From positions 1-62,797 of the forward strand of contig CANRFJ010000017.1 in the NCBI GenBank assembly GCA_947629865.1: 62,797 nucleotides of DNA, given 5' to 3'. A program made the position numbers and the translations under genes. The notes below the pieces were generated by a model. That model was not told the origin of the DNA and searched no databases. It saw only the letters and a list, made by a program, of their open reading frames with translations. Shown one piece after another: positions 1 to 62,797 of this stretch. Each line of letters opens with the position of its first letter. Positions within the stretch are counted from its first letter, which is position 1. The stretch is from an uncultured Lachnospiraceae bacterium. GTDB taxonomy: Bacteria > Bacillota > Clostridia > Lachnospirales > Lachnospiraceae.

Positions 1-672
1 GATATTATATCGTATAGAAAGTGTGAATTAGAAAAGCTTAATTACCTCATCAAAGCCAGATTTGTCGAGATGTTTGGCAATCCTCTAGATAAGTCAATGG
101 CTAATAAATATTTTGTGGAATGTGTAGATTTCAATCCAAAGAAATCAGAAGTTAAAGACATGATGGATGAAACTGTTTCGTTTGTTCCGATGGAATGTGT
201 TGGAGTAGATGGCTCATTTACTATTAGAGAAGATGGATTGGTTCGGGATTATTATAAAGGTTATACATATTTCAGAGATGGCGATGTATTGCTTGCGAAG
301 ATTACACCGTGTTTTGAGAATGGAAAAGTTGCTATAGCTGAGAACTGCACAAATGGTATTGGCTTTGGAACAACGGAGTTTCATGTATCTAGACCAATAG
401 CTGGTGTAAGTAATTCATATTGGATAAAGTATATGCTTAAGAATGATAGTGTTCATGATTTGGCAACGATAAATATGACAGGTTCTGCAGGTCAGAAGCG
501 AATTCAAACTCCATTCTTTGAAAAGTTAAAGATATATTTGCCACCAATAGAATTGCAAAACCAGTTCGCTGACTTCATCCACCAAGTCGACAAATCAAGG
601 TTTGCAGTGCAGAAAGCGTTGGATGAAACCAAGGTACTCTTCGACAGTCTTATGCAGGAATACTTTGGATAA
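1..672 (+). CDS. hsdS: Type I restriction specificity subunit HsdS, C-terminal part (cut by window edge)
   Basis: This is the DNA-recognition subunit of a type I restriction-modification enzyme; it positions HsdM and HsdR on the target sequence. The frame is open to base 1, so the gene starts upstream of the window. What remains is the central conserved helix (LIKARFVEMFG), one complete target-recognition domain, and the terminal conserved helix beginning LPPIELQNQFADF and ending LMQEYFG. The ATG at 70 lies inside the conserved helix and is not a real start. The conserved-helix DNA is repeated in the second hsdS downstream. HsdM is not in the window and presumably lies upstream. Confidence 0.88.
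   Translation, partial: DIISYRKCELEKLNYLIKARFVEMFGNPLDKSMANKYFVECVDFNPKKSEVKDMMDETVSFVPMECVGVDGSFTIREDGLVRDYYKGYTYFRDGDVLLAKITPCFENGKVAIAENCTNGIGFGTTEFHVSRPIAGVSNSYWIKYMLKNDSVHDLATINMTGSAGQKRIQTPFFEKLKIYLPPIELQNQFADFIHQVDKSRFAVQKALDETKVLFDSLMQEYFG
46..77 (+). repeat. 32-bp direct repeat in hsdS central helix, copy 1
   Basis: A 32-bp stretch is identical to 2189-2220 in the second hsdS. It encodes the LIKARFVEMFG helix between target-recognition domains. Both copies face the same way, so recombination between them would delete or exchange recognition domains rather than invert them. Confidence 0.9.
583..604 (+). repeat. 22-bp direct repeat in hsdS distal helix, copy 1
   Basis: This 22-bp stretch encodes QVDKSRF and is identical to 2744-2765 in the second hsdS. 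In the downstream copy the sequence after the repeat changes to that of the central helix (VEMFGD). This is the footprint expected of recombination between related helices. Confidence 0.85.
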
Positions 673-736
673 TTATAAATACAAAAGGCTTGGCCGGAGA
701 AGGATGTTGGTACACAAATGAAAGGAGTGTACCGAT

Positions 737-1705
737 ATGGAAGAAAAATTAGTTGCAATTTTGAATGAGATGGCAGAACATCTGTCTATTGCTCAGATGA
801 AGAAATTACAGGAGGTTTTGGTTAGGAATTTGTCAGAAAATGAGCCGGAAAGAACGGATATTACCAATGGACAGTATTTAAAAATGTTTTTAGATGCTAA
901 GAAGGTTGAGGGCTGTTCAGACAGGACAATTCAGTACTATTGTGTTACCATAGAACATCTTTTAAATGATGTAGACAGGCCTATTAGGAAACTTGATACA
1001 GAGGAAATTCGAGAATATCTTTCTGACTATCAGAAAACCAATAACTGCAGCAAGGTCACAATAGATAATATTAGGAGAAACTTGTCCAGTTTCTTTTCAT
1101 GGCTTGAAGAAGAAGATTATATATTAAAGAGCCCTATGCGACGTATTCATAAGATTAAGACGAAACAGCCGGTAAAGGAGGTTATTTCAGACGAGGCGAT
1201 AGAACAGCTTCGAGATAATTGCGGGTGCTCAAGAGATCTTGCGATGATTGACTTGCTCTATTCTACTGGAATCAGAGTTGGCGAACTTGTCAATTTGAAT
1301 ATAAAGGATATTGACTTTGAAGCACGAGAGTGTGTGGTATTTGGAAAAGGAGATAAAGAGCGAAGAGTGTACTTTGATGCTAAGGCAAAGTTGCATTTAC
1401 AAGAGTACATAGATAGTAGAAATGATGATAATCCAGCATTGTTTGTAACTTTGGATTCCCCATATAACAGATTAAAAATTAGTGGTGTGGAGATACGGAT
1501 TCGTGAACTCGGGAGAAAATTGAATCTAACGAAGATTCATCCGCATAAATTCCGGAGAACTATGGCAACAAGAGCAATTGATAAAGGAATGCCGATAGAG
1601 CAGGTGCAGAAAATACTTGGCCATTCTCAGATTGATACAACGATGCAGTATGCTATGGTGAATCAAAATAATGTAAAGGTTTCACATCAGAAATTTATTG
1701 CTTAA
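737..1705 (+). CDS. Tyrosine recombinase inside the hsdS locus
   Basis: A 322-aa site-specific tyrosine recombinase. The N-terminal SAM-like core-binding domain covers roughly residues 45-125 and the catalytic domain 150-315. The catalytic set is visible: Arg180 (GIRVGEL), Lys204 (FGKGDK), His270 and Arg273 (HKFR), His296 (LGH) and Tyr305. The start is well supported by AAAGGAG upstream of the ATG. Recombinases placed between hsdS genes are known to shuffle recognition domains in phase-variable type I systems. Both hsdS copies here point the same way, so the likely outcome is deletion or exchange unless inverted sites lie upstream. XerC/D-like housekeeping function is less likely given the location. 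Confidence 0.88.
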   Translation: MEEKLVAILNEMAEHLSIAQMKKLQEVLVRNLSENEPERTDITNGQYLKMFLDAKKVEGCSDRTIQYYCVTIEHLLNDVDRPIRKLDTEEIREYLSDYQKTNNCSKVTIDNIRRNLSSFFSWLEEEDYILKSPMRRIHKIKTKQPVKEVISDEAIEQLRDNCGCSRDLAMIDLLYSTGIRVGELVNLNIKDIDFEARECVVFGKGDKERRVYFDAKAKLHLQEYIDSRNDDNPALFVTLDSPYNRLKISGVEIRIRELGRKLNLTKIHPHKFRRTMATRAIDKGMPIEQVQKILGHSQIDTTMQYAMVNQNNVKVSHQKFIA

Positions 1706-1729
1706 ATTTGTGTTTGTGGGGATGAGCAT

Positions 1730-2941
1730 ATGAAAGTAAAAATCCAAGATGTGTGTGAACGAGGTGCTTCAAATTTAAAACAGTCAGATATTGATAAAAA
1801 TGGAGAATATCCTGTTTACGGAGCAGCAGGATATATTGGAAAGATAGATTTTTATCATCAAGAAAAAACTTACATTGCGGTTGTTAAAGATGGTGCAGGG
1901 ATTGGAAGGATTGCATTGTGCCCCGCGAAATCCTCTGTTATTGGTACTATGCAGTATTTGTTGCCAAAAGATAATGTTTTGCCGGAATATCTTTTCTATG
2001 TACTTAAATATGCTCATTTGGAAAAATATTACACGGGTGCTACGATACCGCATATTTACTTTAAAGATTATAGGAATGAAGAGTTTAATCTTGTATCATT
2101 AAGTGAGCAAGCAGAAATAGTAGATGTTTTGAGAAAAATTGAGGGAATTATTGAGTCAAGAAAACAAGAATTGCAAAAATTAGATGATCTCATCAAAGCC
2201 AGATTTGTCGAGATGTTTGGAGATCCGGTTAGTAATCCAATGGGATGGAAGCAGGTACTGTTGTGTGATGTAACAAGTAAGATTGGTTCTGGGGCAACCC
2301 CAAGGGGAGGGAAAGAAAGTTATCAAGCAGAGGGAATTACATTAATTCGTAGTATGAATGTGCATGATGGTCGATTTAAACATAAAGATTTAGTTTATAT
2401 CACGGAGGCGCAGGCTGCTCAATTAGATAATGTTACAGTTGAAGAAAATGATGTTTTTATAAATATAACTGGAGCGTCTGTTGCGCGATCGTGTATTGTA
2501 CCCAAAGAAGTGCTTCCTGCTAGAGTTAATCAGCATGTTGCGATTATTAGATGTATTTATCATCAGATGCACCCAGTTTTCATAAATAATATGTTTCTCA
2601 GTGATAGATTTAAGGAGCGGCTTTTTGAAATTGGAAAATCGGGTGGAGCGACGCGACAAGCAATTACAAAACAACAGTTAGAAACATTGACGGTTATTCT
2701 GCCCCCGATTACACTACAGAACCAATTCGCCGACTTCGTCGCTCAAGTCGACAAATCAAGGTTTGTGGAGATGTTCGGCGATATTTCCACAGGAGAATAT
2801 AAATATGTTATTAAAAAACTTGGCGATGTTGCGAAGGTTGGATCAAGTCATAGAGTTTTTACTACAGACTTTGGTTGCAGTAATAGAATATATGAAAAAA
2901 TTAGCAAACTTAAGGTTATCGGGGAAAGATTAAATTGGTAA
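1730..2941 (+). CDS. hsdS: Type I specificity subunit HsdS, second copy with an extra truncated recognition segment
   Basis: A 403-aa specificity subunit. Residues 1-150 form the first target-recognition domain, followed by the coiled helix ELQKLDDLIKARFVEMFGDP. A second domain covers about 165-325 and ends with a distal helix around LPPITLQNQFADF. At QVDKSRF the sequence switches to VEMFGD and about 50 residues of what looks like a third recognition domain, then stops. The normal C-terminus (compare LMQEYFG in the first copy) is missing. The stop lies 12 bp before hsdR, so the two are probably cotranscribed. Two full domains remain, so it may still work with HsdM, though the foreign tail could impair it. 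Confidence 0.87.
   Translation: MKVKIQDVCERGASNLKQSDIDKNGEYPVYGAAGYIGKIDFYHQEKTYIAVVKDGAGIGRIALCPAKSSVIGTMQYLLPKDNVLPEYLFYVLKYAHLEKYYTGATIPHIYFKDYRNEEFNLVSLSEQAEIVDVLRKIEGIIESRKQELQKLDDLIKARFVEMFGDPVSNPMGWKQVLLCDVTSKIGSGATPRGGKESYQAEGITLIRSMNVHDGRFKHKDLVYITEAQAAQLDNVTVEENDVFINITGASVARSCIVPKEVLPARVNQHVAIIRCIYHQMHPVFINNMFLSDRFKERLFEIGKSGGATRQAITKQQLETLTVILPPITLQNQFADFVAQVDKSRFVEMFGDISTGEYKYVIKKLGDVAKVGSSHRVFTTDFGCSNRIYEKISKLKVIGERLNW
2189..2220 (+). repeat. 32-bp direct repeat in hsdS central helix, copy 2
   Basis: Identical to 46-77 and in the same orientation; see that entry. Confidence 0.9.
2744..2765 (+). repeat. 22-bp direct repeat at the recombinant joint of the second hsdS
   Basis: Identical to 583-604. 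Immediately after it the reading frame continues as the central helix (VEMFGD) of another hsdS copy, which marks the apparent crossover point. Confidence 0.85.
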
Positions 2942-2953
2942 GGAGGTAGTGAT

Positions 2954-5900
2954 ATGACCAATTTCGATTATTTGAAAAAAGAGCCGAAATTCAACACGTT
3001 TTCTGATGTGGCAATTGCGGCTGAGAAAATGCTATATATAGATTCTGCCTCCTGTATCCTCAACTGCCGCAGGGCGATGGAGTTTGCCATCAAGTGGATG
3101 TACTCGGTTGACGCATCCCTTACCATGCCTTATCAGGATAATCTGATTAGTCTTATGAGCACAGAGGAATTCAGGGATATCATTGATGAAGACCTTATGA
3201 AGCGTATGCACTTCATCCGCAAGAAGGGGAACAATGCTGCTCATTCCGGCAGGAAGATTACAGATGACCAGGCGATTCTTTGCCTTGAGAACCTCCTGAT
3301 TTTCTTTGATTTTGTATGCTATTGCTATGCCGATGAATATGAAGAGCATACCTTTGACAAGTCTTTGCTTGTAAAAGAGGAAAATGAGCAGGTAAAAAAG
3401 GATTTCCCTGATGTTGATATTAAAAAGCTGATTGCAGAAAACGCTGCATTAAAGAAAGAACTGACATCTCGTCGTGAAGAGCAGGCAGAGACCTATGTAC
3501 CAAAGCCGCTGGATCTTTCCGAGTATAAAACCCGTAAGCTTTATATTGATGACATGCTCATAGATGCGGGCTGGAAGGAAGGCTTCGATTGGATGAATGA
3601 AGTGGAACTTTCGGGAATGCCTAATAAATCCGAGGTCGGATATGCAGATTATGTTCTTTACGACAATACACATAAGCCACTTGCTGTTATCGAAGCAAAG
3701 AGAACCTGCGTCGATGTATCAAAAGGGCGCCAGCAGGCAAAGCTTTATGCAGATCTTTTGGAAAAGCAGTATAAGAGAAGACCTTGTATTTTTCTAACCA
3801 ATGGATTTGAAACGAGAATTATAGATGGACAGTATCCTGAGAGAAAGGTTGCCTGCATATATTCCAAGGCAGACCTCGAAAAGATGTTTAATCTTAGAAA
3901 GATGAGGACATCCCTTGAGCATATAAATGTAGATAAGAAGATTGCGGGGCGTTATTATCAGGAGGCAGCTATTAAGGCGGTATGTGATAGCTTTGATAAA
4001 AAGAACCGCCGTAAAGCGCTTCTTGTCATGGCAACGGGTTCCGGTAAGACAAGAACGGTAATTGAACTGTGCCATGTTCTTCTTGATGCCGGATGGATTA
4101 AGAATATTCTTTTCCTTGCAGACAGAACTTCTCTTGTAACCCAGGCGAAAAGGGCGTTTGTGAATAACTACTCTTCACTCTCGGTAACAAACCTTTGTGA
4201 AGAGAAAGATAACTATAATGCACACTGTGTTTTCTCTACCTATCAGACAATGATGAATTGCATTGACTCTGTAAAGGTTGAAGATCAGAAGCTGTTTACC
4301 AGTGGTCATTTTGACCTCGTAATATGTGACGAGGCGCATAGGTCCATTTATAACAAATACAGAGATATTTTCACATACTTTGATGCACCACTTGTTGGTC
4401 TTACGGCTACGCCTAAGGATGATATCGATAAGAATACTTATGAGATATTTGAATTGGAGCCCGGAGTTCCGACATATGGATATGAACTTGGACAGGCTGT
4501 AACCGACGGATATCTTGTGGATTTCCTGTCTGTAGAAACAAAGCTTAAGTTCATTGAACAGGGAATCGTATATGCGGACCTTTCTGATGAAGATAAAGCA
4601 ATTTATGAAAGAACCTTTGGGATGGAAGACGGAGATGTTCCGGAAGCCATTAGTTCATCTGCGCTCAATTCATGGATATTCAATGAAGATACCATACGTC
4701 AGGTGTTGCATACTGTTATGACCGAGGGCATCAAGATAGATTATGGTCAGAAGCTTGGAAAGACAATCATCTTTGCAAAGAATCATAATCATGCAGAAAA
4801 GATCCTTGATATCTTTAACAAAGATTACCCTCATTTGAACGGATTTGCTCAGGTAATCGACAATAGGATTGACTATGCGCAAACTCTTATAGATGAGTTT
4901 TCTGAGGCTAATAAGTTACCTCAGATAGCGATATCCGTTGATATGATGGATACCGGTATCGATGTACCGGAGGTGTTGAACCTTGTGTTCTTTAAAAAAG
5001 TAATGAGTTATGCCAAGTTCTGGCAGATGATTGGACGTGGTACGAGACTCTGTTCGGGGCTTATTGACGGTGAAGATAAGAGCAAGTTTTATATTTTTGA
5101 TTTCTGCGGAAACTTCGAGTTTTTCCGTATGAGCAAAGGCAAACCTACTGCAAATATGATTGCTCTTCAGGGGGCAATCTTTAATCTTCAGTTTGAGATT
5201 GCTTATAAGCTGCAGGATTTGGAGTATCAGGTAGACAGGCTTATAGCATATCGTAATGCCTTGGTAGAAATGTTGACTGGGAAAGTGCAGGAACTTCCGC
5301 GCGAAAACTTTGCGGTAAGACAACATCTGAAATATGTAGACTTGTATTCCGTAGAGGCTAATTATCAAACGCTGACTTATGAAGATACTTTGATTGTCAG
5401 GGAAGAACTTGCCCCGCTTATTCTTCCAAACGATGATGAGGCAAGTGCAGTACGTTTTGATGCGCTTATGTACAGTATAGAACTTGCATACCTTGTAGGA
5501 AAGAAATATGGTAAGGCCCGGAGTGACTTGTTCAAGCGTGTTAGGGATATCGCAAGTGTTGCAAATATCCCAGAGATAAAGGTGCAGGAGGAACTGATTG
5601 ATAAGATTCTTCATACCGATTATATCGACAGCTGCGGCATTAATGAGTTCGAGGAAATCAGGGAAAAACTACGTAATCTCATGAAGTATATTCCTCATAC
5701 TAAGCTTCGTTACGATACGAACTTTGAGGATGATATCCTTGATGTTTCCTGGAATGAGTCGGAACTTGATAATGATGATCTAAAGAACTATAAGGCAAAA
5801 GCAGAATATTACATCCGAGAGCATCAGGATAATGAGGCGATTAAGAAACTTAAGTCTAACATTCCTTTGTCACACAGCGATATAGAGACACTGGAAAAGG

Positions 5901-6244
5901 TTCTTTGGTCCGAGCTTGGCACCAAAGAAGAATACGAGCAGGAATATGGCTCTAAGCCTTTGGGTGAGCTCGTTCGCGAAATTGTCGGCCTTGACATGAA
6001 TGCAGCCAAGGCAGCATTTTCAGAGTACTTGGAGAGCAATAATCTTGATAGTCGGCAGATATACTTTGTGAACCAGATTGTTGAGTATATCGTTCATAAC
6101 GGAATGATGAAAGACTTGTCTGTTCTTCAAGAATCTCCATTCACGGATCAAGGAAGCGTAGTTGAGATATTTACGGATCTTAATATCTGGATGGGAATCC
6201 GGAAGATTATAGAAAGCATAAATGATAACGCTATAGCGGCGTAA
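2954..6244 (+). CDS. hsdR: Type I restriction enzyme, ATP-dependent motor/endonuclease subunit HsdR
   Basis: A 1096-aa restriction subunit that translocates DNA and cleaves it once the HsdMS complex meets an unmethylated site. The N-terminal 150 residues look like a DUF4145-type domain, followed by a coiled stretch and a nuclease domain with the PD-(D/E)xK-like element AVIEAKR around residue 240. The SF2 motor has Walker A ATGSGKT, Walker B CDEAH, motif III LTATP and motif VI MIGRGTRLC. The C-terminal 300 residues are the HsdM-contacting helical region. The start has GGAGG upstream of the ATG. Length and motifs are intact. It is less AT-rich than the neighbouring hsdS copies, as expected for the constant subunit of a shuffled system. 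Confidence 0.93.
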   Translation: MTNFDYLKKEPKFNTFSDVAIAAEKMLYIDSASCILNCRRAMEFAIKWMYSVDASLTMPYQDNLISLMSTEEFRDIIDEDLMKRMHFIRKKGNNAAHSGRKITDDQAILCLENLLIFFDFVCYCYADEYEEHTFDKSLLVKEENEQVKKDFPDVDIKKLIAENAALKKELTSRREEQAETYVPKPLDLSEYKTRKLYIDDMLIDAGWKEGFDWMNEVELSGMPNKSEVGYADYVLYDNTHKPLAVIEAKRTCVDVSKGRQQAKLYADLLEKQYKRRPCIFLTNGFETRIIDGQYPERKVACIYSKADLEKMFNLRKMRTSLEHINVDKKIAGRYYQEAAIKAVCDSFDKKNRRKALLVMATGSGKTRTVIELCHVLLDAGWIKNILFLADRTSLVTQAKRAFVNNYSSLSVTNLCEEKDNYNAHCVFSTYQTMMNCIDSVKVEDQKLFTSGHFDLVICDEAHRSIYNKYRDIFTYFDAPLVGLTATPKDDIDKNTYEIFELEPGVPTYGYELGQAVTDGYLVDFLSVETKLKFIEQGIVYADLSDEDKAIYERTFGMEDGDVPEAISSSALNSWIFNEDTIRQVLHTVMTEGIKIDYGQKLGKTIIFAKNHNHAEKILDIFNKDYPHLNGFAQVIDNRIDYAQTLIDEFSEANKLPQIAISVDMMDTGIDVPEVLNLVFFKKVMSYAKFWQMIGRGTRLCSGLIDGEDKSKFYIFDFCGNFEFFRMSKGKPTANMIALQGAIFNLQFEIAYKLQDLEYQVDRLIAYRNALVEMLTGKVQELPRENFAVRQHLKYVDLYSVEANYQTLTYEDTLIVREELAPLILPNDDEASAVRFDALMYSIELAYLVGKKYGKARSDLFKRVRDIASVANIPEIKVQEELIDKILHTDYIDSCGINEFEEIREKLRNLMKYIPHTKLRYDTNFEDDILDVSWNESELDNDDLKNYKAKAEYYIREHQDNEAIKKLKSNIPLSHSDIETLEKVLWSELGTKEEYEQEYGSKPLGELVREIVGLDMNAAKAAFSEYLESNNLDSRQIYFVNQIVEYIVHNGMMKDLSVLQESPFTDQGSVVEIFTDLNIWMGIRKIIESINDNAIAA

Positions 6245-6480
6245 GAGAAAAAAGATTTGGTATGAATGGAAAATGTATTGCTGGATATTGATAGATTGCA
6301 ATGCAGTCGAGGCATCAGGAAATACTAATAATATAAATTACGAAAGATTAAAGTGAATCATGATGTATAGTAACAATTTGTACTATGGTCAAGGTTCAAC
6401 TAGAATATTGTGACAGAACTTTAATAAAGCGTGATAATTTGCTACACGTATGTGGCAAATTGAAAGGAATGAGGAAAAAT

Positions 6481-6651
6481 ATGACAGAGCATCAATTGAA
6501 AGAAGTGTTAAAATATTTTGTGGATAATGGAGATCGGAAGTTGTATACAGAAGAAAAGGAGAGAATAAAATTAGCAATAGATCAAGCGAATAATTTAAAT
6601 GAACTGTTACAAGTAGCATTTGCTAGTTTAACTATTGATGCACACAGGTGA
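6481..6651 (+). CDS. Small hypothetical protein, 56 aa
   Basis: An acidic, helical small protein starting MTEHQLKEVLK, with a ribosome binding site (AAAGGAATGAGG) just upstream. The frame stays open upstream to 6385, but that extension has no ribosome binding site. No family was recognised. It follows hsdR by 240 bp of AT-rich sequence and could be the remnant of a longer gene. Confidence 0.4.
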   Translation: MTEHQLKEVLKYFVDNGDRKLYTEEKERIKLAIDQANNLNELLQVAFASLTIDAHR

Positions 6652-6869
6652 TTATTATGGATCTGCGGAGTGGGTACATTTGGGTACACCAGTCTTGTAA
6701 CTGCATAAAAGAACGATAAAAACGTGACAAACGATACGTTTTTCGTAACCAAAACGATAGGAAAACAAGACATATGCTGTATCCTGAAAAGAATTTGAGA
6801 AAACCAGTATCTATGCGGAGTGGAGCCTATATCTTGATTATTTTTACACTATATCTTATAATGTGAATT

Positions 6870-7199
6870 GTGATTAGAACACCTTTGATTGTTGGCTTAG
6901 CAATTTTTCCGTGCGCTTCGTTTGAATTTGAACTCAATCTTTCAGAGAAAGTAAAAGCAGACAGGCATATGAGGATAACGCCGATTGCATTGAAGACGAA
7001 AGAAGATTCAGTTTGGCGAAGAGGTGTTATGGCCTTGGTCTAATCAAAACCAAACTGGATGTCACCACTTGCAGTTCTATCACATTATATTCATTCGTGC
7101 GATGAATGTGAACCATTTGGCAGCGGTTCGTTTTTGCACTTATTTGATTACGATTTTTATAAGGTACAAATGACAGAAAAATCTGCCTTAAGAATTTAA
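6870..7199 (+). pseudogene. Possible gene remnant with an in-frame stop
   Basis: The stretch 6652-7310 holds no intact gene. Within it one frame reads from a GTG at 6870 through a plausible protein sequence (for example FEFELNLSEKVKAD), meets TAA at 7041-7043, and resumes at ATG 7059 for another 46 codons ending SALRI. Continuous coding-like composition across the stop suggests a decayed gene. No family was recognised. The segment may instead be non-coding. Confidence 0.3.
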
Positions 7200-7310
7200 T
7201 ATTCGGCATTTGTGCTTAAAATGTTGCTTAATGAGCAGGCACTAAGTATGTTATTATTCCGTATTAGGATAAAAAGGAAATTTTAATTATAATGTAGAGG
7301 TGAAAATATT

Positions 7311-8048
7311 ATGGCCAATGAACCGTGGATTTTTGTTAAATATGGTAAAAAGGAGCACTTACAAAAATTGCAGTTAGGTCAATTGTACTGTGGTACAACT
7401 AAATACTATAGAGACATGGAGAATAAATCTATGAGCAAGGGCAGGGGTGACCGCTATGAAGGATGTAGGGTTTTAAAAGACGTCGAAACCAAGATAGATG
7501 GGATCAAAATGCCAAATGCGTCAGAAGTTCTTATTGCTAGAAATATTGACGATATTACTCCCATTTTTTGTTTTTCTTGGTATTGTGAAAAAGATTTTAT
7601 ACAAATATCAGCCAATAAATATAAATTTAATTTGTCAGAAAAACATTGGACCGATATATTGACTAATTTTGGCAATTATGCATTAGTTATTTACAATACA
7701 GAACAAAATAATTTTATAAGAACAATTACAACATATTTCAAAAAGAAAAAAATTAATGTGATAGCGAAACCAATCGAATATTTTGATTATAGTTCGAGTA
7801 ACAGAAATTGGTATTCAAAATATAAGGATGGAGATATGAATTTATTATTTATGAAAGACAAATTTTTTTGTGACCAACATGAAGCAAGATTTGCTTTTGA
7901 TAGTATTTTCGTTAAAAAAAATAATACACACATTTCTTTTGATACGAATATTAATTTTTCGAATGTTTCATTTTTGTGTCCAGTTCAAGAATTAAAAGAA
8001 AGGAATTGTTTATGGGATTCTTGTCAAAGCTTGTTAAAATTCATCTAG
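7311..8048 (+). CDS. Orphan AT-rich hypothetical protein, 245 aa
   Basis: The product is basic and aromatic-rich. It opens with a short region (IFVKYGKKEHL then LQLGQLYCGT) and has a charged KGRGDRYEG segment near residue 50. Near the C-terminus is FFCDQHEARFAF. That layout resembles uncharacterised proteins I associate with phages and defence islands, but I cannot name a family with confidence. AGAGGTGAAAATATT precedes the ATG. Base composition is much more AT-rich than the rest of the window, suggesting recent transfer. It stands alone between hsdR and the lipoprotein gene. Confidence 0.65.
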   Translation: MANEPWIFVKYGKKEHLQKLQLGQLYCGTTKYYRDMENKSMSKGRGDRYEGCRVLKDVETKIDGIKMPNASEVLIARNIDDITPIFCFSWYCEKDFIQISANKYKFNLSEKHWTDILTNFGNYALVIYNTEQNNFIRTITTYFKKKKINVIAKPIEYFDYSSSNRNWYSKYKDGDMNLLFMKDKFFCDQHEARFAFDSIFVKKNNTHISFDTNINFSNVSFLCPVQELKERNCLWDSCQSLLKFI

Positions 8049-8253
8049 ATAATTTGCAAAAATTAAATAGATTTTTGATTAGCGTGTATATATAAAATAG
8101 TTCAATAGTACAAACTAGTCCTAAATATGTAACAATCTAGAGATATTGTATGCAAGAGTTTGCTATGAAGATTAAAAATTTACTGTGCTACATTAACGGA
8201 ACGACTAAAAAGGAACGATAAAAAAATAAACACAAAAGGGGGCAACTTAAATT

Positions 8254-10179
8254 ATGAAGAAAAAACAACTCAAAGCATTTGCTTTGTTGATGTTATGTTA
8301 TTTATTATTGGCAGGTTGTATAGCTACACAAGAAGTAAAAGCAACAGGTATATATTCAGAACCGGGAACTACAATGGCATTACACAACTGGGCATATTCA
8401 GTGAAATGTCATACAATTGCAAAAGCCAATGGAAACACAATGATAATTTATTCTGTTTTAAATGCAAAAAAGCAACAGACATTAGTGATTGATTTAGTAG
8501 ATCGTAATGGGAAACGTACAAACTATAAAAAGCTATCTATACCAGGAAAAACATGGGGAGGAACTGTATATCAAGCTCCGGATGGTTGTAATTATATTAC
8601 AACGGGGAATAACGGTAATATAGCATTTTATGTTATGAAATACAGTGCGGACTGGAATCTGTTGGGCACGGCGTCTATCACCAAAGACGAAAGTTATACA
8701 GACACAGCTTTTGATGCTGGTAATAGCGATATGACATTAGCAGGAAATTATCTGGTGGTACACACGGCGCGAGGAAGGAAAGATGGACATCAATCTAATT
8801 TTACTTTTTGGATAGATACGAAGACGATGAAACCTGTATCAATAGCAGACGCATTCCCAGATACGCATGTAAGCCATTCTTTTAGCCAGTTTGTTCGATA
8901 TGATGGGAACCGTATTATTATGATTGATCAAGGCGATGCTTATCCAAGAGGTATTTCCATGATAACTCAGTTGCCGAATTTGAACAATAAGAATACAAAA
9001 GCATCTCTATTGATGAAATTTTGGGGAGAGACCGGAAATAATTATACGGGCTCTACGGTTGATGGATTTGAACTTGGCCGCAAAAATTATCTTGTTATTG
9101 GAGCATCTATTCCGCATGATCGTTTTGCTACATCTGCAGCATATGAGGCTTATGATGGTAGTACTAATTTATATGCTATTCTAATTGATCCGGTATCAGG
9201 AACGTCTCGATTTAAGTGGTTGACAAATAATTCGTCAGGTAAAACAAATTGGTTGGTTGAAACTGTGAAAATGATAAAGTTAGATGATGATAAGTTTATT
9301 ATTTTATATGGAACGAATGAAACAGGAGACACGGGTAATTATTATACAAATTATATGCTTATTGATTCTGATGGAAATATTAAAAAATCAGGTAGGATGA
9401 TAAAAAGGTTTTATTGTACATCAGAACCATCGTATAGCGAAAATATATTGACCTGGTGTCATTATGTGGAATCTGATTTGGGGAATTTTATGGTTTTAAA
9501 CCGTTGGAATATTAAAACCGGACATTTTTCGGTTCAAAACATAAGACTTGATGTAAATTCAAAGATTGACTCAATATTACGGGAAAATACAAAAACAGTT
9601 TATAAAAAGGGCGGAAAAGGTGAAGTGGAGCTTAATGTTTTTAGTGATATTTTCGATAAAAATTATGATTCTGCTCCCGCCGTATGGAAATCTTCTAATA
9701 GTAGTGTGATTCAAGTGTCAGAAGAGGAGACTATGTTAAGTCGTCCTGTTTATGGCAGTTCTGAATATGATAAAAAATATAAAATTGTATCAACAAATAT
9801 ATTGGCAAAGAAGCAGGGAACAGCGACAATAAGTTGTGAAATAGGAAATAAAAAGTGGTCTGTGAAATTTAGAGTTAAAGGAGCAGCGGTAAAACCAGGG
9901 AAAGTAAAAAAATTATCGGTAAAAAATAAAAAGAGAGGCAGGGTATTGGTTTCTTGGAAAAAAGTATCTGGTGCAAAATACTATCAACTTCAGTACTCTA
10001 CTAAGAAAAACTTTAAGAAGAAAAAGATAAGACGTGGTATTCGGAAAAGGAAAGTGACAGTCCGCTTGGGAACGAAGCGGAAGAAAAAATATTATTTTCG
10101 GGTTCGTGCTGTAAAATTGATGGGAAATAAACGAGTGTATGGGGATTGGAGTAAGGTGGTAAAGAAAATATATAAATAG
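8254..10179 (+). CDS. Predicted lipoprotein with a basic C-terminal fibronectin III-like domain
   Basis: A 641-aa exported protein with a lipobox (LLAG-Cys22) after a short hydrophobic signal, so it should be anchored on the outer face of the membrane. Residues 35-430 are rich in aromatic and beta-strand-like repeats and may form a propeller. Residues about 450-545 read as an Ig-like (Big2-type) module. The last 95 residues match a fibronectin type III pattern (VSWKKVSGAKYYQLQYS, then YYFRVRAV) and are extremely lysine/arginine-rich. AAAGGGGGCAACTT precedes the ATG. Its function is unknown; a surface binding role is inferred from the architecture. It is an odd neighbour for restriction and conflict genes. 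Confidence 0.75.
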   Translation: MKKKQLKAFALLMLCYLLLAGCIATQEVKATGIYSEPGTTMALHNWAYSVKCHTIAKANGNTMIIYSVLNAKKQQTLVIDLVDRNGKRTNYKKLSIPGKTWGGTVYQAPDGCNYITTGNNGNIAFYVMKYSADWNLLGTASITKDESYTDTAFDAGNSDMTLAGNYLVVHTARGRKDGHQSNFTFWIDTKTMKPVSIADAFPDTHVSHSFSQFVRYDGNRIIMIDQGDAYPRGISMITQLPNLNNKNTKASLLMKFWGETGNNYTGSTVDGFELGRKNYLVIGASIPHDRFATSAAYEAYDGSTNLYAILIDPVSGTSRFKWLTNNSSGKTNWLVETVKMIKLDDDKFIILYGTNETGDTGNYYTNYMLIDSDGNIKKSGRMIKRFYCTSEPSYSENILTWCHYVESDLGNFMVLNRWNIKTGHFSVQNIRLDVNSKIDSILRENTKTVYKKGGKGEVELNVFSDIFDKNYDSAPAVWKSSNSSVIQVSEEETMLSRPVYGSSEYDKKYKIVSTNILAKKQGTATISCEIGNKKWSVKFRVKGAAVKPGKVKKLSVKNKKRGRVLVSWKKVSGAKYYQLQYSTKKNFKKKKIRRGIRKRKVTVRLGTKRKKKYYFRVRAVKLMGNKRVYGDWSKVVKKIYK

Positions 10180-10306
10180 CAAAATTTTGAGTATTTGCGC
10201 CATCAAATATATTTTGCGTCTAAGTTTTAGAGGACTATCGGTAATAGAAGTAATGTTTAAAAGGAGAAACTCAACCGAACAATATAATACTAAGGATTGA
10301 ACGGAT

Positions 10307-10900
10307 ATGGAATATAATAATACGCTTAGTTATTATGACAACTGTGCTGATGAATTTTACAAAAGCACAATAACTGTTGATTTTACTATAATGCAGGATC
10401 ATTTTTTGGCAAAGTTAGAAAAAGGATCATATATACTTGACTTTGGCTGTGGCTCAGGGCGTGACACGAAGTATTTCCTGGAGCGGGGATATCAGGTGGA
10501 GGCTACGGATGGCTCATCAGCGTTATGCAGACTGGCTAGTGCATATACGGGAATTAAAGTCAAACAAATGTTTTTTGAGGAACTATCAGTGGTAAATGCG
10601 TACGACGGCATATGGGCATGTTCTTCTATACTTCATCTGCCGCTTGGCCAACTGACCGAAGTTATGCAAAAAATGACAACTGCATTAAAGAAAAATGGGA
10701 TTATTTATACATCGTTTAAATATGGAACTTTTGCCGGTGAAAGAAACGGACGATTTTTTACCGATATGACAGAAGCAACTTTTGCGGATTTGCTAAGTTC
10801 GATAGACGGTTTGGAAATGGAAGAACAATGGGTGTCTTCGGACGCACGTCCAGAAAGAAGTGGGGAAAAATGGCTCAATCTGATTTTGCGGAAAAGATAG
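10307..10900 (+). CDS. Class I SAM-dependent methyltransferase
   Basis: A 197-aa single-domain methyltransferase with the SAM-binding motif I ILDFGCGSGRDT near residue 45, an acidic motif II (VEATDGS) and a motif near IWACSSILHL. It carries no target-recognition domain, so its substrate is not evident. The stop overlaps the next gene by 31 bp, so the two are almost certainly coexpressed. The tight pairing with a PLD/helicase protein suggests a role in modification or self-protection, but that is inference. A generic small-molecule methyltransferase is the alternative. Confidence 0.82.
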   Translation: MEYNNTLSYYDNCADEFYKSTITVDFTIMQDHFLAKLEKGSYILDFGCGSGRDTKYFLERGYQVEATDGSSALCRLASAYTGIKVKQMFFEELSVVNAYDGIWACSSILHLPLGQLTEVMQKMTTALKKNGIIYTSFKYGTFAGERNGRFFTDMTEATFADLLSSIDGLEMEEQWVSSDARPERSGEKWLNLILRKR

Positions 10901-13344
10901 ATGCGGATGGTTTAGAAATAGAGCATACAGACGTTATGACTGGTGATAGAGACAAAAGCCGGTTTTTGTACTACCAGTTAAAAACGAGTATGGCAAGGGC
11001 AAGGAAAATTGACATTATTGTTTCGTTTCTTATGGAATCCGGTGTCAGGATGATTTTAAATGATTTGAAGGCTGCATTGGAGCGCGGTGCACAGGTGCGG
11101 ATTCTGACAGGAAATTATCTTGGCATCACACAGCCATCGGCGTTATACCTGATAAAAAAAGAGTTGGGCGACAGAGTGGATTTGCGGTTTTATAATGATA
11201 AGGAACGGTCGTTTCACCCCAAATCATACATATTTCACTATGAAAACATGGATGAAATCTATATAGGATCGTCCAATATTTCACGGAGTGCATTGACTTC
11301 GGGCATAGAATGGAATTATCGTTTTAACAGTCTTAATGACAAGAAAAATTTTGATCTGTTTTATGCTGTTTTTGTCGATCTGTTTGAAAACCATTCCATT
11401 GTGATTGATGATAAGGAACTGACTAGATACTCCAAGGACTGGCACAAACCGGCGGTGTCAAGGGATCTGGCAAAATATGATAATCTGGAAGACGCAGATG
11501 TTAAAGTAGAGACACTGTTTCAACCCAGAGGCGCGCAGATAGAAGCCTTATATGCGCTGGCAGACAGCAGAGCGGAGGGGGCGGCCAAGGGACTTGTACA
11601 GGCGGCTACCGGCGTGGGGAAGACTTATCTGGCGGCATTTGATTCTGTCGGGTATGAACATGTACTGTTTGTGGCTCACAGGGAGGAAATATTAAAACAG
11701 GCGGCGGTCTCTTTTCGAAATGTAAGGCGTTCAGAAGATTACGGATTTTTCTATGGCCGGCAGAAGGATACGGACAAATCTGTGATTTTTGCGTCAGTGG
11801 CGACGCTTGGCAGGAGCGAATATCTCACGGAAGATTTTTTTGCACCGGATTATTTTGATTATCTGGTGATTGATGAGTTCCACCATGCGGTAAATGACCA
11901 GTACCAGAAAATTGTTAATTATTTTCAGCCTAAGTTTCTTCTTGGCCTTACAGCTACACCTGACAGGATGGACGGTAAAAATATTTATGAAATTTGTGAC
12001 TACAATGTGCCTTATGAAATTTCATTAAAAGAGGCAATCAATAAAGGAATATTGGTTCCGTTTCATTATTACGGCATATATGATGAAACGGATTATTCAT
12101 CACTGCGCATTGTAAAAGGCCGTTATGATGAAAGAGAATTGAATGAAACCTATATTGGAAATGTGAAGCGATACGATTTGATTTATAAGTATTATAAGAA
12201 GTACCGGTCAAAAAGAGCGCTTGGCTTTTGCTGCTCCAGACAACACGCAGAGGAAATGGCAAAAGAATTTTGCAAAAGAGGAATAGCGGCAGCGGCAGTA
12301 TACAGCAATGCGGATGGCGAGTTCGCGGAAGATAGGGACAAAGCGATTGAGAAATTGAAAAATCAGGAGATAAATGTGATTTTTTCTGTTGATATGTTTA
12401 ATGAAGGCGTGGATATCGCTGCGCTTGACATGGTTATGTTTTTGCGTCCGACCGAGTCGCCGACTATATTTTTGCAGCAGTTAGGACGCGGCCTCCGTAC
12501 CAGCAAGGGCAAAGAATACTTAAATGTTTTGGATTTTATTGGAAATTATGAAAAAGCAGGAAGGGCGCCCCTGCTTTTGAGCGGCGCAAGAACTCCTGCC
12601 GAAAAGTCGGCGTATGATTACTGCAATATGGAATATCCCGATGATTGTATTGTGGATTTTGATATGCGGCTGATTGATTTGTTTAAGGAAATGGACAGGA
12701 AGTCTTTATCTGTCAAGGAACGGATCCGGCAGGAGTTTTACAGGGTGAAAGAGCTGTTGGATGGCAGGGTGCCGACTCGCATGGAACTGTTCACATATAT
12801 GAATGATGACATTTATCAGTACTGCATCAAGCACGCTAAAGAAAATCCATTTCGGGGATATATGGAATTTTTAAATGAAATGAATGAACTGTCAGCAGCC
12901 GAACAGGAGGTTTATGCGGGGATTGGCAGGGAATTTTTGTCACTGATTGAAACAACGAATATGCAAAAAGTATATAAAATGCCTATTTTGTACAGCTTTT
13001 ATAATGATGGCGATATCCGGCTTGCGGTCAAGGACGAGGATGTGTTGACGGCGTGGAAAAGGTTTTTTGATAATGGGACAAATTGGAAAGACTTTGATCC
13101 GGATATTTCGTATGCTTCCTATAAGTCTATGACAGATAAACAGCATTTAAGCAAGGCAAAGAGTATGCCGATTCGATTTTTGCTGGCTTCCGGAAAGGGA
13201 TTCTTTATTGAGAAGGAAGGATATGCCATTGCGATAAGGGAAGAACTGGAAACTGTGACAGGAAATGCGGCATTTTTGGAACATATGAAAGATATTTTAG
13301 AGTATCGTACTATGGAATATTATCGCAGGAGATATGCAGAATGA
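10870..13344 (+). CDS. PLD-nuclease/SF2 helicase fusion protein
   Basis: An 824-aa protein if started at ATG 10870 (AAGTGGGG upstream); the frame is open to 10828. Residues 25-190 form a phospholipase D-like nuclease module with His116 and Lys118 (FHPKSYIF) followed by GSSNISRSAL. The helicase core has Walker A ATGVGKT with Lys251, Walker B VIDEFHHA, LTATPDR and the motif VI region QQLGRGLRT. About 270 uncharacterised residues follow, resembling the DUF3427-type helicase family. Such proteins are thought to act on DNA, and several occur in defence contexts. Here the gene overlaps a methyltransferase and precedes a RloA-like ATPase. Confidence 0.85.
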   Translation: MAQSDFAEKIDADGLEIEHTDVMTGDRDKSRFLYYQLKTSMARARKIDIIVSFLMESGVRMILNDLKAALERGAQVRILTGNYLGITQPSALYLIKKELGDRVDLRFYNDKERSFHPKSYIFHYENMDEIYIGSSNISRSALTSGIEWNYRFNSLNDKKNFDLFYAVFVDLFENHSIVIDDKELTRYSKDWHKPAVSRDLAKYDNLEDADVKVETLFQPRGAQIEALYALADSRAEGAAKGLVQAATGVGKTYLAAFDSVGYEHVLFVAHREEILKQAAVSFRNVRRSEDYGFFYGRQKDTDKSVIFASVATLGRSEYLTEDFFAPDYFDYLVIDEFHHAVNDQYQKIVNYFQPKFLLGLTATPDRMDGKNIYEICDYNVPYEISLKEAINKGILVPFHYYGIYDETDYSSLRIVKGRYDERELNETYIGNVKRYDLIYKYYKKYRSKRALGFCCSRQHAEEMAKEFCKRGIAAAAVYSNADGEFAEDRDKAIEKLKNQEINVIFSVDMFNEGVDIAALDMVMFLRPTESPTIFLQQLGRGLRTSKGKEYLNVLDFIGNYEKAGRAPLLLSGARTPAEKSAYDYCNMEYPDDCIVDFDMRLIDLFKEMDRKSLSVKERIRQEFYRVKELLDGRVPTRMELFTYMNDDIYQYCIKHAKENPFRGYMEFLNEMNELSAAEQEVYAGIGREFLSLIETTNMQKVYKMPILYSFYNDGDIRLAVKDEDVLTAWKRFFDNGTNWKDFDPDISYASYKSMTDKQHLSKAKSMPIRFLLASGKGFFIEKEGYAIAIREELETVTGNAAFLEHMKDILEYRTMEYYRRRYAE

Positions 13345-13356
13345 TAGGGGATAGGG

Positions 13357-14551
13357 ATGTTGGTAAAGGAATTTTGGCGTGTTAACATCGTTAAACCTCA
13401 AAATAAATATTTGAATATATGGCCCAAACAATGTAGGCAAAACTTGTTTGATTAAATGTATTAAGGCAATAAAAAGAGTACTTTTAAATAAGAAAAATGT
13501 TTTAATGGCTAATATATTTACTGAGAGTGCTGTATGTGAGTTAGGCGTAACATTTATGTCATCTGGGAGAAAGTTTTCTTATGACTTTAAGTATGATACA
13601 GAAAAAGAAGAATATATATATGAAGCATTTTCTGAAATATTTAAAGATCAGTATAACAATGAAAAAGAAGTGTGCTGGTTGAAAAAGGATACCATTAGCG
13701 AAATATATGAATGTATTGATGAAACTGTGCAGACTATGATTTCAGTTGTATCGAAAAATAATTTGCTATGTTATGTGGTAGATACAAGTAAATTTGAACA
13801 TATTGACGAGATGAAGAAAATTCTTGTCGGATTTGCTGAGGAAATTGATATTATTAATATGAATAACATACCTATTCAGCATACGATTGAACTTATGAAA
13901 AATAAGGATCAGTTACAAAAAAAGGTTGTAGAGTTCATAAAAAATGCAGATTTGTATATGGATAACTTTGAATATGTGGATATGGATAAAATAGAACTAG
14001 AGACTGGCGAGGGTGATGAAAAACCGGACGAGAAAGTGCTTGATATTCCGGAAAATATTATGGATCAAATTAGATTGGTTTCCACATATAAGGGAATTCA
14101 TGTGCCAAGCATGATTTTTGATTCCACAGGAACCAAGAAAATTGCGGCAATTGCCAGTTATGTTATAGAAGCACTTGAACAGGGAAGAATTCTTGTGATA
14201 GATGAATTGGATAGTAGTATTCATTTTAAGCTTACCAGGGCAATTGTTGCAATGTTTAATAATGAATTGAATACAAGTGCACAAATGATATTTACCGTTC
14301 ACGATATAAATCTTATGGATTGCAAGAGGATGTTCCGAAAGGAGCAGATATGGTTTGTTCACAAGGATGAAGAAGGCGTATATGTATATTCACTAGCTAA
14401 TTTTACGGCACAGCAAGGGGTGAGAGATACGACAGATATTATGGAAAAATATAGGAAAGGTGCTCTTGGAGCATTGCCTGATCCGGAACTAATCAATTCC
14501 TTGCTTGGTATTAAAGGTGATGCAAAGGGGGATGATGCCGATGCCAAATAA
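13357..14551 (+). pseudogene. RloA/AbiLi-type AAA ATPase, frameshifted before the Walker A motif
   Basis: From ATG 13357 the frame reads MLVKEFWRVNIV and on to KYLNI, and would stop at 13453. Shifted by one frame at about 13420, the sequence gives YGPNNVGKT, a classic P-loop, and then runs open to 14551. An ATATAT tract at the break suggests loss of one AT unit. The downstream part has FDSTGTKK, Walker B ILVIDELD, the switch FTVHD and the ending YRKGALGALP. This set is typical of RloA/AbiLi ATPases, which pair with RloB/AbiLii in phage defence. As written the P-loop is out of frame with the start, so the protein should be inactive unless this is a sequencing error or frameshifting occurs. Confidence 0.72.
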
Positions 14552-14678
14552 GCCTCTTAAATTCTTTGATAAGTATAAAATCTGCATTGATGTGCTGTAT
14601 TGGACAAACATATGCAGGAAAATCGATAATATGGACATAGGAATTGCAGGTGATACTTGTGAATATAGAAGCATATGA
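14541..14678 (+). CDS. 45-aa ORF overlapping the ATPase and the next gene; possible truncated partner
   Basis: It starts at ATG 14541 inside the end of the ATPase, with AAAGGGGG upstream, and ends 20 bp inside the following primase/helicase gene. RloA-type ATPases are normally followed by an overlapping RloB-type gene. This ORF sits in that position but is only 45 codons long and shows no recognisable RloB motif. It is either a truncated partner or a fortuitous ORF. Confidence 0.3.
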   Translation: MPNKPLKFFDKYKICIDVLYWTNICRKIDNMDIGIAGDTCEYRSI

Positions 14679-17616
14679 CGTGGAATCCCTGAGAAAACTG
14701 GTCAGGCTTTTTGAATATGAGAACAGAGTGCTGAAAGAGAAATTGAATAGAGAAAATATTCCTTATGATGAAGTTGATCCTTTTGAGGCGACTATTGACA
14801 ATGTGGAGGAGTATGACACTGATCAGGGAGGGCGTATCAATAATCCATCTTATATTACAGAAGGAATGGCGAAACGCTTCTTTTCGATGTTCTGGGGAAG
14901 GGAAGATGTTTATGCCAGGCGCAGTAAAAAAGGAGGTTATTTCCCACAATGCGATAATCGCTGGAATGACAGGCTTTGTCCGAAACAACGAGGTAAAAAG
15001 ATGTTTTGTGGCGAGTGTGAAAATAAAAAATGGACAAGATTGGATGTCAAGAAAGTAATCGCTCATTTGCTGGGATATAAAGAAGATGGTTCAGATGTGA
15101 TAGGCGTCTATCCGCTTTTGCCAAATGGGACGTGTAGATTTATTGTATTTGATTTTGATAATCATGAAAAGGGAGCAGAAGCTGTAGATTTTGCAAACAA
15201 AGATAATGAATGGCACAGGGAAGTGGATGCGCTCAGAAAAATGTGTGAGATAAATGGTATTAAGCCATTGGTCGAAAGATCCAGATCCGGTAAGGGCGCT
15301 CATGTCTGGATATTCTTTAAAAAAGCGATACCGGCCAGCATGGCAAGAAATTTTGGCTTTTTATTATTAGATAAGGGCTCGTCCTCCATTAATATGAAGA
15401 CGTTTCATTATTATGACAGAATGTATCCCTCACAGGATGTGGCGAGCAGTATTGGTAATTTGATTGCTTTACCTCTGCAGGGACAGGCGCTTAAAAATGG
15501 AAACAGTGCCTTTGTAGATGCAAATTGGAATGCGTATCCAAACCAGTGGGATATTTTGCTCAATAAAACAGAAAAGCTGGGCATAGAAGATATTGAAAAA
15601 TATATGACAAAGTGGCAGGGAGAGTTATTGGAAAGCCAAGGGATGCCTGCTGGTGTCGGTATGCATGATAGACCGAAACCATGGAGGAGGAAATGTGAGT
15701 TTAACAAGGCAGATGTTGTTGGCAAACTTCATGTGGTGTTAAGTGATGGCATTTATATTGATACACTAAATCTTATGCCAAGAATACAAAATCAGATTCG
15801 AAGTCTGGCGGCGTTTGACAATCCGGAATTTTATAAGAATAAGAGGCTGGGATATTCTAATTATTATAATTTTAGTGCTGTATATCTGGGCAAAGATGTA
15901 GATGGATACATACAGATTCCAAGAGGCCTGAAGGAGCAAATTATAGAAGAATGTAATAAGTCCGGAATTGCTGTTGATATATCTGATCAAAGGGAAAAAG
16001 GCCGCCCGATTAGAGTTTCTTTTAATGGAGATTTGCGGACACAGCAGGAGTTGGCAGCAGAGAAGTTGTTGGCTTATCCAGATGGTGTATTAAGTGCGGC
16101 AACGGCGTTTGGTAAAACAGTTGTGTGTAGTTACTTGATTGCGGAACGTAAGGTAAATACCCTTATTTTGTTACAAAGTAAGGATTTGCTTAATCAGTGG
16201 GTTGACGAACTGAATAAGTTTTTGAATATCAAAGAAGAACCACCTGAATATGAAACAAAAACAGGCAGAAAGAAAAAGCGAGACAGTGTTATTGGAATTC
16301 TGCATGGCAGTAAAAATACTTTGACAGGTATTGTAGATGTTGCAATGGTGGGTTCTATGTATAAAAAGGGAAAGTTCAATGATTTGATTAATTCCTATGG
16401 AATGGTAATTATGGATGAGTGTCACCATGCGGCATCTAATACATCTATGGAATTGTTGCAGAAAATCAATGCGAAATATGTTTATGGAGTTTCTGCTACA
16501 CCAAAACGTGGAGACAGTTTGGATAGGATTATTTATATGCTGCTTGGTCCGTTGAGACACCGATTTACAGCATTGGAAAGAGCACAAGAGCAGGGAATAG
16601 GACATTATTTTGTCCCAAGGTATACAAGGGTTGTTGATACAACTGACAGCAAAGAAGATATTAATAAAGCATACAGTCTGATTAGCGCCAGTAAAGTTCG
16701 CAATGAGATGATTGTAGCGGATGTAACAGATTGTATTGCAAGGAAGCAGACTCCGATAATCTTGACAAAATATAAGGAACATGCCAAACTTTTATACGAC
16801 AATTTGAAAGAAGAAGCGGATCATGTGTTTATTTTGTACGGAGGAAATACGGATAAAGAAAATGCAGATATACGAATGAAATTGAAGCAGATTCCACAAA
16901 ATGAATCCTTGATATTGGTTGCAACTGGGCAGAAGATTGGAGAAGGTTTTGATTTACCGAGATTAGATGTGTTGATGCTCGCGGCACCGGTATCCTTTGA
17001 AGGGCGTCTGGAACAGTATGTCGGAAGATTAAATCGAGATTATGAGGGGAAAGAAGCTGTTTTTGTGTATGATTACATTGATTCGCATGTGAGATATTTT
17101 AATAAAATGTATGCGAAAAGACTTAGAACATACAAAAAGACAGGGTTTTCCATATGGGTAGGAAATGCACGTTCGAAGCAGATAGTCAATGCAATATATG
17201 ATTCTGGTAATTATACAGAAAAATTTGAACAGGATATCGTGGAAGCAGAAAAAATGATTGTGATTTCCAGTCCGGATATACTGCAGAATAGAATTGACAG
17301 ATTGTTATTATTGGTAAAAGATCGGCAGGAAAAAGGCGTAGATATAACAGTGATCACTACAGAACCAGAGGAAGTTGCATATGGCAGTGCAGATGTATGT
17401 TATGAATTGATTAGAGAGATGCAGCAGGCAGGAATCCATGTAGTGACAAAAGCGGAAGTAGAGGAGCGATTTGCTGTTATTGATGAAGAATTAGTATGGC
17501 ATGGCGGCATGAATTTGCTTGGCAAAGTGGATGCCTGGGATAATTTAATGCGTATAAAAAATCATCAAGTAGCCGCAGAACTTTTGGAAATTGCATTTGG
17601 AGTTACGGATTCCTAA
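14659..17616 (+). CDS. Primase (AEP)-SF2 helicase-PLD-like fusion protein
   Basis: A 985-aa protein with GTG 14659 chosen because AGGTGA lies 5 bp upstream; a TTG at 14644 is possible. A likely zinc site has Cys98, Cys107, Cys117 and Cys120. The archaeo-eukaryotic primase core follows: Asp165 and Asp167 (VFDFDNH), then SRSGKGAHVW with His215. The helicase has Walker A AFGKT (Lys486), Walker B MDECHHA (Asp586), SATPKRGD and VGRLNRD. The last 150 residues read like a PLD-type module (RFAVIDEELVWHGG), with the usual catalytic His replaced by Arg. Primase-helicase fusions of this kind occur in what have been called TOTE conflict systems. The product may prime and unwind invading DNA; its actual function is unproven. 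Confidence 0.82.
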   Translation: MNIEAYDVESLRKLVRLFEYENRVLKEKLNRENIPYDEVDPFEATIDNVEEYDTDQGGRINNPSYITEGMAKRFFSMFWGREDVYARRSKKGGYFPQCDNRWNDRLCPKQRGKKMFCGECENKKWTRLDVKKVIAHLLGYKEDGSDVIGVYPLLPNGTCRFIVFDFDNHEKGAEAVDFANKDNEWHREVDALRKMCEINGIKPLVERSRSGKGAHVWIFFKKAIPASMARNFGFLLLDKGSSSINMKTFHYYDRMYPSQDVASSIGNLIALPLQGQALKNGNSAFVDANWNAYPNQWDILLNKTEKLGIEDIEKYMTKWQGELLESQGMPAGVGMHDRPKPWRRKCEFNKADVVGKLHVVLSDGIYIDTLNLMPRIQNQIRSLAAFDNPEFYKNKRLGYSNYYNFSAVYLGKDVDGYIQIPRGLKEQIIEECNKSGIAVDISDQREKGRPIRVSFNGDLRTQQELAAEKLLAYPDGVLSAATAFGKTVVCSYLIAERKVNTLILLQSKDLLNQWVDELNKFLNIKEEPPEYETKTGRKKKRDSVIGILHGSKNTLTGIVDVAMVGSMYKKGKFNDLINSYGMVIMDECHHAASNTSMELLQKINAKYVYGVSATPKRGDSLDRIIYMLLGPLRHRFTALERAQEQGIGHYFVPRYTRVVDTTDSKEDINKAYSLISASKVRNEMIVADVTDCIARKQTPIILTKYKEHAKLLYDNLKEEADHVFILYGGNTDKENADIRMKLKQIPQNESLILVATGQKIGEGFDLPRLDVLMLAAPVSFEGRLEQYVGRLNRDYEGKEAVFVYDYIDSHVRYFNKMYAKRLRTYKKTGFSIWVGNARSKQIVNAIYDSGNYTEKFEQDIVEAEKMIVISSPDILQNRIDRLLLLVKDRQEKGVDITVITTEPEEVAYGSADVCYELIREMQQAGIHVVTKAEVEERFAVIDEELVWHGGMNLLGKVDAWDNLMRIKNHQVAAELLEIAFGVTDS

Positions 17617-17794
17617 ACTTTGCATCGAAAAGGATTGTCGTTCTCTGAGCAATCGCTAGCATATTGAAAAACAAGAGCAGTAGCAATTATGGAAAAAATA
17701 TGCTAAAATAAACTTGTTTGCTAATATGTGACAATGTTTTATGTCCGAGGTAGCAGAACAAGGAACCTGAGATGGCCTGAGGGGAGATGGGAAT

Positions 17795-18115
17795 TTGCTC
17801 TTTATATTTGTCGTCTACAGCATTTGTGCAGTGTTGTTTTTGGGAATAGGGCTCCGTGCGCGAAGGGCGAAAGAGGCGGTCGGTTTTTTTACAGGAGTGG
17901 AACCGCCGACAGTTTATGATATTGAGAAATATAATCGTGCCTTTTCCAGACTTTGGGTGGTCGCCGCTGGTATTTTGGAAATGTTGCTAGGGATTCCCAG
18001 TTTGTTTATTGGGCAAAACATTCCAGCCATGCTCCTTTTAGTATTTGGCACAGTGGCATGGGTTTTTGGAATTATTATCGTTTACCTTAGAATTGAGTCA
18101 AAATACAGGCAGTGA
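17795..18115 (+). CDS. Small membrane protein, 106 aa
   Basis: Three hydrophobic segments lie at residues 2-20, about 53-68 and 75-97, with a conserved-looking YDIEKYNRAFSRLW motif between the first two. This resembles the DUF3784-type pattern (KYN followed by a Trp/Leu-rich helix). The start is TTG with GAGGGGAGATGG upstream. It ends 30 bp before the lipoprotein gene, suggesting one transcript. Function unknown. Confidence 0.65.
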   Translation: MLFIFVVYSICAVLFLGIGLRARRAKEAVGFFTGVEPPTVYDIEKYNRAFSRLWVVAAGILEMLLGIPSLFIGQNIPAMLLLVFGTVAWVFGIIIVYLRIESKYRQ

Positions 18116-18144
18116 GCGGAATTAGGAAGAAGGAGAACAAAGGA

Positions 18145-18837
18145 ATGATGAAAAACAAAGTATCTGTCATAATTTTATCGATAGCAGTCGGGGCAAGTCT
18201 GCTGCTTGCAGGGTGCGACTCCCGTAAGACGGAGGAGGTATCGTCGGGGACGCAGTCGGATAGCGCTTCGGTCGGGAGCGCGCAGATTGAAACGACGCAG
18301 AAGCCGGAACAGACACCGGAACAGGCGAAGGAGCCACAGGGATCCGAATCAGATACAGAAAGCAAGACATCGCTGCCAGATGATTTGCCCATGAAATTTA
18401 CTTTTTCAAGCGGAGCCGGTGCATGGAGTACAAGTCTGATTTTGGACAGAGACGGCTCGTTTCATGGAATATATAAAGATGCGGATATGTATGAAATATC
18501 AATATGCATATTTAGCGGACAGTTTAACCAGATAGAAAAAGTAAATGAATATACTTATTCTATGAAGCTGGCCGATCTAAAATACAAATATAAGGTAGGG
18601 AAAAAATGGAAGAAAAGTAGTGGAGAGATTTATACGGCGACCGATGTCTATGGTCTGGAGAAGGGAAAGACGTTTTATCTGTACACGCCGCAGGCGCCGC
18701 GAAAAAAACTTTCGAAAGAATTTCTCAGCTGGGATACAGGAAAGTATATTTTTAAAAAAGAGCCTAAGAAATTGAAATATTATGGTCTCTACAATAAGAA
18801 AATGGGATATGGTTTCTTTAACTCTCCCAATATGTGA
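18145..18837 (+). CDS. Predicted lipoprotein, 230 aa
   Basis: A signal peptide with lipobox LLAG-Cys24 is followed by a low-complexity Ser/Thr/Glu/Pro linker (residues 30-85) and a compact beta-rich domain of about 140 residues with many Tyr and Lys (for example KLADLKYKYKVGKKW). ATG 18145 or 18148 is preferred over the upstream GTG at 18112 because AAGGAG sits just before it and the signal peptide begins there. The linker DNA is GC-rich and repetitive. No specific family was recognised. Confidence 0.75.
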   Translation: MMKNKVSVIILSIAVGASLLLAGCDSRKTEEVSSGTQSDSASVGSAQIETTQKPEQTPEQAKEPQGSESDTESKTSLPDDLPMKFTFSSGAGAWSTSLILDRDGSFHGIYKDADMYEISICIFSGQFNQIEKVNEYTYSMKLADLKYKYKVGKKWKKSSGEIYTATDVYGLEKGKTFYLYTPQAPRKKLSKEFLSWDTGKYIFKKEPKKLKYYGLYNKKMGYGFFNSPNM

Positions 18838-18992
18838 GATATGCTTTGTCAGGAGGATTAATTTATTGAGTTTAGAGGAATTACGGGGTGATTGCGCCAG
18901 AAAACAGAAAAAAGAGTAGCATATGCCATTCGTGCGGGGGGGGAGAAGAAAACAGAGGCCTGTTCAGAGGGCTCCTGCCGAAGGAGAGGGAG

Positions 18993-19910
18993 ATGGATAT
19001 GGTATTATTAAAACAAATGCTTATTTTCTTTTTTATTATGGCCCTTGGGTTTATGATGGGGAAGAAAAATATCATGGACGAAAAATCCAGCCGGTGCATA
19101 TCCTGGCTGGTTGTGAATATCGCTAATCCGGCCCTGATTCTGTCCGGCAGCATGACGGCCGGGGACAGGCTGAGCGGAGGCGAACTGCTTCTTACGGCGG
19201 GAATTGCTGTCGGCATGTTCGCTGTTTTGATTTTCCTGGCCTGCTTTCTGCCGGGGCTGTTTTGCGTACCGGAGGAGGGAAAGGGCATTTACAGGATAAT
19301 GTTTGTCTTTTCCAATATTGGGTTCATGGGATTTCCTATTCTCTCTGCCGTGTATGGAAAGGGAGCCCTCATCAATGCCACGGTCTACCTCCTGCCCTTT
19401 AATCTTTTGATTTATACATATGGGATCCTCTGTCTGCAGAAGGGAAAAGAGAAGGTGGGTGGGAATCTATTTAGGAGCGTTGTAAACGTCGGGGTACTCG
19501 CCAGTGTTGCGTCGCTTATAATTTATCTGGGGCGGATCCCGATTCCGGCTCCGGTGTCGCAGGCCGTGGATATGCTGAGCGGTCTGACCGGCCCGTTAAG
19601 TATGCTTGTGATCGGCGCATCATTTGCCTTTATTGATTTGCGCGAGCTGTACCGGGACGTTCGGCTGCCTGTGTTTGTGCTGCTACGGCTGATATTGATT
19701 CCGATTCTTGGCATCTGCCTGGTAAAAGCCATTACGGAAAATGAGGTGATTGTCCATGTATTCCGGATCATCATTGCCACGCCCGCGGCCAGCATGTGCG
19801 TCATGATGTCAAAACAGTATGGGGGCGATGATTTGCTCGCCGCCCGCGGAGTGGCGCTTTCCACACTTTTCTCAGTGGTCACGCTGCCTCTGGTGGTATC
19901 TGTTACATGA
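18993..19910 (+). CDS. AEC-family (auxin efflux carrier-like) transporter
   Basis: A 305-aa integral membrane protein with about ten hydrophobic helices. The first half ends in a charged loop (LQKGKEKVGG) and the second carries the VIGASFAFIDLRELY pattern typical of AEC carriers, which export organic acids or malate-like substrates. ATG 18993 is chosen because AAGGAGAGGG precedes it and the protein then begins with a membrane helix; the open frame from 18888 is hydrophilic and unlikely. The substrate cannot be told from sequence. Confidence 0.88.
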   Translation: MDMVLLKQMLIFFFIMALGFMMGKKNIMDEKSSRCISWLVVNIANPALILSGSMTAGDRLSGGELLLTAGIAVGMFAVLIFLACFLPGLFCVPEEGKGIYRIMFVFSNIGFMGFPILSAVYGKGALINATVYLLPFNLLIYTYGILCLQKGKEKVGGNLFRSVVNVGVLASVASLIIYLGRIPIPAPVSQAVDMLSGLTGPLSMLVIGASFAFIDLRELYRDVRLPVFVLLRLILIPILGICLVKAITENEVIVHVFRIIIATPAASMCVMMSKQYGGDDLLAARGVALSTLFSVVTLPLVVSVT

Positions 19911-19967
19911 AAAACCACACGGGAGGGGGCAGGGCGGGGGACGCGCCTTTAAAATTGCGATTCTCTC

Positions 19968-19996
19968 TTGCTTCCTTTGCGATTACAGTGTAAAAT
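19968..19996 (+). promoter_or_regulatory. Predicted sigma-A promoter
   Basis: TTGCTT at 19968-19973 and TAAAAT at 19991-19996 with a 17-bp spacer, 33 bp before the acyltransferase-like gene. Confidence 0.6.
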
Positions 19997-20028
19997 TGGG
20001 ATAGAAAACAAACCGCAGGAGGGAGAAT

Positions 20029-20703
20029 ATGCATCAGATTACAGTAGATTCATTATTTGACGGGAAACATACGATTGCCGCAGACATATTTTCGGGCCTC
20101 ACTTATCCCTATGAGGCGCTGCCCAAAATCAGCGATTTTATTCGAAAACTGGGAGAGAGTCTGCCGGAGGAACGCTTTGAGAAAAGAGGAGAGGACGTCT
20201 GGATTGCAAAAACGGCTATTGTAGCCCCTACAGCCAGTATAACCGGCCCGGCGATCATTGACGAGGGAGCGGAGATCCGCCATTGTGCCTTTATCCGCGG
20301 CAGCGCTGTCGTGGGCAAAGAGGCGGTGGTGGGAAATTCCACTGAATTGAAAAATGTGATTCTCTTTGACAACGTGCAGGTTCCGCATTACAACTATGTG
20401 GGAGATTCGATTCTCGGTTACAAATCCCATATGGGAGCGGGCTCTATTACATCAAATGTAAAATCCGATAAAACCTTGGTGGAGATAAACGTGGAGGGCC
20501 GGAGGGTGAAGACCGGTCTGAAAAAGATGGGTGCGGTGCTCGGCGACTGTGTAGAGGTTGGCTGCGGCTCCGTGCTGAATCCGGGCTCGATAATCGGCCC
20601 GGGCACTAATATTTATCCCCTCTCCATGGTGCGGGGGTACATACCGCCCCGCAGCATTTACAAAAAGCAGGGAGAGGTGGCGGCCAGGCGCGACAAACAT
20701 TGA
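20029..20703 (+). CDS. Left-handed beta-helix (hexapeptide) sugar-nucleotide/acyl-transferase-like protein
   Basis: A 224-aa protein whose residues 60-200 consist of hexapeptide repeats (for example IVAPTASITGPAIIDEGAEI) forming a left-handed beta-helix. It resembles the C-terminal half of GlmU-type UDP-GlcNAc pyrophosphorylases but has no nucleotidyltransferase domain. GYKSHMGAGSITSNVKSD matches the acyl-CoA-binding edge of GlmU acetyltransferases. CAGGAGGGAGAAT precedes the ATG. The likely role is N-acetyl- or acyl-transfer to a sugar; the substrate is unknown. Confidence 0.8.
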   Translation: MHQITVDSLFDGKHTIAADIFSGLTYPYEALPKISDFIRKLGESLPEERFEKRGEDVWIAKTAIVAPTASITGPAIIDEGAEIRHCAFIRGSAVVGKEAVVGNSTELKNVILFDNVQVPHYNYVGDSILGYKSHMGAGSITSNVKSDKTLVEINVEGRRVKTGLKKMGAVLGDCVEVGCGSVLNPGSIIGPGTNIYPLSMVRGYIPPRSIYKKQGEVAARRDKH

Positions 20704-20728
20704 CAATCTCCCCAAAATATTGTATTAT
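20700..20728 (+). promoter_or_regulatory. Predicted sigma-A promoter overlapping the upstream stop codon
   Basis: TTGACA at 20700-20705 overlaps the stop codon of the preceding gene. TATTAT lies at 20723-20728 with a 17-bp spacer. It drives the Fe-S scaffold-like/GGGtGRT pair. Confidence 0.7.
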
Positions 20729-20767
20729 TTTCAAAGATATGAACAAATTTCTGAAAGGAGTTACGAC

Positions 20768-21472
20768 ATGATTTATTCACAGGAAGTAGAAAACATGTGC
20801 CCGGTTGCTCAGGGTGTAAACCACGGGTGTGCACCGATACCAGAAGAAGCAAAATGGGTAAAGGCAAAAGAAGTAAAAGATATTTCCGGTTTTACACATG
20901 GTGTGGGTTGGTGTGCGCCGCAGCAGGGCGCCTGCAAGCTGACACTCAATGTAAAAGAAGGCATTATTCAGGAGGCGTTGGTGGAGACGATTGGCTGCTC
21001 CGGCATGACGCACTCTGCCGCCATGGCTGCGGAAATCCTTCCGGGCCGCACGGTAATGGAGGCATTGAACACAGACCTTGTGTGTGACGCTATCAACACT
21101 GCCATGAGAGAGTTGTTCTTACAGATTGTGTACGGACGTTCCCAGAGTGCGTTCTCAGAGGACGGCCTTGCAATCGGCGCAGGTCTGGAGGATCTCGGAA
21201 AGGGACTGCGCTCCCAGGTAGGTACTATGTACGGCACACTGAAGAAGGGCCCCCGCTATCTGGAGATGGCAGAGGGATATGTTACAGGCATCGCCTTGGA
21301 CGAGAATGATTTGATCATTGGTTACAAGTTTGTCAGCCTGGGCAAGATGACCGACTTTATCAAAAAGGGTGATGATCCGAATACCGCCTACGAAAAGGCC
21401 TGCGGACAGTATGGCCGCGTAGACGACGCCGTGAAGATTATTGATCCAAGAACCGACGAAGTGATTAAATAA
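20768..21472 (+). CDS. Iron-sulfur cluster assembly scaffold-like protein
   Basis: A 234-aa NifU/IscU-like protein. Conserved cysteines appear in VGWCAPQQGACKL and IGCSGMTHSA, positions consistent with cluster binding. GAAAGGAG precedes ATG 20768; the upstream open frame has no ribosome binding site. It lies 18 bp from the GGGtGRT gene, and the two are a conserved pair in anaerobic Firmicutes. The biochemical role is not established as far as I know. Confidence 0.82.
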   Translation: MIYSQEVENMCPVAQGVNHGCAPIPEEAKWVKAKEVKDISGFTHGVGWCAPQQGACKLTLNVKEGIIQEALVETIGCSGMTHSAAMAAEILPGRTVMEALNTDLVCDAINTAMRELFLQIVYGRSQSAFSEDGLAIGAGLEDLGKGLRSQVGTMYGTLKKGPRYLEMAEGYVTGIALDENDLIIGYKFVSLGKMTDFIKKGDDPNTAYEKACGQYGRVDDAVKIIDPRTDEVIK

Positions 21473-21490
21473 TAGAGGAGGAAAGAGAGA

Positions 21491-22501
21491 ATGGCATTAT
21501 TTGAATCCTATGAGAGAAGAATTGATAAAATCAATGGCGTATTAGCCGAGTATGGAATCTCCTCTATTCAAGAGGCAGAGAAGATTACAAAAGATGCAGG
21601 TCTGAATGTATACGACCAGATTAAAGGTATTCAGCCGATTTGTTTTGAAAACGCATGCTGGGCGTACACAGTAGGCGCGGCCATTGCAATCAAGAAGGGC
21701 TGCAAGAGAGCGGCTGATGCGGCCGCCGCTATCGGAGAGGGCTTACAGGCATTCTGTATTCCGGGCTCTGTTGCCGACACCCGCAAAGTGGGACTGGGGC
21801 ATGGAAACCTGGGCAAGATGCTTCTGGAGGAGGAGACCGAGTGCTTCTGCTTCCTGGCAGGCCATGAGTCCTTTGCGGCAGCAGAGGGCGCTATCGGTAT
21901 CGCAGAGAAAGCAAACAAGGTTCGTAAGAAACCGCTGCGTGTTATTCTGAACGGCCTCGGCAAGGATGCGGCTCAGATTATTTCCCGTATCAATGGATTT
22001 ACCTTTGTGGAGACTGAGTATGATCCGTATACCAACACGGTGAAGGAGATTTCCCGCACCGCATATTCCGACGGACTGCGCTCCAAGGTAAACTGCTACG
22101 GAGCCAATGACGTGCAGGAGGGTGTTGCCATTATGCACAAGGAGGGAGTAGACGTTTCCATCACTGGTAACTCCACGAACCCGACGCGTTTCCAGCACCC
22201 GGTGGCAGGTACATATAAGAAGGAATGTCTGGAGCAGGGCAAGAAATACTTCTCCGTGGCGTCAGGCGGCGGTACAGGACGTACCCTTCATCCGGACAAC
22301 ATGGCAGCCGGCCCGGCTTCCTATGGTATGACCGATACGCTGGGACGTATGCACAGCGACGCTCAGTTTGCCGGATCTTCTTCCGTACCCGCTCATGTAG
22401 AGATGATGGGACTGATCGGCGCCGGTAACAACCCGATGGTTGGTATGACCGTAGCCGTAGCTGTCTCCATTCAGGAAGCAGCCGACAATGGAAAGTTCTA
22501 A
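21491..22501 (+). CDS. GGGtGRT family protein
   Basis: A 336-aa protein carrying the family-naming motif SGGGTGRTLHPDNMAAGP and a glycine-rich C-terminus (MGLIGAGNNPMVGMT). The N-terminal half has Cys-containing helices (CFENACWAYTVGAAIAI). It is translationally close to the scaffold-like gene upstream, with AGAGGAGGAAAGAGAGA before the ATG. Function is unknown in the family. The operon ends with a strong terminator. Confidence 0.88.
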   Translation: MALFESYERRIDKINGVLAEYGISSIQEAEKITKDAGLNVYDQIKGIQPICFENACWAYTVGAAIAIKKGCKRAADAAAAIGEGLQAFCIPGSVADTRKVGLGHGNLGKMLLEEETECFCFLAGHESFAAAEGAIGIAEKANKVRKKPLRVILNGLGKDAAQIISRINGFTFVETEYDPYTNTVKEISRTAYSDGLRSKVNCYGANDVQEGVAIMHKEGVDVSITGNSTNPTRFQHPVAGTYKKECLEQGKKYFSVASGGGTGRTLHPDNMAAGPASYGMTDTLGRMHSDAQFAGSSSVPAHVEMMGLIGAGNNPMVGMTVAVAVSIQEAADNGKF

Positions 22502-22519
22502 AGAATAACGATTTTTCAG

Positions 22520-22562
22520 AGGCTTCCGTTGACATGAATTGTCAGCGGAGGCCTTAAATTTT
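22520..22562 (+). terminator. Rho-independent terminator after the GGGtGRT operon
   Basis: A stem of 15 base pairs (with G-T wobbles) pairs 22520-22534 with 22540-22554, with a short loop and a T-containing tail. Confidence 0.8.
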
Positions 22563-22572
22563 GCCACGTAAC

Positions 22573-22615
22573 ACACAGGTAGCGCACAGGTAACACACAC
22601 GAGGTAGCACACAAA
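22573..22615. repeat. GGTAGCACACAA-type repeat cluster, left copy
   Basis: ACACAGGTAGC at 22573-22583 and GGTAGCACACAAA at 22603-22615, with related units between. The same two motifs recur at 24330-24361, on the other side of recombinase remnants. They are plausible attachment or arm sites of a decayed integrative element. Confidence 0.55.
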
Positions 22616-22675
22616 TGAAAATCATAGGAAAGACCGTTACCCAAAGTAGGAGGGCAGCGGTCTTTTTCATTGACC

Positions 22676-22801
22676 TTATTTGTTGTTATCGATATCCTTT
22701 ATAATATCAGATACAACGATATGTATATAATTCAACACATCTTCTCTATCAATTTTTTCTACCATTTCTACAATTTCTCTCCTGTATTCTTCTGCATTCA
22801 T
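22676..22801 (-). CDS. Small hypothetical protein, 41 aa, downstream of integrase remnant
   Basis: It starts MNAEEYRREIVEMVEKID with AAAGGAGG upstream, 17 bp past the stop of the integrase remnant. It is a charged helical protein. Such small genes often trail integrases in Lachnospiraceae elements. No function was recognised. Confidence 0.5.
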   Translation of the reverse strand: MNAEEYRREIVEMVEKIDREDVLNYIHIVVSDIIKDIDNNK

Positions 22802-22818
22802 AGCGCATCCTCCTTTCC

Positions 22819-23127
22819 TTATTTTGTGATTTTATCCATTTCAGCTTTTAGCTGTTCAATGGTCCTATGAGTATGTACCTTTTCGGTTATATCTTCTATG
22901 GAATGTCCTACAATCAGCTTTAAGATGTATTCGTCCATATTGCAGGTCTTAGCCTTTGTGATAAACGTGTGCCTTGTTCCGGTTTCCATATCTATATTCG
23001 ATACCTTTAATATAGATAATTCTTGTGGACGCCAGCCGCTATATATACCTATTAGTATCATATCTGCAAAAGGTATGTTTGTATTATCCCATAATAGTGC
23101 AACTTCTTCATCTGTAACGGCACACAA
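22819..23127 (-). pseudogene. Tyrosine integrase remnant with internal deletion
   Basis: The catalytic-domain start is present (GIYSGWRPQELSILKVSNID with the first Arg), but the sequence jumps directly to RHTFITKAK, skipping roughly 60-70 residues. It then continues to VGHSIEDITEKVHTHRTIEQL, where the tyrosine position has become His. The N-terminal DNA-binding domains are absent. The gene is clearly dead: a phage- or ICE-type integrase left at an element edge. Confidence 0.75.
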
Positions 23128-23347
23128 AATACTGGCTATCCGGGGAAACGATTTGATAGTCCAGTTATGGAGAAACTCCGATAAAACGAGTAATATTCCT
23201 GTAAGTATGCCGGAAGAATATTCAATAGGGGATTATGTTGATTTGCAAGTTATCCGACATAGCAAGACTTCCCACAGCATTACATTGATTGGGCATACGC
23301 CACAGAAATTTATTCCTGCCAATGGTACGGCTGTAGCAATATCATAG
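23110..23347 (+). pseudogene. Fragment of an unidentified gene, lacking a start
   Basis: From about 23110 the plus strand reads a coding-like C-terminal fragment (LAIRGNDLIVQLW, then GDYVDLQVIRHSKTSHSITLIG) ending at 23347. The frame upstream runs antisense through the integrase remnant, so the true 5' part has been lost. No family was recognised. Confidence 0.3.
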
Positions 23348-23393
23348 TAAGGCAGCAGTCTATACGGCACTTCTATTTTAACGGAAGTTTTTC

Positions 23394-23422
23394 TTGAACT
23401 TATCAGGGGGATGTGCTATATT
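23394..23422 (+). promoter_or_regulatory. Promoter of antitoxin-like RNA, copy 1
   Basis: TTGAAC at 23394 and TATATT at 23417 with a 17-bp spacer. Position and sequence are conserved with copies at 29559 and 31358. Confidence 0.75.
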
Positions 23423-23428
23423 ATAGAA

Positions 23429-23525
23429 AAGGGAAGCTAGAAAAACGGCTACCCTCAACAGCTAAAGTTTATACCGTTATAAACGGCGGCCGTCACTATT
23501 GTGAGTAGTGGCGGCTTTATTTTTT
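23429..23525 (+). ncRNA. Predicted antisense antitoxin RNA, copy 1 (about 95 nt)
   Basis: Transcription from the promoter at 23394-23422 would give an RNA of about 95 nt. It ends at a hairpin of 10 pairs (23489-23498 with 23506-23515) and a T-run. Its 3' end overlaps the 3' end of the convergent toxin gene, as in type I pairs such as TxpA/RatA. Two further copies in the window keep the promoter, core and terminator while other positions vary. Confidence 0.72.
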
Positions 23526-23609
23526 GCCCTTAAAGACTGTATAGCACAATCCGACAAGGGCAATAATGAAAATGCAAAACTGAGAAAAATCAGTGTATGT
23601 AATATTCAT
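23517..23609 (-). CDS. Type I toxin, holin-like hydrophobic peptide, 30 aa, copy 1
   Basis: A 30-aa peptide, MNITYTDFSQFCIFIIALVG followed by a short tail ending FKGKK: one membrane helix plus a basic end, the pattern of putative holin-like type I toxins. The Shine-Dalgarno GGAGGG lies next to a complementary CCCTCC about 14 bases upstream, so the leader can hide it. Overproduction would be expected to damage the membrane; the convergent RNA should prevent translation or stabilisation. A 29-aa relative is at 29674-29763. Confidence 0.75.
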   Translation of the reverse strand: MNITYTDFSQFCIFIIALVGLCYTVFKGKK

Positions 23610-23702
23610 CAGCACACCCTCCTTTCTTTCGTCTGGAGGGTTTAGGCCCTCCGATAAACAGGAGGATAGCCGCCTTTTGCTCTCTAGTTTCCCGTACCAC
23701 AA

Positions 23703-23731
23703 AGTATAACATAAAGATGTCTATTTATCAA
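23703..23731 (-). promoter_or_regulatory. Promoter of toxin mRNA, copy 1
   Basis: On the minus strand TTGATA (23731-23726) and TATACT (23708-23703) have a 17-bp spacer. The arrangement is conserved at the second module (29855-29883). It leaves a leader of nearly 90 nt that can fold over the Shine-Dalgarno. Confidence 0.72.
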
Positions 23732-23747
23732 TCCTATTTTTATTTGA

Positions 23748-23951
23748 AGGCTAAACGGTAAACAGATAGGACAGAAATCGGGTGCAAAGCTGAATGTCAA
23801 GAAAAAAGCCCCGGCGATGGAACGAATCAAGGCACTTAGCAAAGATTTTGATGGAGATTTGAAAGACGCTGATGTTATGCGGCTTGTAGGACTGGCAAGG
23901 AATACTTATTACAAGTACAAAGCCGAATTAAGAGCAGAAGCAGAATCATAA
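23748..23951 (+). pseudogene. C-terminal remnant of a serine recombinase (resolvase)
   Basis: The frame from 23748 to the stop at 23951 reads GAKLNVKKK, LSKDFDGDLKDADVMRLVGL and ARNTYYKYKAEL, the DNA-binding tail of small resolvase/invertase proteins. The catalytic domain is missing and an in-frame stop lies just before 23748. Confidence 0.6.
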
Positions 23952-24329
23952 GGGCAGAGGGCGAACCACCACACACAAAGCAGAGTGGGACGCCCTTTTT
24001 TCTTTGCCCGCCTATACTGGCCCCGCCCCTCTATATAGAAATCCTTTTTACATGTACTTAGCCGTCCAAGCACTCGAAACATTCAAAAAGGGATTTTAAA
24101 ATTTGCGAAAATCTCAAAAAAGTTTTTTGCCTTTTGCGACGAACTATAGTGAACTGCTACCAATTTAAAAAACAAATACCAAAAAGGGATGTGTTATGAT
24201 AAAATGAAAAAAGTCATTATTTGCGCTGTGGCGTTCCTTCGATATCCTGTATCTACCTAAACTATAGCATAAAGATATGGTGTATGTTTATAAGTTGTTT
24301 TTTAGTGGTGTTAAATTTTATTCTATAGC

Positions 24330-24361
24330 ACACAGGTAGCACACAAGCGGTAGCACACAAA
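24330..24361. repeat. GGTAGCACACAA-type repeat cluster, right copy
   Basis: ACACAGGTAGC at 24330-24340 and GGTAGCACACAAA at 24349-24361, matching the left cluster at 22573-22615. The interval 23952-24405 otherwise holds only short AT-rich, non-coding sequence. Confidence 0.55.
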
Positions 24362-24405
24362 ATTTGACACCCACATGCGCCCTGCCTGCGGCCAATTCGT
24401 TAATT

Positions 24406-25917
24406 TTAAAAATTAAAATACTTTTTTCTTATTTTAACATTTGCCATAACACTCAGATATCTTTTCAACCGCAAACGCGCTATGTTCTGCGTGACATTTT
24501 TGCTGACCATATTCCATTCACATTTTGCATATTTGATTACTTTTCCTTCTTCTTTATTTTCTTCATAGAGCATTTCCAACAAAGACAGGGCAGCTCTGTA
24601 TTCTTTCTTTTCTGAATTCTGTATAAAATCATAAAACATAGTATTATAAGGACAAATACGCTGATAGTAATCATATATTTCATCCAGAAGAATAATAAAA
24701 TCCTTTATAAAATCAGAACCTTTAAATTTATTCCCGCAGCCTGCATCCGGCAAATCCATTAGCTTGCGATGTCTGTTGGAAAGTTCCGTAAGCCAGGTGT
24801 CCATATCATCTGAGATTATGACTTCATCCGTACCGTCCCACCAGAAAAGTCGATCATCATCTGACAAATAGTATTTGCCTTTGCCTTTTAATTCCTCCGG
24901 TGTATTATAAAATGTAAACCAGTTGTCCTGACGAAGAAATTCAGCGGTTCTTATTTCGGGGATGATTCTTTTTCTCCACTCTCTCCGCTGTTTCTGCAGT
25001 TTTTCAGAAGCATACTGTTTTAGCCGCTCATCATGATATACTTTGTCTTTCCATTCCTTCCATAATTTCCAAAACGGTTTGTGATTTATCTCTGCCGCAA
25101 GATAAACAAATACCCGTGCCGGAAGAAACAACGACAATTTTGCAAGCGACTCTAAATTTGCATCCGTATTTTTTTCTCTTTTATTCCTGTCCATTTGAAG
25201 GAAGCGTAAAAGAGATTCGAAAAAATCGTCCCCGGCGTTCTTCTGAAAACTCATCAATGCTTTTTTGCACTGATATACATCGTCCGGATATGAGTCCGGT
25301 ACTATGTCATTCGTTTCTAAAGTCTCCGTTCCGTGTATGATGTATAAAAGATCCGCTAATTCTGTCCCGCCGGCAGTTTCAAATTCATTTGAAATTAGGG
25401 TTCTTAGTTCTAACAGGGAAAATGGATCACTATAATTTATCCTGTAAAATGCGATATATTCTGCATTTTCCCAGAGATTATAACGTTTCTCCATAGAAAA
25501 TTTCGTTCCAAGGATATGGTTAAGCCATCCTCCATAAAACTGTGGATCAAGAATCTCTCCATTGCACTCTGCGAACCCTGGAGTCTCAGCATACATTTCA
25601 TACAGCATATATGCGGCAAGAATAACATTGTTAAATTCACAGCAGCCTATTTTATTGGAATAAAAAGTCAAATTATTTACGTTAAAACCGGCCCTTTCCC
25701 AGCTGCTCTCCTCAAAATAGTTGTACCAAAAATTTACATAAGTTTCCTCAGATAATTCCACCGGATTTAAAAGAAACAGTTTGCGGCCAAACATCGATAC
25801 CTGCTCTGGGTTCATCATTCCACCATAGTTGAGAAGCTTCATCATTTGCTTTCTAAAATCGTTTCTTTTTTCTTCCGGTATATTCATTTCCCCTGTATAA
25901 CTTGCAAACGTCCCCAT
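24406..25917 (-). CDS. Protein of unknown function, 503 aa, paralog of the 470-aa neighbour
   Basis: A soluble, acidic and aromatic-rich protein with no recognised catalytic motif. It shares order and motifs with the 470-aa protein at 27594-29006: an opening GE-NIPEEK motif, a short strand before PV, CEFNNV near residue 95, a hydrophobic stretch followed by KPFWKLWKEW (DFWEIWDSF in the paralog), FWWDG with ISDDMDTWL (EFWDG with LSQDMKECI), and an N-F/G-F C-terminus. CAGGAGGTAGTAT precedes the ATG. It was probably cotranscribed with the XRE regulator and the paralog until an IS landed between them. No homolog of known function comes to mind. Confidence 0.7.
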   Translation of the reverse strand: MGTFASYTGEMNIPEEKRNDFRKQMMKLLNYGGMMNPEQVSMFGRKLFLLNPVELSEETYVNFWYNYFEESSWERAGFNVNNLTFYSNKIGCCEFNNVILAAYMLYEMYAETPGFAECNGEILDPQFYGGWLNHILGTKFSMEKRYNLWENAEYIAFYRINYSDPFSLLELRTLISNEFETAGGTELADLLYIIHGTETLETNDIVPDSYPDDVYQCKKALMSFQKNAGDDFFESLLRFLQMDRNKREKNTDANLESLAKLSLFLPARVFVYLAAEINHKPFWKLWKEWKDKVYHDERLKQYASEKLQKQRREWRKRIIPEIRTAEFLRQDNWFTFYNTPEELKGKGKYYLSDDDRLFWWDGTDEVIISDDMDTWLTELSNRHRKLMDLPDAGCGNKFKGSDFIKDFIILLDEIYDYYQRICPYNTMFYDFIQNSEKKEYRAALSLLEMLYEENKEEGKVIKYAKCEWNMVSKNVTQNIARLRLKRYLSVMANVKIRKKYFNF

Positions 25918-25944
25918 ATACTACCTCCTGTTATGAAGTGACCT

Positions 25945-26353
25945 TTGTCAAGAGGCAGATTTTGACTTGCTTTTTTCTCTTGAACAGTCACATTTGTTTA
26001 TTCTTGACAGTATCTGGCAAGAGTCATTCTAACAGTCTCCGGCATGTAGCCACTCTGTTATTCGTGGATTGGTTACCAACAGGCTAATGGTCCGCCGAGA
26101 GCCTTGCCATCTAAAATCGTGGATCATGGTATGTGCCATGCCAACATAGGAGGTTCGCAATTAGCTCAAACCGCAATGTTTATGGCTCTTCCCAGATACT
26201 GTCAATTAAATTTCATTGTTATATGTGGCAGAAATCTGCGCTCTGCCGCTGATTCCTGCTTAATTACCCAAATCGTTCGGCTGGCTGTCTCTCAAAGGCT
26301 TGAGCCGCAAAGCGGTGCGCAGCACCCTTGACTGGCAGACAGCCGAATGATAC
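25945..26353 (-). ncRNA. Non-coding end of the IS; candidate bridge/seek RNA region
   Basis: These 409 bp downstream of the transposase hold no gene. Next to the stop codon a long stem can form (12 pairs around TTCGGCTG, pairing about 26272-26283 with 26340-26351). The minus-strand sequence twice contains ATCCACGA-type octamers (near 26056-26070 and 26118-26128), and the same octamer occurs on the plus strand at about 27557, just inside the transposase-proximal end. IS110-family elements are known to make a guide RNA from their long non-coding end. RNA boundaries are not determined here. Confidence 0.5.
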
Positions 26354-27487
26354 TCATGCTGCTGTTACGTTTAGGTGATCTGTCATCATTCCCCAAACAA
26401 AACATGCCAGTTCTCTCGCAACCGCTGCAACAGCGACATTTCTCTTTTTCCCATGCCGTATGAGCCTGTAGTACTTGCTCCGAAGCCTTGCATTGGCTTT
26501 ATCCGCATAGGCTATGACCTCAGCACTATTTCCCTGTTGCCGCTGCTTCAGTGCTTTTGATTTATGTCCTATCGCTCCTTTGCATATCCCTCCGGCAGCT
26601 TCTACAAGAAGCAGGCGAAGATGGCTGTTTCCTGCCTTGGTTATTCCGAGCCGGTTGACTTTTTCTGCGCTGGAATGTTCACCCGGTGCTAACCCAAGAT
26701 ATGCAGCATATATATTACCTTTTGCAAATCTCGTAAAATCTCCTGTTTCTACAATAAGCGATAAAGCCGTATGTGTCTTGATTCCAAGAAAGCATCCAAG
26801 TTTTTGGACTTTCTCTGTGTATTCTGCCTGAGAAGCAATCTCCTCAATTCTTGCATCAAACCGTTCTATCTTTGCTGTTTGCTCCTCGTATGACGCAAGA
26901 TACTCGTCAAGTGTTTCCTGATACATCGAAGTCAATTCAAGCTTTTTCAGCCATTTCAAATGGGCGATTGTCCATTTAGTTCCCTCGTAGTAATAACCAT
27001 GCCTCAGACAGAACATTCCTATCTGCTGTTTGATCTTTTTAAGAGCCTTTTTATGATCGTCACGCATCCGAAGATACTCTTTTACGGAATCATCCTGCTC
27101 TGTAGGTATATATACCGGATGATATCCTCCATACGAAAGGCACTGTGCTATCAGATGTGCATCCCTGCTATCTGTTTTAATGCGCTGTCCCTGCTCAGTC
27201 AACATCGTTGTCGGAGCCAAAATCACGCATTTTACTCCTGCAGATGTAAGCTGATTGTAGAGAGAGTATCCCAAACACCCTGCCTCATAGCCGCACTCGA
27301 TATCGTAAGTATCATTCATGCCAAGTTTCTGCTTAAGGCTTTCAATAAACAGGATAATGTTTTTATAATCCGGTGCTATCTGGATATTTGCAAAAACACG
27401 ATCCTCTGCTCCGATTACAGGTTCCATTGCGCATAAAGTGTAATTTGTGCTATGGACATCCATTCCGATTTTTAGTATTCTATTCAT
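26354..27487 (-). CDS. IS110-family DEDD transposase
   Basis: A 377-aa recombinase. The N-terminal RuvC-like domain shows MDVHSTNY (first Asp), ECGYEAG (Glu) and KTDSRDAHLIA (paired Asp). The C-terminal Transposase_20 domain shows YLGLAPGEHSS with the probable catalytic serine and GITKAGNSHLR. Length is normal and there is no frameshift, so the element may be active. GGAGGCC is upstream of the ATG. The family excises as a circle and inserts without target duplication, guided by an element-encoded RNA. Confidence 0.93.
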   Translation of the reverse strand: MNRILKIGMDVHSTNYTLCAMEPVIGAEDRVFANIQIAPDYKNIILFIESLKQKLGMNDTYDIECGYEAGCLGYSLYNQLTSAGVKCVILAPTTMLTEQGQRIKTDSRDAHLIAQCLSYGGYHPVYIPTEQDDSVKEYLRMRDDHKKALKKIKQQIGMFCLRHGYYYEGTKWTIAHLKWLKKLELTSMYQETLDEYLASYEEQTAKIERFDARIEEIASQAEYTEKVQKLGCFLGIKTHTALSLIVETGDFTRFAKGNIYAAYLGLAPGEHSSAEKVNRLGITKAGNSHLRLLLVEAAGGICKGAIGHKSKALKQRQQGNSAEVIAYADKANARLRSKYYRLIRHGKKRNVAVAAVARELACFVWGMMTDHLNVTAA

Positions 27488-27593
27488 GGTGGCCTCCTTT
27501 TGTATGTGGTAATTCCTGTTACCGTTGATTTTGACAATCTCTAGTATACAGGTAAATCCACGATGCTACAAATGTGAGGTCACTTCATATTAT

Positions 27594-29006
27594 CTAAAAT
27601 CCAAATATTTTATTTCTCTGCCTGTTATTTGTAAGCAACGACAAAAGCGCACTTATCGCCACACAATCAAACTTGCTCCTTTTTCCTTGAATGATCCATT
27701 CATCCGCCTGCTTGCCTGTTAACTCTGGAAAATACTCCTGTCCCTTATCGAGAAGCCGCTCAAGAAGAATAAGCGCCTTCTTATGATTTAAATCGTTCCC
27801 ATGCTCTATAAACTCTGTCACAAACGATTTATCTACATATCGGAAATAAATATCGTTCAATCGGGTTATATTTTTTGCTAAAAAATATTCTGTTAGCATA
27901 TCAGAAGGTACGCTGATATCAGAAAACTGTTCTTTCCAGCGCTGAATACATTCTTTCATATCCTGAGACAAAATCAGATTACGGCCATCCCAAAACTCCA
28001 GGAATTCATCTTCATTTTTTCTCCGTACAACTTTGTAAAAAGGGATCTTACGGAAATCAAGATCAGTATCACCCGGATAATCTTCCTGTATGATATCAGA
28101 ATATCCTTTACTTCCAAAAGAATCCCATATTTCCCAGAAATCTTTTCCAACAGCTTTTGCATATGCGAGTATGAGATATGCGGGCAGCAGATATAGGGAA
28201 AGTTCTGCGATGATACCTTTTTCATCCTGATGTGCCAATAGTTCTTTTCTTTCAGAAAAATTCAAGTTCAAAAGTTCCGCAAGAAAACTTTTCATTGTGA
28301 TTTTTTTATCTTCATTCATGCTGCAAAAAATTCTGTATGCGTACTCTGTACGGCCGGATAGACTTGCGGAATCTATTTCCTCTCTGCAGGATATCGTTTC
28401 GTTATCCGAGAAGCTTAACTTTTGATTTTCCACCTCAAAAACAGCAATTAACTGATCTACGTCTAATTCGCCATAACTTACGGAATAATCATCACGCAAC
28501 TCATCAAATGTAATATTGGAGTATTCTTTTGAATTTCTGAAAAAAAGATAAGTATCCCACATTCTGATCCGTCCGGGAAGGGTTATCCTTTTTCCCAGTA
28601 CTCCCTGAAGCAAATGCAAATATGGTTTTGCAGTACATAACTTACCATATTCTATAAAATAGCATCCGCCATTTGTATACACTTCCTGCAAAACCATAAT
28701 CATATTCATGACAACACCAAACTCACAATACCCTGAATCTTCCGCATAGAGTTCACAAGTATTCAGATCATATGTACAAATTTCCCTTTTCTTCTTTTCA
28801 AAAATCGAATAATCAAACATAACGATGCCATCCGCATTTGGCTGCACAGGACTGACTACAATCACTTCTGTTCCTGCAACCGTCATCTTCTCCGTCTTTC
28901 TTATACCACATTTGTCCATAATCTCAAGAACATATGTATTCATTTCATCTTTCTTTTCTGCTGGAACATTTACTTTTCCCGCAAGTTGATATATATTGTC
29001 TGCCAT
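27594..29006 (-). CDS. Protein of unknown function, 470 aa, paralog of the 503-aa neighbour
   Basis: It starts MADNIYQLAGKVNVPAEKK at ATG 29006, with AAAGGAGGG upstream; the frame is open to 29048 without a better site. It lies 50 bp after an XRE regulator and was followed about 25 bp later by the 503-aa paralog before the IS inserted. The pair share motifs along their whole length (see 24406-25917) but have diverged strongly, which suggests an old duplication with two partner roles. No enzymatic signature or membrane segment was seen. Proteins of this type appear, from memory, as hypothetical genes in Lachnospiraceae. Confidence 0.7.
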   Translation of the reverse strand: MADNIYQLAGKVNVPAEKKDEMNTYVLEIMDKCGIRKTEKMTVAGTEVIVVSPVQPNADGIVMFDYSIFEKKKREICTYDLNTCELYAEDSGYCEFGVVMNMIMVLQEVYTNGGCYFIEYGKLCTAKPYLHLLQGVLGKRITLPGRIRMWDTYLFFRNSKEYSNITFDELRDDYSVSYGELDVDQLIAVFEVENQKLSFSDNETISCREEIDSASLSGRTEYAYRIFCSMNEDKKITMKSFLAELLNLNFSERKELLAHQDEKGIIAELSLYLLPAYLILAYAKAVGKDFWEIWDSFGSKGYSDIIQEDYPGDTDLDFRKIPFYKVVRRKNEDEFLEFWDGRNLILSQDMKECIQRWKEQFSDISVPSDMLTEYFLAKNITRLNDIYFRYVDKSFVTEFIEHGNDLNHKKALILLERLLDKGQEYFPELTGKQADEWIIQGKRSKFDCVAISALLSLLTNNRQRNKIFGF

Positions 29007-29056
29007 TATACTGCCCTCCTTTGCCATGATAAATATGATATAGTGCAAAACTGCAG

Positions 29057-29395
29057 TTATATCATTGTACCTGCAATATAACCATCTCTGCGCTGCACTA
29101 TTTTCTCATAATATACAATTATACGACGGTATGCAGTGTTATTTGTCTGGCCATATTCAAATTCTCTGTTTCCTTTTATGAGCGCATCTACCGGAAGACT
29201 GAACAGCTCACTTAAAGCATACAGATTGTCCAGCGTTGGTAAATTCCGTCCATCAAACCAGTGATAAATGCTCTGGGGAGTGCTTAGTCCTAAATACGCC
29301 TGAATATCTTTTACCGTCATCCCCCTTATCTGCATGATATGTTTTATATTCTGACCGGTTCTTTCTACATCAATCACAGGATATTGCCTTTTCAT
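29057..29395 (-). CDS. XRE-family DNA-binding regulator
   Basis: A 112-aa protein with a helix-turn-helix at about residues 13-67: TGQNIKHIMQIRGMTVKDIQ, then LGLSTPQSIYHWFDGRNLPT and LYALSELFSLPVD. AAGGAGGGCAATCG precedes the ATG. First gene of the operon with the two paralogs of unknown function, so it may control them. The tail after residue 75 is basic and unassigned. Confidence 0.85.
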   Translation of the reverse strand: MKRQYPVIDVERTGQNIKHIMQIRGMTVKDIQAYLGLSTPQSIYHWFDGRNLPTLDNLYALSELFSLPVDALIKGNREFEYGQTNNTAYRRIIVYYEKIVQRRDGYIAGTMI

Positions 29396-29558
29396 AACGA
29401 TTGCCCTCCTTATTTTTTTATTCTACATTTTATAAAAGCCATTGTCATTGTACTTCCAGTATAAAAAAACTTAATCGGTACAAATCTAAATGTGTAACAA
29501 CATTCATCTGTGCGCCGCCGTTTTCACTTATCCCTCTCGTATTTAACGAAAGTTTTTC

Positions 29559-29587
29559 TTGTACTTATCATGGGAGTGTGTTATATT
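29559..29587 (+). promoter_or_regulatory. Promoter of antitoxin-like RNA, copy 2
   Basis: TTGTAC at 29559 and TATATT at 29582 with a 17-bp spacer, conserved with copies 1 and 3. Confidence 0.75.
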
Positions 29588-29593
29588 ATAGAA

Positions 29594-29683
29594 AAGGGAA
29601 AGCCAGAGAAGTGGCTACCCTAGTTATAAACTAACATTCAATGTCAGCCGTCACTATTCTGAGTAGTGGCGGCCTATTTTTTA
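29594..29683 (+). ncRNA. Predicted antisense antitoxin RNA, copy 2
   Basis: An RNA of about 90 nt ending at a hairpin (29647-29656 with 29664-29673) and a T-run that overlap the end of the convergent toxin gene. From about 29532 to 29621 it is nearly identical to 31331-31420 (copy 3) and shares the core with copy 1. Confidence 0.73.
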
Positions 29684-29763
29684 CCCTTAAAGATTGTATG
29701 GCACAATCCGACAAGGGCAACAATGAATAGCAGTAATTGGATTAAATCCGCATATGTAATCAT
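29674..29763 (-). CDS. Type I toxin, holin-like hydrophobic peptide, 29 aa, copy 2
   Basis: A 29-aa peptide beginning MITYADLIQLLLFIVALVGL and ending IFKGKK, close to the copy 1 toxin in length, helix and basic end. GGAGGGC precedes the ATG and can pair with CCCTCC in the leader. The convergent RNA from 29594 overlaps its 3' end. Too short for usual gene finders. Confidence 0.75.
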   Translation of the reverse strand: MITYADLIQLLLFIVALVGLCHTIFKGKK

Positions 29764-29854
29764 CGTTATCGCCCTCCTTTCTTTCGTCTGGAGGGTTCAG
29801 CCCCTCCGATAAGGAGGGTAGCCGCCTTTGGCTCTCTGGTTTCCCGTGTCACAG

Positions 29855-29883
29855 AGTATAACATAAAGATATTTATTTATCAA
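29855..29883 (-). promoter_or_regulatory. Promoter of toxin mRNA, copy 2
   Basis: On the minus strand TTGATA (29883-29878) and TATACT (29860-29855) with a 17-bp spacer, as in copy 1. The interval 29884-30255 beyond it shows no gene. Confidence 0.72.
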
Positions 29884-30270
29884 TCTCATTTTAATCCCCA
29901 TTCCGGAGCGTTTTCGCGACGGGGCGACGCGAATCTCAAATTCGCGTCTGCCATCAGGGGAATTTGTGACGCTCCGGCACAAATTCCCGTGTGAAAAATC
30001 AGCACATAAGTGTGATTTTTCACACTACTTACTGTATTAAAAGTAATATTTGAGGAAACTCAAGCGGCAAGGATTTTTGTGTGTTGACAGTAAAAGTAAG
30101 GGCTGATAAAATACTACATAAACGTTGTGCCGGCCATTTAAGATGAACAGGCTGTAGATGGAGTAAAGGAAGTAGCTCAGTTTTTGAATGGAGAAGGTTA
30201 AAAATCAAGGAAACTATATTAGTTTAGCTAAATTTGAGATTATTCAAATCGCAGTTTGATGGAGAGTTAT

Positions 30271-31254
30271 ATGGATTTAAAAATATTAGATAAAATATGT
30301 CAGCAATGTAATTTGGGTATCATAGAAAGTAAACCATTACCTCTTAAAGGCGGTTTTATGCATAAAATGTATTCGCTGTTTACGACGAAAGGAAAGTACG
30401 CAGTTAAATTATTAAGTCCATATGTTATGCAGAGAAAAACTGCAATGGATAATTTTCATAATGCAGAACGCTTAGAATTGATATTGGAGCAAAATAATAT
30501 TCCTGTTATTCCTGCCTTGACTTTTAATGGGAAGAAAATGCAGAAAATAGACGGACAGTTTTATTACCTATATGAATGGTATAATGGAAAAGCCTTAAGA
30601 AGTGAAGAAATAGGAGAAATCCATTGTCGTAAAATCGGGAATGTACTTGCACAAATTCATCGATTGGACAGAAAAGAAGCGTCGCCTATTTGCGATGAAA
30701 TGAATATTGAATGGGATTATTATATTGAGCAACTTGGTACTAAAAATAGGGAACTCTATCATTTACTTAACGAAAATCGTACGCTACTCTATGAGAGTCA
30801 GAAAAATAGAAATTCTGCAATAAAAAAACTACCTTCTATTGAAGCAATTTGCCACAATGATATGGACAGCAAAAATGTATTATGGATAGAAGAAGAATGT
30901 CGTATTATTGATTTAGAGTGTCTTTCCTATTCTAATCCATTCATGGAATTATATGAACTGGCACTATGTTGGTCAGGGTATGAAAAGTGTGATATAGATT
31001 ACAATTTATTAAAACTGTTCATTCGTTCTTATGCGGAAGCAGGAGGACAAATACCGGTAGATTGGGAAACTGTGTATGATAGTAACCATGGCAGATTGGA
31101 ATGGTTAGAATACAATGTAAAGCGTTCTCTGGGCATAGAGTGCTCCGAGGATGAAATTGATGTGGGATTTTCGGAAGTGAAAGAGACCATGAACCACGTG
31201 CTTTATTACCATGAAGCTAGAAATAAAATAATAGACTGCTTAAAGCAGATTTAG
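30271..31254 (+). CDS. Aminoglycoside phosphotransferase/CotS-like kinase
   Basis: A 327-aa member of the APH/choline-kinase fold. The catalytic loop HNDMDSKNVLW (residue about 200) and the metal-binding IIDLE (about 215) are intact, and an N-terminal lobe Lys is present in KYAVKLL. ATG 30271 is preferred (GGAGA six bases upstream); ATG 30259 is possible. The substrate is not evident; spore-coat CotS-like and small-molecule kinases both fit. It lies alone between toxin module 2 and RNA copy 3, which share a direct repeat of about 90 bp, as if carried in with them. Confidence 0.8.
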   Translation: MDLKILDKICQQCNLGIIESKPLPLKGGFMHKMYSLFTTKGKYAVKLLSPYVMQRKTAMDNFHNAERLELILEQNNIPVIPALTFNGKKMQKIDGQFYYLYEWYNGKALRSEEIGEIHCRKIGNVLAQIHRLDRKEASPICDEMNIEWDYYIEQLGTKNRELYHLLNENRTLLYESQKNRNSAIKKLPSIEAICHNDMDSKNVLWIEEECRIIDLECLSYSNPFMELYELALCWSGYEKCDIDYNLLKLFIRSYAEAGGQIPVDWETVYDSNHGRLEWLEYNVKRSLGIECSEDEIDVGFSEVKETMNHVLYYHEARNKIIDCLKQI

Positions 31255-31357
31255 TGAAAAAGAGGGTTTTACTCTCGTAAGACGTTGTGAGACACAAAGC
31301 CTAAACAGGGCGATTGATATGGCTAAGAATCCCTCTCGTATTTAACGAAAGTTTTTC

Positions 31358-31386
31358 TTGTACTTATCATGGGAGCGTGTTATATT
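31358..31386 (+). promoter_or_regulatory. Promoter of antitoxin-like RNA, copy 3
   Basis: TTGTAC at 31358 and TATATT at 31381 with a 17-bp spacer, conserved with copies 1 and 2. Confidence 0.72.
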
Positions 31387-31392
31387 ATAGAA

Positions 31393-31493
31393 AAGGGAAA
31401 GCCAGAGAAGTGGCTACCCTCGATAATTGTTAGTTATGCCGTTATAAGTGGCACGCCGTCAACTATTCGCTGTAGTTGGCGGCCTATTTTTTT
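31393..31493 (+). ncRNA. Orphan antitoxin-like RNA, copy 3
   Basis: It shares the promoter, 5' core and terminator design of copies 1 and 2. The terminator stem has 11 pairs (31455-31465 with 31473-31483), one longer than in the other copies, with matching changes on both arms. No toxin gene follows: the convergent position is the end of an unrelated gene at 31504. It may act in trans on the other toxins or be a relic. Confidence 0.62.
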
Positions 31494-31503
31494 TTAACAG
31501 ATA

Positions 31504-32079
31504 CTACCTAAATGTGTTTTTTATTGGTGCTTTACAATCCCAGCTTATTAACGTAATTCCATATTTACTCAAAAGTTTCTTTTTGCTAATAGGCATTTCT
31601 TCTATATCGCCATAATCCGAATCATAATATGTCCACACTTCTACAAAACATCTCTCATTTTGCTTCTGCCCCGGATATTCTTCCTGGCTGCAAAGTTCAT
31701 CATCCCCCATATAATATTCTGGCCCAATTTCATAACAAATTTTCTGTTTTTCTCCTTTGTCATTTTCTCCTGTCCATAAAACAATAGTATCTTGACCACT
31801 CCCAAGCTTATATGTCCACGTCCGATGCTTTTTAAAATTAGAATCACATTCCATTCCAGCGAATTCACATATTAATGTATCCTCTATGGTTCTCTGTTTC
31901 CCATCGCACTCATAAACCAACTTAAAAGGAAATTCCTCCTTCTCAATTTGAGGATAAGGTGGTGCTGGCACAAAAATTGAATAAATATACATTATGCTCC
32001 AGGGAAGTATAACAATTATAAATGAAATTAGGAACAAGAATATAGCAATAGTAAAAACTACTTTCGTTTTCTTTTTCAT
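31504..32079 (-). CDS. Membrane-anchored hypothetical protein, 191 aa
   Basis: One N-terminal membrane segment (residues 8-35) is followed by an extracytoplasmic domain of about 150 residues with four to six cysteines (for example LICEFAGMECD) that may form disulfides. GAAAGGATATAAATAA precedes the ATG. No family was recognised. The 3' end converges on RNA copy 3. Confidence 0.65.
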   Translation of the reverse strand: MKKKTKVVFTIAIFLFLISFIIVILPWSIMYIYSIFVPAPPYPQIEKEEFPFKLVYECDGKQRTIEDTLICEFAGMECDSNFKKHRTWTYKLGSGQDTIVLWTGENDKGEKQKICYEIGPEYYMGDDELCSQEEYPGQKQNERCFVEVWTYYDSDYGDIEEMPISKKKLLSKYGITLISWDCKAPIKNTFR

Positions 32080-32201
32080 TTATTTATATCCTTTCTGTTT
32101 TAATCCTTCCTTAACCGCATAGGTTGTATGATTCTTTACTGATGCCTTATAGGCTCGCTAAATGCCGCTTCTAAAGTAGTCCAGATCTCTCCTATTCTGT
32201 C

Positions 32202-32615
32202 CTACAGAACCATCATCAGAGTTCCCGCTCCGATTAGAATACAGCCAATCACTGATTTAATAGTAAATTCTTCGTGCAAAAAAGCAAATGCCAGCAACAA
32301 CGTAATGACTACGGACATTTTATCAATGGGAACAACCTTTGACGCATCTCCCGTCTGCAAAGCCTTGTAATAGCAAAGCCATGAAACTCCCGTAGCAAGA
32401 CCGGACAGAATCAGGAAAATCCAACTTTTCTGACTGATTGATCGGATACCACTCTGTTGATGCGTAACAAACACCATTCCCCATGCCATGGCTACAACAA
32501 CTATTGTGCGGATTGCAGTAGCAAGGTTGGAAGGGACATCTTTAATTCCGACCTTTGCCAGTATCGATGTTAGTGCGGCAAAGACCGCCGAACCGAGCGC
32601 AAACCAAAACCACAT
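32202..32615 (-). CDS. Single-domain EamA/DMT-family transporter
   Basis: A 137-aa protein with about five hydrophobic helices matching one EamA repeat (FALGSAVFAALTSILAKVGI at the start). Full DMT carriers have two repeats, so this is a half-size form that would work as a dimer, as known for small members. GGAGGTCTGACG precedes the ATG. The substrate is unknown. Confidence 0.85.
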   Translation of the reverse strand: MWFWFALGSAVFAALTSILAKVGIKDVPSNLATAIRTIVVVAMAWGMVFVTHQQSGIRSISQKSWIFLILSGLATGVSWLCYYKALQTGDASKVVPIDKMSVVITLLLAFAFLHEEFTIKSVIGCILIGAGTLMMVL

Positions 32616-32662
32616 CGTCAGACCTCCTCAAATATGATTTGTGCAAATTGTCAAAGCAAAAT

Positions 32663-33106
32663 CTAGGTATCAATTCTTATCATCTCTTTAATGGATCTGT
32701 TTCTATATACCAAATCTTCTCGCGCCGTAAAACCTTGCTTTTCCCAAAAATCATTGCCGGTTTCATTGTGAGCAAATACAACCAACGCTACTTTGTTTAT
32801 CGCGCATTGCTGTTTCAGTGTTTGTATTGCGGCATCTACCAATTGATGGCCTATTCCTTGTTTTCGATATTGTGGATTTACAGCAGTATGATAAATATAA
32901 CCCCTTCTGCCATCATTACCGGCCATGATTACTCCGATAACCTTATTTTCAATTTCGGCAACAAAACAAGTATTCGGATTTCTTTTCAGAAATCTATCGA
33001 TACCCTCTTTTGAATCATCCAGATTATTTAATCCCATACCTGCGCATGACATCCAAAGTGCGTAAACTTCATCATAATCACTTATTTGCATTGTGCGTAT
33101 GTTCAT
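32663..33106 (-). CDS. GNAT-family N-acetyltransferase
   Basis: A 147-aa GNAT with the acetyl-CoA-binding motif A (TAVNPQYRKQGIGHQLVDAA) around residue 80 and a motif B region NETGNDFWEKQGF. The start at MNIRTMQ follows GGAGGAGAACAGA. The substrate is unknown. Confidence 0.88.
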   Translation of the reverse strand: MNIRTMQISDYDEVYALWMSCAGMGLNNLDDSKEGIDRFLKRNPNTCFVAEIENKVIGVIMAGNDGRRGYIYHTAVNPQYRKQGIGHQLVDAAIQTLKQQCAINKVALVVFAHNETGNDFWEKQGFTAREDLVYRNRSIKEMIRIDT

Positions 33107-33357
33107 TCTGTTCTCCTCCATATCCCAATTTATCTTTTCGTCAACGTAATCAGTATATCATACCCCGCTATTTGCTGCCACATGTTTTTCCTGCACAATA
33201 AGAAATATTCCGACCGTTGTCCCTTATTTCCCGTCTCAATTATGAGGAAGTGCGGTTAGAAACGCACCGAGTGTGTATAATAACAATAAACCGTTGTATA
33301 GCCCACTCCTGTGGGGCTGCAATGTATCTTCCGGTAAAAAGTATAAAGGAGATTGCC

Positions 33358-35721
33358 ATGTTACACAAACATCTTATCGCAGTTACTGCGCCGGAGGCGA
33401 ATCCGGACAACATTATATGTTATGGAAACAGGCGCATCAGTGTGCTGACGCCCTGTCTGTTCCGCGTTGAGGAGGATGAGGAAGCAAACTTTCTGGACGA
33501 GGCGACTCAGGCGGTCTGGTTCAGAAATATGCCGGCCGTCCCCTATGAGTTTGAGAAAACAGAGGAGGAGGCCATAGTGCGGACGGAGAAGGCGACGCTG
33601 GTGCTCTGCCGGGATATGGATAAAAGTTATGTCCTGCTCGGCGGCAGAAAGGCGATGATAGACAATGCGCAAAATCTGTTGGGAACCTGCCGGACGCTCG
33701 ACTGCTGTGACGGGAATTTTTACATTCCTCTTTTTGGAGAGCGAAAGGACGGACACACCATTGAACTGGAGAAGGGAGTTGTCTCGCGAAACGGAGTGGC
33801 GGTGTATGACGACAGCGCCTCGCTTATTTTGACGAAGGAGGGGACGCTGGCCCCGCGCAGAAGGGAAAAAGATTTATATGTATTTGCCTGCGGCAGGGAG
33901 TACAGGGAGGCGGTAAAGACGCTGTACCGGATATGCGGAGGCGTCCCCCGCATACCGCGTTTTGCGCTGGGAAACTGGTGGAGCAGATACCACTCGTATT
34001 CTGACCGCGAATATCTGGGTGCGATGGATTCCTTTGCACAGAGGGGAATCCCGTTCACAGTCGCCACTATTGATATGGACTGGCACTGGAGCGAAAACCT
34101 GGCGGGCGGTGAGGATGGCTGGACGGGCTACAGCTGGAATACGGAGCTGTTTCCGGATTACAGGGGCTTTCTGCAAAAACTCCACGACCGGGGGCTGCAC
34201 GTCACTATGAATCTTCACCCCGCGCTGGGCGTCCGGAATTTTGAGGATATGTATGAGGAAATGGCCGAGAGAATGGGAATCGATCCTGCTTCCGGAGAGG
34301 CGGTGCCATTTAATATCGGGGATGCGGATTTTGTCAATGCGTATTTTGATATTCTCCACAGGCCATACGAGCGTGAGGGCGTAGATTTCTGGTGGATCGA
34401 CTGGCAGCAGGGCACAAGTTCGGATATGGCGGGACTGGATCCGCTGTGGGGGCTGAACCATTATCACACGCTGGATATATCCAGGGAAAAGACTTCTTTG
34501 ATCTTATCCCGCTACAGCGGGGTGGGGGCTCACAGGTATCCGGTCGGCTTTTCCGGAGACACCCATGTGACATGGGATACGCTCCGGTATTTGCCATATT
34601 TTACATCTACGGCGGCAAATATCGGCTATACATGGTGGAGTCACGATATCGGGGGACATATGGGCGGCGAGAAGGACAATGAACTGTATGTCCGCTTTGT
34701 CCAGTTTGGGATATTTTCCCCTATCAACCGTCTTCACAGCACGAAGAATGATATTTTTACCAAGGATCCAGCGGCCTATGGTAATGGCGCAGGGCTGATT
34801 GCCAGGGAATATCTGCGTCTGCGCCATGCTATGATTCCATTTTTGTATTCGGCCTCATGCGAGACGGCAGAGCAGGGGCTCGCCCTGGTGGAACCCATGT
34901 ACTACGATTACCCGGAGGAGGAGAGCGCCTATCAGTGTCCGGGCGAGTATATGTTTGGAAGGCAGCTTCTGGCGGCGCCCGTGACAGAAAAGAGCAGCGC
35001 CGGGGGAATGGCAGAGACAGAGGTGTGGCTTCCGCCGGGAACGTGGACGGATTTTTTTACCGGAGACGAGTACGAGGGAGGGAAATGGCAGAAGATGGCG
35101 CGAGGTCTCGACTCCTTTCCGCTGCTGGCAAAAGCGGGAGGCTTTTTTGTGCTGGACGGCCGCCGTGAGGGAAATTCGGTGAGCCTTCCCCGGAGATTGT
35201 CCGTCATGGTTTTTTCCGGCGAAGGAAATTATTCGCTGTATGAAGACGAGGGCCGCAGGAGGGCGGTGACTGTTTTTTCGTCTGACCGGCCAGAGCAGAA
35301 TGTGCAGCGCCTCCGGTTTTCCGTGGAGGATTCGGGCGGCATCCTGCCGGAGCGGTGTCTTGTGATAGAATTTCGCAATATCATGCGCGGTGCGGTAACG
35401 ATTCGCAAAAATGGAGATGTGGCGGAGGGAGAGATACAGGAGGGGGATTTCCTGACTGTCACGCTGAAAAATATACAGCCAAACAGCGAATACGAGCTTG
35501 TGGTTGTCGGGGAATTTGATATTCGGGAAAAATATGAGGACAGGCTTCGGAGAATCATCACACTGTTGGAGTGGGACAATGCGGAGAAGGAGAAAATATA
35601 CGCAGCGCTGCGCAGGGCAGATTCGGAGAGGGAATATGTGCAAATACTCCAAAGGAGTTCTCTGCCTGAAATTTACAGGCTCCGGCTGTCAGAACTGACG
35701 GGATATTTCCGCCGGTTCTGA
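33358..35721 (+). CDS. GH31 family alpha-glucosidase-type hydrolase
   Basis: A 787-aa intracellular glycoside hydrolase. ATG 33358 follows AAAGGAGATTGCC; the longer open frame from 33217 has no ribosome binding site. The nucleophile Asp348 lies in FWWIDWQQG and the acid/base Asp401 in FSGDTHVTW, both intact. An N-terminal beta domain, the barrel (about 210-560) and C-terminal beta domains with a Gly-rich sheet are visible. There is no signal peptide, so it should act on imported oligosaccharides. About 250 bp upstream, between this gene and the GNAT, show no gene. Confidence 0.92.
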   Translation: MLHKHLIAVTAPEANPDNIICYGNRRISVLTPCLFRVEEDEEANFLDEATQAVWFRNMPAVPYEFEKTEEEAIVRTEKATLVLCRDMDKSYVLLGGRKAMIDNAQNLLGTCRTLDCCDGNFYIPLFGERKDGHTIELEKGVVSRNGVAVYDDSASLILTKEGTLAPRRREKDLYVFACGREYREAVKTLYRICGGVPRIPRFALGNWWSRYHSYSDREYLGAMDSFAQRGIPFTVATIDMDWHWSENLAGGEDGWTGYSWNTELFPDYRGFLQKLHDRGLHVTMNLHPALGVRNFEDMYEEMAERMGIDPASGEAVPFNIGDADFVNAYFDILHRPYEREGVDFWWIDWQQGTSSDMAGLDPLWGLNHYHTLDISREKTSLILSRYSGVGAHRYPVGFSGDTHVTWDTLRYLPYFTSTAANIGYTWWSHDIGGHMGGEKDNELYVRFVQFGIFSPINRLHSTKNDIFTKDPAAYGNGAGLIAREYLRLRHAMIPFLYSASCETAEQGLALVEPMYYDYPEEESAYQCPGEYMFGRQLLAAPVTEKSSAGGMAETEVWLPPGTWTDFFTGDEYEGGKWQKMARGLDSFPLLAKAGGFFVLDGRREGNSVSLPRRLSVMVFSGEGNYSLYEDEGRRRAVTVFSSDRPEQNVQRLRFSVEDSGGILPERCLVIEFRNIMRGAVTIRKNGDVAEGEIQEGDFLTVTLKNIQPNSEYELVVVGEFDIREKYEDRLRRIITLLEWDNAEKEKIYAALRRADSEREYVQILQRSSLPEIYRLRLSELTGYFRRF

Positions 35722-35788
35722 GAGGACAACAGCGCGGGACAGGAATGTAGACGGGGCGCTGGCGGAGAAGTCCGGCCGGATAAAGAGA

Positions 35789-35818
35789 TTGCAATCTTTC
35801 GGGGGGATATGGTATAAT
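35789..35818 (+). promoter_or_regulatory. Predicted promoter upstream of pyrE
   Basis: TTGCAA at 35789 and TATAAT at 35813 with an 18-bp spacer. A similar block with TATAAT recurs at 35972-35977, closer to pyrE. Confidence 0.5.
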
Positions 35819-35850
35819 ATGCGCGAAAGCAATAAGCCGTGCGGCGAGGG

Positions 35851-35891
35851 CGTCTGACAAAGCGGCTGCTTGCAGGCGGATTTGTCAGACG
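35851..35891 (+). promoter_or_regulatory. Inverted repeat in the pyrE leader
   Basis: CGTCTGACAAA (35851-35861) is followed after 19 bp by its exact complement (35881-35891). It lies in the 200-bp leader between the promoter and pyrE. It lacks a T-run, so it is not a simple terminator, and may be a leader structure or operator. Confidence 0.5.
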
Positions 35892-36026
35892 ACATCGACA
35901 TAGGGCGCAAGCCCGTGACCGAGAGAACACGGAGTGTTCGCGAGGGAGGCACGGCGAAACAAAAAATGTGGTATAATAACGAGGAAAGTGCCGCTGACGC
36001 TTACGTCAAGAGGCATGGAGGAAAGT

Positions 36027-36704
36027 ATGGAAAATTATAAGCAGGAATTTATTGAATTTATGGTAGAGGCCAATGTGCTGAAATTCGGCGAATTTACGCT
36101 CAAGAGCGGACGGAAGTCTCCGTTTTTCATGAACGCCGGAGCCTATGTGACGGGCTCCCAGCTGAAGCGTCTGGGAGAGTATTACGCCAGGGCGATCCAT
36201 GAGAATTACGGGGAGGATTTTGACGTGCTGTTTGGGCCGGCCTATAAGGGAATACCCCTCGGCGTGGCGACAGCCATTGCCTTTTACGATCTGTATGGCA
36301 AGGAGATCCGTTACTGCTCCAACCGCAAGGAGGTAAAGGATCATGGAGACGCGGGCATTTTGCTTGGCAGTAAAATCGGGGAGGGCGACCGGGTAGTGAT
36401 TATTGAGGACGTCACCACTTCGGGCAAATCCATCGAGGAGACCTATCCGATATTGAAGGCCCAGGGCGATGTGGAGATCGTGGGCATGATTGTATCGCTG
36501 AACCGTCAGGAGAAAGGAAAAAACGGAGACAGGTCGGCGCTGGAAGAAATTCAGGCGCTCTATGGTTTTCCCGCCGCTTCCATTGTGACAATGGAGGAAG
36601 TGGTAGAGCATCTCTACAACAGGGAATGTCAGGGAAAGATTGTCATAGATGATGCGCTGAAGAAAGCTATAGACGATTACTATTCCCAGTACGGGGCAAA
36701 ATAA
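36027..36704 (+). CDS. pyrE: Orotate phosphoribosyltransferase
   Basis: A 225-aa enzyme that makes orotidine 5'-phosphate from orotate and PRPP in pyrimidine synthesis. The PRPP-binding motif VVIIEDVTTSGKS is at about residue 117-130, and the N-terminal KSGRKSPFFMNAG is typical of the clostridial form. GGAGGAAAGT precedes ATG 36027. It stands alone, apart from other pyr genes, with a leader of about 200 nt. Confidence 0.95.
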   Translation: MENYKQEFIEFMVEANVLKFGEFTLKSGRKSPFFMNAGAYVTGSQLKRLGEYYARAIHENYGEDFDVLFGPAYKGIPLGVATAIAFYDLYGKEIRYCSNRKEVKDHGDAGILLGSKIGEGDRVVIIEDVTTSGKSIEETYPILKAQGDVEIVGMIVSLNRQEKGKNGDRSALEEIQALYGFPAASIVTMEEVVEHLYNRECQGKIVIDDALKKAIDDYYSQYGAK

Positions 36705-36712
36705 AAAAACGC

Positions 36713-36751
36713 CGCATTGCGCCCTGAATCCCCTTTTTGGGGCGTAATGCG
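36713..36751. terminator. Hairpin after pyrE
   Basis: A stem of 12 pairs (36713-36724 with 36740-36751). The T-run needed for intrinsic termination lies on the minus-strand side (AAAAAAA before the stem), not after it on the plus strand, so its role for pyrE is uncertain. Confidence 0.4.
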
Positions 36752-36876
36752 CTGAAAAAACGTTGTTTTTCACAAATCTTCTTGTCTTATTTTGGTATTA
36801 TTTCATAATTTACAAATCTAACATTCGGTGATATGATAGAGCCATTCCACCCAAAACTGAAAAAGGAGGTTGTGAT

Positions 36877-37731
36877 TTGAAAATTGCTTTTTGGAGCAAT
36901 GCGAGGGGGAAATCATGCGTCACAAGCAATCTTGCCTGTATCAGCGTCCTGTCGGCGCTGAGTCGTCCGGGTGAGCGGACGATCGTCTTTGAAAATCATC
37001 AGAATATCATTAATCTTGGCAGTACACTTTTCAGCCATAATTCAGAGAATGTAGTGAAGGAAGCGGACGGATATAACGTAGAGAAGGGGCTTGGGAGAAT
37101 TATGAAATCCGTGGAGCGGGGGGAGACACTCCCTGAGGATATCCTATACAGTTCCACAAAGGATTTTCTGGGAAAACGGTTATTTTATATACCGACGGAT
37201 GAGGGGAAAAATCCGGATGTCCTCGAATACCAGCTCGACAGATCCTGTATTCCCACCATGAAATATCTGGAAAGATACAGCGATATGGTACTGGTGGACA
37301 CATCATCGGCGCCGCTGGGCAGTTCCAGAAAAATACTGCAGCAGGCGGATATGGTTGTGGTGAACCTGAACCAGAACCGGCAGATGCTGTCTCATTTTTT
37401 CCGCAATTATTCTTCAATCCGCAAAAAAGCGTTCTATCTGGTGGGAAATTATGACGCGCAGTCGGAGTTGAGTCGGGGCGCTATCATGAAGGAGTATCGT
37501 ATCCCCGGTAACAGGATTGGTACGATTCCGCACAATCCGCGCTTTTCTGATGCGGTCTCAGACGGCATGACTATCCCTTTTTTGCTCAGAAATTACAGTT
37601 GCGAAAGCCAGAATGAAAATTTTTATTTTATGGCGGCGGCGCGGGAATCGGCGGAACTGTTTTGCAGCCGGCTGCGGGCCGCAGAGGGAAAAGGAGGGAG
37701 CACTTGGGAAGAAGGAGATGGATTGTTTTAG
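36877..37731 (+). CDS. TadZ-like P-loop ATPase (MinD/ParA type)
   Basis: A 284-aa protein with a deviant P-loop (SNARGKSCVTSNLA) at the N-terminus, the VLVDTSSAPLG switch near residue 140 and a GNYDAQSELS region. The TTG at 36877 follows AAAAGGAGGTTGTGA. First gene of a Tad-like pilus/secretion locus, where TadZ/CpaE proteins place the machine at a cell site. Overlaps the next gene by 28 bp. Confidence 0.75.
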   Translation: MKIAFWSNARGKSCVTSNLACISVLSALSRPGERTIVFENHQNIINLGSTLFSHNSENVVKEADGYNVEKGLGRIMKSVERGETLPEDILYSSTKDFLGKRLFYIPTDEGKNPDVLEYQLDRSCIPTMKYLERYSDMVLVDTSSAPLGSSRKILQQADMVVVNLNQNRQMLSHFFRNYSSIRKKAFYLVGNYDAQSELSRGAIMKEYRIPGNRIGTIPHNPRFSDAVSDGMTIPFLLRNYSCESQNENFYFMAAARESAELFCSRLRAAEGKGGSTWEEGDGLF

Positions 37732-39764
37732 CAGGGTGTATATGTTTTATGGGAGTAGTGTTTTTTTATAGAGAGCCGGTACAGGCAGCCCGTCGGGTGG
37801 CGGATTTTAAGAGTCTGCGGCAGACGATGGCGGAGCCGGACAGAGAGACGGTCATACTCACGGCGGATATCTCTGTCTCTGCGCCTGTGCGAGTTAGGGG
37901 GGCGAAGATTCTCCGAGGGAACGGCCACAGACTCCAGAGAGGAAAAAACGGCGGCCGGATATATGGGGGCGCCCTTCTGATATTGGCGGGGGAGTCCCTG
38001 TCTCTCCGGAATATCACACTGTCCGGCGATACCGGAGGAAAGAGCGGGAGAGGAAAGGGCGAAGGTATCTATGGGAGGCTGGCAGAGGTAAACAGCGGCA
38101 AACTGACAGTGGGAAAAAAGAGCGCGCTCAAAAATAACCGGAATGTGAACCAGGCCACAGACGGAGGGGGAGCCGTCCGTATCCAACGGGGCGGGATATG
38201 TCTGATGACAGGGGGCGAGATTTCGGGAAACCAAACCGTGGCCGGAGGAGCCGGAGTCCGCGTGGAGGCAGGGGGCGAGTTTGTGATGAGGGGAGGAACC
38301 CTGAGAGACAATGCCTCCCTTGGAATCGGCGCAGTCGAAGATTTTGACGGCAGAGGAGGCGCTATATACAATGCGGGCAGCGTCACGATTGCCGGAGGAC
38401 GGCTGGAGGCAAACCGCGCCCGGAAGTTTTCCGGCGGCAGGGCAGACTATGGCGGCGTGGGCGGAGCGCTTTACAATCGGGGGGAATGTCATATAGCGGG
38501 TGGAGCGCTTTCCGGCAACACAGCCTCCTATGGGGGCGGAGCGGTCTATTCCGACAGCGGTTCCCGACTGCGGATAACGGGTGGAAAAATCCGCGGAAAC
38601 AGGGCCTCCCTCGGCAGGGAAATATACTTTGCGGGAGACAACTGTAGTATAGAGAAAAATCCGGAAATTTCATCTGTCTATCTGGCGAGGGGCAGCGAGC
38701 TGGAGGCGGGACAGAATCTGAGGAGCGGGAGAAAGATTCTGCTCGTTCCGGAGGAGTATAGGGAGAACCGATGTCTGGTTAGAACACGAAAAGACAGAAT
38801 GATCCGGAATTTTGCCCTGGAGGAGGACAGTGGATTCTGCCTTTTTCGGAAAAAGGACGGCCTCTATCTGCGAAAGAGCATATGCCGGATTGTGTACAGA
38901 CCAAACGGCGGCCAGGGCTCCATGCGTCCGAGTGAAGTGAGGGCGGGAAGAAAAGCTGCTCTGGCAGAGAACAGATACCGGAGAAACGGGTATGAGTTTT
39001 TGGGCTGGAGTACGAAAAACAGAAGTTCTACTCATGTAGATTACAAGGACTGCGAAAAAATTTCCGCAGGGCGTGGAACAATGGTGCTCTATGCCGTATG
39101 GCGGCGGGAGACGGAGAAAAAACCGAATCAGGAGAAAGAAAAAAAGGTGAGGACGTATTTTGCCGGAGAATTTGCCGGAGCGAAGCGGAAAAAGACCTCG
39201 CATATCCTCCCCAATAAGAGACCGGCCATACGGGTGGCGCCGCGCTATTTTTTCTCCTGGGAGACAGGCAGAAATGATGAGAGGCGGTGGCGCGAAATAG
39301 TATGGCAGGCCTGTCGGATAGAGGACGACTGCGACAGGGAGGAGGATTTGCAGAAGACAGCGCAGTTTCAGTGGAACGGTCTTCTTACAAACCGGCCGGG
39401 GATATATCGTGTGGGAATAAAACTGAGAGACCAGTACGGACACCGTTTTTATATGAAGCGGGGAGAGAAAAAACGATACGGCAGGGGAAAGGTGGCACGG
39501 GCGGAGATCGTAGTCACGATTGTGGAGGAGGAGCGGCAGCAGGAGTATCAGTCGTCGGGGCAAATCCGTTTTCTACCAGTGTCGAATGTAGAGAGAGAGG
39601 AAGCTGAGACGGTGGAGATATGGCGTTTTACCTCCGAAGATGTGGAGAGGGCTAAACGCTATATGCGGGAGAGAGAGGATCCCTTTTCGGGGGAGAGCAA
39701 CCGGATATTTCTGGAAAAATTCAGTGATTGTCGCAGACAGCGAGAGAGGGTGGAGGACGGATGA
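37704..39764 (+). CDS. Exported beta-helix surface protein with an InlB-like repeat
   Basis: A 686-aa protein. TTG 37704 is chosen because AAGGAGGG lies 5 bases upstream and a signal peptide (IVLAGCICFMGVVFF) follows directly. Residues about 75-310 are a right-handed beta-helix with Gly-rich turns (GGGAVRI, GGAGVRV, GGAIYN, GGALYN, GGGAVYS). Residues about 390-470 match the Listeria/Bacteroides repeat (YRPNGGQGSM, FLGWSTKN, LYAVWRR). The tail is charged. It has no LPXTG anchor. It lies between tadZ-like and cpaF-like genes with overlaps, so it may be a tip or adhesin substrate of the Tad machine. Confidence 0.75.
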   Translation: MGRRRWIVLAGCICFMGVVFFYREPVQAARRVADFKSLRQTMAEPDRETVILTADISVSAPVRVRGAKILRGNGHRLQRGKNGGRIYGGALLILAGESLSLRNITLSGDTGGKSGRGKGEGIYGRLAEVNSGKLTVGKKSALKNNRNVNQATDGGGAVRIQRGGICLMTGGEISGNQTVAGGAGVRVEAGGEFVMRGGTLRDNASLGIGAVEDFDGRGGAIYNAGSVTIAGGRLEANRARKFSGGRADYGGVGGALYNRGECHIAGGALSGNTASYGGGAVYSDSGSRLRITGGKIRGNRASLGREIYFAGDNCSIEKNPEISSVYLARGSELEAGQNLRSGRKILLVPEEYRENRCLVRTRKDRMIRNFALEEDSGFCLFRKKDGLYLRKSICRIVYRPNGGQGSMRPSEVRAGRKAALAENRYRRNGYEFLGWSTKNRSSTHVDYKDCEKISAGRGTMVLYAVWRRETEKKPNQEKEKKVRTYFAGEFAGAKRKKTSHILPNKRPAIRVAPRYFFSWETGRNDERRWREIVWQACRIEDDCDREEDLQKTAQFQWNGLLTNRPGIYRVGIKLRDQYGHRFYMKRGEKKRYGRGKVARAEIVVTIVEEERQQEYQSSGQIRFLPVSNVEREEAETVEIWRFTSEDVERAKRYMREREDPFSGESNRIFLEKFSDCRRQRERVEDG

Positions 39765-40825
39765 ATGATTTTCAAAAAAAATATATAATGAAGCGGCAGG
39801 ATTACGGTATGTTGTATCCCTATCTCATATCCGATGACGTGACGGATATCAACTGGAACGGGCGGCAGCTATGGATTGACGACTTGGAAAAGGGGCGCTA
39901 TATGGCGCCGGAAATATTGACGGAAGCGTTTGTTGAGCGGTTTGTCTCACTGCTGTCAAATATTTCGGGAGAGCCATTCAACCGGCGCAATCCGGTTCTG
40001 GAGGCGGAGACGGAGGAACTGCGCATCAGTGTTGTCCACTCCAGCGTGGCACATTCGGGAACCGCCATCTCCCTGCGCAAAACACCGGCTGTCCGCCGTC
40101 TGGACAGGGTGGAGATGATCCAGAGCGGCTATTGCTGCGAGGAGGTGGCAGATTTTCTGGTTCACTGTGTCCGGGCCCACTGCTCTATTGCAATCTGCGG
40201 GCTGCCGGGAGCGGGTAAGACGGAGCTGTTGAAGTACCTGACGAAGTTTATCCCGGCCTCGGAGCGGGTAATTACCATCGAAGACGTGCTGGAAATCCAC
40301 TATCAGAAAATCAATCCCAATAAGGACTGTGTGGAGATGAAGGTAGCGGAAAATTTTTCCTATACCGAGGCTATCAGAGCCAGCCTGCGGCAGATGCCCA
40401 GATGGATCGTCCTGTCGGAGGTGCGCTCGACGGAGGTGCGGTATTTGCTGGAATCACTCAGCACGGGCGCCTGCGGCCTGACGACGCTCCACACAGATGA
40501 TGTGAGGAATATTCCCGACCGCCTGAAAAACATGGCGGGGGGAAAGGGGGATTTAAGCCGGATAGAAAACGATACCTACCGCTTTATCGACGTGGGCATT
40601 ATGGTGAAAAGTTTTACGGATGAGAATGGCAGGATTCACCGCCGCGTGGAACAGATCGGGGCGTTTGATAGGCATGGCAGAGAGTGGCGGGAGACAGTCA
40701 ACAATATTGTTATGCTTGTGGAGGACGGAAAGGTAGTAGAGAGAAAATTGCCGATCCATGTGGAGAGGAAATTCACAGAGGCCGGAATAGAAAAACCGCT
40801 GGGAGGTGACAGAAGTGAAAAATAA
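39761..40825 (+). CDS. CpaF/TadA-family secretion ATPase
   Basis: A 354-aa hexameric motor of the Tad/type II-IV secretion family. Walker A is GLPGAGKT (about residue 150), Walker B is WIVLSEVRS, and the His box is GLTTLHTDD. The N-terminal part (LISDDVTDINWNG) is typical of CpaF. ATG 39761 overlaps the preceding stop by 4 bp. Powers assembly of a pilus or pseudopilus. Confidence 0.9.
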   Translation: MNDFQKKYIMKRQDYGMLYPYLISDDVTDINWNGRQLWIDDLEKGRYMAPEILTEAFVERFVSLLSNISGEPFNRRNPVLEAETEELRISVVHSSVAHSGTAISLRKTPAVRRLDRVEMIQSGYCCEEVADFLVHCVRAHCSIAICGLPGAGKTELLKYLTKFIPASERVITIEDVLEIHYQKINPNKDCVEMKVAENFSYTEAIRASLRQMPRWIVLSEVRSTEVRYLLESLSTGACGLTTLHTDDVRNIPDRLKNMAGGKGDLSRIENDTYRFIDVGIMVKSFTDENGRIHRRVEQIGAFDRHGREWRETVNNIVMLVEDGKVVERKLPIHVERKFTEAGIEKPLGGDRSEK

Positions 40826-42113
40826 ACTGGCAGGAGCGCTCGGAGCGGGGGCGCTCACACTAGGAATATGCCGGCTGTTTGTCCTGCCGCTCTGGAGCTG
40901 CGGACTGATATGGCTGACGGGGACTTTGTTATTTCCGTGGGTTTTCCGGTGGCTGGAGAGCGGGCGGAGGGAAAAGGAAACTTACTATGAGATGACTACA
41001 TATATGGAACAGCTTCTGTGCTCCTACCGGAGGACGGGAAGCATATCCCTCTCAATTGAGGACTGCAGCAGTCTGTTTCCGGAGGACGGCGCTATGGGGC
41101 AGGCCCTCAGACAGGCGCAGCATGTGCTGCAGACAGGAGAAGGAGTAGAGGGGGGAAGGCTTGTCAGGGGAGCGCTTTCATGTGTTGATGGCAGATATGA
41201 CAGCCGCAGGCTCCGGCTGCTGCATGATTTTCTGGAGCAGGCGGAAAACTCCGGCGGAGAAGCGGCGGAGGCATTGGATATTCTGCTCCGCGATCTGCAG
41301 ATGTGGAAAAAGCGGACGACGGTATATCAGAAAAAGAGACAGTTTATCCGCCGGGAATACGGGGCGGCCGTCGTGCTGTCGGGCGCGCTGTGCGGCCTGT
41401 CGCGCCTTTTGTTCCCGCCGCCCGTCGATGGAATGTTGGTGCGCTCACTCGTTTATCAAATCGCCACAACGGTATTTGTCCTTCTGCTGTTTATGGCAGA
41501 GGCCGTGATGCTCCGCAAAATGACGGGAAGCTGGCTGGATGCGGGAGAAAAGAAAGACGGCAGGGAGATGCGCCGCATGAAAAGGGAGTATGCCCTGCTG
41601 CAGAGAAAAAAGACAGGACTGAGGAAAAATCTGGCGAGGCAGGCGTGCCGCCAGGAGGTGGAGAGAGAGTTTCCCTATTGGCTTTTGTCCGTGACGGTCT
41701 ATTTACAGCAGGAGGGACTGCTTCAGGCTGTAAACCGTTCGCTGGAACAGCTACAGGGGATATTCCGCACAGAGGTAAAGAGGCTGAGGAGGAGGATTTG
41801 CGAGGATCCATCAGGGCTTTTTCCCTTTACGGAATTTTTCGGGAGTCTGGAGCTGCCGGAGGTGCAGACGGGAATGAAACTTTTATATTCGGTAAATTAC
41901 AACGGTTGTGAGGAGGCTGGCAGGCAGATCCGTTTTCTGGTAGAGCAGAATAACCGGATTATGGATCAGAGTGAGAGCCGGAGATTTGAAAATCAGGCGG
42001 CGGGGCTCGGCGTGCTCCGGCAGATTCCCATGACATTTGCCTGTGTAAAAGTAATCGTGGATATGCTGCTTTTTCTGGCGCTTGCAATGGGAAATAACCT
42101 GGCTGTGCTGTGA
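40815..42113 (+). CDS. TadB/TadC-like inner membrane platform protein
   Basis: A 432-aa membrane protein. Hydrophobic pairs lie at residues 5-45, 185-245 and the C-terminal 30 residues, separated by charged cytoplasmic helices, as in type II secretion F-type platforms. The gene follows cpaF directly, starting at GTG 40815 (GGGAGG upstream) inside its end. Only one such gene is present, while most Tad loci have tadB plus tadC. Confidence 0.65.
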   Translation: MKNKLAGALGAGALTLGICRLFVLPLWSCGLIWLTGTLLFPWVFRWLESGRREKETYYEMTTYMEQLLCSYRRTGSISLSIEDCSSLFPEDGAMGQALRQAQHVLQTGEGVEGGRLVRGALSCVDGRYDSRRLRLLHDFLEQAENSGGEAAEALDILLRDLQMWKKRTTVYQKKRQFIRREYGAAVVLSGALCGLSRLLFPPPVDGMLVRSLVYQIATTVFVLLLFMAEAVMLRKMTGSWLDAGEKKDGREMRRMKREYALLQRKKTGLRKNLARQACRQEVEREFPYWLLSVTVYLQQEGLLQAVNRSLEQLQGIFRTEVKRLRRRICEDPSGLFPFTEFFGSLELPEVQTGMKLLYSVNYNGCEEAGRQIRFLVEQNNRIMDQSESRRFENQAAGLGVLRQIPMTFACVKVIVDMLLFLALAMGNNLAVL

Positions 42114-42127
42114 GAGGAGGAAGCAAT

Positions 42128-42232
42128 ATGGCTGAACTGATACGGTATGGAAGTGAGACCGCGGTGCTGCTTTTGTTCGGAGGAATGATTCTGTGGATTT
42201 TCCAGGGAATACTGACGGCAGTGGGCGGCTGA
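42128..42232 (+). CDS. Tiny membrane protein, 34 aa, in the Tad-like locus
   Basis: MAELIRYGSETAVLLLFGGM followed by WIFQGILTAVGG: one membrane helix and almost nothing else. GAGAGGAGGAAGCAAT precedes the ATG, and its place in the operon supports expression. It lacks the processing site of a Flp prepilin. It may be a small assembly factor. Confidence 0.6.
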   Translation: MAELIRYGSETAVLLLFGGMILWIFQGILTAVGG

Positions 42233-42308
42233 ACCTGCGGGAAAGCGTGCGTTCGAACCCACGGGACTGCGTGTGGCTGAATCTGTGGGAAAGTGTGCGC
42301 TTAAAACG
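42227..42308 (+). repeat. 48-bp-period imperfect tandem repeat
   Basis: Two blocks of about 27 bp (from 42227 and from 42275) match at most positions; most differences are C/T. They lie between the 34-aa and 142-aa genes. The period is a multiple of three. Confidence 0.5.
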
Positions 42309-42319
42309 GGAGGCGGAGA

Positions 42320-42748
42320 ATGAAGACATTTATTCACATATATGGCAGGGGAGTTCTGTGGCTTCTCACACTCATACTGCTGGCGGCTGCGGGCTGTCTC
42401 TGGTTCGGGCGGGAATGGAGCAGATATGGAATTGCGGAGGACGGCGCCAGGGCCGGGTTTTCTGTGGAGACGGACAGCAGGGAAAAGCCCGTCCTGTCTG
42501 CTCTGAGTCGCAGGCTGCAGCAGGGGGAGAAGATTCCGGTGAAGGAACTTGCCTCAGCAATTGACAGACAGGGGCGGGACTACAGTGATTTTCTGTGCTT
42601 CTATGACAGGGACGGGAGGAAATTAAGCGGATATTTCCCCACACAGCGCCCGGGGATATACAGGACGGAAGTAGAGCTGTCTGTTCCTGACGAGGGGTGG
42701 TACAGCCGCAGGAGTTTTACAATATTGGTAGATGGGAGGCTGAGATGA
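42320..42748 (+). CDS. Membrane-anchored protein of the Tad-like locus, 142 aa
   Basis: One N-terminal membrane helix (residues 11-28) and an extracytoplasmic domain of about 110 residues with GRDYSDFLCFYDRDGRKLSG and a beta-rich end. The layout resembles pseudopilin-like or Ig-like accessory proteins. It overlaps the next gene by 4 bp. Confidence 0.6.
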   Translation: MKTFIHIYGRGVLWLLTLILLAAAGCLWFGREWSRYGIAEDGARAGFSVETDSREKPVLSALSRRLQQGEKIPVKELASAIDRQGRDYSDFLCFYDRDGRKLSGYFPTQRPGIYRTEVELSVPDEGWYSRRSFTILVDGRLR

Positions 42749-43068
42749 GAGCGGAAAGCATACTAGGACAATTTATGCTGTTTTTCTTTCTGATGCTCAT
42801 GATGTGGGTGGGAACCGCCTATGTGTCGCAGAACATACAATATAGCAGCGCCGGAAGATTTCACAGCAGTGTCGTCCAAAAACTGGAGGACAGTAATTTT
42901 GCGCCTGAGGTAATGCAGGAGTGTGTGTCGAGGGCGGAAGACGAGAGGTATCAGCTGAAGATTGAGAGGAGCGGGGGAGGGAGCGCCAGAGTAACGCTTA
43001 AATTTTCCTATACCTTTCCGGTATTGAAGCTGAACAGGCAGTATGTCATTGAGGGATATGCGAGATAG
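42745..43068 (+). CDS. TadE-like pseudopilin candidate, 107 aa
   Basis: It begins MRAESILGQFMLFFFLMLMM, a short basic start followed by one hydrophobic helix and a small extracytoplasmic domain. TadE-type proteins share this layout, but the usual Glu at the helix edge is only loosely matched. ATGA overlap with the previous gene. Confidence 0.6.
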   Translation: MRAESILGQFMLFFFLMLMMWVGTAYVSQNIQYSSAGRFHSSVVQKLEDSNFAPEVMQECVSRAEDERYQLKIERSGGGSARVTLKFSYTFPVLKLNRQYVIEGYAR

Positions 43069-43103
43069 GGGCGCTGTCTGCGGCGTCCGGAAGGGAGGAG
43101 AGT

Positions 43104-43481
43104 ATGAGAACAGTGATTATATCTGTTATTGGGATCAGTTCGGTTCTGCTGGTTGTGATGATCCAGAGTACCATAAATACAGAGGCGCTGCAGAGGGAAA
43201 GCCTCGCCAATGCGCTGTCTGCGTCCATGGAACAGACGATGTCTGAGGTGATGGAGAGGGAAAGCTATGGAATTGAGAACAGAAACGAGATGGTAGCGGC
43301 TTTTTTGCAGGCTATGATACAAAAAGTCAATTCAGATGTAGATCTGACAGTGAAAATATATCAGTTGAATTATGAGACAGGCACGATGGATGTGGAACTG
43401 CGGGGAGAATTTCCCCTGCCGGACAAAAAGAAAAAGACGGTGGCAGTCCGCAGGAAAGTTGCCTTTGCTGCCCCCGAATGA
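43104..43481 (+). CDS. Membrane-anchored protein closing the Tad-like locus, 125 aa
   Basis: N-terminal helix (TVIISVIGISSVLLVVMIQS) followed by an extracytoplasmic domain with VDLTVKIYQLNYETGTMDVE. AAGGGAGGAGAGT precedes the ATG. Similar in size and build to the two genes before it. Last gene of the locus; no prepilin peptidase or Flp pilin is seen in the window. Confidence 0.6.
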   Translation: MRTVIISVIGISSVLLVVMIQSTINTEALQRESLANALSASMEQTMSEVMERESYGIENRNEMVAAFLQAMIQKVNSDVDLTVKIYQLNYETGTMDVELRGEFPLPDKKKKTVAVRRKVAFAAPE

Positions 43482-43505
43482 GAGCGGGCAGCAAAAGGGT
43501 GCGTA

Positions 43506-44819
43506 TCATTTATTTTCTTCATCTTCCTCCTCTGTCTCCTCAGAGGGCGGTTTTAAGAGGAGGCGGAGTTTGTCAATGCGGTTTCCGTCTACCTGCAGTA
43601 CCGTGTACTCCGCGTATTCATCTTCAGCGGTTTCGCCAACCTCTGGAAAATGCTCCAGAAGATTGATGACGTGTCCGGCGATGGAATCATAGTCGTCGGA
43701 TTCAAGGGAGAGATCCAGGGCGTCGTCGATGTCGTCCAAAGAAGTGGCTCCAAGAACAATGTATTCCGTGTCGGACACTTTCTGGATATCTTCCTCCTCG
43801 TCGTCGTACTCGTCTCTGAGCTCGCCCACGATTTCCTCCAGCAGATCCTCAATGGTAATCAGACCGGCAAGGGCGCCGTACTCGTCCAGCACAATGGTTA
43901 TGGGAATGGAATCCTTGCGCATCTCCATGAACAGTTCAGACACATTTTTATATTCGTAGGTAAAGTGCGCCTCGCGGATCAGCGACTTAATATCCAGGGT
44001 ATTTTTGTCTCCGGTGTAAAATACAAAGTCTTTCAGGTTGATGATACCGATAATATTGTCAATGGATTCCTCATACACCGGCATACGGGCGTACTTGTTC
44101 TCCGTGAACTCGGTCAGGAGCTCCTCATAGGAGATATCAGATCGCACCATGGCAATATCCATGCGGGGAATCATGACGTCCTTGGCCAGGGAATCACCGA
44201 AATCAACGATATTGGTGATCATCTGATGTTCCTCGGTCTCGATGATCCCCTCCTCGTGGCTGACATCTACTAAGGTGCGCAGTTCATCTTCGGTAATACT
44301 GTTTGGCTTGTCGGATATATCCACGCGCAGGAGAAGCAGAAAGCCTCTGGACACCTGGTTTACAATAAAAATCACCGGAGTAAATAAGCGGGTTACAAAA
44401 AGAATCGGGCCGGCGTAGGCAAGGGCCATCTTTTCCGCATTGCGGGTGGCCAGATTTTTGGGGGTGATCTCGCCAAAAATCAGGATCAGGATAGTCAGGA
44501 TACCGGTCGCAATACCGGCGCCGAGACTGGTGCTGTCCTCCAGATGCAGCCGCTGGCATATGTTAAACGCATAGGCGGTACTCAGGGAGGAAGCAGATAA
44601 GTTGACAATATTGTTGCATATAAGTACGGCGCTGAGCATTTTGGAAGGATCCTCGGTCAGCTGCAGTACCCGTCTGGCTCGTTTGTTCTTTTCTTCTGCC
44701 AACGATCGGATTCGTATTTTGTTGACTGTGGTTAAGGCGGTCTCAGCAGATGAGAAAAAAGCGGATAATAACAGTAATATAATGAGAACAATTATATTTA
44801 CCGCGTCACTGGGCCCCAA
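43506..44819 (-). CDS. CorC/HlyC-type (CNNM-like) CBS-domain membrane protein
   Basis: A 437-aa protein with an N-terminal DUF21 membrane domain (residues 5-190, SSAETALTTVNKIR and FGEITPKNLATRN), two CBS domains (about 205-320, VMIPRMDIAMV and VLDEYGALAGLITIEDLLEE) and a C-terminal CorC_HlyC domain. Such proteins are linked to magnesium/cobalt export. The start is a TTG with AGGAGTGATGATTT upstream; no ATG is available before an in-frame stop. The acidic C-terminal tail is rich in Glu. Confidence 0.88.
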   Translation of the reverse strand: MGPSDAVNIIVLIILLLLSAFFSSAETALTTVNKIRIRSLAEEKNKRARRVLQLTEDPSKMLSAVLICNNIVNLSASSLSTAYAFNICQRLHLEDSTSLGAGIATGILTILILIFGEITPKNLATRNAEKMALAYAGPILFVTRLFTPVIFIVNQVSRGFLLLLRVDISDKPNSITEDELRTLVDVSHEEGIIETEEHQMITNIVDFGDSLAKDVMIPRMDIAMVRSDISYEELLTEFTENKYARMPVYEESIDNIIGIINLKDFVFYTGDKNTLDIKSLIREAHFTYEYKNVSELFMEMRKDSIPITIVLDEYGALAGLITIEDLLEEIVGELRDEYDDEEEDIQKVSDTEYIVLGATSLDDIDDALDLSLESDDYDSIAGHVINLLEHFPEVGETAEDEYAEYTVLQVDGNRIDKLRLLLKPPSEETEEEDEENK

Positions 44820-44935
44820 AAATCATCACTCCTATTCTTTTTCACATTGTTATCGTATTATTTTACATGGTAATTGATATCATTCTATAATAAGTATTAT
44901 CATGTTGTCAAGTTATGGCGGAATGGACAGACGTT

Positions 44936-46546
44936 TCAGCTCAGCGCCTGACGTTTTCTCGCCATCTCGTCGCTGTCGAGATATTCGTCATAGGTCGTTA
45001 CCTTGTCTATCATGCCGTTGGGCGTAAATTCAATGATGCGGTTGGCAATTGTCTGGATAAACTGGTGATCCTGTGAGGTAAAGAGCACCACGCCCGGAAA
45101 TTTTATCAGTCCGTTGTTGACGGAGGTAATCGATTCCATATCCAGATGGTTGGTCGGCTCATCCAACATCAGAACATTCGATCCGAGCATCATCATCTTG
45201 GAGAGCATAACCCGCACCTTTTCGCCGCCGGACAGGACATTGACCTTCTTCAGGCCGTCGTCGCCCCGAAAGAGCATACGTCCCAGAAAGCCGCGCACAT
45301 AGGTGGCGTCTTTTTCCGGTGAAAACGGCATCAGCCAGTCCACAATAGTGTCGTTGCTGTCAAAGTAGGGCGTGTTGTCTTTCGGGAAATAGGAATTGGA
45401 GGTGGTGATACCCCATTTGTAATCTCCCTCGTCCGGTTCCATCTCGCCCGCAAGAATCTGGAACAGCGTGGTGGCGGCGATACCGTAAGAACCGACGAAG
45501 GCGATCTTATCGTCATGGCCGACGGTAAAGGAGACATTATTGAGCACTTTTTCCCCGTCAATGGTCTTGGTGAGGTTTGTGACAGTCAGAACCTCGTTTC
45601 CGATCTCCCTGTCCGGCTTAAAGTCCACATAGGGATATTTCCGGCTGGAGGGGCGGAGCGTCTCCAGTTCTATTTTTTCCAGCGCGCGCTTGCGGGAAGT
45701 GGCCTGTTTGGACTTGGAGGCATTGGCGCTGAACCGCTGGATAAATTCCTGCAGTTCTTTGATCTTTTCCTCTTTCTTTTTGTTGGCCTCCTTCATCTGT
45801 TTGATCATCAACTGGCTGGATTCATACCAGAAATCGTAGTTGCCGGCATAAACCTGCATCTTGCCGTAATCGAGATCCACGGTGTGGGTGCAGACCTTAT
45901 TCAGAAAATAGCGGTCGTGGGACACGACGATGATCGTGTTCTCAAAGTTGATGAGAAACTCCTCCAGCCAGCGGATGGAGTCCAGATCCAGGTGGTTGGT
46001 CGGCTCGTCCAGAAGAAGGATATCCGGATTGCCGAACAGAGCCCTGGCAAGGAGAACCTTTACCTTGTCGGTGTCGGGAAGTTCGCTCATGAGTTTTGCG
46101 TGTTCGTCCGTCTCGATTCCCAGGCCGTTGAGGAGAGAAGCGGCGTCCGCCTCTGCCTCCCAGCCGTTCATGGCGGCGAAGTCGGCCTCCAGCTCGCTGG
46201 CGCGGATACCGTCCTCGTCGGAGAAATCCTCCTTGGCATAGATGGCGTCTTTTTCCTTCATGATATCATATAGCTTCTGGTTGCCGGCAATGACGGTATC
46301 CAATACGACTTCGTCATCATATTTGAAGTGATCCTGTTCCAGCACGGAAAGCCGCTGTTCCGCCCCTAGGATAATCTCGCCGGTGGTGGGTTCCAGCTCA
46401 CCGGACAGAATCTTCAGGAAGGTGGATTTTCCGGCGCCGTTGGCGCCGATAATGCCGTAGCAGTTTCCCTCCGTGAATTTTATATTGACCTCCTCAAAGA
46501 GCGCTTTTTTTCCAAAACGCAGTGAAATGTTGCTTGCCTGTATCAT
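44936..46546 (-). CDS. ykpA: ABC-F ATPase of the YkpA/YbiT type
   Basis: A 536-aa protein with two ATP-binding domains and no membrane part, acting on the ribosome. The first P-loop is intact (GANGAGKST). The second is degenerate (GSYGIAATTLF, no Lys), as I recall for YkpA-type members. Both LLDEPTNHLD and MLDEPTNHLD Walker B elements are present. The linker between the domains is about 50 residues and helical. The switch reads FTSQDHQF, where related proteins have His in place of Gln. Confidence 0.87.
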   Translation of the reverse strand: MIQASNISLRFGKKALFEEVNIKFTEGNCYGIIGANGAGKSTFLKILSGELEPTTGEIILGAEQRLSVLEQDHFKYDDEVVLDTVIAGNQKLYDIMKEKDAIYAKEDFSDEDGIRASELEADFAAMNGWEAEADAASLLNGLGIETDEHAKLMSELPDTDKVKVLLARALFGNPDILLLDEPTNHLDLDSIRWLEEFLINFENTIIVVSHDRYFLNKVCTHTVDLDYGKMQVYAGNYDFWYESSQLMIKQMKEANKKKEEKIKELQEFIQRFSANASKSKQATSRKRALEKIELETLRPSSRKYPYVDFKPDREIGNEVLTVTNLTKTIDGEKVLNNVSFTVGHDDKIAFVGSYGIAATTLFQILAGEMEPDEGDYKWGITTSNSYFPKDNTPYFDSNDTIVDWLMPFSPEKDATYVRGFLGRMLFRGDDGLKKVNVLSGGEKVRVMLSKMMMLGSNVLMLDEPTNHLDMESITSVNNGLIKFPGVVLFTSQDHQFIQTIANRIIEFTPNGMIDKVTTYDEYLDSDEMARKRQALS

Positions 46547-46643
46547 ATTTTACCTCATTTCTGTGAATAATTTCCACAAATTGTTTATATACAAGAATAT
46601 TTTACTAAAAATGGACAATTTTGCAAGTATTTAAAAAATGTTA

Positions 46644-46672
46644 TTGTTACTTTCGCGATATTTCGTTATAAT
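46644..46672 (+). promoter_or_regulatory. Predicted promoter of the GH13-like gene
   Basis: TTGTTA at 46644 and TATAAT at 46667 with a 17-bp spacer. Confidence 0.65.
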
Positions 46673-46756
46673 ATAAGGGAATTGCAGTAATAAGATGCCG
46701 GAATAGATTGCAAGGGCGGCATGTGAAAAGGCCATGGAAGGGATGAGCGACAGGGA

Positions 46757-48574
46757 ATGAGACTAGAAAAAGGAAGACCTTTTCCGTTAGGGGTAATAAA
46801 GGCAGGCGAAGACCGGGTACAGGCAGCCATATGGCTTCCGGGCAGATCCTCCTGCAAACTGTGTCTGTACCGGGATGGGAAACTATTCAAAAAAATCGAG
46901 ATGTTTTCGATGAAAGAGGCGGGAATGAAGGATATTTTTTCCGTGGTTCTCACCGGCAGTGACGTGGCAGAGCAGCTGGAGGGCGTGGAATATGACTTCC
47001 TCGCGGATGGAAAAAAAGTTCCGGACGCCTATGCAAGGGCTGTGGCCGGAAGGGAAAAATTCGGGAAAAAACAGGGAAAAGTCCGCGGCTGTATGGATTT
47101 TGCCGATTTTGACTGGAGCGGTGAAAACTGGAGAAGGCTTCCGGTCGACGAAATGATCCTGTACCAGTGCCATGTGAGGGGATTTACGAGACATGCCAGT
47201 TCCGGCGTGGAATTTCCGGGCACCTTTGCGGGGCTGCAGGAGAAGATTCCTTATCTGAAGGAGTTAGGCGTCAATACCCTGCTTCTGCTCCCCGTGTATG
47301 ATTTTAATGAAAAAATGGAGCAGACAAATGAGAAGGGTGAGAAAAAGACCAATTACTGGGGGTACACCGGAGACGCTTTTTACCTGGCTCCCAAGGCCGG
47401 CTACTGTTCGGGGCGGACAAGCCCTTCCACAGAGTTTAAATCGCTCATAAAGGCGCTGCACCAGAACGGTATGAATATTGTGCTGGATATGTATTTTGTG
47501 GGAAGGACGCCGGAGTTTATATTGCAGTGCCTGCGGTATTATGCACTGAACTTCCACATAGACGGATTTCGCATTAACCAGGACTGCATGGACACCAGGT
47601 GGCTGCACCGCGATCCCCTTCTCTCCCATGTAAAACTGCTGGGAAATAACTGGGGCGAGCAGCCGGCAGGGGATTCGGACACAGTATGTATGGAGATGAA
47701 CGATGGTTTTCTGATAGATGCAAGGCGCTACATGAAAAGCGACGAGGGCCAGACGGAGAATTTTTACCGGCGCTTCCGAGAACAGCGCAACGGCGTCGGC
47801 GTGATTCATTACATCACACAGAATAACGGGTTTACGCTGCGGGATCTGATTTCTTATGATGTGAAGCACAACGAGGCCAATGGGGAGAGAAACCAGGACG
47901 GCACAGAGTACAATTACAGCTGGAACTGCGGGGCGGAGGGCCCGACAAGGCGGAAAGCCGTTCTCAGAATGCGTCAGAAGCAGGAGCGCAATGCCTTTGT
48001 CATGCTGCTGCTTGGGCTGGCGGTTCCGATGCTCCTCGCGGGCGACGAGTTTGGAAATTCACAGAAGGGAAACAACAATGCCTACTGTCAGGACAACAGC
48101 ACGACCTGGCTGAACTGGCGTCTTCTGGATAAAAACAGGGAGACCTTTGATTTTGCGCGCGGACTGATCGCATTTAGAAAGAACCACCCTTTGTATCACC
48201 AGGAAAAAAATTTCACGGGCATGGATAACCGTGGACTGGGGGCGCCGGATGTGTCCTGTCATGGCAAAAAGCCGTGGGTGACGGATTTTTCCTATTACAG
48301 CCGTGAACTGGGAATTTTGTACTATGGCGGTTATTTTGGAGCGGAGAGCCTGTATTTTGTCTTTAATTTCCACTGGGACAGCCATGACTTTTATTTGCCC
48401 ACGCTGGAAGCGGGGCAGAGGTGGAGACTGCTTCTGGATACCTCTGTGGAGGAGAGAGAAAAAGAGGCGGGATATATAACCGAGAAGTACCGGATGGCGC
48501 CCCGCTCGATTGCCGTGTTTGAGGGCGTATGTACCCGGCCGGGGAAATCCGGCCGGAGAAAAAAGAATCAATAG
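46757..48574 (+). CDS. GH13 (GlgX/pullulanase-like) protein lacking all catalytic acidic residues
   Basis: A 605-aa protein with a CBM48-like N-terminal domain (about 1-100), a GH13 barrel and a C-terminal beta domain. It lines up with glycogen-debranching enzymes through LYQCHVRGFT, WGYTGDAFYLAPKAGY, SYDVKHNEANGE and LAGDEFG. The nucleophile position of GFRFD is Asn274 (GFRINQD), the acid/base Glu position of KLIAEPW is Asn297 (KLLGNNW), and the HD of TAHDGFT is Asn356-Asn357 (TQNNGFT). The motif I Asn-His is also gone (LDMYFVG). The frame is otherwise intact, so this looks like a maintained pseudoenzyme, possibly a glycogen-binding or regulatory protein. Confidence 0.85.
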   Translation: MRLEKGRPFPLGVIKAGEDRVQAAIWLPGRSSCKLCLYRDGKLFKKIEMFSMKEAGMKDIFSVVLTGSDVAEQLEGVEYDFLADGKKVPDAYARAVAGREKFGKKQGKVRGCMDFADFDWSGENWRRLPVDEMILYQCHVRGFTRHASSGVEFPGTFAGLQEKIPYLKELGVNTLLLLPVYDFNEKMEQTNEKGEKKTNYWGYTGDAFYLAPKAGYCSGRTSPSTEFKSLIKALHQNGMNIVLDMYFVGRTPEFILQCLRYYALNFHIDGFRINQDCMDTRWLHRDPLLSHVKLLGNNWGEQPAGDSDTVCMEMNDGFLIDARRYMKSDEGQTENFYRRFREQRNGVGVIHYITQNNGFTLRDLISYDVKHNEANGERNQDGTEYNYSWNCGAEGPTRRKAVLRMRQKQERNAFVMLLLGLAVPMLLAGDEFGNSQKGNNNAYCQDNSTTWLNWRLLDKNRETFDFARGLIAFRKNHPLYHQEKNFTGMDNRGLGAPDVSCHGKKPWVTDFSYYSRELGILYYGGYFGAESLYFVFNFHWDSHDFYLPTLEAGQRWRLLLDTSVEEREKEAGYITEKYRMAPRSIAVFEGVCTRPGKSGRRKKNQ

Positions 48575-48759
48575 CTGTGGTTTTCTACAATCGGATCAAA
48601 CAGATCCAGCGAGCAGTGCTTATCTGAGGTGAAATGTCTGCAGGTGGTACAGGACACGTCCGTATCCCCGGCCTTGTTGGTTGTACCCCTGCAGTCCTTT
48701 GCCGCATAAGCACTGCAGTGTTTGGCCACATTTCTGTAGGTCTGCTCATCTGCACGCAT
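48568..48759 (-). CDS. Small cysteine-rich protein, 63 aa
   Basis: Five cysteines in the pattern HCSAYAAKDCRG and SCTTCRHFTSDKHCSLD, suggesting metal binding. ACGGAGGTAACGT precedes the ATG. Its stop overlaps the end of the convergent GH13-like gene by 7 bp. Such small proteins are common in Lachnospiraceae; function unknown. Confidence 0.7.
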   Translation of the reverse strand: MRADEQTYRNVAKHCSAYAAKDCRGTTNKAGDTDVSCTTCRHFTSDKHCSLDLFDPIVENHSY

Positions 48760-48835
48760 ACGTTACCTCCGTTTGTCATGTTATTCTGTTATGGAAACGG
48801 TATTAGTATTTACAGTCAGGAGGATTTTATACGGA

Positions 48836-49285
48836 ATGATTGTTTTCAAAATTGAAAATATAAAGGCGTTTATGGCGCATTTATTTGCCGGAGAGATGTT
48901 TGACCGGTTTCATGTAAGCGGCTGTGCGGTGACTACCTTTACCACGTTTGAGACCGACGGGAGGAGCCGGCCGGACTGGTTCGACACGGACGAAAGGGTG
49001 GAAGATGACAGCGGGCTTGTCTGGTGGCGGCAGCTGAAGCCGTTTATATTTTCGCTTATAAAAGGGAAAAAAACGCCAGAGAAGCTGCGGATTGATTTCT
49101 GCCACTATATGGACAACGGCGACATGGGCTCCCTGCGGGTGAATTACGAGAGAGACGAACTGCTCCTGTACACCGGCTACATGGAAAAAATATTTTCCAT
49201 GGATCGCGAAAAACAGCAGGAGTGGGACGAAAAATGCAAAATATTTCTCGAAAAAAATGGAATTGCTAGCACTCAACTTGATTGA
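48836..49285 (+). CDS. DUF5721-like hypothetical protein, 149 aa
   Basis: It begins MIVFKIENIKAFMAHLFAGE and continues with FHVSGCAVTTFTTFETDGR, patterns I associate with a Lachnospiraceae DUF family. AGGAGG lies 12 bases before ATG 48836, a loose spacing. The last codons run into the CIRCE operator of htpG. No function is known. Confidence 0.6.
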   Translation: MIVFKIENIKAFMAHLFAGEMFDRFHVSGCAVTTFTTFETDGRSRPDWFDTDERVEDDSGLVWWRQLKPFIFSLIKGKKTPEKLRIDFCHYMDNGDMGSLRVNYERDELLLYTGYMEKIFSMDREKQQEWDEKCKIFLEKNGIASTQLD

Positions 49286-49292
49286 GTGCTAA
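49266..49292 (+). promoter_or_regulatory. CIRCE element (HrcA operator)
   Basis: CTAGCACTC, a 9-bp spacer, then GAGTGCTAA: a near-perfect CIRCE inverted repeat (consensus TTAGCACTC-N9-GAGTGCTAA). It ends 7 bp before the -35 box of htpG, which implies heat-shock control by HrcA. Its first part overlaps the end of the upstream gene. Confidence 0.93.
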
Positions 49293-49299
49293 TTTTTTC

Positions 49300-49328
49300 T
49301 TGACATTGAAACCGGAGAGTATTATGAT
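49300..49328 (+). promoter_or_regulatory. htpG promoter
   Basis: TTGACA at 49300 and TATGAT at 49323 with a 17-bp spacer, directly downstream of CIRCE. Confidence 0.85.
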
Positions 49329-49371
49329 AACAGATAGAGAAAAAAATGGTACAGGATTTGGAGGTATTGAT

Positions 49372-51423
49372 ATGACAAGTGAACAGGGAAATTTAGCGAT
49401 TAATTCAGAGAACATATTTCCAATTATTAAGAAATGGCTGTATTCCGACCACGATATTTTCATACGGGAGGTTGTCAGCAACGGGTGTGACGCCATTACC
49501 AAATTGAAAAAACTGGAGATGATCGGGGAGGCGGAGCTGGCGGACGATTACAAACCGAAAATCGAGGTAGTGGTGAATCCGGAGGAAAAGACCATAACCT
49601 TTACGGACAACGGCCTTGGCATGACGGCGGACGAGGTGAAGGAGTATATAAACCAGATCGCCTTTTCCGGAGCGGCGGATTTTCTGGAGAAGTATAAGGA
49701 CAAGGCCAGTGAGGAGCAGATTATAGGACATTTTGGACTCGGTTTCTATTCCGTATTCATGGTGGCGGATTCCGCGGAGATCAATACGCTCTCCTATCAG
49801 AAGGGAGCGGAGGCGGTTCACTGGGAATCCGACGGCGGACTGACTTTCGAGATGGACGGCAGCGACAGGGATACGGTGGGCACGGAGATTATTCTGCACC
49901 TGAACGAGGACAGCTATGAATTTGCCAATGAGTACCGCGTCCGCGAGGTGCTGGACAAGTACTGTTCCTTCATGCCTGTGGAGATTTTTTTGACAAAGGC
50001 CAATGCGGAGCCGGAGTACGAGACGATTCCGAGCGAGGAGGTGACGGAGGAGGATACCGTCATCGAGGAGATCGTCGAGGAGCCGGAGAAGACGGCCGGG
50101 GACTCCGCGGAGGAGGATAAGAAGGAAAAGAAAGAGCCGGTCAAAAAGACAAAGATACTGAAACGGCCGGTCTCTCTGAGCGATACGACGCCGCTTTGGA
50201 CAAAGCACCCGAATGAGTGCAGCGAGGAGGACTACAAGGATTTTTACCGCAAGGTGTTCCGGGATTACAGGGAGCCGCTGTTCTGGATCCATCTGAATAT
50301 GGATTATCCGTTTAACCTCAAGGGAATCCTGTATTTCCCTAAGGTAAATCTGGAATATGAGAATTTGGAGGGCGTCATCAAATTATACAATAATCAGGTG
50401 TTTATCGCCGATAATATAAAGGAAGTGATTCCGGAATTTCTGCTGCTCTTAAAGGGCGTGATCGACTGTCCGGATCTTCCTCTGAACGTGAGCCGGAGCG
50501 CCCTGCAAAACGACGGCTTTGTGAAAAAGATCTCGGATTATATCACAAAGAAGGTGGCGGATAAGCTGTCCGGCATGTGCAAGACGGAGCGGGAGGACTA
50601 CGAGAAATACTGGGACGACATCAGCCCGTTTATCAAGTTCGGCTGCCTGAAAGATGAGAAATTCAAAGAAAAAATGAAAGACTATATTCTCTTTAAGGAT
50701 CTGGACGAAAAATACAGCACGCTGGCCGAGTATCTGGAGACGCTGCCGGAGCCGGAACCGGAGGTCGAAGTAGTGAAAGAGGGCGAGGAGAATCCGGAGC
50801 CGGAGGAGACGGAGCCTCCGAAGAAGACGGTATACTATGTGACCGATTTGCAGCAGCAGAGCCAGTATGTGAAGATGTTCCGCGACCAGAATATGAATGC
50901 GGTTGTGCTTCTCCACAATATTGACCAGCCGTTTGTGTCATCTCTCGAAAACGGGGACGACAATGTGAAATTCCAGCGGATTGACGCCGATTTGACAGAG
51001 GCCTTCAAAGAGGAGGCGGATGACGGGGAACTGAAGGAGAAGACGGAGTCCCTGAAGGAACTGTTCCGGAAGGCGCTGGGCAAGGAAAACCTGGAGGTGT
51101 CGGTCGAGAAACTGAAGGATGAGAAGGTCTCCGCCATGATTACGCTGTCCGAGGAAGCCCGAAGGATGCAGGATATGATGAAGATGTATGCGGCGAACGG
51201 TCTGGGAGGCATGGATATGCCGGAGACGGGACAGACACTGGTGCTGAATGTCAATAATGCGCTTGTGCAGTATGTGCTGGAGCACAGAGACGGCGACAAT
51301 ACGGAGATGTTCTGCAGACAGCTGTATGACCTGGCGATGATCAGCCACCGCCCGCTGGAGCCGGACAAGATGACCGAATTTATTGCCAGAAGCAATGAGA
51401 TTATGCTGATGTTAGCGAAATAA
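49372..51423 (+). CDS. htpG: Chaperone HtpG (Hsp90) with acidic linker insertions
   Basis: A 683-aa Hsp90. The N-terminal ATP site has NGCDAITKLKK, DNGLGMT and GHFGLGFYSVFMV. ATG 49372 follows TTGGAGGTATTGAT; the open frame to 49282 crosses the promoter and cannot be the start. After about residue 218 there is a charged insertion of about 45 residues (EEVTEEDTVIEEIVEEPEK, then KKEKKEPVKKTK) exactly between the N and middle domains, where eukaryotic Hsp90 has its charged linker and most bacterial HtpG have little. A second acidic stretch (PEPEPEVEVVKEGEENPEPE) lies near residue 465. The terminator lies at 51453-51506. Confidence 0.95.
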   Translation: MTSEQGNLAINSENIFPIIKKWLYSDHDIFIREVVSNGCDAITKLKKLEMIGEAELADDYKPKIEVVVNPEEKTITFTDNGLGMTADEVKEYINQIAFSGAADFLEKYKDKASEEQIIGHFGLGFYSVFMVADSAEINTLSYQKGAEAVHWESDGGLTFEMDGSDRDTVGTEIILHLNEDSYEFANEYRVREVLDKYCSFMPVEIFLTKANAEPEYETIPSEEVTEEDTVIEEIVEEPEKTAGDSAEEDKKEKKEPVKKTKILKRPVSLSDTTPLWTKHPNECSEEDYKDFYRKVFRDYREPLFWIHLNMDYPFNLKGILYFPKVNLEYENLEGVIKLYNNQVFIADNIKEVIPEFLLLLKGVIDCPDLPLNVSRSALQNDGFVKKISDYITKKVADKLSGMCKTEREDYEKYWDDISPFIKFGCLKDEKFKEKMKDYILFKDLDEKYSTLAEYLETLPEPEPEVEVVKEGEENPEPEETEPPKKTVYYVTDLQQQSQYVKMFRDQNMNAVVLLHNIDQPFVSSLENGDDNVKFQRIDADLTEAFKEEADDGELKEKTESLKELFRKALGKENLEVSVEKLKDEKVSAMITLSEEARRMQDMMKMYAANGLGGMDMPETGQTLVLNVNNALVQYVLEHRDGDNTEMFCRQLYDLAMISHRPLEPDKMTEFIARSNEIMLMLAK

Positions 51424-51452
51424 AGGGGCGGCGGTAAAAAACGGCAAAGAAA

Positions 51453-51506
51453 GCGCGCCGCTGTGAAGGTGCAGAGTGTCTCTGTATCACCGGCGGCGCG
51501 CCTTTT
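51453..51506 (+). terminator. Terminator after htpG
   Basis: GCGCGCCG and its complement CGGCGCGC form the base of a long hairpin (51453-51501), followed by CCTTTT. Confidence 0.75.
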
Positions 51507-51513
51507 GGAAGTA

Positions 51514-51586
51514 AGCTTCGAAAGGGACTTGAACCCTCGACCCCTTCATTACGAGTGAAGTGCTCTACCAACTGAGCTATCGAAGC
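51514..51586 (-). tRNA. tRNA-Thr (anticodon CGT)
   Basis: A 73-nt cloverleaf on the minus strand: the acceptor stem pairs GCTTCGA with TCGAAGC; D-arm AGCTCAGTTGGTAGAGC; anticodon loop CTCGTAA between CTTCA and TGAAG, giving CGT (Thr, codon ACG); T-arm GAGGGTTCAAGTCCCT. CCA is not encoded. Confidence 0.95.
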
Positions 51587-51687
51587 ATAATCGGTTGTTT
51601 TATTTTTGCGACAGCGTTATAATACTACATATAAGCCCGCGTTGTCAACAAAAATCTTAAATTTTCCGTGTGGAGAAAGGAGAAGCG

Positions 51688-51990
51688 ATGAAGGAAAAGA
51701 AAAACTTTGTCGAGACAATAAAGTATGCCTGGGGCGAGATTTCCATGAGGGAAAAGGTTCTTTTGTGCGCCCAGAGCGCTCTGGCGGTTGGAATTTTGTT
51801 GGTGATTCTGTCAGAGACGGTGGGGATATTGTCAACGGCGGTTGTAAATGTAACGGCTCTGTCGCTGCTCATACTGCTTCTGATTGTGAGCGCCGTCCGC
51901 AGTTATCCCAGAAGGAAAATGTCGATGGTAATCTACATTATCTGCGCACTGATGGTGGCCGTAATCCTGGCGACGGGAGCCTTTGCATAA
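51688..51990 (+). CDS. Small two- or three-helix membrane protein, 100 aa
   Basis: A short amphipathic start (MKEKKNFVETIKYAWGEIS) is followed by hydrophobic helices at about 24-45, 50-68 and 79-98. AAAGGAGAAGCG precedes ATG 51688. No family was assigned. The gene ends just before the fatty-acid cluster promoter. Confidence 0.6.
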   Translation: MKEKKNFVETIKYAWGEISMREKVLLCAQSALAVGILLVILSETVGILSTAVVNVTALSLLILLLIVSAVRSYPRRKMSMVIYIICALMVAVILATGAFA

Positions 51991-52029
51991 AAAGATTTCT
52001 ATTTTTTCTAAGAACATGGCGGCCAATTC

Positions 52030-52086
52030 TTGACAAACAGTGGCGGATACGTTAAAATATCTCTTGATTCAAGTCGTATTTGAATC
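52030..52086 (+). promoter_or_regulatory. acpP promoter with overlapping palindrome
   Basis: TTGACA at 52030 and TAAAAT at 52053 with a 17-bp spacer. Around the expected start site lies an inverted repeat, GATTCAA-N7-TTGAATC (52066-52086), a plausible operator for a fatty-acid regulator of the FabT/FapR kind, although it does not match the textbook consensus of either. Confidence 0.6.
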
Positions 52087-52170
52087 GGGAAGTATTTTGA
52101 AGGCATCTGCCGGACGCCAGCGATGGGGCGGCAGAAGTAAAAAAGTAAAGAATAAAGGAGAAATAGTATT

Positions 52171-52401
52171 ATGTTAGAAAAGATGCAGGAACTTATTGCA
52201 GATCAGTTAAGTGTGGATGCAGATTCTATTACAGAGGCTTCTTCTTTCAAGGACGATCTGGGGGCGGATTCCCTGGATCTCTACGAGCTGATTATGGCAT
52301 TGGAGGAGGAGTACGATATTGAGATCCCTACCGACGATTTGGAGAGTATCAATACGGTAGGCGATGTCATCAATTTCCTGAAGGAAAAAGGTGTAGAGTA
52401 A
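52171..52401 (+). CDS. acpP: Acyl carrier protein
   Basis: A 76-aa acidic protein with the phosphopantetheine site DLGADSLD (Ser36). Carries growing acyl chains in type II fatty-acid synthesis. First gene of the cluster; AAAGGAGAAATAGTATT precedes the ATG. A hairpin separates it from fabD. Confidence 0.97.
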
Positions 52402-52439
52402 TATCAAATGCACATATGCCTGGAGACAGGTTCTGATTG

Positions 52440-52480
52440 ACACCAAGAGGGGTGTGGATACAACCGCCCTGTCTTGGTGT
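52440..52480 (+). terminator. Hairpin between acpP and fabD
   Basis: ACACCAAG at 52440-52447 pairs with CTTGGTGT at 52473-52480, with partial inner pairing and a weak T/A tail. Could act as an attenuator that gives acpP higher expression than the fab genes. Confidence 0.45.
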
Positions 52481-52521
52481 TAATTATATCATTAAGCAAA
52501 CATGTTGGAATGGAGGCAAAA

Positions 52522-53454
52522 ATGGGTAAGATTGCTTTTGTGTTCCCCGGACAGGGGGCGCAGGCGGTGGGAATGGGAAAGGACGTGTATGAACACTCAG
52601 AGATCGCCAGGGAAATATTTGACAGAGCCAGCGAGGCAGTGAATCTGGATCTGAAGGCGCTCTGCTTTGAGGAAAATGAGGATATTCACATTACCGAGTA
52701 CACACAGGTGTGTCTGCTGACTACCAGCGTGGCGATCATGGAAGTGCTCAGAGATCGTGGAATCCAGCCGGATGTGGCAGCGGGCCTGAGCCTGGGCGAG
52801 TACTGTGCGCTCGTGACGGCCGGCTCCATGAATTATGTGGACGCGGCAAAGGCGGTGCGCCAGCGCGGAATCTTCATGCAGGAGGAAGTGCCGGCCGGAG
52901 AGGGCGGCATGGCGGCGATTCTCGGACTGGACGCCGGGGAGATAGAGAAGACGATAGCCGGTATGGGCGAGGTTCAGATCGCAAATTACAACTGTCCGGG
53001 CCAGATCGTGATCTCCGGCAAAAAGGACAAGGTTGTAGAGGCGGCGGACAGGTTAAAGGAAGCCGGTGCAAAGAGAGCAGTTCTTCTCAATGTCAGCGGC
53101 CCCTTCCATTCCAGCCTGTTGGTGGGCGCCGGAGCCAAACTGGAAAAGGTTCTGGACGGACTGGAGATCAAAAAACCGCAGATTCCCTATGTGGCCAATG
53201 TAAATGCCCGCTATGTGACGGAGCAGGCGGAGATCGAGCCTCTGTTAGTGCAGCAGGTATCCAATTCGGTGCGCTGGCAGCAGTGTGTGGAAACAATGGC
53301 GGCAGACGGCGTGGAGACTTTTGTGGAGCTGGGACCGGGAAGGACTCTGGCCGGATTTAACAGAAAGATTTCCAAGGCAATCGGGAAGGAACTGACCACC
53401 TATACCGTGGGCACGATGGAAGACATTGAGAAGGTGGCAGAGATATTGAAATAA
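52522..53454 (+). CDS. fabD: Malonyl-CoA:ACP transacylase
   Basis: A 310-aa enzyme loading malonate from CoA onto ACP. The active-site Ser lies in GLSLGEY (usually GHSLGE) and the catalytic His in NVSGPFHSSL. ATG 52522 follows TGGAGGCAAAA. Cotranscribed with fabG. Confidence 0.93.
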   Translation: MGKIAFVFPGQGAQAVGMGKDVYEHSEIAREIFDRASEAVNLDLKALCFEENEDIHITEYTQVCLLTTSVAIMEVLRDRGIQPDVAAGLSLGEYCALVTAGSMNYVDAAKAVRQRGIFMQEEVPAGEGGMAAILGLDAGEIEKTIAGMGEVQIANYNCPGQIVISGKKDKVVEAADRLKEAGAKRAVLLNVSGPFHSSLLVGAGAKLEKVLDGLEIKKPQIPYVANVNARYVTEQAEIEPLLVQQVSNSVRWQQCVETMAADGVETFVELGPGRTLAGFNRKISKAIGKELTTYTVGTMEDIEKVAEILK

Positions 53455-53493
53455 GTGTGCGCAGAAGCAAGCGCGGCAGAAATGGAGGATATG

Positions 53494-54237
53494 ATGTTAT
53501 TGGAAGGAAAGGTTGCCGTAGTGACGGGCGCAAGCCGTGGAATCGGCCGCAGCATAGCTCTTGCCCTGGCAGGAGAAGGAGCCGCAGTGATAGTAAATTA
53601 TAACGGTTCAAAGGAACGGGCTGACGAGGTCGTGTCGGAGATTGAGAAAAACGGCGGCAAGGCCGTGGCTATTCAGTGCAACGTCAGTGATTTTGGACAG
53701 GCGAAAGAATTTTTTGCCGATGTGGTAAAAGAGTATGGTAAAATCGACATTCTTGTAAACAATGCCGGCATCACCAGAGACAATCTGATTATGAAGATGT
53801 CCGAGGAGGAATTTCAGGACGTGATTCAGACCAATCTGGCGGGGACGTTTAACGGAATCAAGTTTGTCACGAGGCCAATGATGAAGCAGAGATACGGACA
53901 TATTATCAATATTTCCTCGGTGTCGGGCGTGACCGGCAATATGGGACAGGCAAATTATTCCGCTTCCAAGGCGGGCGTGATCGGACTCACCAAGGCAGCC
54001 GCCAAGGAACTGGCTTCCCGTAATATCACCGTGAACGCCATTGCGCCTGGTTTTATTGCCACCGAGATGACGGAGAAGCTTTCGGAGGCAGTGAGGGAGG
54101 AAGCATGTAAAAATATCCCCTTGAGGGAATTTGGAAAACCGGAAGATGTGGCGGAGGCCGTACTGTTCCTCGCTTCGGACAAAGCGAGATACATAACGGG
54201 ACAGGTACTCTGTGTAGATGGCGGAATTGCCATGTAG
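53494..54237 (+). CDS. fabG: 3-oxoacyl-ACP reductase
   Basis: A 247-aa short-chain dehydrogenase. NADPH-binding TGASRGIG, catalytic Ser and YxxxK in ISSVSG and YSASK, and the C-terminal GGIAM are present. ATG 53494 (or 53491) follows GGAGG. Reduces 3-oxoacyl-ACP to 3-hydroxyacyl-ACP. Confidence 0.95.
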
Positions 54238-54274
54238 TATTTTATCAGTTGTACATAACAGAATGGAGGAAAAA

Positions 54275-55510
54275 ATGAGCAGACGTGTAGTCGTTACCGG
54301 AATGGGGGCTGTCACTCCGATTGGTAACAGTGTAAAAGAATTTTGGGAAAATGTAAAAAAAGGAACGGTTGGTATCGGGCCGAATACCAAGTTTGATACC
54401 GGAGCATACAAGGCGCATCTTGCCGCAGAGGTAAAAAATTTTGACGCCTCAGAATTTATAGACAAGAAGTCAGCCCGCCGTATGGAAGATTTTTCAAAAT
54501 ATGCAGTGGTAGCAGCCAAAGAAGCGCTGGGGGACAGCGGCCTCGACATGGAACAGGAAGATCCGTTCATGGTGGGCTGCAGTGTGGGCTGTGGAATTGG
54601 AAGCCTGCAATGCGTTCAGAGTAATTATGAGAAACTTATCAACAAAGGCCCCAACCGCGTGGCGCCATTGATGATACCGATGCTGATTTCCAATATGGCG
54701 GCGGGAAATATTTCCATACAGTTTGGATTAAAGGGAAAGAATATCAATGTAGTGACCGCATGTGCTACGGGTACGCACTGCATAGGCGAGGGCTTTCGTT
54801 CTATTCAGTATGGCGAGGCGGACGTGATGGTGTCTGGCGGAGCCGAAGGTGCGATTACGGAGCTGGGTGTAGCCGGCTTTACCAGTCTGAATGCACTGAC
54901 GCTCTCGGACGATCCGAAACGGGCGTCTATCCCGTTTGACGTTGACCGGAGCGGTTTCGTCATGGGAGAGGGAGCCGGTATCCTTGTACTGGAGGAACTC
55001 GAACACGCAAAGAAGCGGGGCGCGCATATTTATGCCGAGGTGATAGGCTATGGAGCCACCAGCGACGCCTACCATGTGACGTCTCCGGCGGAGGATGGAA
55101 GCGGCGCGGCAAAGGCCATGGAATTCGCTATGAAAGACGCCGGAGTGAAACCGGAGGATATTGATTATATTAATGCACACGGGACAAGTACTCACATGAA
55201 CGATTTGTTTGAGACGAGGGCCATCAAGCTGGCGATGGGAGATGCGGCCTATAAATGCAAGGTGAGTTCAACCAAATCCATGGTCGGGCATCTTCTGGGC
55301 GCAGCCGGCGGCGTAGAGGCAATTACCTGCATCAAATCTATCAATGATAATTTCGTCCACGCCAATGCGGGCCTTGTCAATCAGGATCCGGAGTGCGATC
55401 TGGACTGTGTCAAAGAGGGAGTGAATACCGAGGTCAATGTGGCGCTGAGCAACTCACTTGGCTTTGGCGGACACAATGCAACTCTGATTTTCAGAGAATA
55501 TGAAGAATAA
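54275..55510 (+). CDS. fabF: 3-oxoacyl-ACP synthase II
   Basis: A 411-aa condensing enzyme with the active-site Cys in TACATGTHC and His residues in [11 protein letters not shown] and [13 protein letters not shown] 54275 follows TGGAGGAAAAA. Its end overlaps the start region of the fabZ frame. Confidence 0.96.
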
Positions 55511-55535
55511 GAGACAGATGAACAGGGAGGAAGAT

Positions 55536-55979
55536 ATGCTGTTAGATATTAATGATATCCAGAAAATCATTCCGCACCGCTATCCGTTCCTCTTAGTAGA
55601 CTGCATTGAGGAAATGGAGCCGGGAGTGAAGGCGGTCGGATATAAAAATGTAACGATGAACGAGCCCTTTTTCCAGGGACATTTTCCCGCACAGCCGGTT
55701 ATGCCGGGCGTGCTCATCATTGAGGCGCTGGCCCAGGTAGGAGCCGTGGCGGTGCTCAGCCTGGAGGAAAACAAAGGAAAGCTTGCTTTTTTTGGCGGCA
55801 TAAAAAACGCAAAATTCCGCAGACAGGTCATTCCGGGAGACCGGCTGAGACTGGAGACGGAAATTATCAAATGCAAGGGGCCTATGGGAGTTGGCAAAGC
55901 AATCGCCAGCGTAGACGGCAAGGTGGCGGCAGAGGCTGAGATTACGTTTATGTGCGCACCGGCAGCGAAGGGAGAATAA
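55536..55979 (+). CDS. fabZ: 3-hydroxyacyl-ACP dehydratase
   Basis: A 147-aa hot-dog fold protein with the catalytic His in [11 protein letters not shown] and the Glu motif [16 protein letters not shown] 55536 follows GGGAGGAAGAT. Dehydrates 3-hydroxyacyl-ACP. Last fab gene: no fabK, fabH or acc genes follow. Confidence 0.96.
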
Positions 55980-56004
55980 GAACCTATTTAGAGAAGTGAG
56001 TTTT

Positions 56005-57399
56005 ATGAAAGAACAGGGAAAAGTGAATCTTCCGGAAAGGATATTTCATCTGGAGGAAAATCATACGGATGTAAGGACGGAGATACTGGCAGGAATCACT
56101 ACTTTTATGACGATGGCGTACATACTTGCAGTAAATCCGGCCATTCTGTCTGCAACCGGCATGGACAGTGGGGCTATATTTACGGCGACGGCCCTTGCCG
56201 CCATGTGCGGAACCCTTCTGATGGCGTTTATGGCGAATTATCCCTTCGTGCTGGCGCCCAGTATGGGATTGAATGCGTATTTTGCCTATACGGTGGTAAT
56301 ACGAATGGGTTATTCCTGGGAGATGGCGCTGGCGGCCGTATTTATTGAGGGGCTCATTTTTGTAATGCTCTCCCTTACCAATGTGCGTGAAGCCATATTC
56401 AATGCGATTCCGATAAGCCTCAAACATGCGGTGTCAGTGGGTATCGGCCTTTTTATTGCCTTTATTGGGCTGCAGAATGCCCGAATTGTCGTGGGCAGTT
56501 CGACACTGGTATCGCTCTATTCTTTTAAGGCTTCAATAGAGGAAGGAACCTTTACCAGAGAGGGAATCACAGTTGTTCTGGCGTTGGTGGGAATACTGAT
56601 TACCGGTGTTCTGGCGGCCAAACACATAAAGGGGAATATTCTGTGGGGGATTCTGGCGACATGGCTTCTGGGGATGCTCTGTCAGCTGACTGGCCTGTAC
56701 AGGCCGGATGCGGCGGCTGGTTTTCACAGTATGTTTCCGGATTTTTCTGGTGGTTTGGGGATCCCTTCTCTGGCACCCACTTTCATGAAAATGGATTTTT
56801 CCAAGGCGCTGTCGCTGGACTTTGTGGTAGTGCTGTTTGCTTTCTTATTTGTGGATATGTTTGATACGCTGGGAACGCTTATCGGCGTGGCCTCCAAGGC
56901 GGATATGCTTGACAAGGATGGAAAAATGCCGAGAATCCGAGGCGCTCTCCTGTCGGATTCGCTTGCTACTTCCTTTGGCGCCGTGCTGGGAACCTCCACT
57001 ACTACTACATTTGTAGAAAGCTCATCGGGGGTGGCTGAGGGAGGAAGAACTGGTCTGACGGCCATAGTTTCTGCCATACTGTTTGGACTGTCGCTGTTTT
57101 TGTCCCCTGTATTTCTGGCGATACCGTCCTTTGCCACAGCGCCTGCGCTGGTTGTGGTGGGATTTTTGATGATGGCGTCCATTGTAAAAATTGACTTTAC
57201 GGACTATACTGAAGCCATTCCGGCCTATATCTGCATCATTGCCATGCCGTTTATGTACAGCATTTCCGAGGGAATCTCCATGGGGGTTATAGCCTATGTT
57301 GTGCTTAATCTTGCGACTGGCAGGTTCCGCACAAAGAAGATCAGCGCGCTTATGTATGTGCTGTCCGTTTTGTTTGTGTTCAAATATATCCTAATCTAG
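56005..57399 (+). CDS. NCS2/AzgA-type purine permease
   Basis: A 464-aa membrane protein with about 12-14 helices. ITTFMTMAYILAVNP and MGLNAYFAYT are the signature of AzgA/PbuG-type adenine/hypoxanthine/guanine permeases, and FLFVDMFDTLGTLIGV is the conserved helix of the core domain. It ends 25 bp after fabZ began the unit, so it may be read from the fab promoter. No purine riboswitch fits in the 25-bp gap. Confidence 0.9.
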   Translation: MKEQGKVNLPERIFHLEENHTDVRTEILAGITTFMTMAYILAVNPAILSATGMDSGAIFTATALAAMCGTLLMAFMANYPFVLAPSMGLNAYFAYTVVIRMGYSWEMALAAVFIEGLIFVMLSLTNVREAIFNAIPISLKHAVSVGIGLFIAFIGLQNARIVVGSSTLVSLYSFKASIEEGTFTREGITVVLALVGILITGVLAAKHIKGNILWGILATWLLGMLCQLTGLYRPDAAAGFHSMFPDFSGGLGIPSLAPTFMKMDFSKALSLDFVVVLFAFLFVDMFDTLGTLIGVASKADMLDKDGKMPRIRGALLSDSLATSFGAVLGTSTTTTFVESSSGVAEGGRTGLTAIVSAILFGLSLFLSPVFLAIPSFATAPALVVVGFLMMASIVKIDFTDYTEAIPAYICIIAMPFMYSISEGISMGVIAYVVLNLATGRFRTKKISALMYVLSVLFVFKYILI

Positions 57400-58005
57400 T
57401 GCGGTTCCACCTGCTTTTGCCAACAGGGTGATGAGTTATATTATAGCAGTTTTAGGGATTCCTATACGGAACTGAGCGTATATAATATGCTCACGGGAGA
57501 AAACAGAATTATTTTGGATAAAGAAGCCCGCATGGAGCAGGTATTGGCCATAGATGACGAACGTATTTTTTATTTGAATTATGACGGGTGTATCATGGAG
57601 TGTAAATCAGATGGCACAAAAAGGGAAAAGTGCATGAAGTATTCTCCGGATACAGAGCCATTTGCCGTGGTAAAAGGAGGGGATACTCTTTGCTTTTATG
57701 ACGGCTTCAGTGTGGCAATGGTCTCTTTGAAAGACAAAACAGAAAAGAAATGTATAGCAATGGACAATGCTTCAGACTGTGTAATGGTAAGCGCGGGAAG
57801 CAAAGTATATGTTGCGATTGGAGAGTATAAGCTTGAGGGTCGGAGTGAAAAGGAGCCTGTAAAATCCAAATGGAACGGACTCTGGGAAATAGATATGGTA
57901 AAACCATATAATATGCGCAAAATATCCGATGTAGTACCGTCAAAGTTATATTGGAGAGACGGTATGCTTTACGATGAAAATTTCCATACCGTATTAAGCA
58001 GTTAG
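57400..58005 (+). pseudogene. 5'-truncated beta-propeller-like gene
   Basis: The frame is open and coding-like straight from the stop codon of the permease: GDELYYSSFRDSYTELSVYN, then NRIILDKEA and ERIFYLNYDG, the repeat pattern of DUF5050-type propeller proteins. There is no start codon with a ribosome binding site before the sequence is well inside the domain; the first ATG is at 57487. The N-terminal half has been lost, probably by deletion next to the permease. Confidence 0.6.
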
Positions 58006-58036
58006 TTGAGTACATTTATAATGGGAGGTGACAGCA

Positions 58037-58609
58037 ATGGAACATAAAGGCACAAAGGTATTGCAGACAGAAAGGCTGATTCTTCGACCATGGAGAGAGG
58101 ACGATGCAGAGGAAGCGTTTGCGAATTGGATGAATGATTCCGATGTAACCCGATATCTGACATGGACACCTCATGAGGATGTAGCGTTCACGCGAACCCT
58201 GCTCAGGTCATGGGAGGAAAAATCTAAGAATCCGGATTACTATCATTGGGCTATTGTTTTAAGGGAAGGGAACATTCTGATCGGAGATATTAATCTTATG
58301 AAGGTCGAGGAATATTCGGAGCGTGCTGAAATTGGTTATTGTATGGGAAAGCCCTGGTGGGGCAGAGGGATTATGACAGAGGCCTTTTTGGAGGTTTTGC
58401 GGTTCTGCTTTGAAGAAGTCGGATTCTACCGTCTGAGTGGGAGCCATGCAGCAGCAAATATTGGTTCTTCCCGCGTCATGGAAAAGTGCGGTCTTAGCTA
58501 TGAGGGAACACGCAGAAAAGTTCAGCGGCTGCGCTCCACGGGCGAGCGTGTGGACATGATTGAGCGCGGTATTTTGCGGGAAGATTATTTTCAGGATAAA
58601 AGAATATAA
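58037..58609 (+). CDS. GNAT acetyltransferase of the RimJ/RimL type
   Basis: A 190-aa protein: TERLILRPWREDDAEEAF at the start, acetyl-CoA motif GYCMGKPWWGRGIMTEAF, and a C-terminal SRVMEKCGLSYEGTRR. GGGAGGTGACAGCA precedes ATG 58037. Likely modifies a protein or small-molecule amine; substrate unknown. Confidence 0.88.
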   Translation: MEHKGTKVLQTERLILRPWREDDAEEAFANWMNDSDVTRYLTWTPHEDVAFTRTLLRSWEEKSKNPDYYHWAIVLREGNILIGDINLMKVEEYSERAEIGYCMGKPWWGRGIMTEAFLEVLRFCFEEVGFYRLSGSHAAANIGSSRVMEKCGLSYEGTRRKVQRLRSTGERVDMIERGILREDYFQDKRI

Positions 58610-58651
58610 GATTGAGCGCGGTTCTCATATGAGATTGAGCGCAGTTCTCAT
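58609..58651 (+). repeat. Two 20-bp direct repeats before the lipoprotein promoter
   Basis: 58609-58628 and 58632-58651 differ at one base, 3 bp apart, and end 4 bp before the -35 box at 58655. A dimeric regulator could bind here. Confidence 0.6.
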
Positions 58652-58654
58652 ACA

Positions 58655-58683
58655 TTGACTTTTGGAGAAATACTTGCTAATAT
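58655..58683 (+). promoter_or_regulatory. Promoter of the DUF4352-like lipoprotein
   Basis: TTGACT at 58655 and TAATAT at 58678 with a 17-bp spacer. Confidence 0.65.
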
Positions 58684-58724
58684 AGATGCTGTATATAACA
58701 AATGAAAGATAGGAGTGTAGTTTT

Positions 58725-59327
58725 ATGAAAAAGAGATTATTTGCATTGACATCGTGTGTTGTATTGTCCGTGGCAGTTTTGTCCGGCTGCAGTGCTTCTA
58801 CTGTTCAGAAGATTACGGAAGTGGCGGAGAAAGCATCGGAACAGGCGGAGACGCCTTCGGATGCAGAGACGACGCCAAGTCCGACGCCGGCTCCCAAGGA
58901 GACAACCCTTGCTCTGAAAAAGACGGCTACGGTGGGCGACTGGAAGTTTACCGTGAAAAAAACAACTGTCAAGAACAAGATTCGTACCAGCCAGTTTATG
59001 GAGGCAAAGGCAGACAAGGGGAACCGTCTGGTGATTGCTTCAATCACAGTTACCAATATGGGCAAGAAAAAAGGAACTTTTCTCCCGATGGTCGGCATGA
59101 AAAACACAATGGTGACAGCCAAACTGCTCGATAAAGACGGACGCGAATATCAGCCGTCCGCTGTGACAGGCTACGAAAAAGACATAGCCAATAAGAGTAT
59201 AAAACCTCTTGAGAAAAAGAGCGGGATTCTGGTGTTTAATATACCAAAGAAGGTCACAAAGAATTTGAAATCCTGCAAGATCCGGATTGGGACGGAAGGA
59301 GAATCCGTTCTCTATCCGGCGAAGTGA
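58725..59327 (+). CDS. DUF4352-like lipoprotein, 200 aa
   Basis: Lipobox VLSG-Cys22, a Glu/Thr/Pro-rich linker (residues 30-65), then an Ig-like domain of about 130 residues with GNRLVIASITVTNMGKKKG and ILVFNIPKK typical of DUF4352. GATAGGAGTGTAGTTTT precedes the ATG. Anchored outside the membrane; ligand unknown. Confidence 0.82.
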   Translation: MKKRLFALTSCVVLSVAVLSGCSASTVQKITEVAEKASEQAETPSDAETTPSPTPAPKETTLALKKTATVGDWKFTVKKTTVKNKIRTSQFMEAKADKGNRLVIASITVTNMGKKKGTFLPMVGMKNTMVTAKLLDKDGREYQPSAVTGYEKDIANKSIKPLEKKSGILVFNIPKKVTKNLKSCKIRIGTEGESVLYPAK

Positions 59328-59366
59328 GTGGGTTCAGACAATACAAAAAGCATTTTGGTAAGGAGA

Positions 59367-59397
59367 GCCGCCCCACCTGTTTTATGGTGGGGCGGTT
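59367..59397. terminator. Hairpin between convergent genes
   Basis: A stem of ten GC-rich pairs (59368-59377 with 59386-59395), without a clear T-run on either side; probably ends both the lipoprotein and NYN transcripts. Confidence 0.5.
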
Positions 59398-60091
59398 AGG
59401 CTTCCTCTATACTTCTTAGGTGTGGAGTACGTATGCCATCAATATGTTCAAATAAATCTTTTTTTATGGTAGCTCCCATTGGATCCAATATAAAATCAAT
59501 TCCCTCTCTTCGGGCCTGCTTGGCAGCGGGGACAAAATCACTATCGCCAGATATTAGTATAATTTGATTTACCTGCTGTTTGTAGGCCAATGAAGATATA
59601 TCGACACCAATTCTCATATCAACGCCTTTTTGTTCAATGTTTAATTGTATGTCCTCTTGCGTAAGGCTTGTGACGGCGAGTTCGCCAAGTAAAAGTTTTT
59701 TTGTGGTGTCTGGTTTAATAAAATAATTCAACTGAGAATCTGATAATCTTCCGAGTCTAAGGGCAAATTTTCTATGGTGTTTTAATTCATCTAAAAAAGT
59801 TGTCATCCATGTATATTCAGATGATTTTTTTAAACTTTCCGTTTTTCGTGTAATGGGATTGTAAATATTTTTTTCGGCGGGCGGACAGTCGTAATAAAAA
59901 ACCCGGTAGAGATATCTGTGTTCATATTTATCAAGGAGATGTTTATTACAATATCTTTGTAGTTCGTCTGCTCTTTGCTTTGGTGTTTTCTTTCCATAAA
60001 GTAAACGAGCTCGTTTTCTGTAAAAACCGCCATCAACTAAAATCGCAGTGCGTATATGATGTTTATCAGACTGTCTTTTGTTTTCTTCCAT
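59396..60091 (-). CDS. NYN-domain (LabA/DUF88-like) ribonuclease candidate
   Basis: A 231-aa protein with a PIN-like NYN fold: ILVDGGFY (first acidic residue), VDMRIGVDISSLA and ILISGDSDFVPAAKQARREG. The carboxylates for metal binding are present. ATG 60091 follows GGGAGGATATTT; the longer frame lacks a ribosome binding site. NYN proteins process or degrade RNA, and some belong to defence or toxin systems. It is a single gene beside small orphan ORFs. Confidence 0.85.
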   Translation of the reverse strand: MEENKRQSDKHHIRTAILVDGGFYRKRARLLYGKKTPKQRADELQRYCNKHLLDKYEHRYLYRVFYYDCPPAEKNIYNPITRKTESLKKSSEYTWMTTFLDELKHHRKFALRLGRLSDSQLNYFIKPDTTKKLLLGELAVTSLTQEDIQLNIEQKGVDMRIGVDISSLAYKQQVNQIILISGDSDFVPAAKQARREGIDFILDPMGATIKKDLFEHIDGIRTPHLRSIEEA

Positions 60092-60273
60092 AAATATCCT
60101 CCCACTCCCCAAAATAAAGCCCAAGGCGTTGTCACTTCCCATATATTGGGAGAACGTTGCCATGGGCAAGTTAACTTGTGTACTACACTTTTATAATATG
60201 TCCAAATATGGCATTTGTCAATACATAATTTTATACTTTTATAGTAGGAATGGAAGACAAATCAGGATTGTAA

Positions 60274-60657
60274 GGAGTAAAGAATGATGGTACAATAGAA
60301 CCGAAGAAAGAAACCATACAGAGTTTAGACAAGTTGAAAAAATCAGAAATTAGTGAAACTGATTATGATAAATATTTGAGTATCATAAACGATTACGGCA
60401 ATTCTGATATTGTATATATGGATAAACTGTCAACTAAAACATCAAGAAAAAAGCTATTGCAACAAATTTATAGGGATTTGGGACTTGATGCAAGTAATCA
60501 GGCGAAAACCAAAACTATATGCAGACAATATGAAGCTGCATCTGAAATGTGGGCAAATATTATGAGTGCAGAAGTTTGTGGCGGTGAATCGTTGGAATAT
60601 GTTAAGAAGTATCTTCCAAACAGTTATCAGGCAATGCTTGATATTTTGAAGGGGTGA
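60274..60657 (+). pseudogene. Hypothetical gene without a clear start, probably 5'-truncated
   Basis: The frame is open from 60274 and coding-like upstream of the first possible start (TTG 60334), with DGTIEPKKETIQSLDKLKK running into the body. The remaining protein is charged and helical (for example SRKKLLQQIYRDLGL). It ends 5 bp before the next small gene. No family was recognised. Confidence 0.45.
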
Positions 60658-60662
60658 AATAA

Positions 60663-60842
60663 ATGAATGAACTGGATGAAGCGTTAGAACTGTATGAACA
60701 AACATTTAATGATTCTTTTCCTATGTTTCCTATGATGGGGAAACCGCCGGATGAAGTAATAGACATTATCAATAAATGTGTTTCTGAAAAGAAAGATGTT
60801 TATGATATGGGTTTTCTATCGTTAAAAGATACAGTTTATTGA
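60663..60842 (+). CDS. Small hypothetical protein, 59 aa
   Basis: An acidic helical peptide starting MNELDEALELYEQTFNDSFP, with AAGGGGTGAAATAA upstream, adjacent to the previous gene and ended by a hairpin. The pair looks like a cargo unit of a decayed mobile element. Confidence 0.55.
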   Translation: MNELDEALELYEQTFNDSFPMFPMMGKPPDEVIDIINKCVSEKKDVYDMGFLSLKDTVY

Positions 60843-60846
60843 TGTG

Positions 60847-60877
60847 AAAAAGCACCTGTCAAATTGACGGTGCTTTT
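60847..60877 (+). terminator. Terminator after the small gene pair
   Basis: AAAAGCACC...GGTGCTTTT: about 13 pairs around a short loop, T-rich end. Confidence 0.75.
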
Positions 60878-60903
60878 ATTGCTGAAGTAGAAAGGAGCCA
60901 GGC

Positions 60904-61101
60904 ATGTTTTCCGTCAAATGTGCAAAAAGGGTTTGTTCGGGCTTGTTTTCGATAGATGAAGGCACCCGTTGGAACATAAAAGGCATAAAATATGATGCCG
61001 ATATAAAAAAATCCATGGTGTTCATAGACGAAAAAGATCAGACTGACGCATGGGTAGAGATACCACAAAACATTCTTGCAGAATGTTTTAAAGCAGAATG
61101 A
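60904..61101 (+). CDS. Small hypothetical protein, 65 aa
   Basis: It starts MFSVKCAKRVCSGLFSIDEG with AAAGGAGCCAGGC upstream. Beta-rich, with two N-terminal cysteines. Similar short genes occur in clostridial integrative elements. Function unknown. Confidence 0.55.
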   Translation: MFSVKCAKRVCSGLFSIDEGTRWNIKGIKYDADIKKSMVFIDEKDQTDAWVEIPQNILAECFKAE

Positions 61102-61146
61102 GGGGTTGAATACAGTGGATTCTACAGCATATATACGCTTAATCCG

Positions 61147-61187
61147 TACACCAATTTATACACCATTTACACCAATTTTACACCAAA
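61147..61187. repeat. Short tandem TACACCAATTT-like repeats
   Basis: Four imperfect copies of a 10-12 bp unit (TACACCAATTTA and variants). They mark the end of the AT-rich accessory block and may be recombinase arm or attachment sites. Confidence 0.5.
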
Positions 61188-61265
61188 ATAGTGGCAAGAT
61201 ATGGCAACTTATGGACAGATACGGCAATCAGGCAAACTGCCACAAATAGCGAAAATCCGCCGGAT

Positions 61266-61295
61266 TTGACAGAAACAGGCTATTTGTGATATACT
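61266..61295 (+). promoter_or_regulatory. Promoter of the riboflavin leader
   Basis: TTGACA at 61266 and TATACT at 61290 with an 18-bp spacer, just before the FMN riboswitch. Confidence 0.7.
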
Positions 61296-61310
61296 ACTTG
61301 AAACACAGGA

Positions 61311-61423
61311 AATCTTCAGGGCGGGGTGCAAGTCCCCACCGGCGGTAGAGCCCGCGAACGGTATAAGGCCGTTGATTCGGTGAGATTCCGAAGCCGACAG
61401 TATAGTCTGGATGAAAGAAGATG
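61311..61423 (+). promoter_or_regulatory. FMN riboswitch (RFN element)
   Basis: Conserved RFN blocks occur in order: ATCTTCAGGGCGGGGTGCAA, GTCCCCACCGGCGGTA, AGCCCGCGA, GGTGAGATTCCGAAGCCGAC and AGTCTGGATGAAAGAAGAT. The two ends pair (ATCTTC with GAAGAT). It controls ribD: FMN binding would favour the terminator that follows. Confidence 0.97.
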
Positions 61424-61441
61424 GATATTTTTGATGTATAA

Positions 61442-61475
61442 AGCCCTGGGTATTTTATGTACTCAGGGCTATTTT
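61442..61475 (+). terminator. Riboswitch-controlled terminator
   Basis: AGCCCTGGGTA pairs with TACTCAGGGCT, followed by ATTTT. The remaining 160 bp before ribD is GC-rich and shows no gene. Confidence 0.8.
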
Positions 61476-61636
61476 GCGCGTAAGTGATAAGATATGCTCC
61501 CTAGGCACACCGACCGGTGGACGTCTGCGCCCAAAGCGCGGCGGTGTGGCGGGGGAAAAACAGGGCCAAAGTTCGCGGGCCGTCATGCAAAACAGGGCGG
61601 GTGCAGAGCGAAGGCAAAGCGTGAGGAGAGGAAATT

Positions 61637-62764
61637 ATGACAAAGTGTGACTATATGCGGCTGGCGTTGGAACTGGCGGAAAAGGGAATGGGTTACACAT
61701 CACCCAACCCAATGGTCGGCTGCGTTGTGGTAAAAGATGGGCGCATCGTCACGGAGGGGTATCACGAGAGATATGGACAGTACCATGCGGAGCGCAATGC
61801 CCTGTCCCACTACGAAGGGGATCTTACGGGGGCGGATCTGTATGTGACGTTAGAGCCCTGCTGTCATCAGGGGAAAACACCTCCCTGCACGGACATCATC
61901 ATAGAGCGTGGTATTGGCCGTGTATTCGTGGGAGCCATGGACTCCAACCCGAAGGTGGCGGGCAGAGGCGTACAGATATTGAGAGAGCATGGAATTCAGG
62001 TGGAGACGGGAATCCTGGAAAAGGAGTGCCGGAAACTGAATGAAGTATTTTTTCACTACATCGGGACGGGACTTCCTTTCGTGGTGATGAAGTATGCCAT
62101 GACGCTGGACGGGAAGATAGCCACGGCTTCCGGGGACTCAAAATGGGTGACGGGAGAGGAGGCCAGAGAGCATGTGCATATGCTGCGGAAAAAGTACAGC
62201 GCCATTATGGTGGGAGTTGAAACTGTGCTGGCGGACAATCCCATGCTGAACTGCCGCCTGAAGGAGGGGACGGATCCCGTCCGCATTGTCTGTGATTCCC
62301 ATTTGAGGATTCCGCCCGACTGCCGCCTGGTGCAGACGGCAGATACGATTCCGACGGTAATCGCATATGCATCTGCCGGCGAGGACAGGAAAGAGAGGCT
62401 GCGGGAGGCGGGAGTGAAACTGCTCTGTGTCGGAAAGGACGGGCGGGTGGACTTTCCGGAACTGATGCGTCAGCTGGGGCAGAGAGGCATTGACAGCGTG
62501 TTGGTTGAGGGAGGAGGAATCCTTCACGGAACCGTACTAAAGAGCGGTATGCTGAACCGTGTGTATGCGTATGTGGCTCCCAAGCTGATTGGCGGCGGCG
62601 GGGCCAGACCGCCGGTGGCGGGAGAGGGCTTCCCCCGTATGGAGGAAGCATTGAAACTTGCGGATACGGATATTATAAAACTGGGCAGCGACTTCTGCAT
62701 AACCGGAGTTGTGGAAAAAGACATAGGTAATTGCGAAACTCGCTCAGCTCATTCGCAATCTTGA
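61637..62764 (+). CDS. ribD: Bifunctional riboflavin deaminase/reductase
   Basis: A 375-aa enzyme for the second and third steps of riboflavin synthesis from GTP. The N-terminal deaminase has zinc motifs HAERNAL and PCCHQGKTPPC. The C-terminal reductase has KYAMTLDGKIATASGDSKWV and VEGGGILHG. AGGAGAGGAAATT precedes the ATG. The last dozen residues (NCETRSAHSQS) are not typical of the family; other rib genes would be expected past the window end. Confidence 0.96.
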   Translation: MTKCDYMRLALELAEKGMGYTSPNPMVGCVVVKDGRIVTEGYHERYGQYHAERNALSHYEGDLTGADLYVTLEPCCHQGKTPPCTDIIIERGIGRVFVGAMDSNPKVAGRGVQILREHGIQVETGILEKECRKLNEVFFHYIGTGLPFVVMKYAMTLDGKIATASGDSKWVTGEEAREHVHMLRKKYSAIMVGVETVLADNPMLNCRLKEGTDPVRIVCDSHLRIPPDCRLVQTADTIPTVIAYASAGEDRKERLREAGVKLLCVGKDGRVDFPELMRQLGQRGIDSVLVEGGGILHGTVLKSGMLNRVYAYVAPKLIGGGGARPPVAGEGFPRMEEALKLADTDIIKLGSDFCITGVVEKDIGNCETRSAHSQS

Positions 62765-62797
62765 ATGAAAACAAAGAAGCATTCGCGACAAGCACGA

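Follow-up and report, generated by a model that had tools for sequence, protein, structure and literature searches.

A GlgX-type pseudoenzyme of the Lachnospiraceae and its possible role in glycogen metabolism

What could a bacterial cell gain from a debranching-type protein whose catalytic acids have all been replaced? The question is raised by a gene in the window analysed here, a stretch of 62,797 nucleotides from an uncultured Lachnospiraceae bacterium (assembly GCA_947629865.1, contig CANRFJ010000017.1). The initial annotation, made from the letters alone, had read Asn at all three catalytic positions, noted the additional loss of the motif I His, and argued from the Asn triad that the product was a selected pseudoenzyme, perhaps a regulator that binds glycogen, and not a decaying gene. 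The features on which the following discussion draws are collected in Table 1.

Table 1. Features of the predicted pseudoenzyme gene and of its neighbours, in window positions.
Feature	Position	Strand	Basis
GlgX-like pseudoenzyme CDS, 605 aa	46757..48574	+	open frame; GlgX/ISA homology
N-terminal CBM48-like sandwich region, residues 1-125 (end set by us)	46757..47131	+	PF02922; model strands
Motif I region, residues 240-252; motif I His replaced by G249	47474..47512	+	alignment
N274 at nucleophile position	47576..47578	+	alignment, model
N297 at acid/base position	47645..47647	+	alignment, model
R323, equivalent of maize ISA1 R504 (border lobe)	47723..47725	+	mapping; R in 98% of 141
N357 at third catalytic Asp	47825..47827	+	alignment
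Residues 361-396, with border-lobe equivalents N372 and W389 (limits set by us)	47837..47944	+	
Residues 426-455, with border-lobe equivalent N439 (limits set by us)	48032..48121	+	
Residues 485-512, signature D490..G495.PD.S.HG...W507, between barrel and C domain	48209..48292	+	
Divergent ABC-F ATPase gene, upstream (context)	44936..46546	-	NF011646, 667.3 bits, under curated cut-off 762
DUF5721 gene, downstream (context)	48773..49285	+	PF18988, E 4.3e-29; cluster near 15 of 141 loci
htpG, HSP90 chaperone (context)	49282..51423	+	NF003555, 660.7 bits, over cut-off 371

The predicted structure of the protein (pLDDT 93.2, pTM 0.92) contains an N-terminal sandwich, a (beta/alpha)8 barrel and a C domain, and together with the GH13_11 motifs of the sequence this places it in the fold and lineage of GlgX, TreX and the bacterial isoamylases (E. 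coli 2wsk, S. venezuelae 7u3d, Sulfolobus 2vr5). The frame is open, as had been read from the letters, and the fold is complete in the model. The N-terminal sandwich matches the CBM48 family PF02922 weakly (residues 10-86, E 0.0038, 17.9 bits, under the cut-off of 22.4). In contrast to GlgX and TreX, the window protein has neither the catalytic acids nor the motif I His and is about 44 residues shorter between motifs I and II; its TIGR02100 (GlgX) score of 321.6 bits is about half the curated cut-off of 640.9. Alignment with GlgX confirmed N274 in place of the Asp nucleophile, N297 in place of the Glu acid/base, N357 in place of the third Asp and G249 in place of the motif I His. As judged from these features, the protein is best read as a pseudoenzyme of the GlgX/isoamylase type (GH13_11).

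Homologues drawn from 150 genomes of the same family and from named genomes (best 80 loci) gave an alignment of 210 sequences including the query: 141 lack the catalytic set, 68 are of the active type, with D/E/D intact in every one, and one (L053) ends before motif IV. The catalytic columns were read relative to the motifs; active GlgX carries a variable insert after motif II. The nucleophile is missing from 140 of the 141 (the exception, L117, has D at this place and lacks the other two acids), the motif I His is gone in 139, and all three acids are lost in 96, a count that includes one sequence (L203) cut off before the third position. The replacements are heterogeneous, with 98 residue combinations among the 141 when gaps are counted and the truncated L203 row is included. 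N (46), D (21) and N (70) are the most frequent residues in the three columns, and with the nucleophile lost no replacement has thus become fixed. Across the Lachnospiraceae, conservation of the Asn triad was not borne out: NNN occurs in only 4 of the 141 sequences against 1.8 expected, two of the four coming from one genus. Selection for the Asn triad itself is thereby rejected, and with so many combinations in the group the triad is not what was kept, so the original argument for selection from the triad falls. A change from Asp to Asn would be a single G-to-A step. The Asn triad is incidental; the finding is the loop loss and the group of proteins that share it.

The stretch that follows the motif I His lines the active site in GH13. 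From D244 to G270, spanning motifs I to II, there are 27-29 residues in all 141 pseudoenzyme-type sequences and 72-77 in all 68 active ones, with no intermediates in the 209 rows. Judged on the alignment, this missing stretch of about 44 residues, which the initial annotation does not mention, is a better sign of a single origin than the Asn triad. A 116-row tree, which took 46 of the 141 pseudoenzyme-type sequences (the query, the six that follow it and then every third full-length one of the rest) and all 68 active sequences, has long end branches, and one unrooted branch with support 100 and length 0.76 parts the active from the pseudoenzyme type. Two pullulanases were tried as a root; their rows were 15% and 30% filled and their branch had a length of 3.11, and the unrooted split was kept with the root unused. 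The simplest account is probably one loss of catalysis at the base of the group, in which the acids would have disappeared together with the active-site stretch that follows motif I, and after it drift of the dead site. As a separate observation, the active GlgX sequences of Phocaeicola intestinalis (L050) and an Atopobiaceae MAG (L057) group in the tree with Lachnospiraceae and rumen Clostridia records, which reflects either gene transfer or assembly contamination.

That the group was selected and is not decaying has stood, on grounds other than the triad: the catalytic centre is lost throughout the 141 relatives, the gene is widespread, and purifying selection acts on close pairs of this pseudoenzyme type. 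Three close within-genus pairs with unsaturated dS, none of which includes the window species, gave dN/dS values of 0.040, 0.086 and 0.062 and are the basis of the selection claim. The other pairs, including that of the window gene with L002 of the same genus (dN 0.205), had a dS of at least 1.8 or were saturated, with finite ratios of 0.04-0.13. Internal stops were found in G033 and G069 by two counts and in G076 and G104 by one count only; the best match is stop-free in the remaining genomes listed with the gene. The three close pairs show no relaxed selection, the frame of the window gene is open, and 39 columns are invariant among the 63 diverse members of alignment A1.

The pseudoenzyme gene occurs in 125 of the 150 family genomes: 123 copies were read directly (some cut by contig ends), one is a contig-end fragment (G147) and one bears an insertion (G130, locus L254), where the match is partial and the DNA shows a pseudoenzyme-type protein whose motif III and motif IV regions are separated by a long insertion. 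Among the 25 genomes without it, three (G004, G048, G053) have only a long-loop GlgX and 22 gave no match. No second place above 371 bits was found in any of the listed genomes, so the gene looks single-copy. In an order-wide draw, with at most five first-look candidates scored per genome, the 63-member profile (A1) found a one-piece match of at least 612 bits in 31 of 33 family genomes and a full-length match in none of 213 order genomes outside the family, 28 of which had partial or split matches of at most 385 bits; the G256 fragments and a G293 match with a broken frame were left unclassed. Named records with such genes, 18 rows among the best 80 loci, include Velocimicrobium, Anaerocolumna, Eubacterium sp., uncultured Roseburia, and Lachnospiraceae or Clostridia MAGs. 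The pseudoenzyme type was found here only in Lachnospiraceae and in records so labelled or near them.

What the group has kept is distributed unevenly over the protein. Retention, defined as the mean over sites at least 95% invariant in active GlgX and scored in the 141 within region limits set by us, is 9% in motif I, 49% in motif II, 32% in motif III, 21% in residues 305-345 and 68% in motif IV; it reaches 97% over 14 sites in residues 361-396 and 92% over 16 sites in residues 426-455. These last two regions carry the equivalents of N561, W578 and N628 of maize ISA1. Together with R504, whose counterpart is R323, these residues are described as forming the border lobe; they lie more than 12 A from the catalytic site, and their variants are reported to have no detectable activity (PMC12510319). 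All four are identical in the query (R323, N372, W389, N439), with frequencies among the 141 of 98%, 99%, 85% (W in 120 of 141) and 99%. Of the four, only W578 is named in that account as contacting glucan, in the secondary site SBS2 (PMC12510319). A further segment, residues 485-512, exceeds its counterpart in active GlgX in conservation (mean information 2.24 against 1.35 bits), its W507 being present in 138 of 141 pseudoenzyme-type and 31 of 68 active sequences; D490, P497, S500, H502 and W507 do not vary across the 63 aligned rows. In the model the segment precedes and reaches into the first strand of the C domain, and as ISA1 is described with a second surface site at the interface of catalytic and C domains (PMC6243121), this segment could likewise be a glucan site. 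For CBM48, glucan binding is treated as not demonstrated in isoamylase-type enzymes in the accounts consulted (PMC12510319; PMC6243121). Control by c-di-GMP as in Streptomyces GlgX, where the motif ExR(x)6R is placed in the N domain (PMC9530166), was considered and rejected, the motif being found in the first 90 residues of 0 of the 63 A1 members.

Which enzymes accompany the protein was read from the same genomes. Over cut-off, GlgA is present in 146 of the 150, GlgP in 143, type I pullulanase in 36 and GlgX in 25. Long-loop GlgX, called at a TIGR02100 score of at least 335 bits and with the active-site motifs read in some (L204-L210, L256-L260), occurs in 45, of which those 25 pass the curated cut-off. 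Among the 125 carriers, 42 have a long-loop GlgX and 83 do not; 23 of these 83, G130 among them, have a type I pullulanase over cut-off, and 60, several of them incomplete and the window genome among them, have neither. Based on these counts, the pseudoenzyme shows no apparent dependence on an active GlgX. The window genome (98% complete) encodes GlgA, GlgP and two GlgB over cut-off, the branching enzyme having been counted in this genome only. Two further GH13 proteins encoded there have triads that appear intact (DGWRLD/AEH/NHD and DGIRLD/GEV/NHD). The genome yielded no GlgX-type protein other than the query, no type I pullulanase over cut-off and no GDE_C match. Its branch-removing enzyme is perhaps a GH13 of 686 aa at C1:125.8k (L212). 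In a review of gut commensals, two glgX homologues are listed for Blautia obeum (PMC10395257).

On balance, and by a narrow measure, the protein is probably a non-catalytic alpha-glucan-binding protein of glycogen metabolism. Branched alpha-glucan, that is glycogen, would be bound via the retained border-lobe surface and perhaps also via the conserved patch that lies between the barrel and the C domain; the bound protein could organise glycogen, or recruit or shield it for glycogen enzymes. A similar role has been proposed for non-catalytic ISA2 and for dead ISA1 variants, which are reported to affect the state of plant glucans (PMC12510319). The glycogen-binding regulator of the initial annotation is a plausible reading of the sequence, and it gains indirect support from the retained border-lobe residues. 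However, these residues may be kept for folding alone, and they are conserved in active GlgX too and needed for activity in maize; the CBM48 match is weak and no glycogen gene recurs among the neighbours. Likewise, 23 of the 25 genomes without the gene have GlgA over cut-off, whereas the gene is present without GlgA over cut-off in G042 and G064 and without GlgP in G007, G041 and G065. Co-occurrence with glycogen synthesis proved uninformative as a test, GlgA being over cut-off in 146 of the 150 genomes. As 83 of the 125 carriers have no long-loop GlgX, a partner, if there is one, is not generally GlgX; better candidates would be GlgP or glycogen synthase, both encoded in almost every one of these genomes, or the branching enzyme.

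A bolder form of the glycogen-binding proposal can be offered only tentatively. Here the Lachnospiraceae would have evolved, independently of plants, a non-catalytic isoamylase that needs no active isoamylase as partner, a scaffold that grips glucan with its catalytic channel removed, its border-lobe site kept and a new site at D490-W507, and that sets the architecture of glycogen or access to it in most genera of this large gut family.

Alternatively, and with a smaller though not negligible probability, the fold has been reused outside glycogen metabolism, where it binds another ligand or the products of adjacent genes (TraX and DUF5662) or serves them as a scaffold, with D490-W507 as the new site. 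The heightened conservation of residues 485-512 would fit such a reuse, as would the gene neighbourhood, surveyed at 141 loci, most with about 1.2-1.5 kb of flank. A DUF5662 gene lies near 63 loci (51 within 100 nt on the same strand) and TraX near 32 (30 within 100 nt), and no glycogen gene is among the recurrent neighbours. Other recurrent clusters are ABC-type ATPases (54 loci), DUF1292 (31), UvrD-like (24), LuxS (23), TrpS (20), sugar-binding-protein-like (16), exonuclease-III-like (15), DUF5721 (15) and HtpG (10), with smaller ones at 4 to 8 loci. The names DUF5662, TraX, DUF1292 and LuxS each come from the Pfam match of a single representative, and DUF5721 from that of the copy in the window; for the UvrD, TrpS, sugar-binding and exonuclease clusters the names are our own reading of the sequence letters. 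Against this reuse, the neighbours change from genus to genus, no TraX or DUF5662 gene lies within 10 kb of the window gene, GlgA is over cut-off in 123 of the 125 genomes with the gene, and W389, the equivalent of the glucan-contacting Trp, is W in 120 of 141 sequences. Gene context is thus neutral on a glycogen role, with TraX and DUF5662 as the main rival lead. In 12 loci the pseudoenzyme gene has both of them nearby, and in examples such as L007, L018, L023, L024 and L040 TraX is directly downstream of it and followed by DUF5662, an order that possibly represents an ancestral operon. Control of the pseudoenzyme gene by RNA was discounted, all Rfam matches at gathering threshold in the window lying elsewhere; among the window's RNA features are an FMN riboswitch at 61308-61426 (+, 119.3 bits) and a tRNA gene at 51514-51586 (-).

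Another possibility, an improbable one, is an obligate subunit like plant ISA2, which would form a heteromer with an active GlgX or pullulanase of the same cell and tune its activity. ISA2, the non-catalytic partner of ISA1, is likewise a GH13_11 protein that lost its catalytic residues and conserved its fold, and it too was kept by selection across a whole lineage (PMC12510319); in the present group the loss runs through 141 proteins. The 42 carriers with a long-loop GlgX and the 23 others with a type I pullulanase could supply such a partner. However, the remaining 83 carriers show no long-loop GlgX and 60 of these, several of the genomes being incomplete, no type I pullulanase over cut-off either. 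The window genome belongs to the 60 and yielded no active isoamylase-type partner; with GlgA, two GlgB and GlgP present and no intact GlgX, type I pullulanase or GDE_C found, its protein is not simply an ISA2-like partner of GlgX. ISA2 is also described with an additional N-terminal beta-sandwich domain, and as lacking SBS2 while keeping another glucan site (PMC12510319). In contrast, residue 1 of our model aligns to residue 1 of GlgX, leaving no extra domain, and the W578-type residue of SBS2 is kept. In PDB profile comparison the E-value is 3.3e-66 to ISA2 against 4.9e-128 to ISA1.

Residual enzyme activity, with changed or relocated catalytic residues, appears very unlikely. A genome with GlgA, two GlgB and GlgP and no canonical debrancher found should debranch by means of another protein, and BmaN1 is described as an active GH13 with His as its third residue (PMC5347038). 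BmaN1, however, keeps the nucleophile and the acid/base, whereas 140 of the 141 sequences described here have lost the nucleophile, and the two other GH13 proteins with apparently intact triads in the window genome could act on branches. Slow decay of a pseudogene, into which the lost catalytic residues, the long end branches and the few internal stops would fit, can in practice be dismissed in view of the low dN/dS of the three close pairs (0.04-0.09), the stop-free frames of the other listed genomes and the 39 invariant columns.

A non-catalytic function of the glucan-binding kind has its precedents. Among the catalytically dead missense variants of maize ISA1 (su1 alleles), proteins without detectable activity are reported to differ in their effect on alpha-glucan solubility (PMC12510319). 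Those variants carry their mutations in the border lobe and have intact catalytic acids, whereas the pseudoenzymes described here show the reverse. In bacterial glycogen metabolism, GlgD is similarly a regulatory relative of an enzyme, described as the regulatory subunit of GlgC in some bacteria, although it concerns another enzyme and another step (PMC10395257). No description of the present group was found among the titles and abstract openings of the best-matching open-access papers. Non-catalytic GH13_11 proteins are thus known from plants, and the group described here differs from them in its lineage, in the stretch that was lost, in the parts that were kept and in usually having no active GlgX beside it.

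For the annotation of these genomes, the group carries a risk of misreading: all 63 A1 members match TIGR02100 at E 1e-20 or below, which invites counting them as debranching enzymes, although in 83 of the 125 carrier genomes no long-loop GlgX was seen. The route by which glycogen is debranched in such cells becomes a testable question. In plants, the role of non-catalytic isoamylases in starch structure is still debated, and a bacterial lineage in a similar state, often without an active isoamylase, would offer a simple system in which to study such a non-catalytic function.
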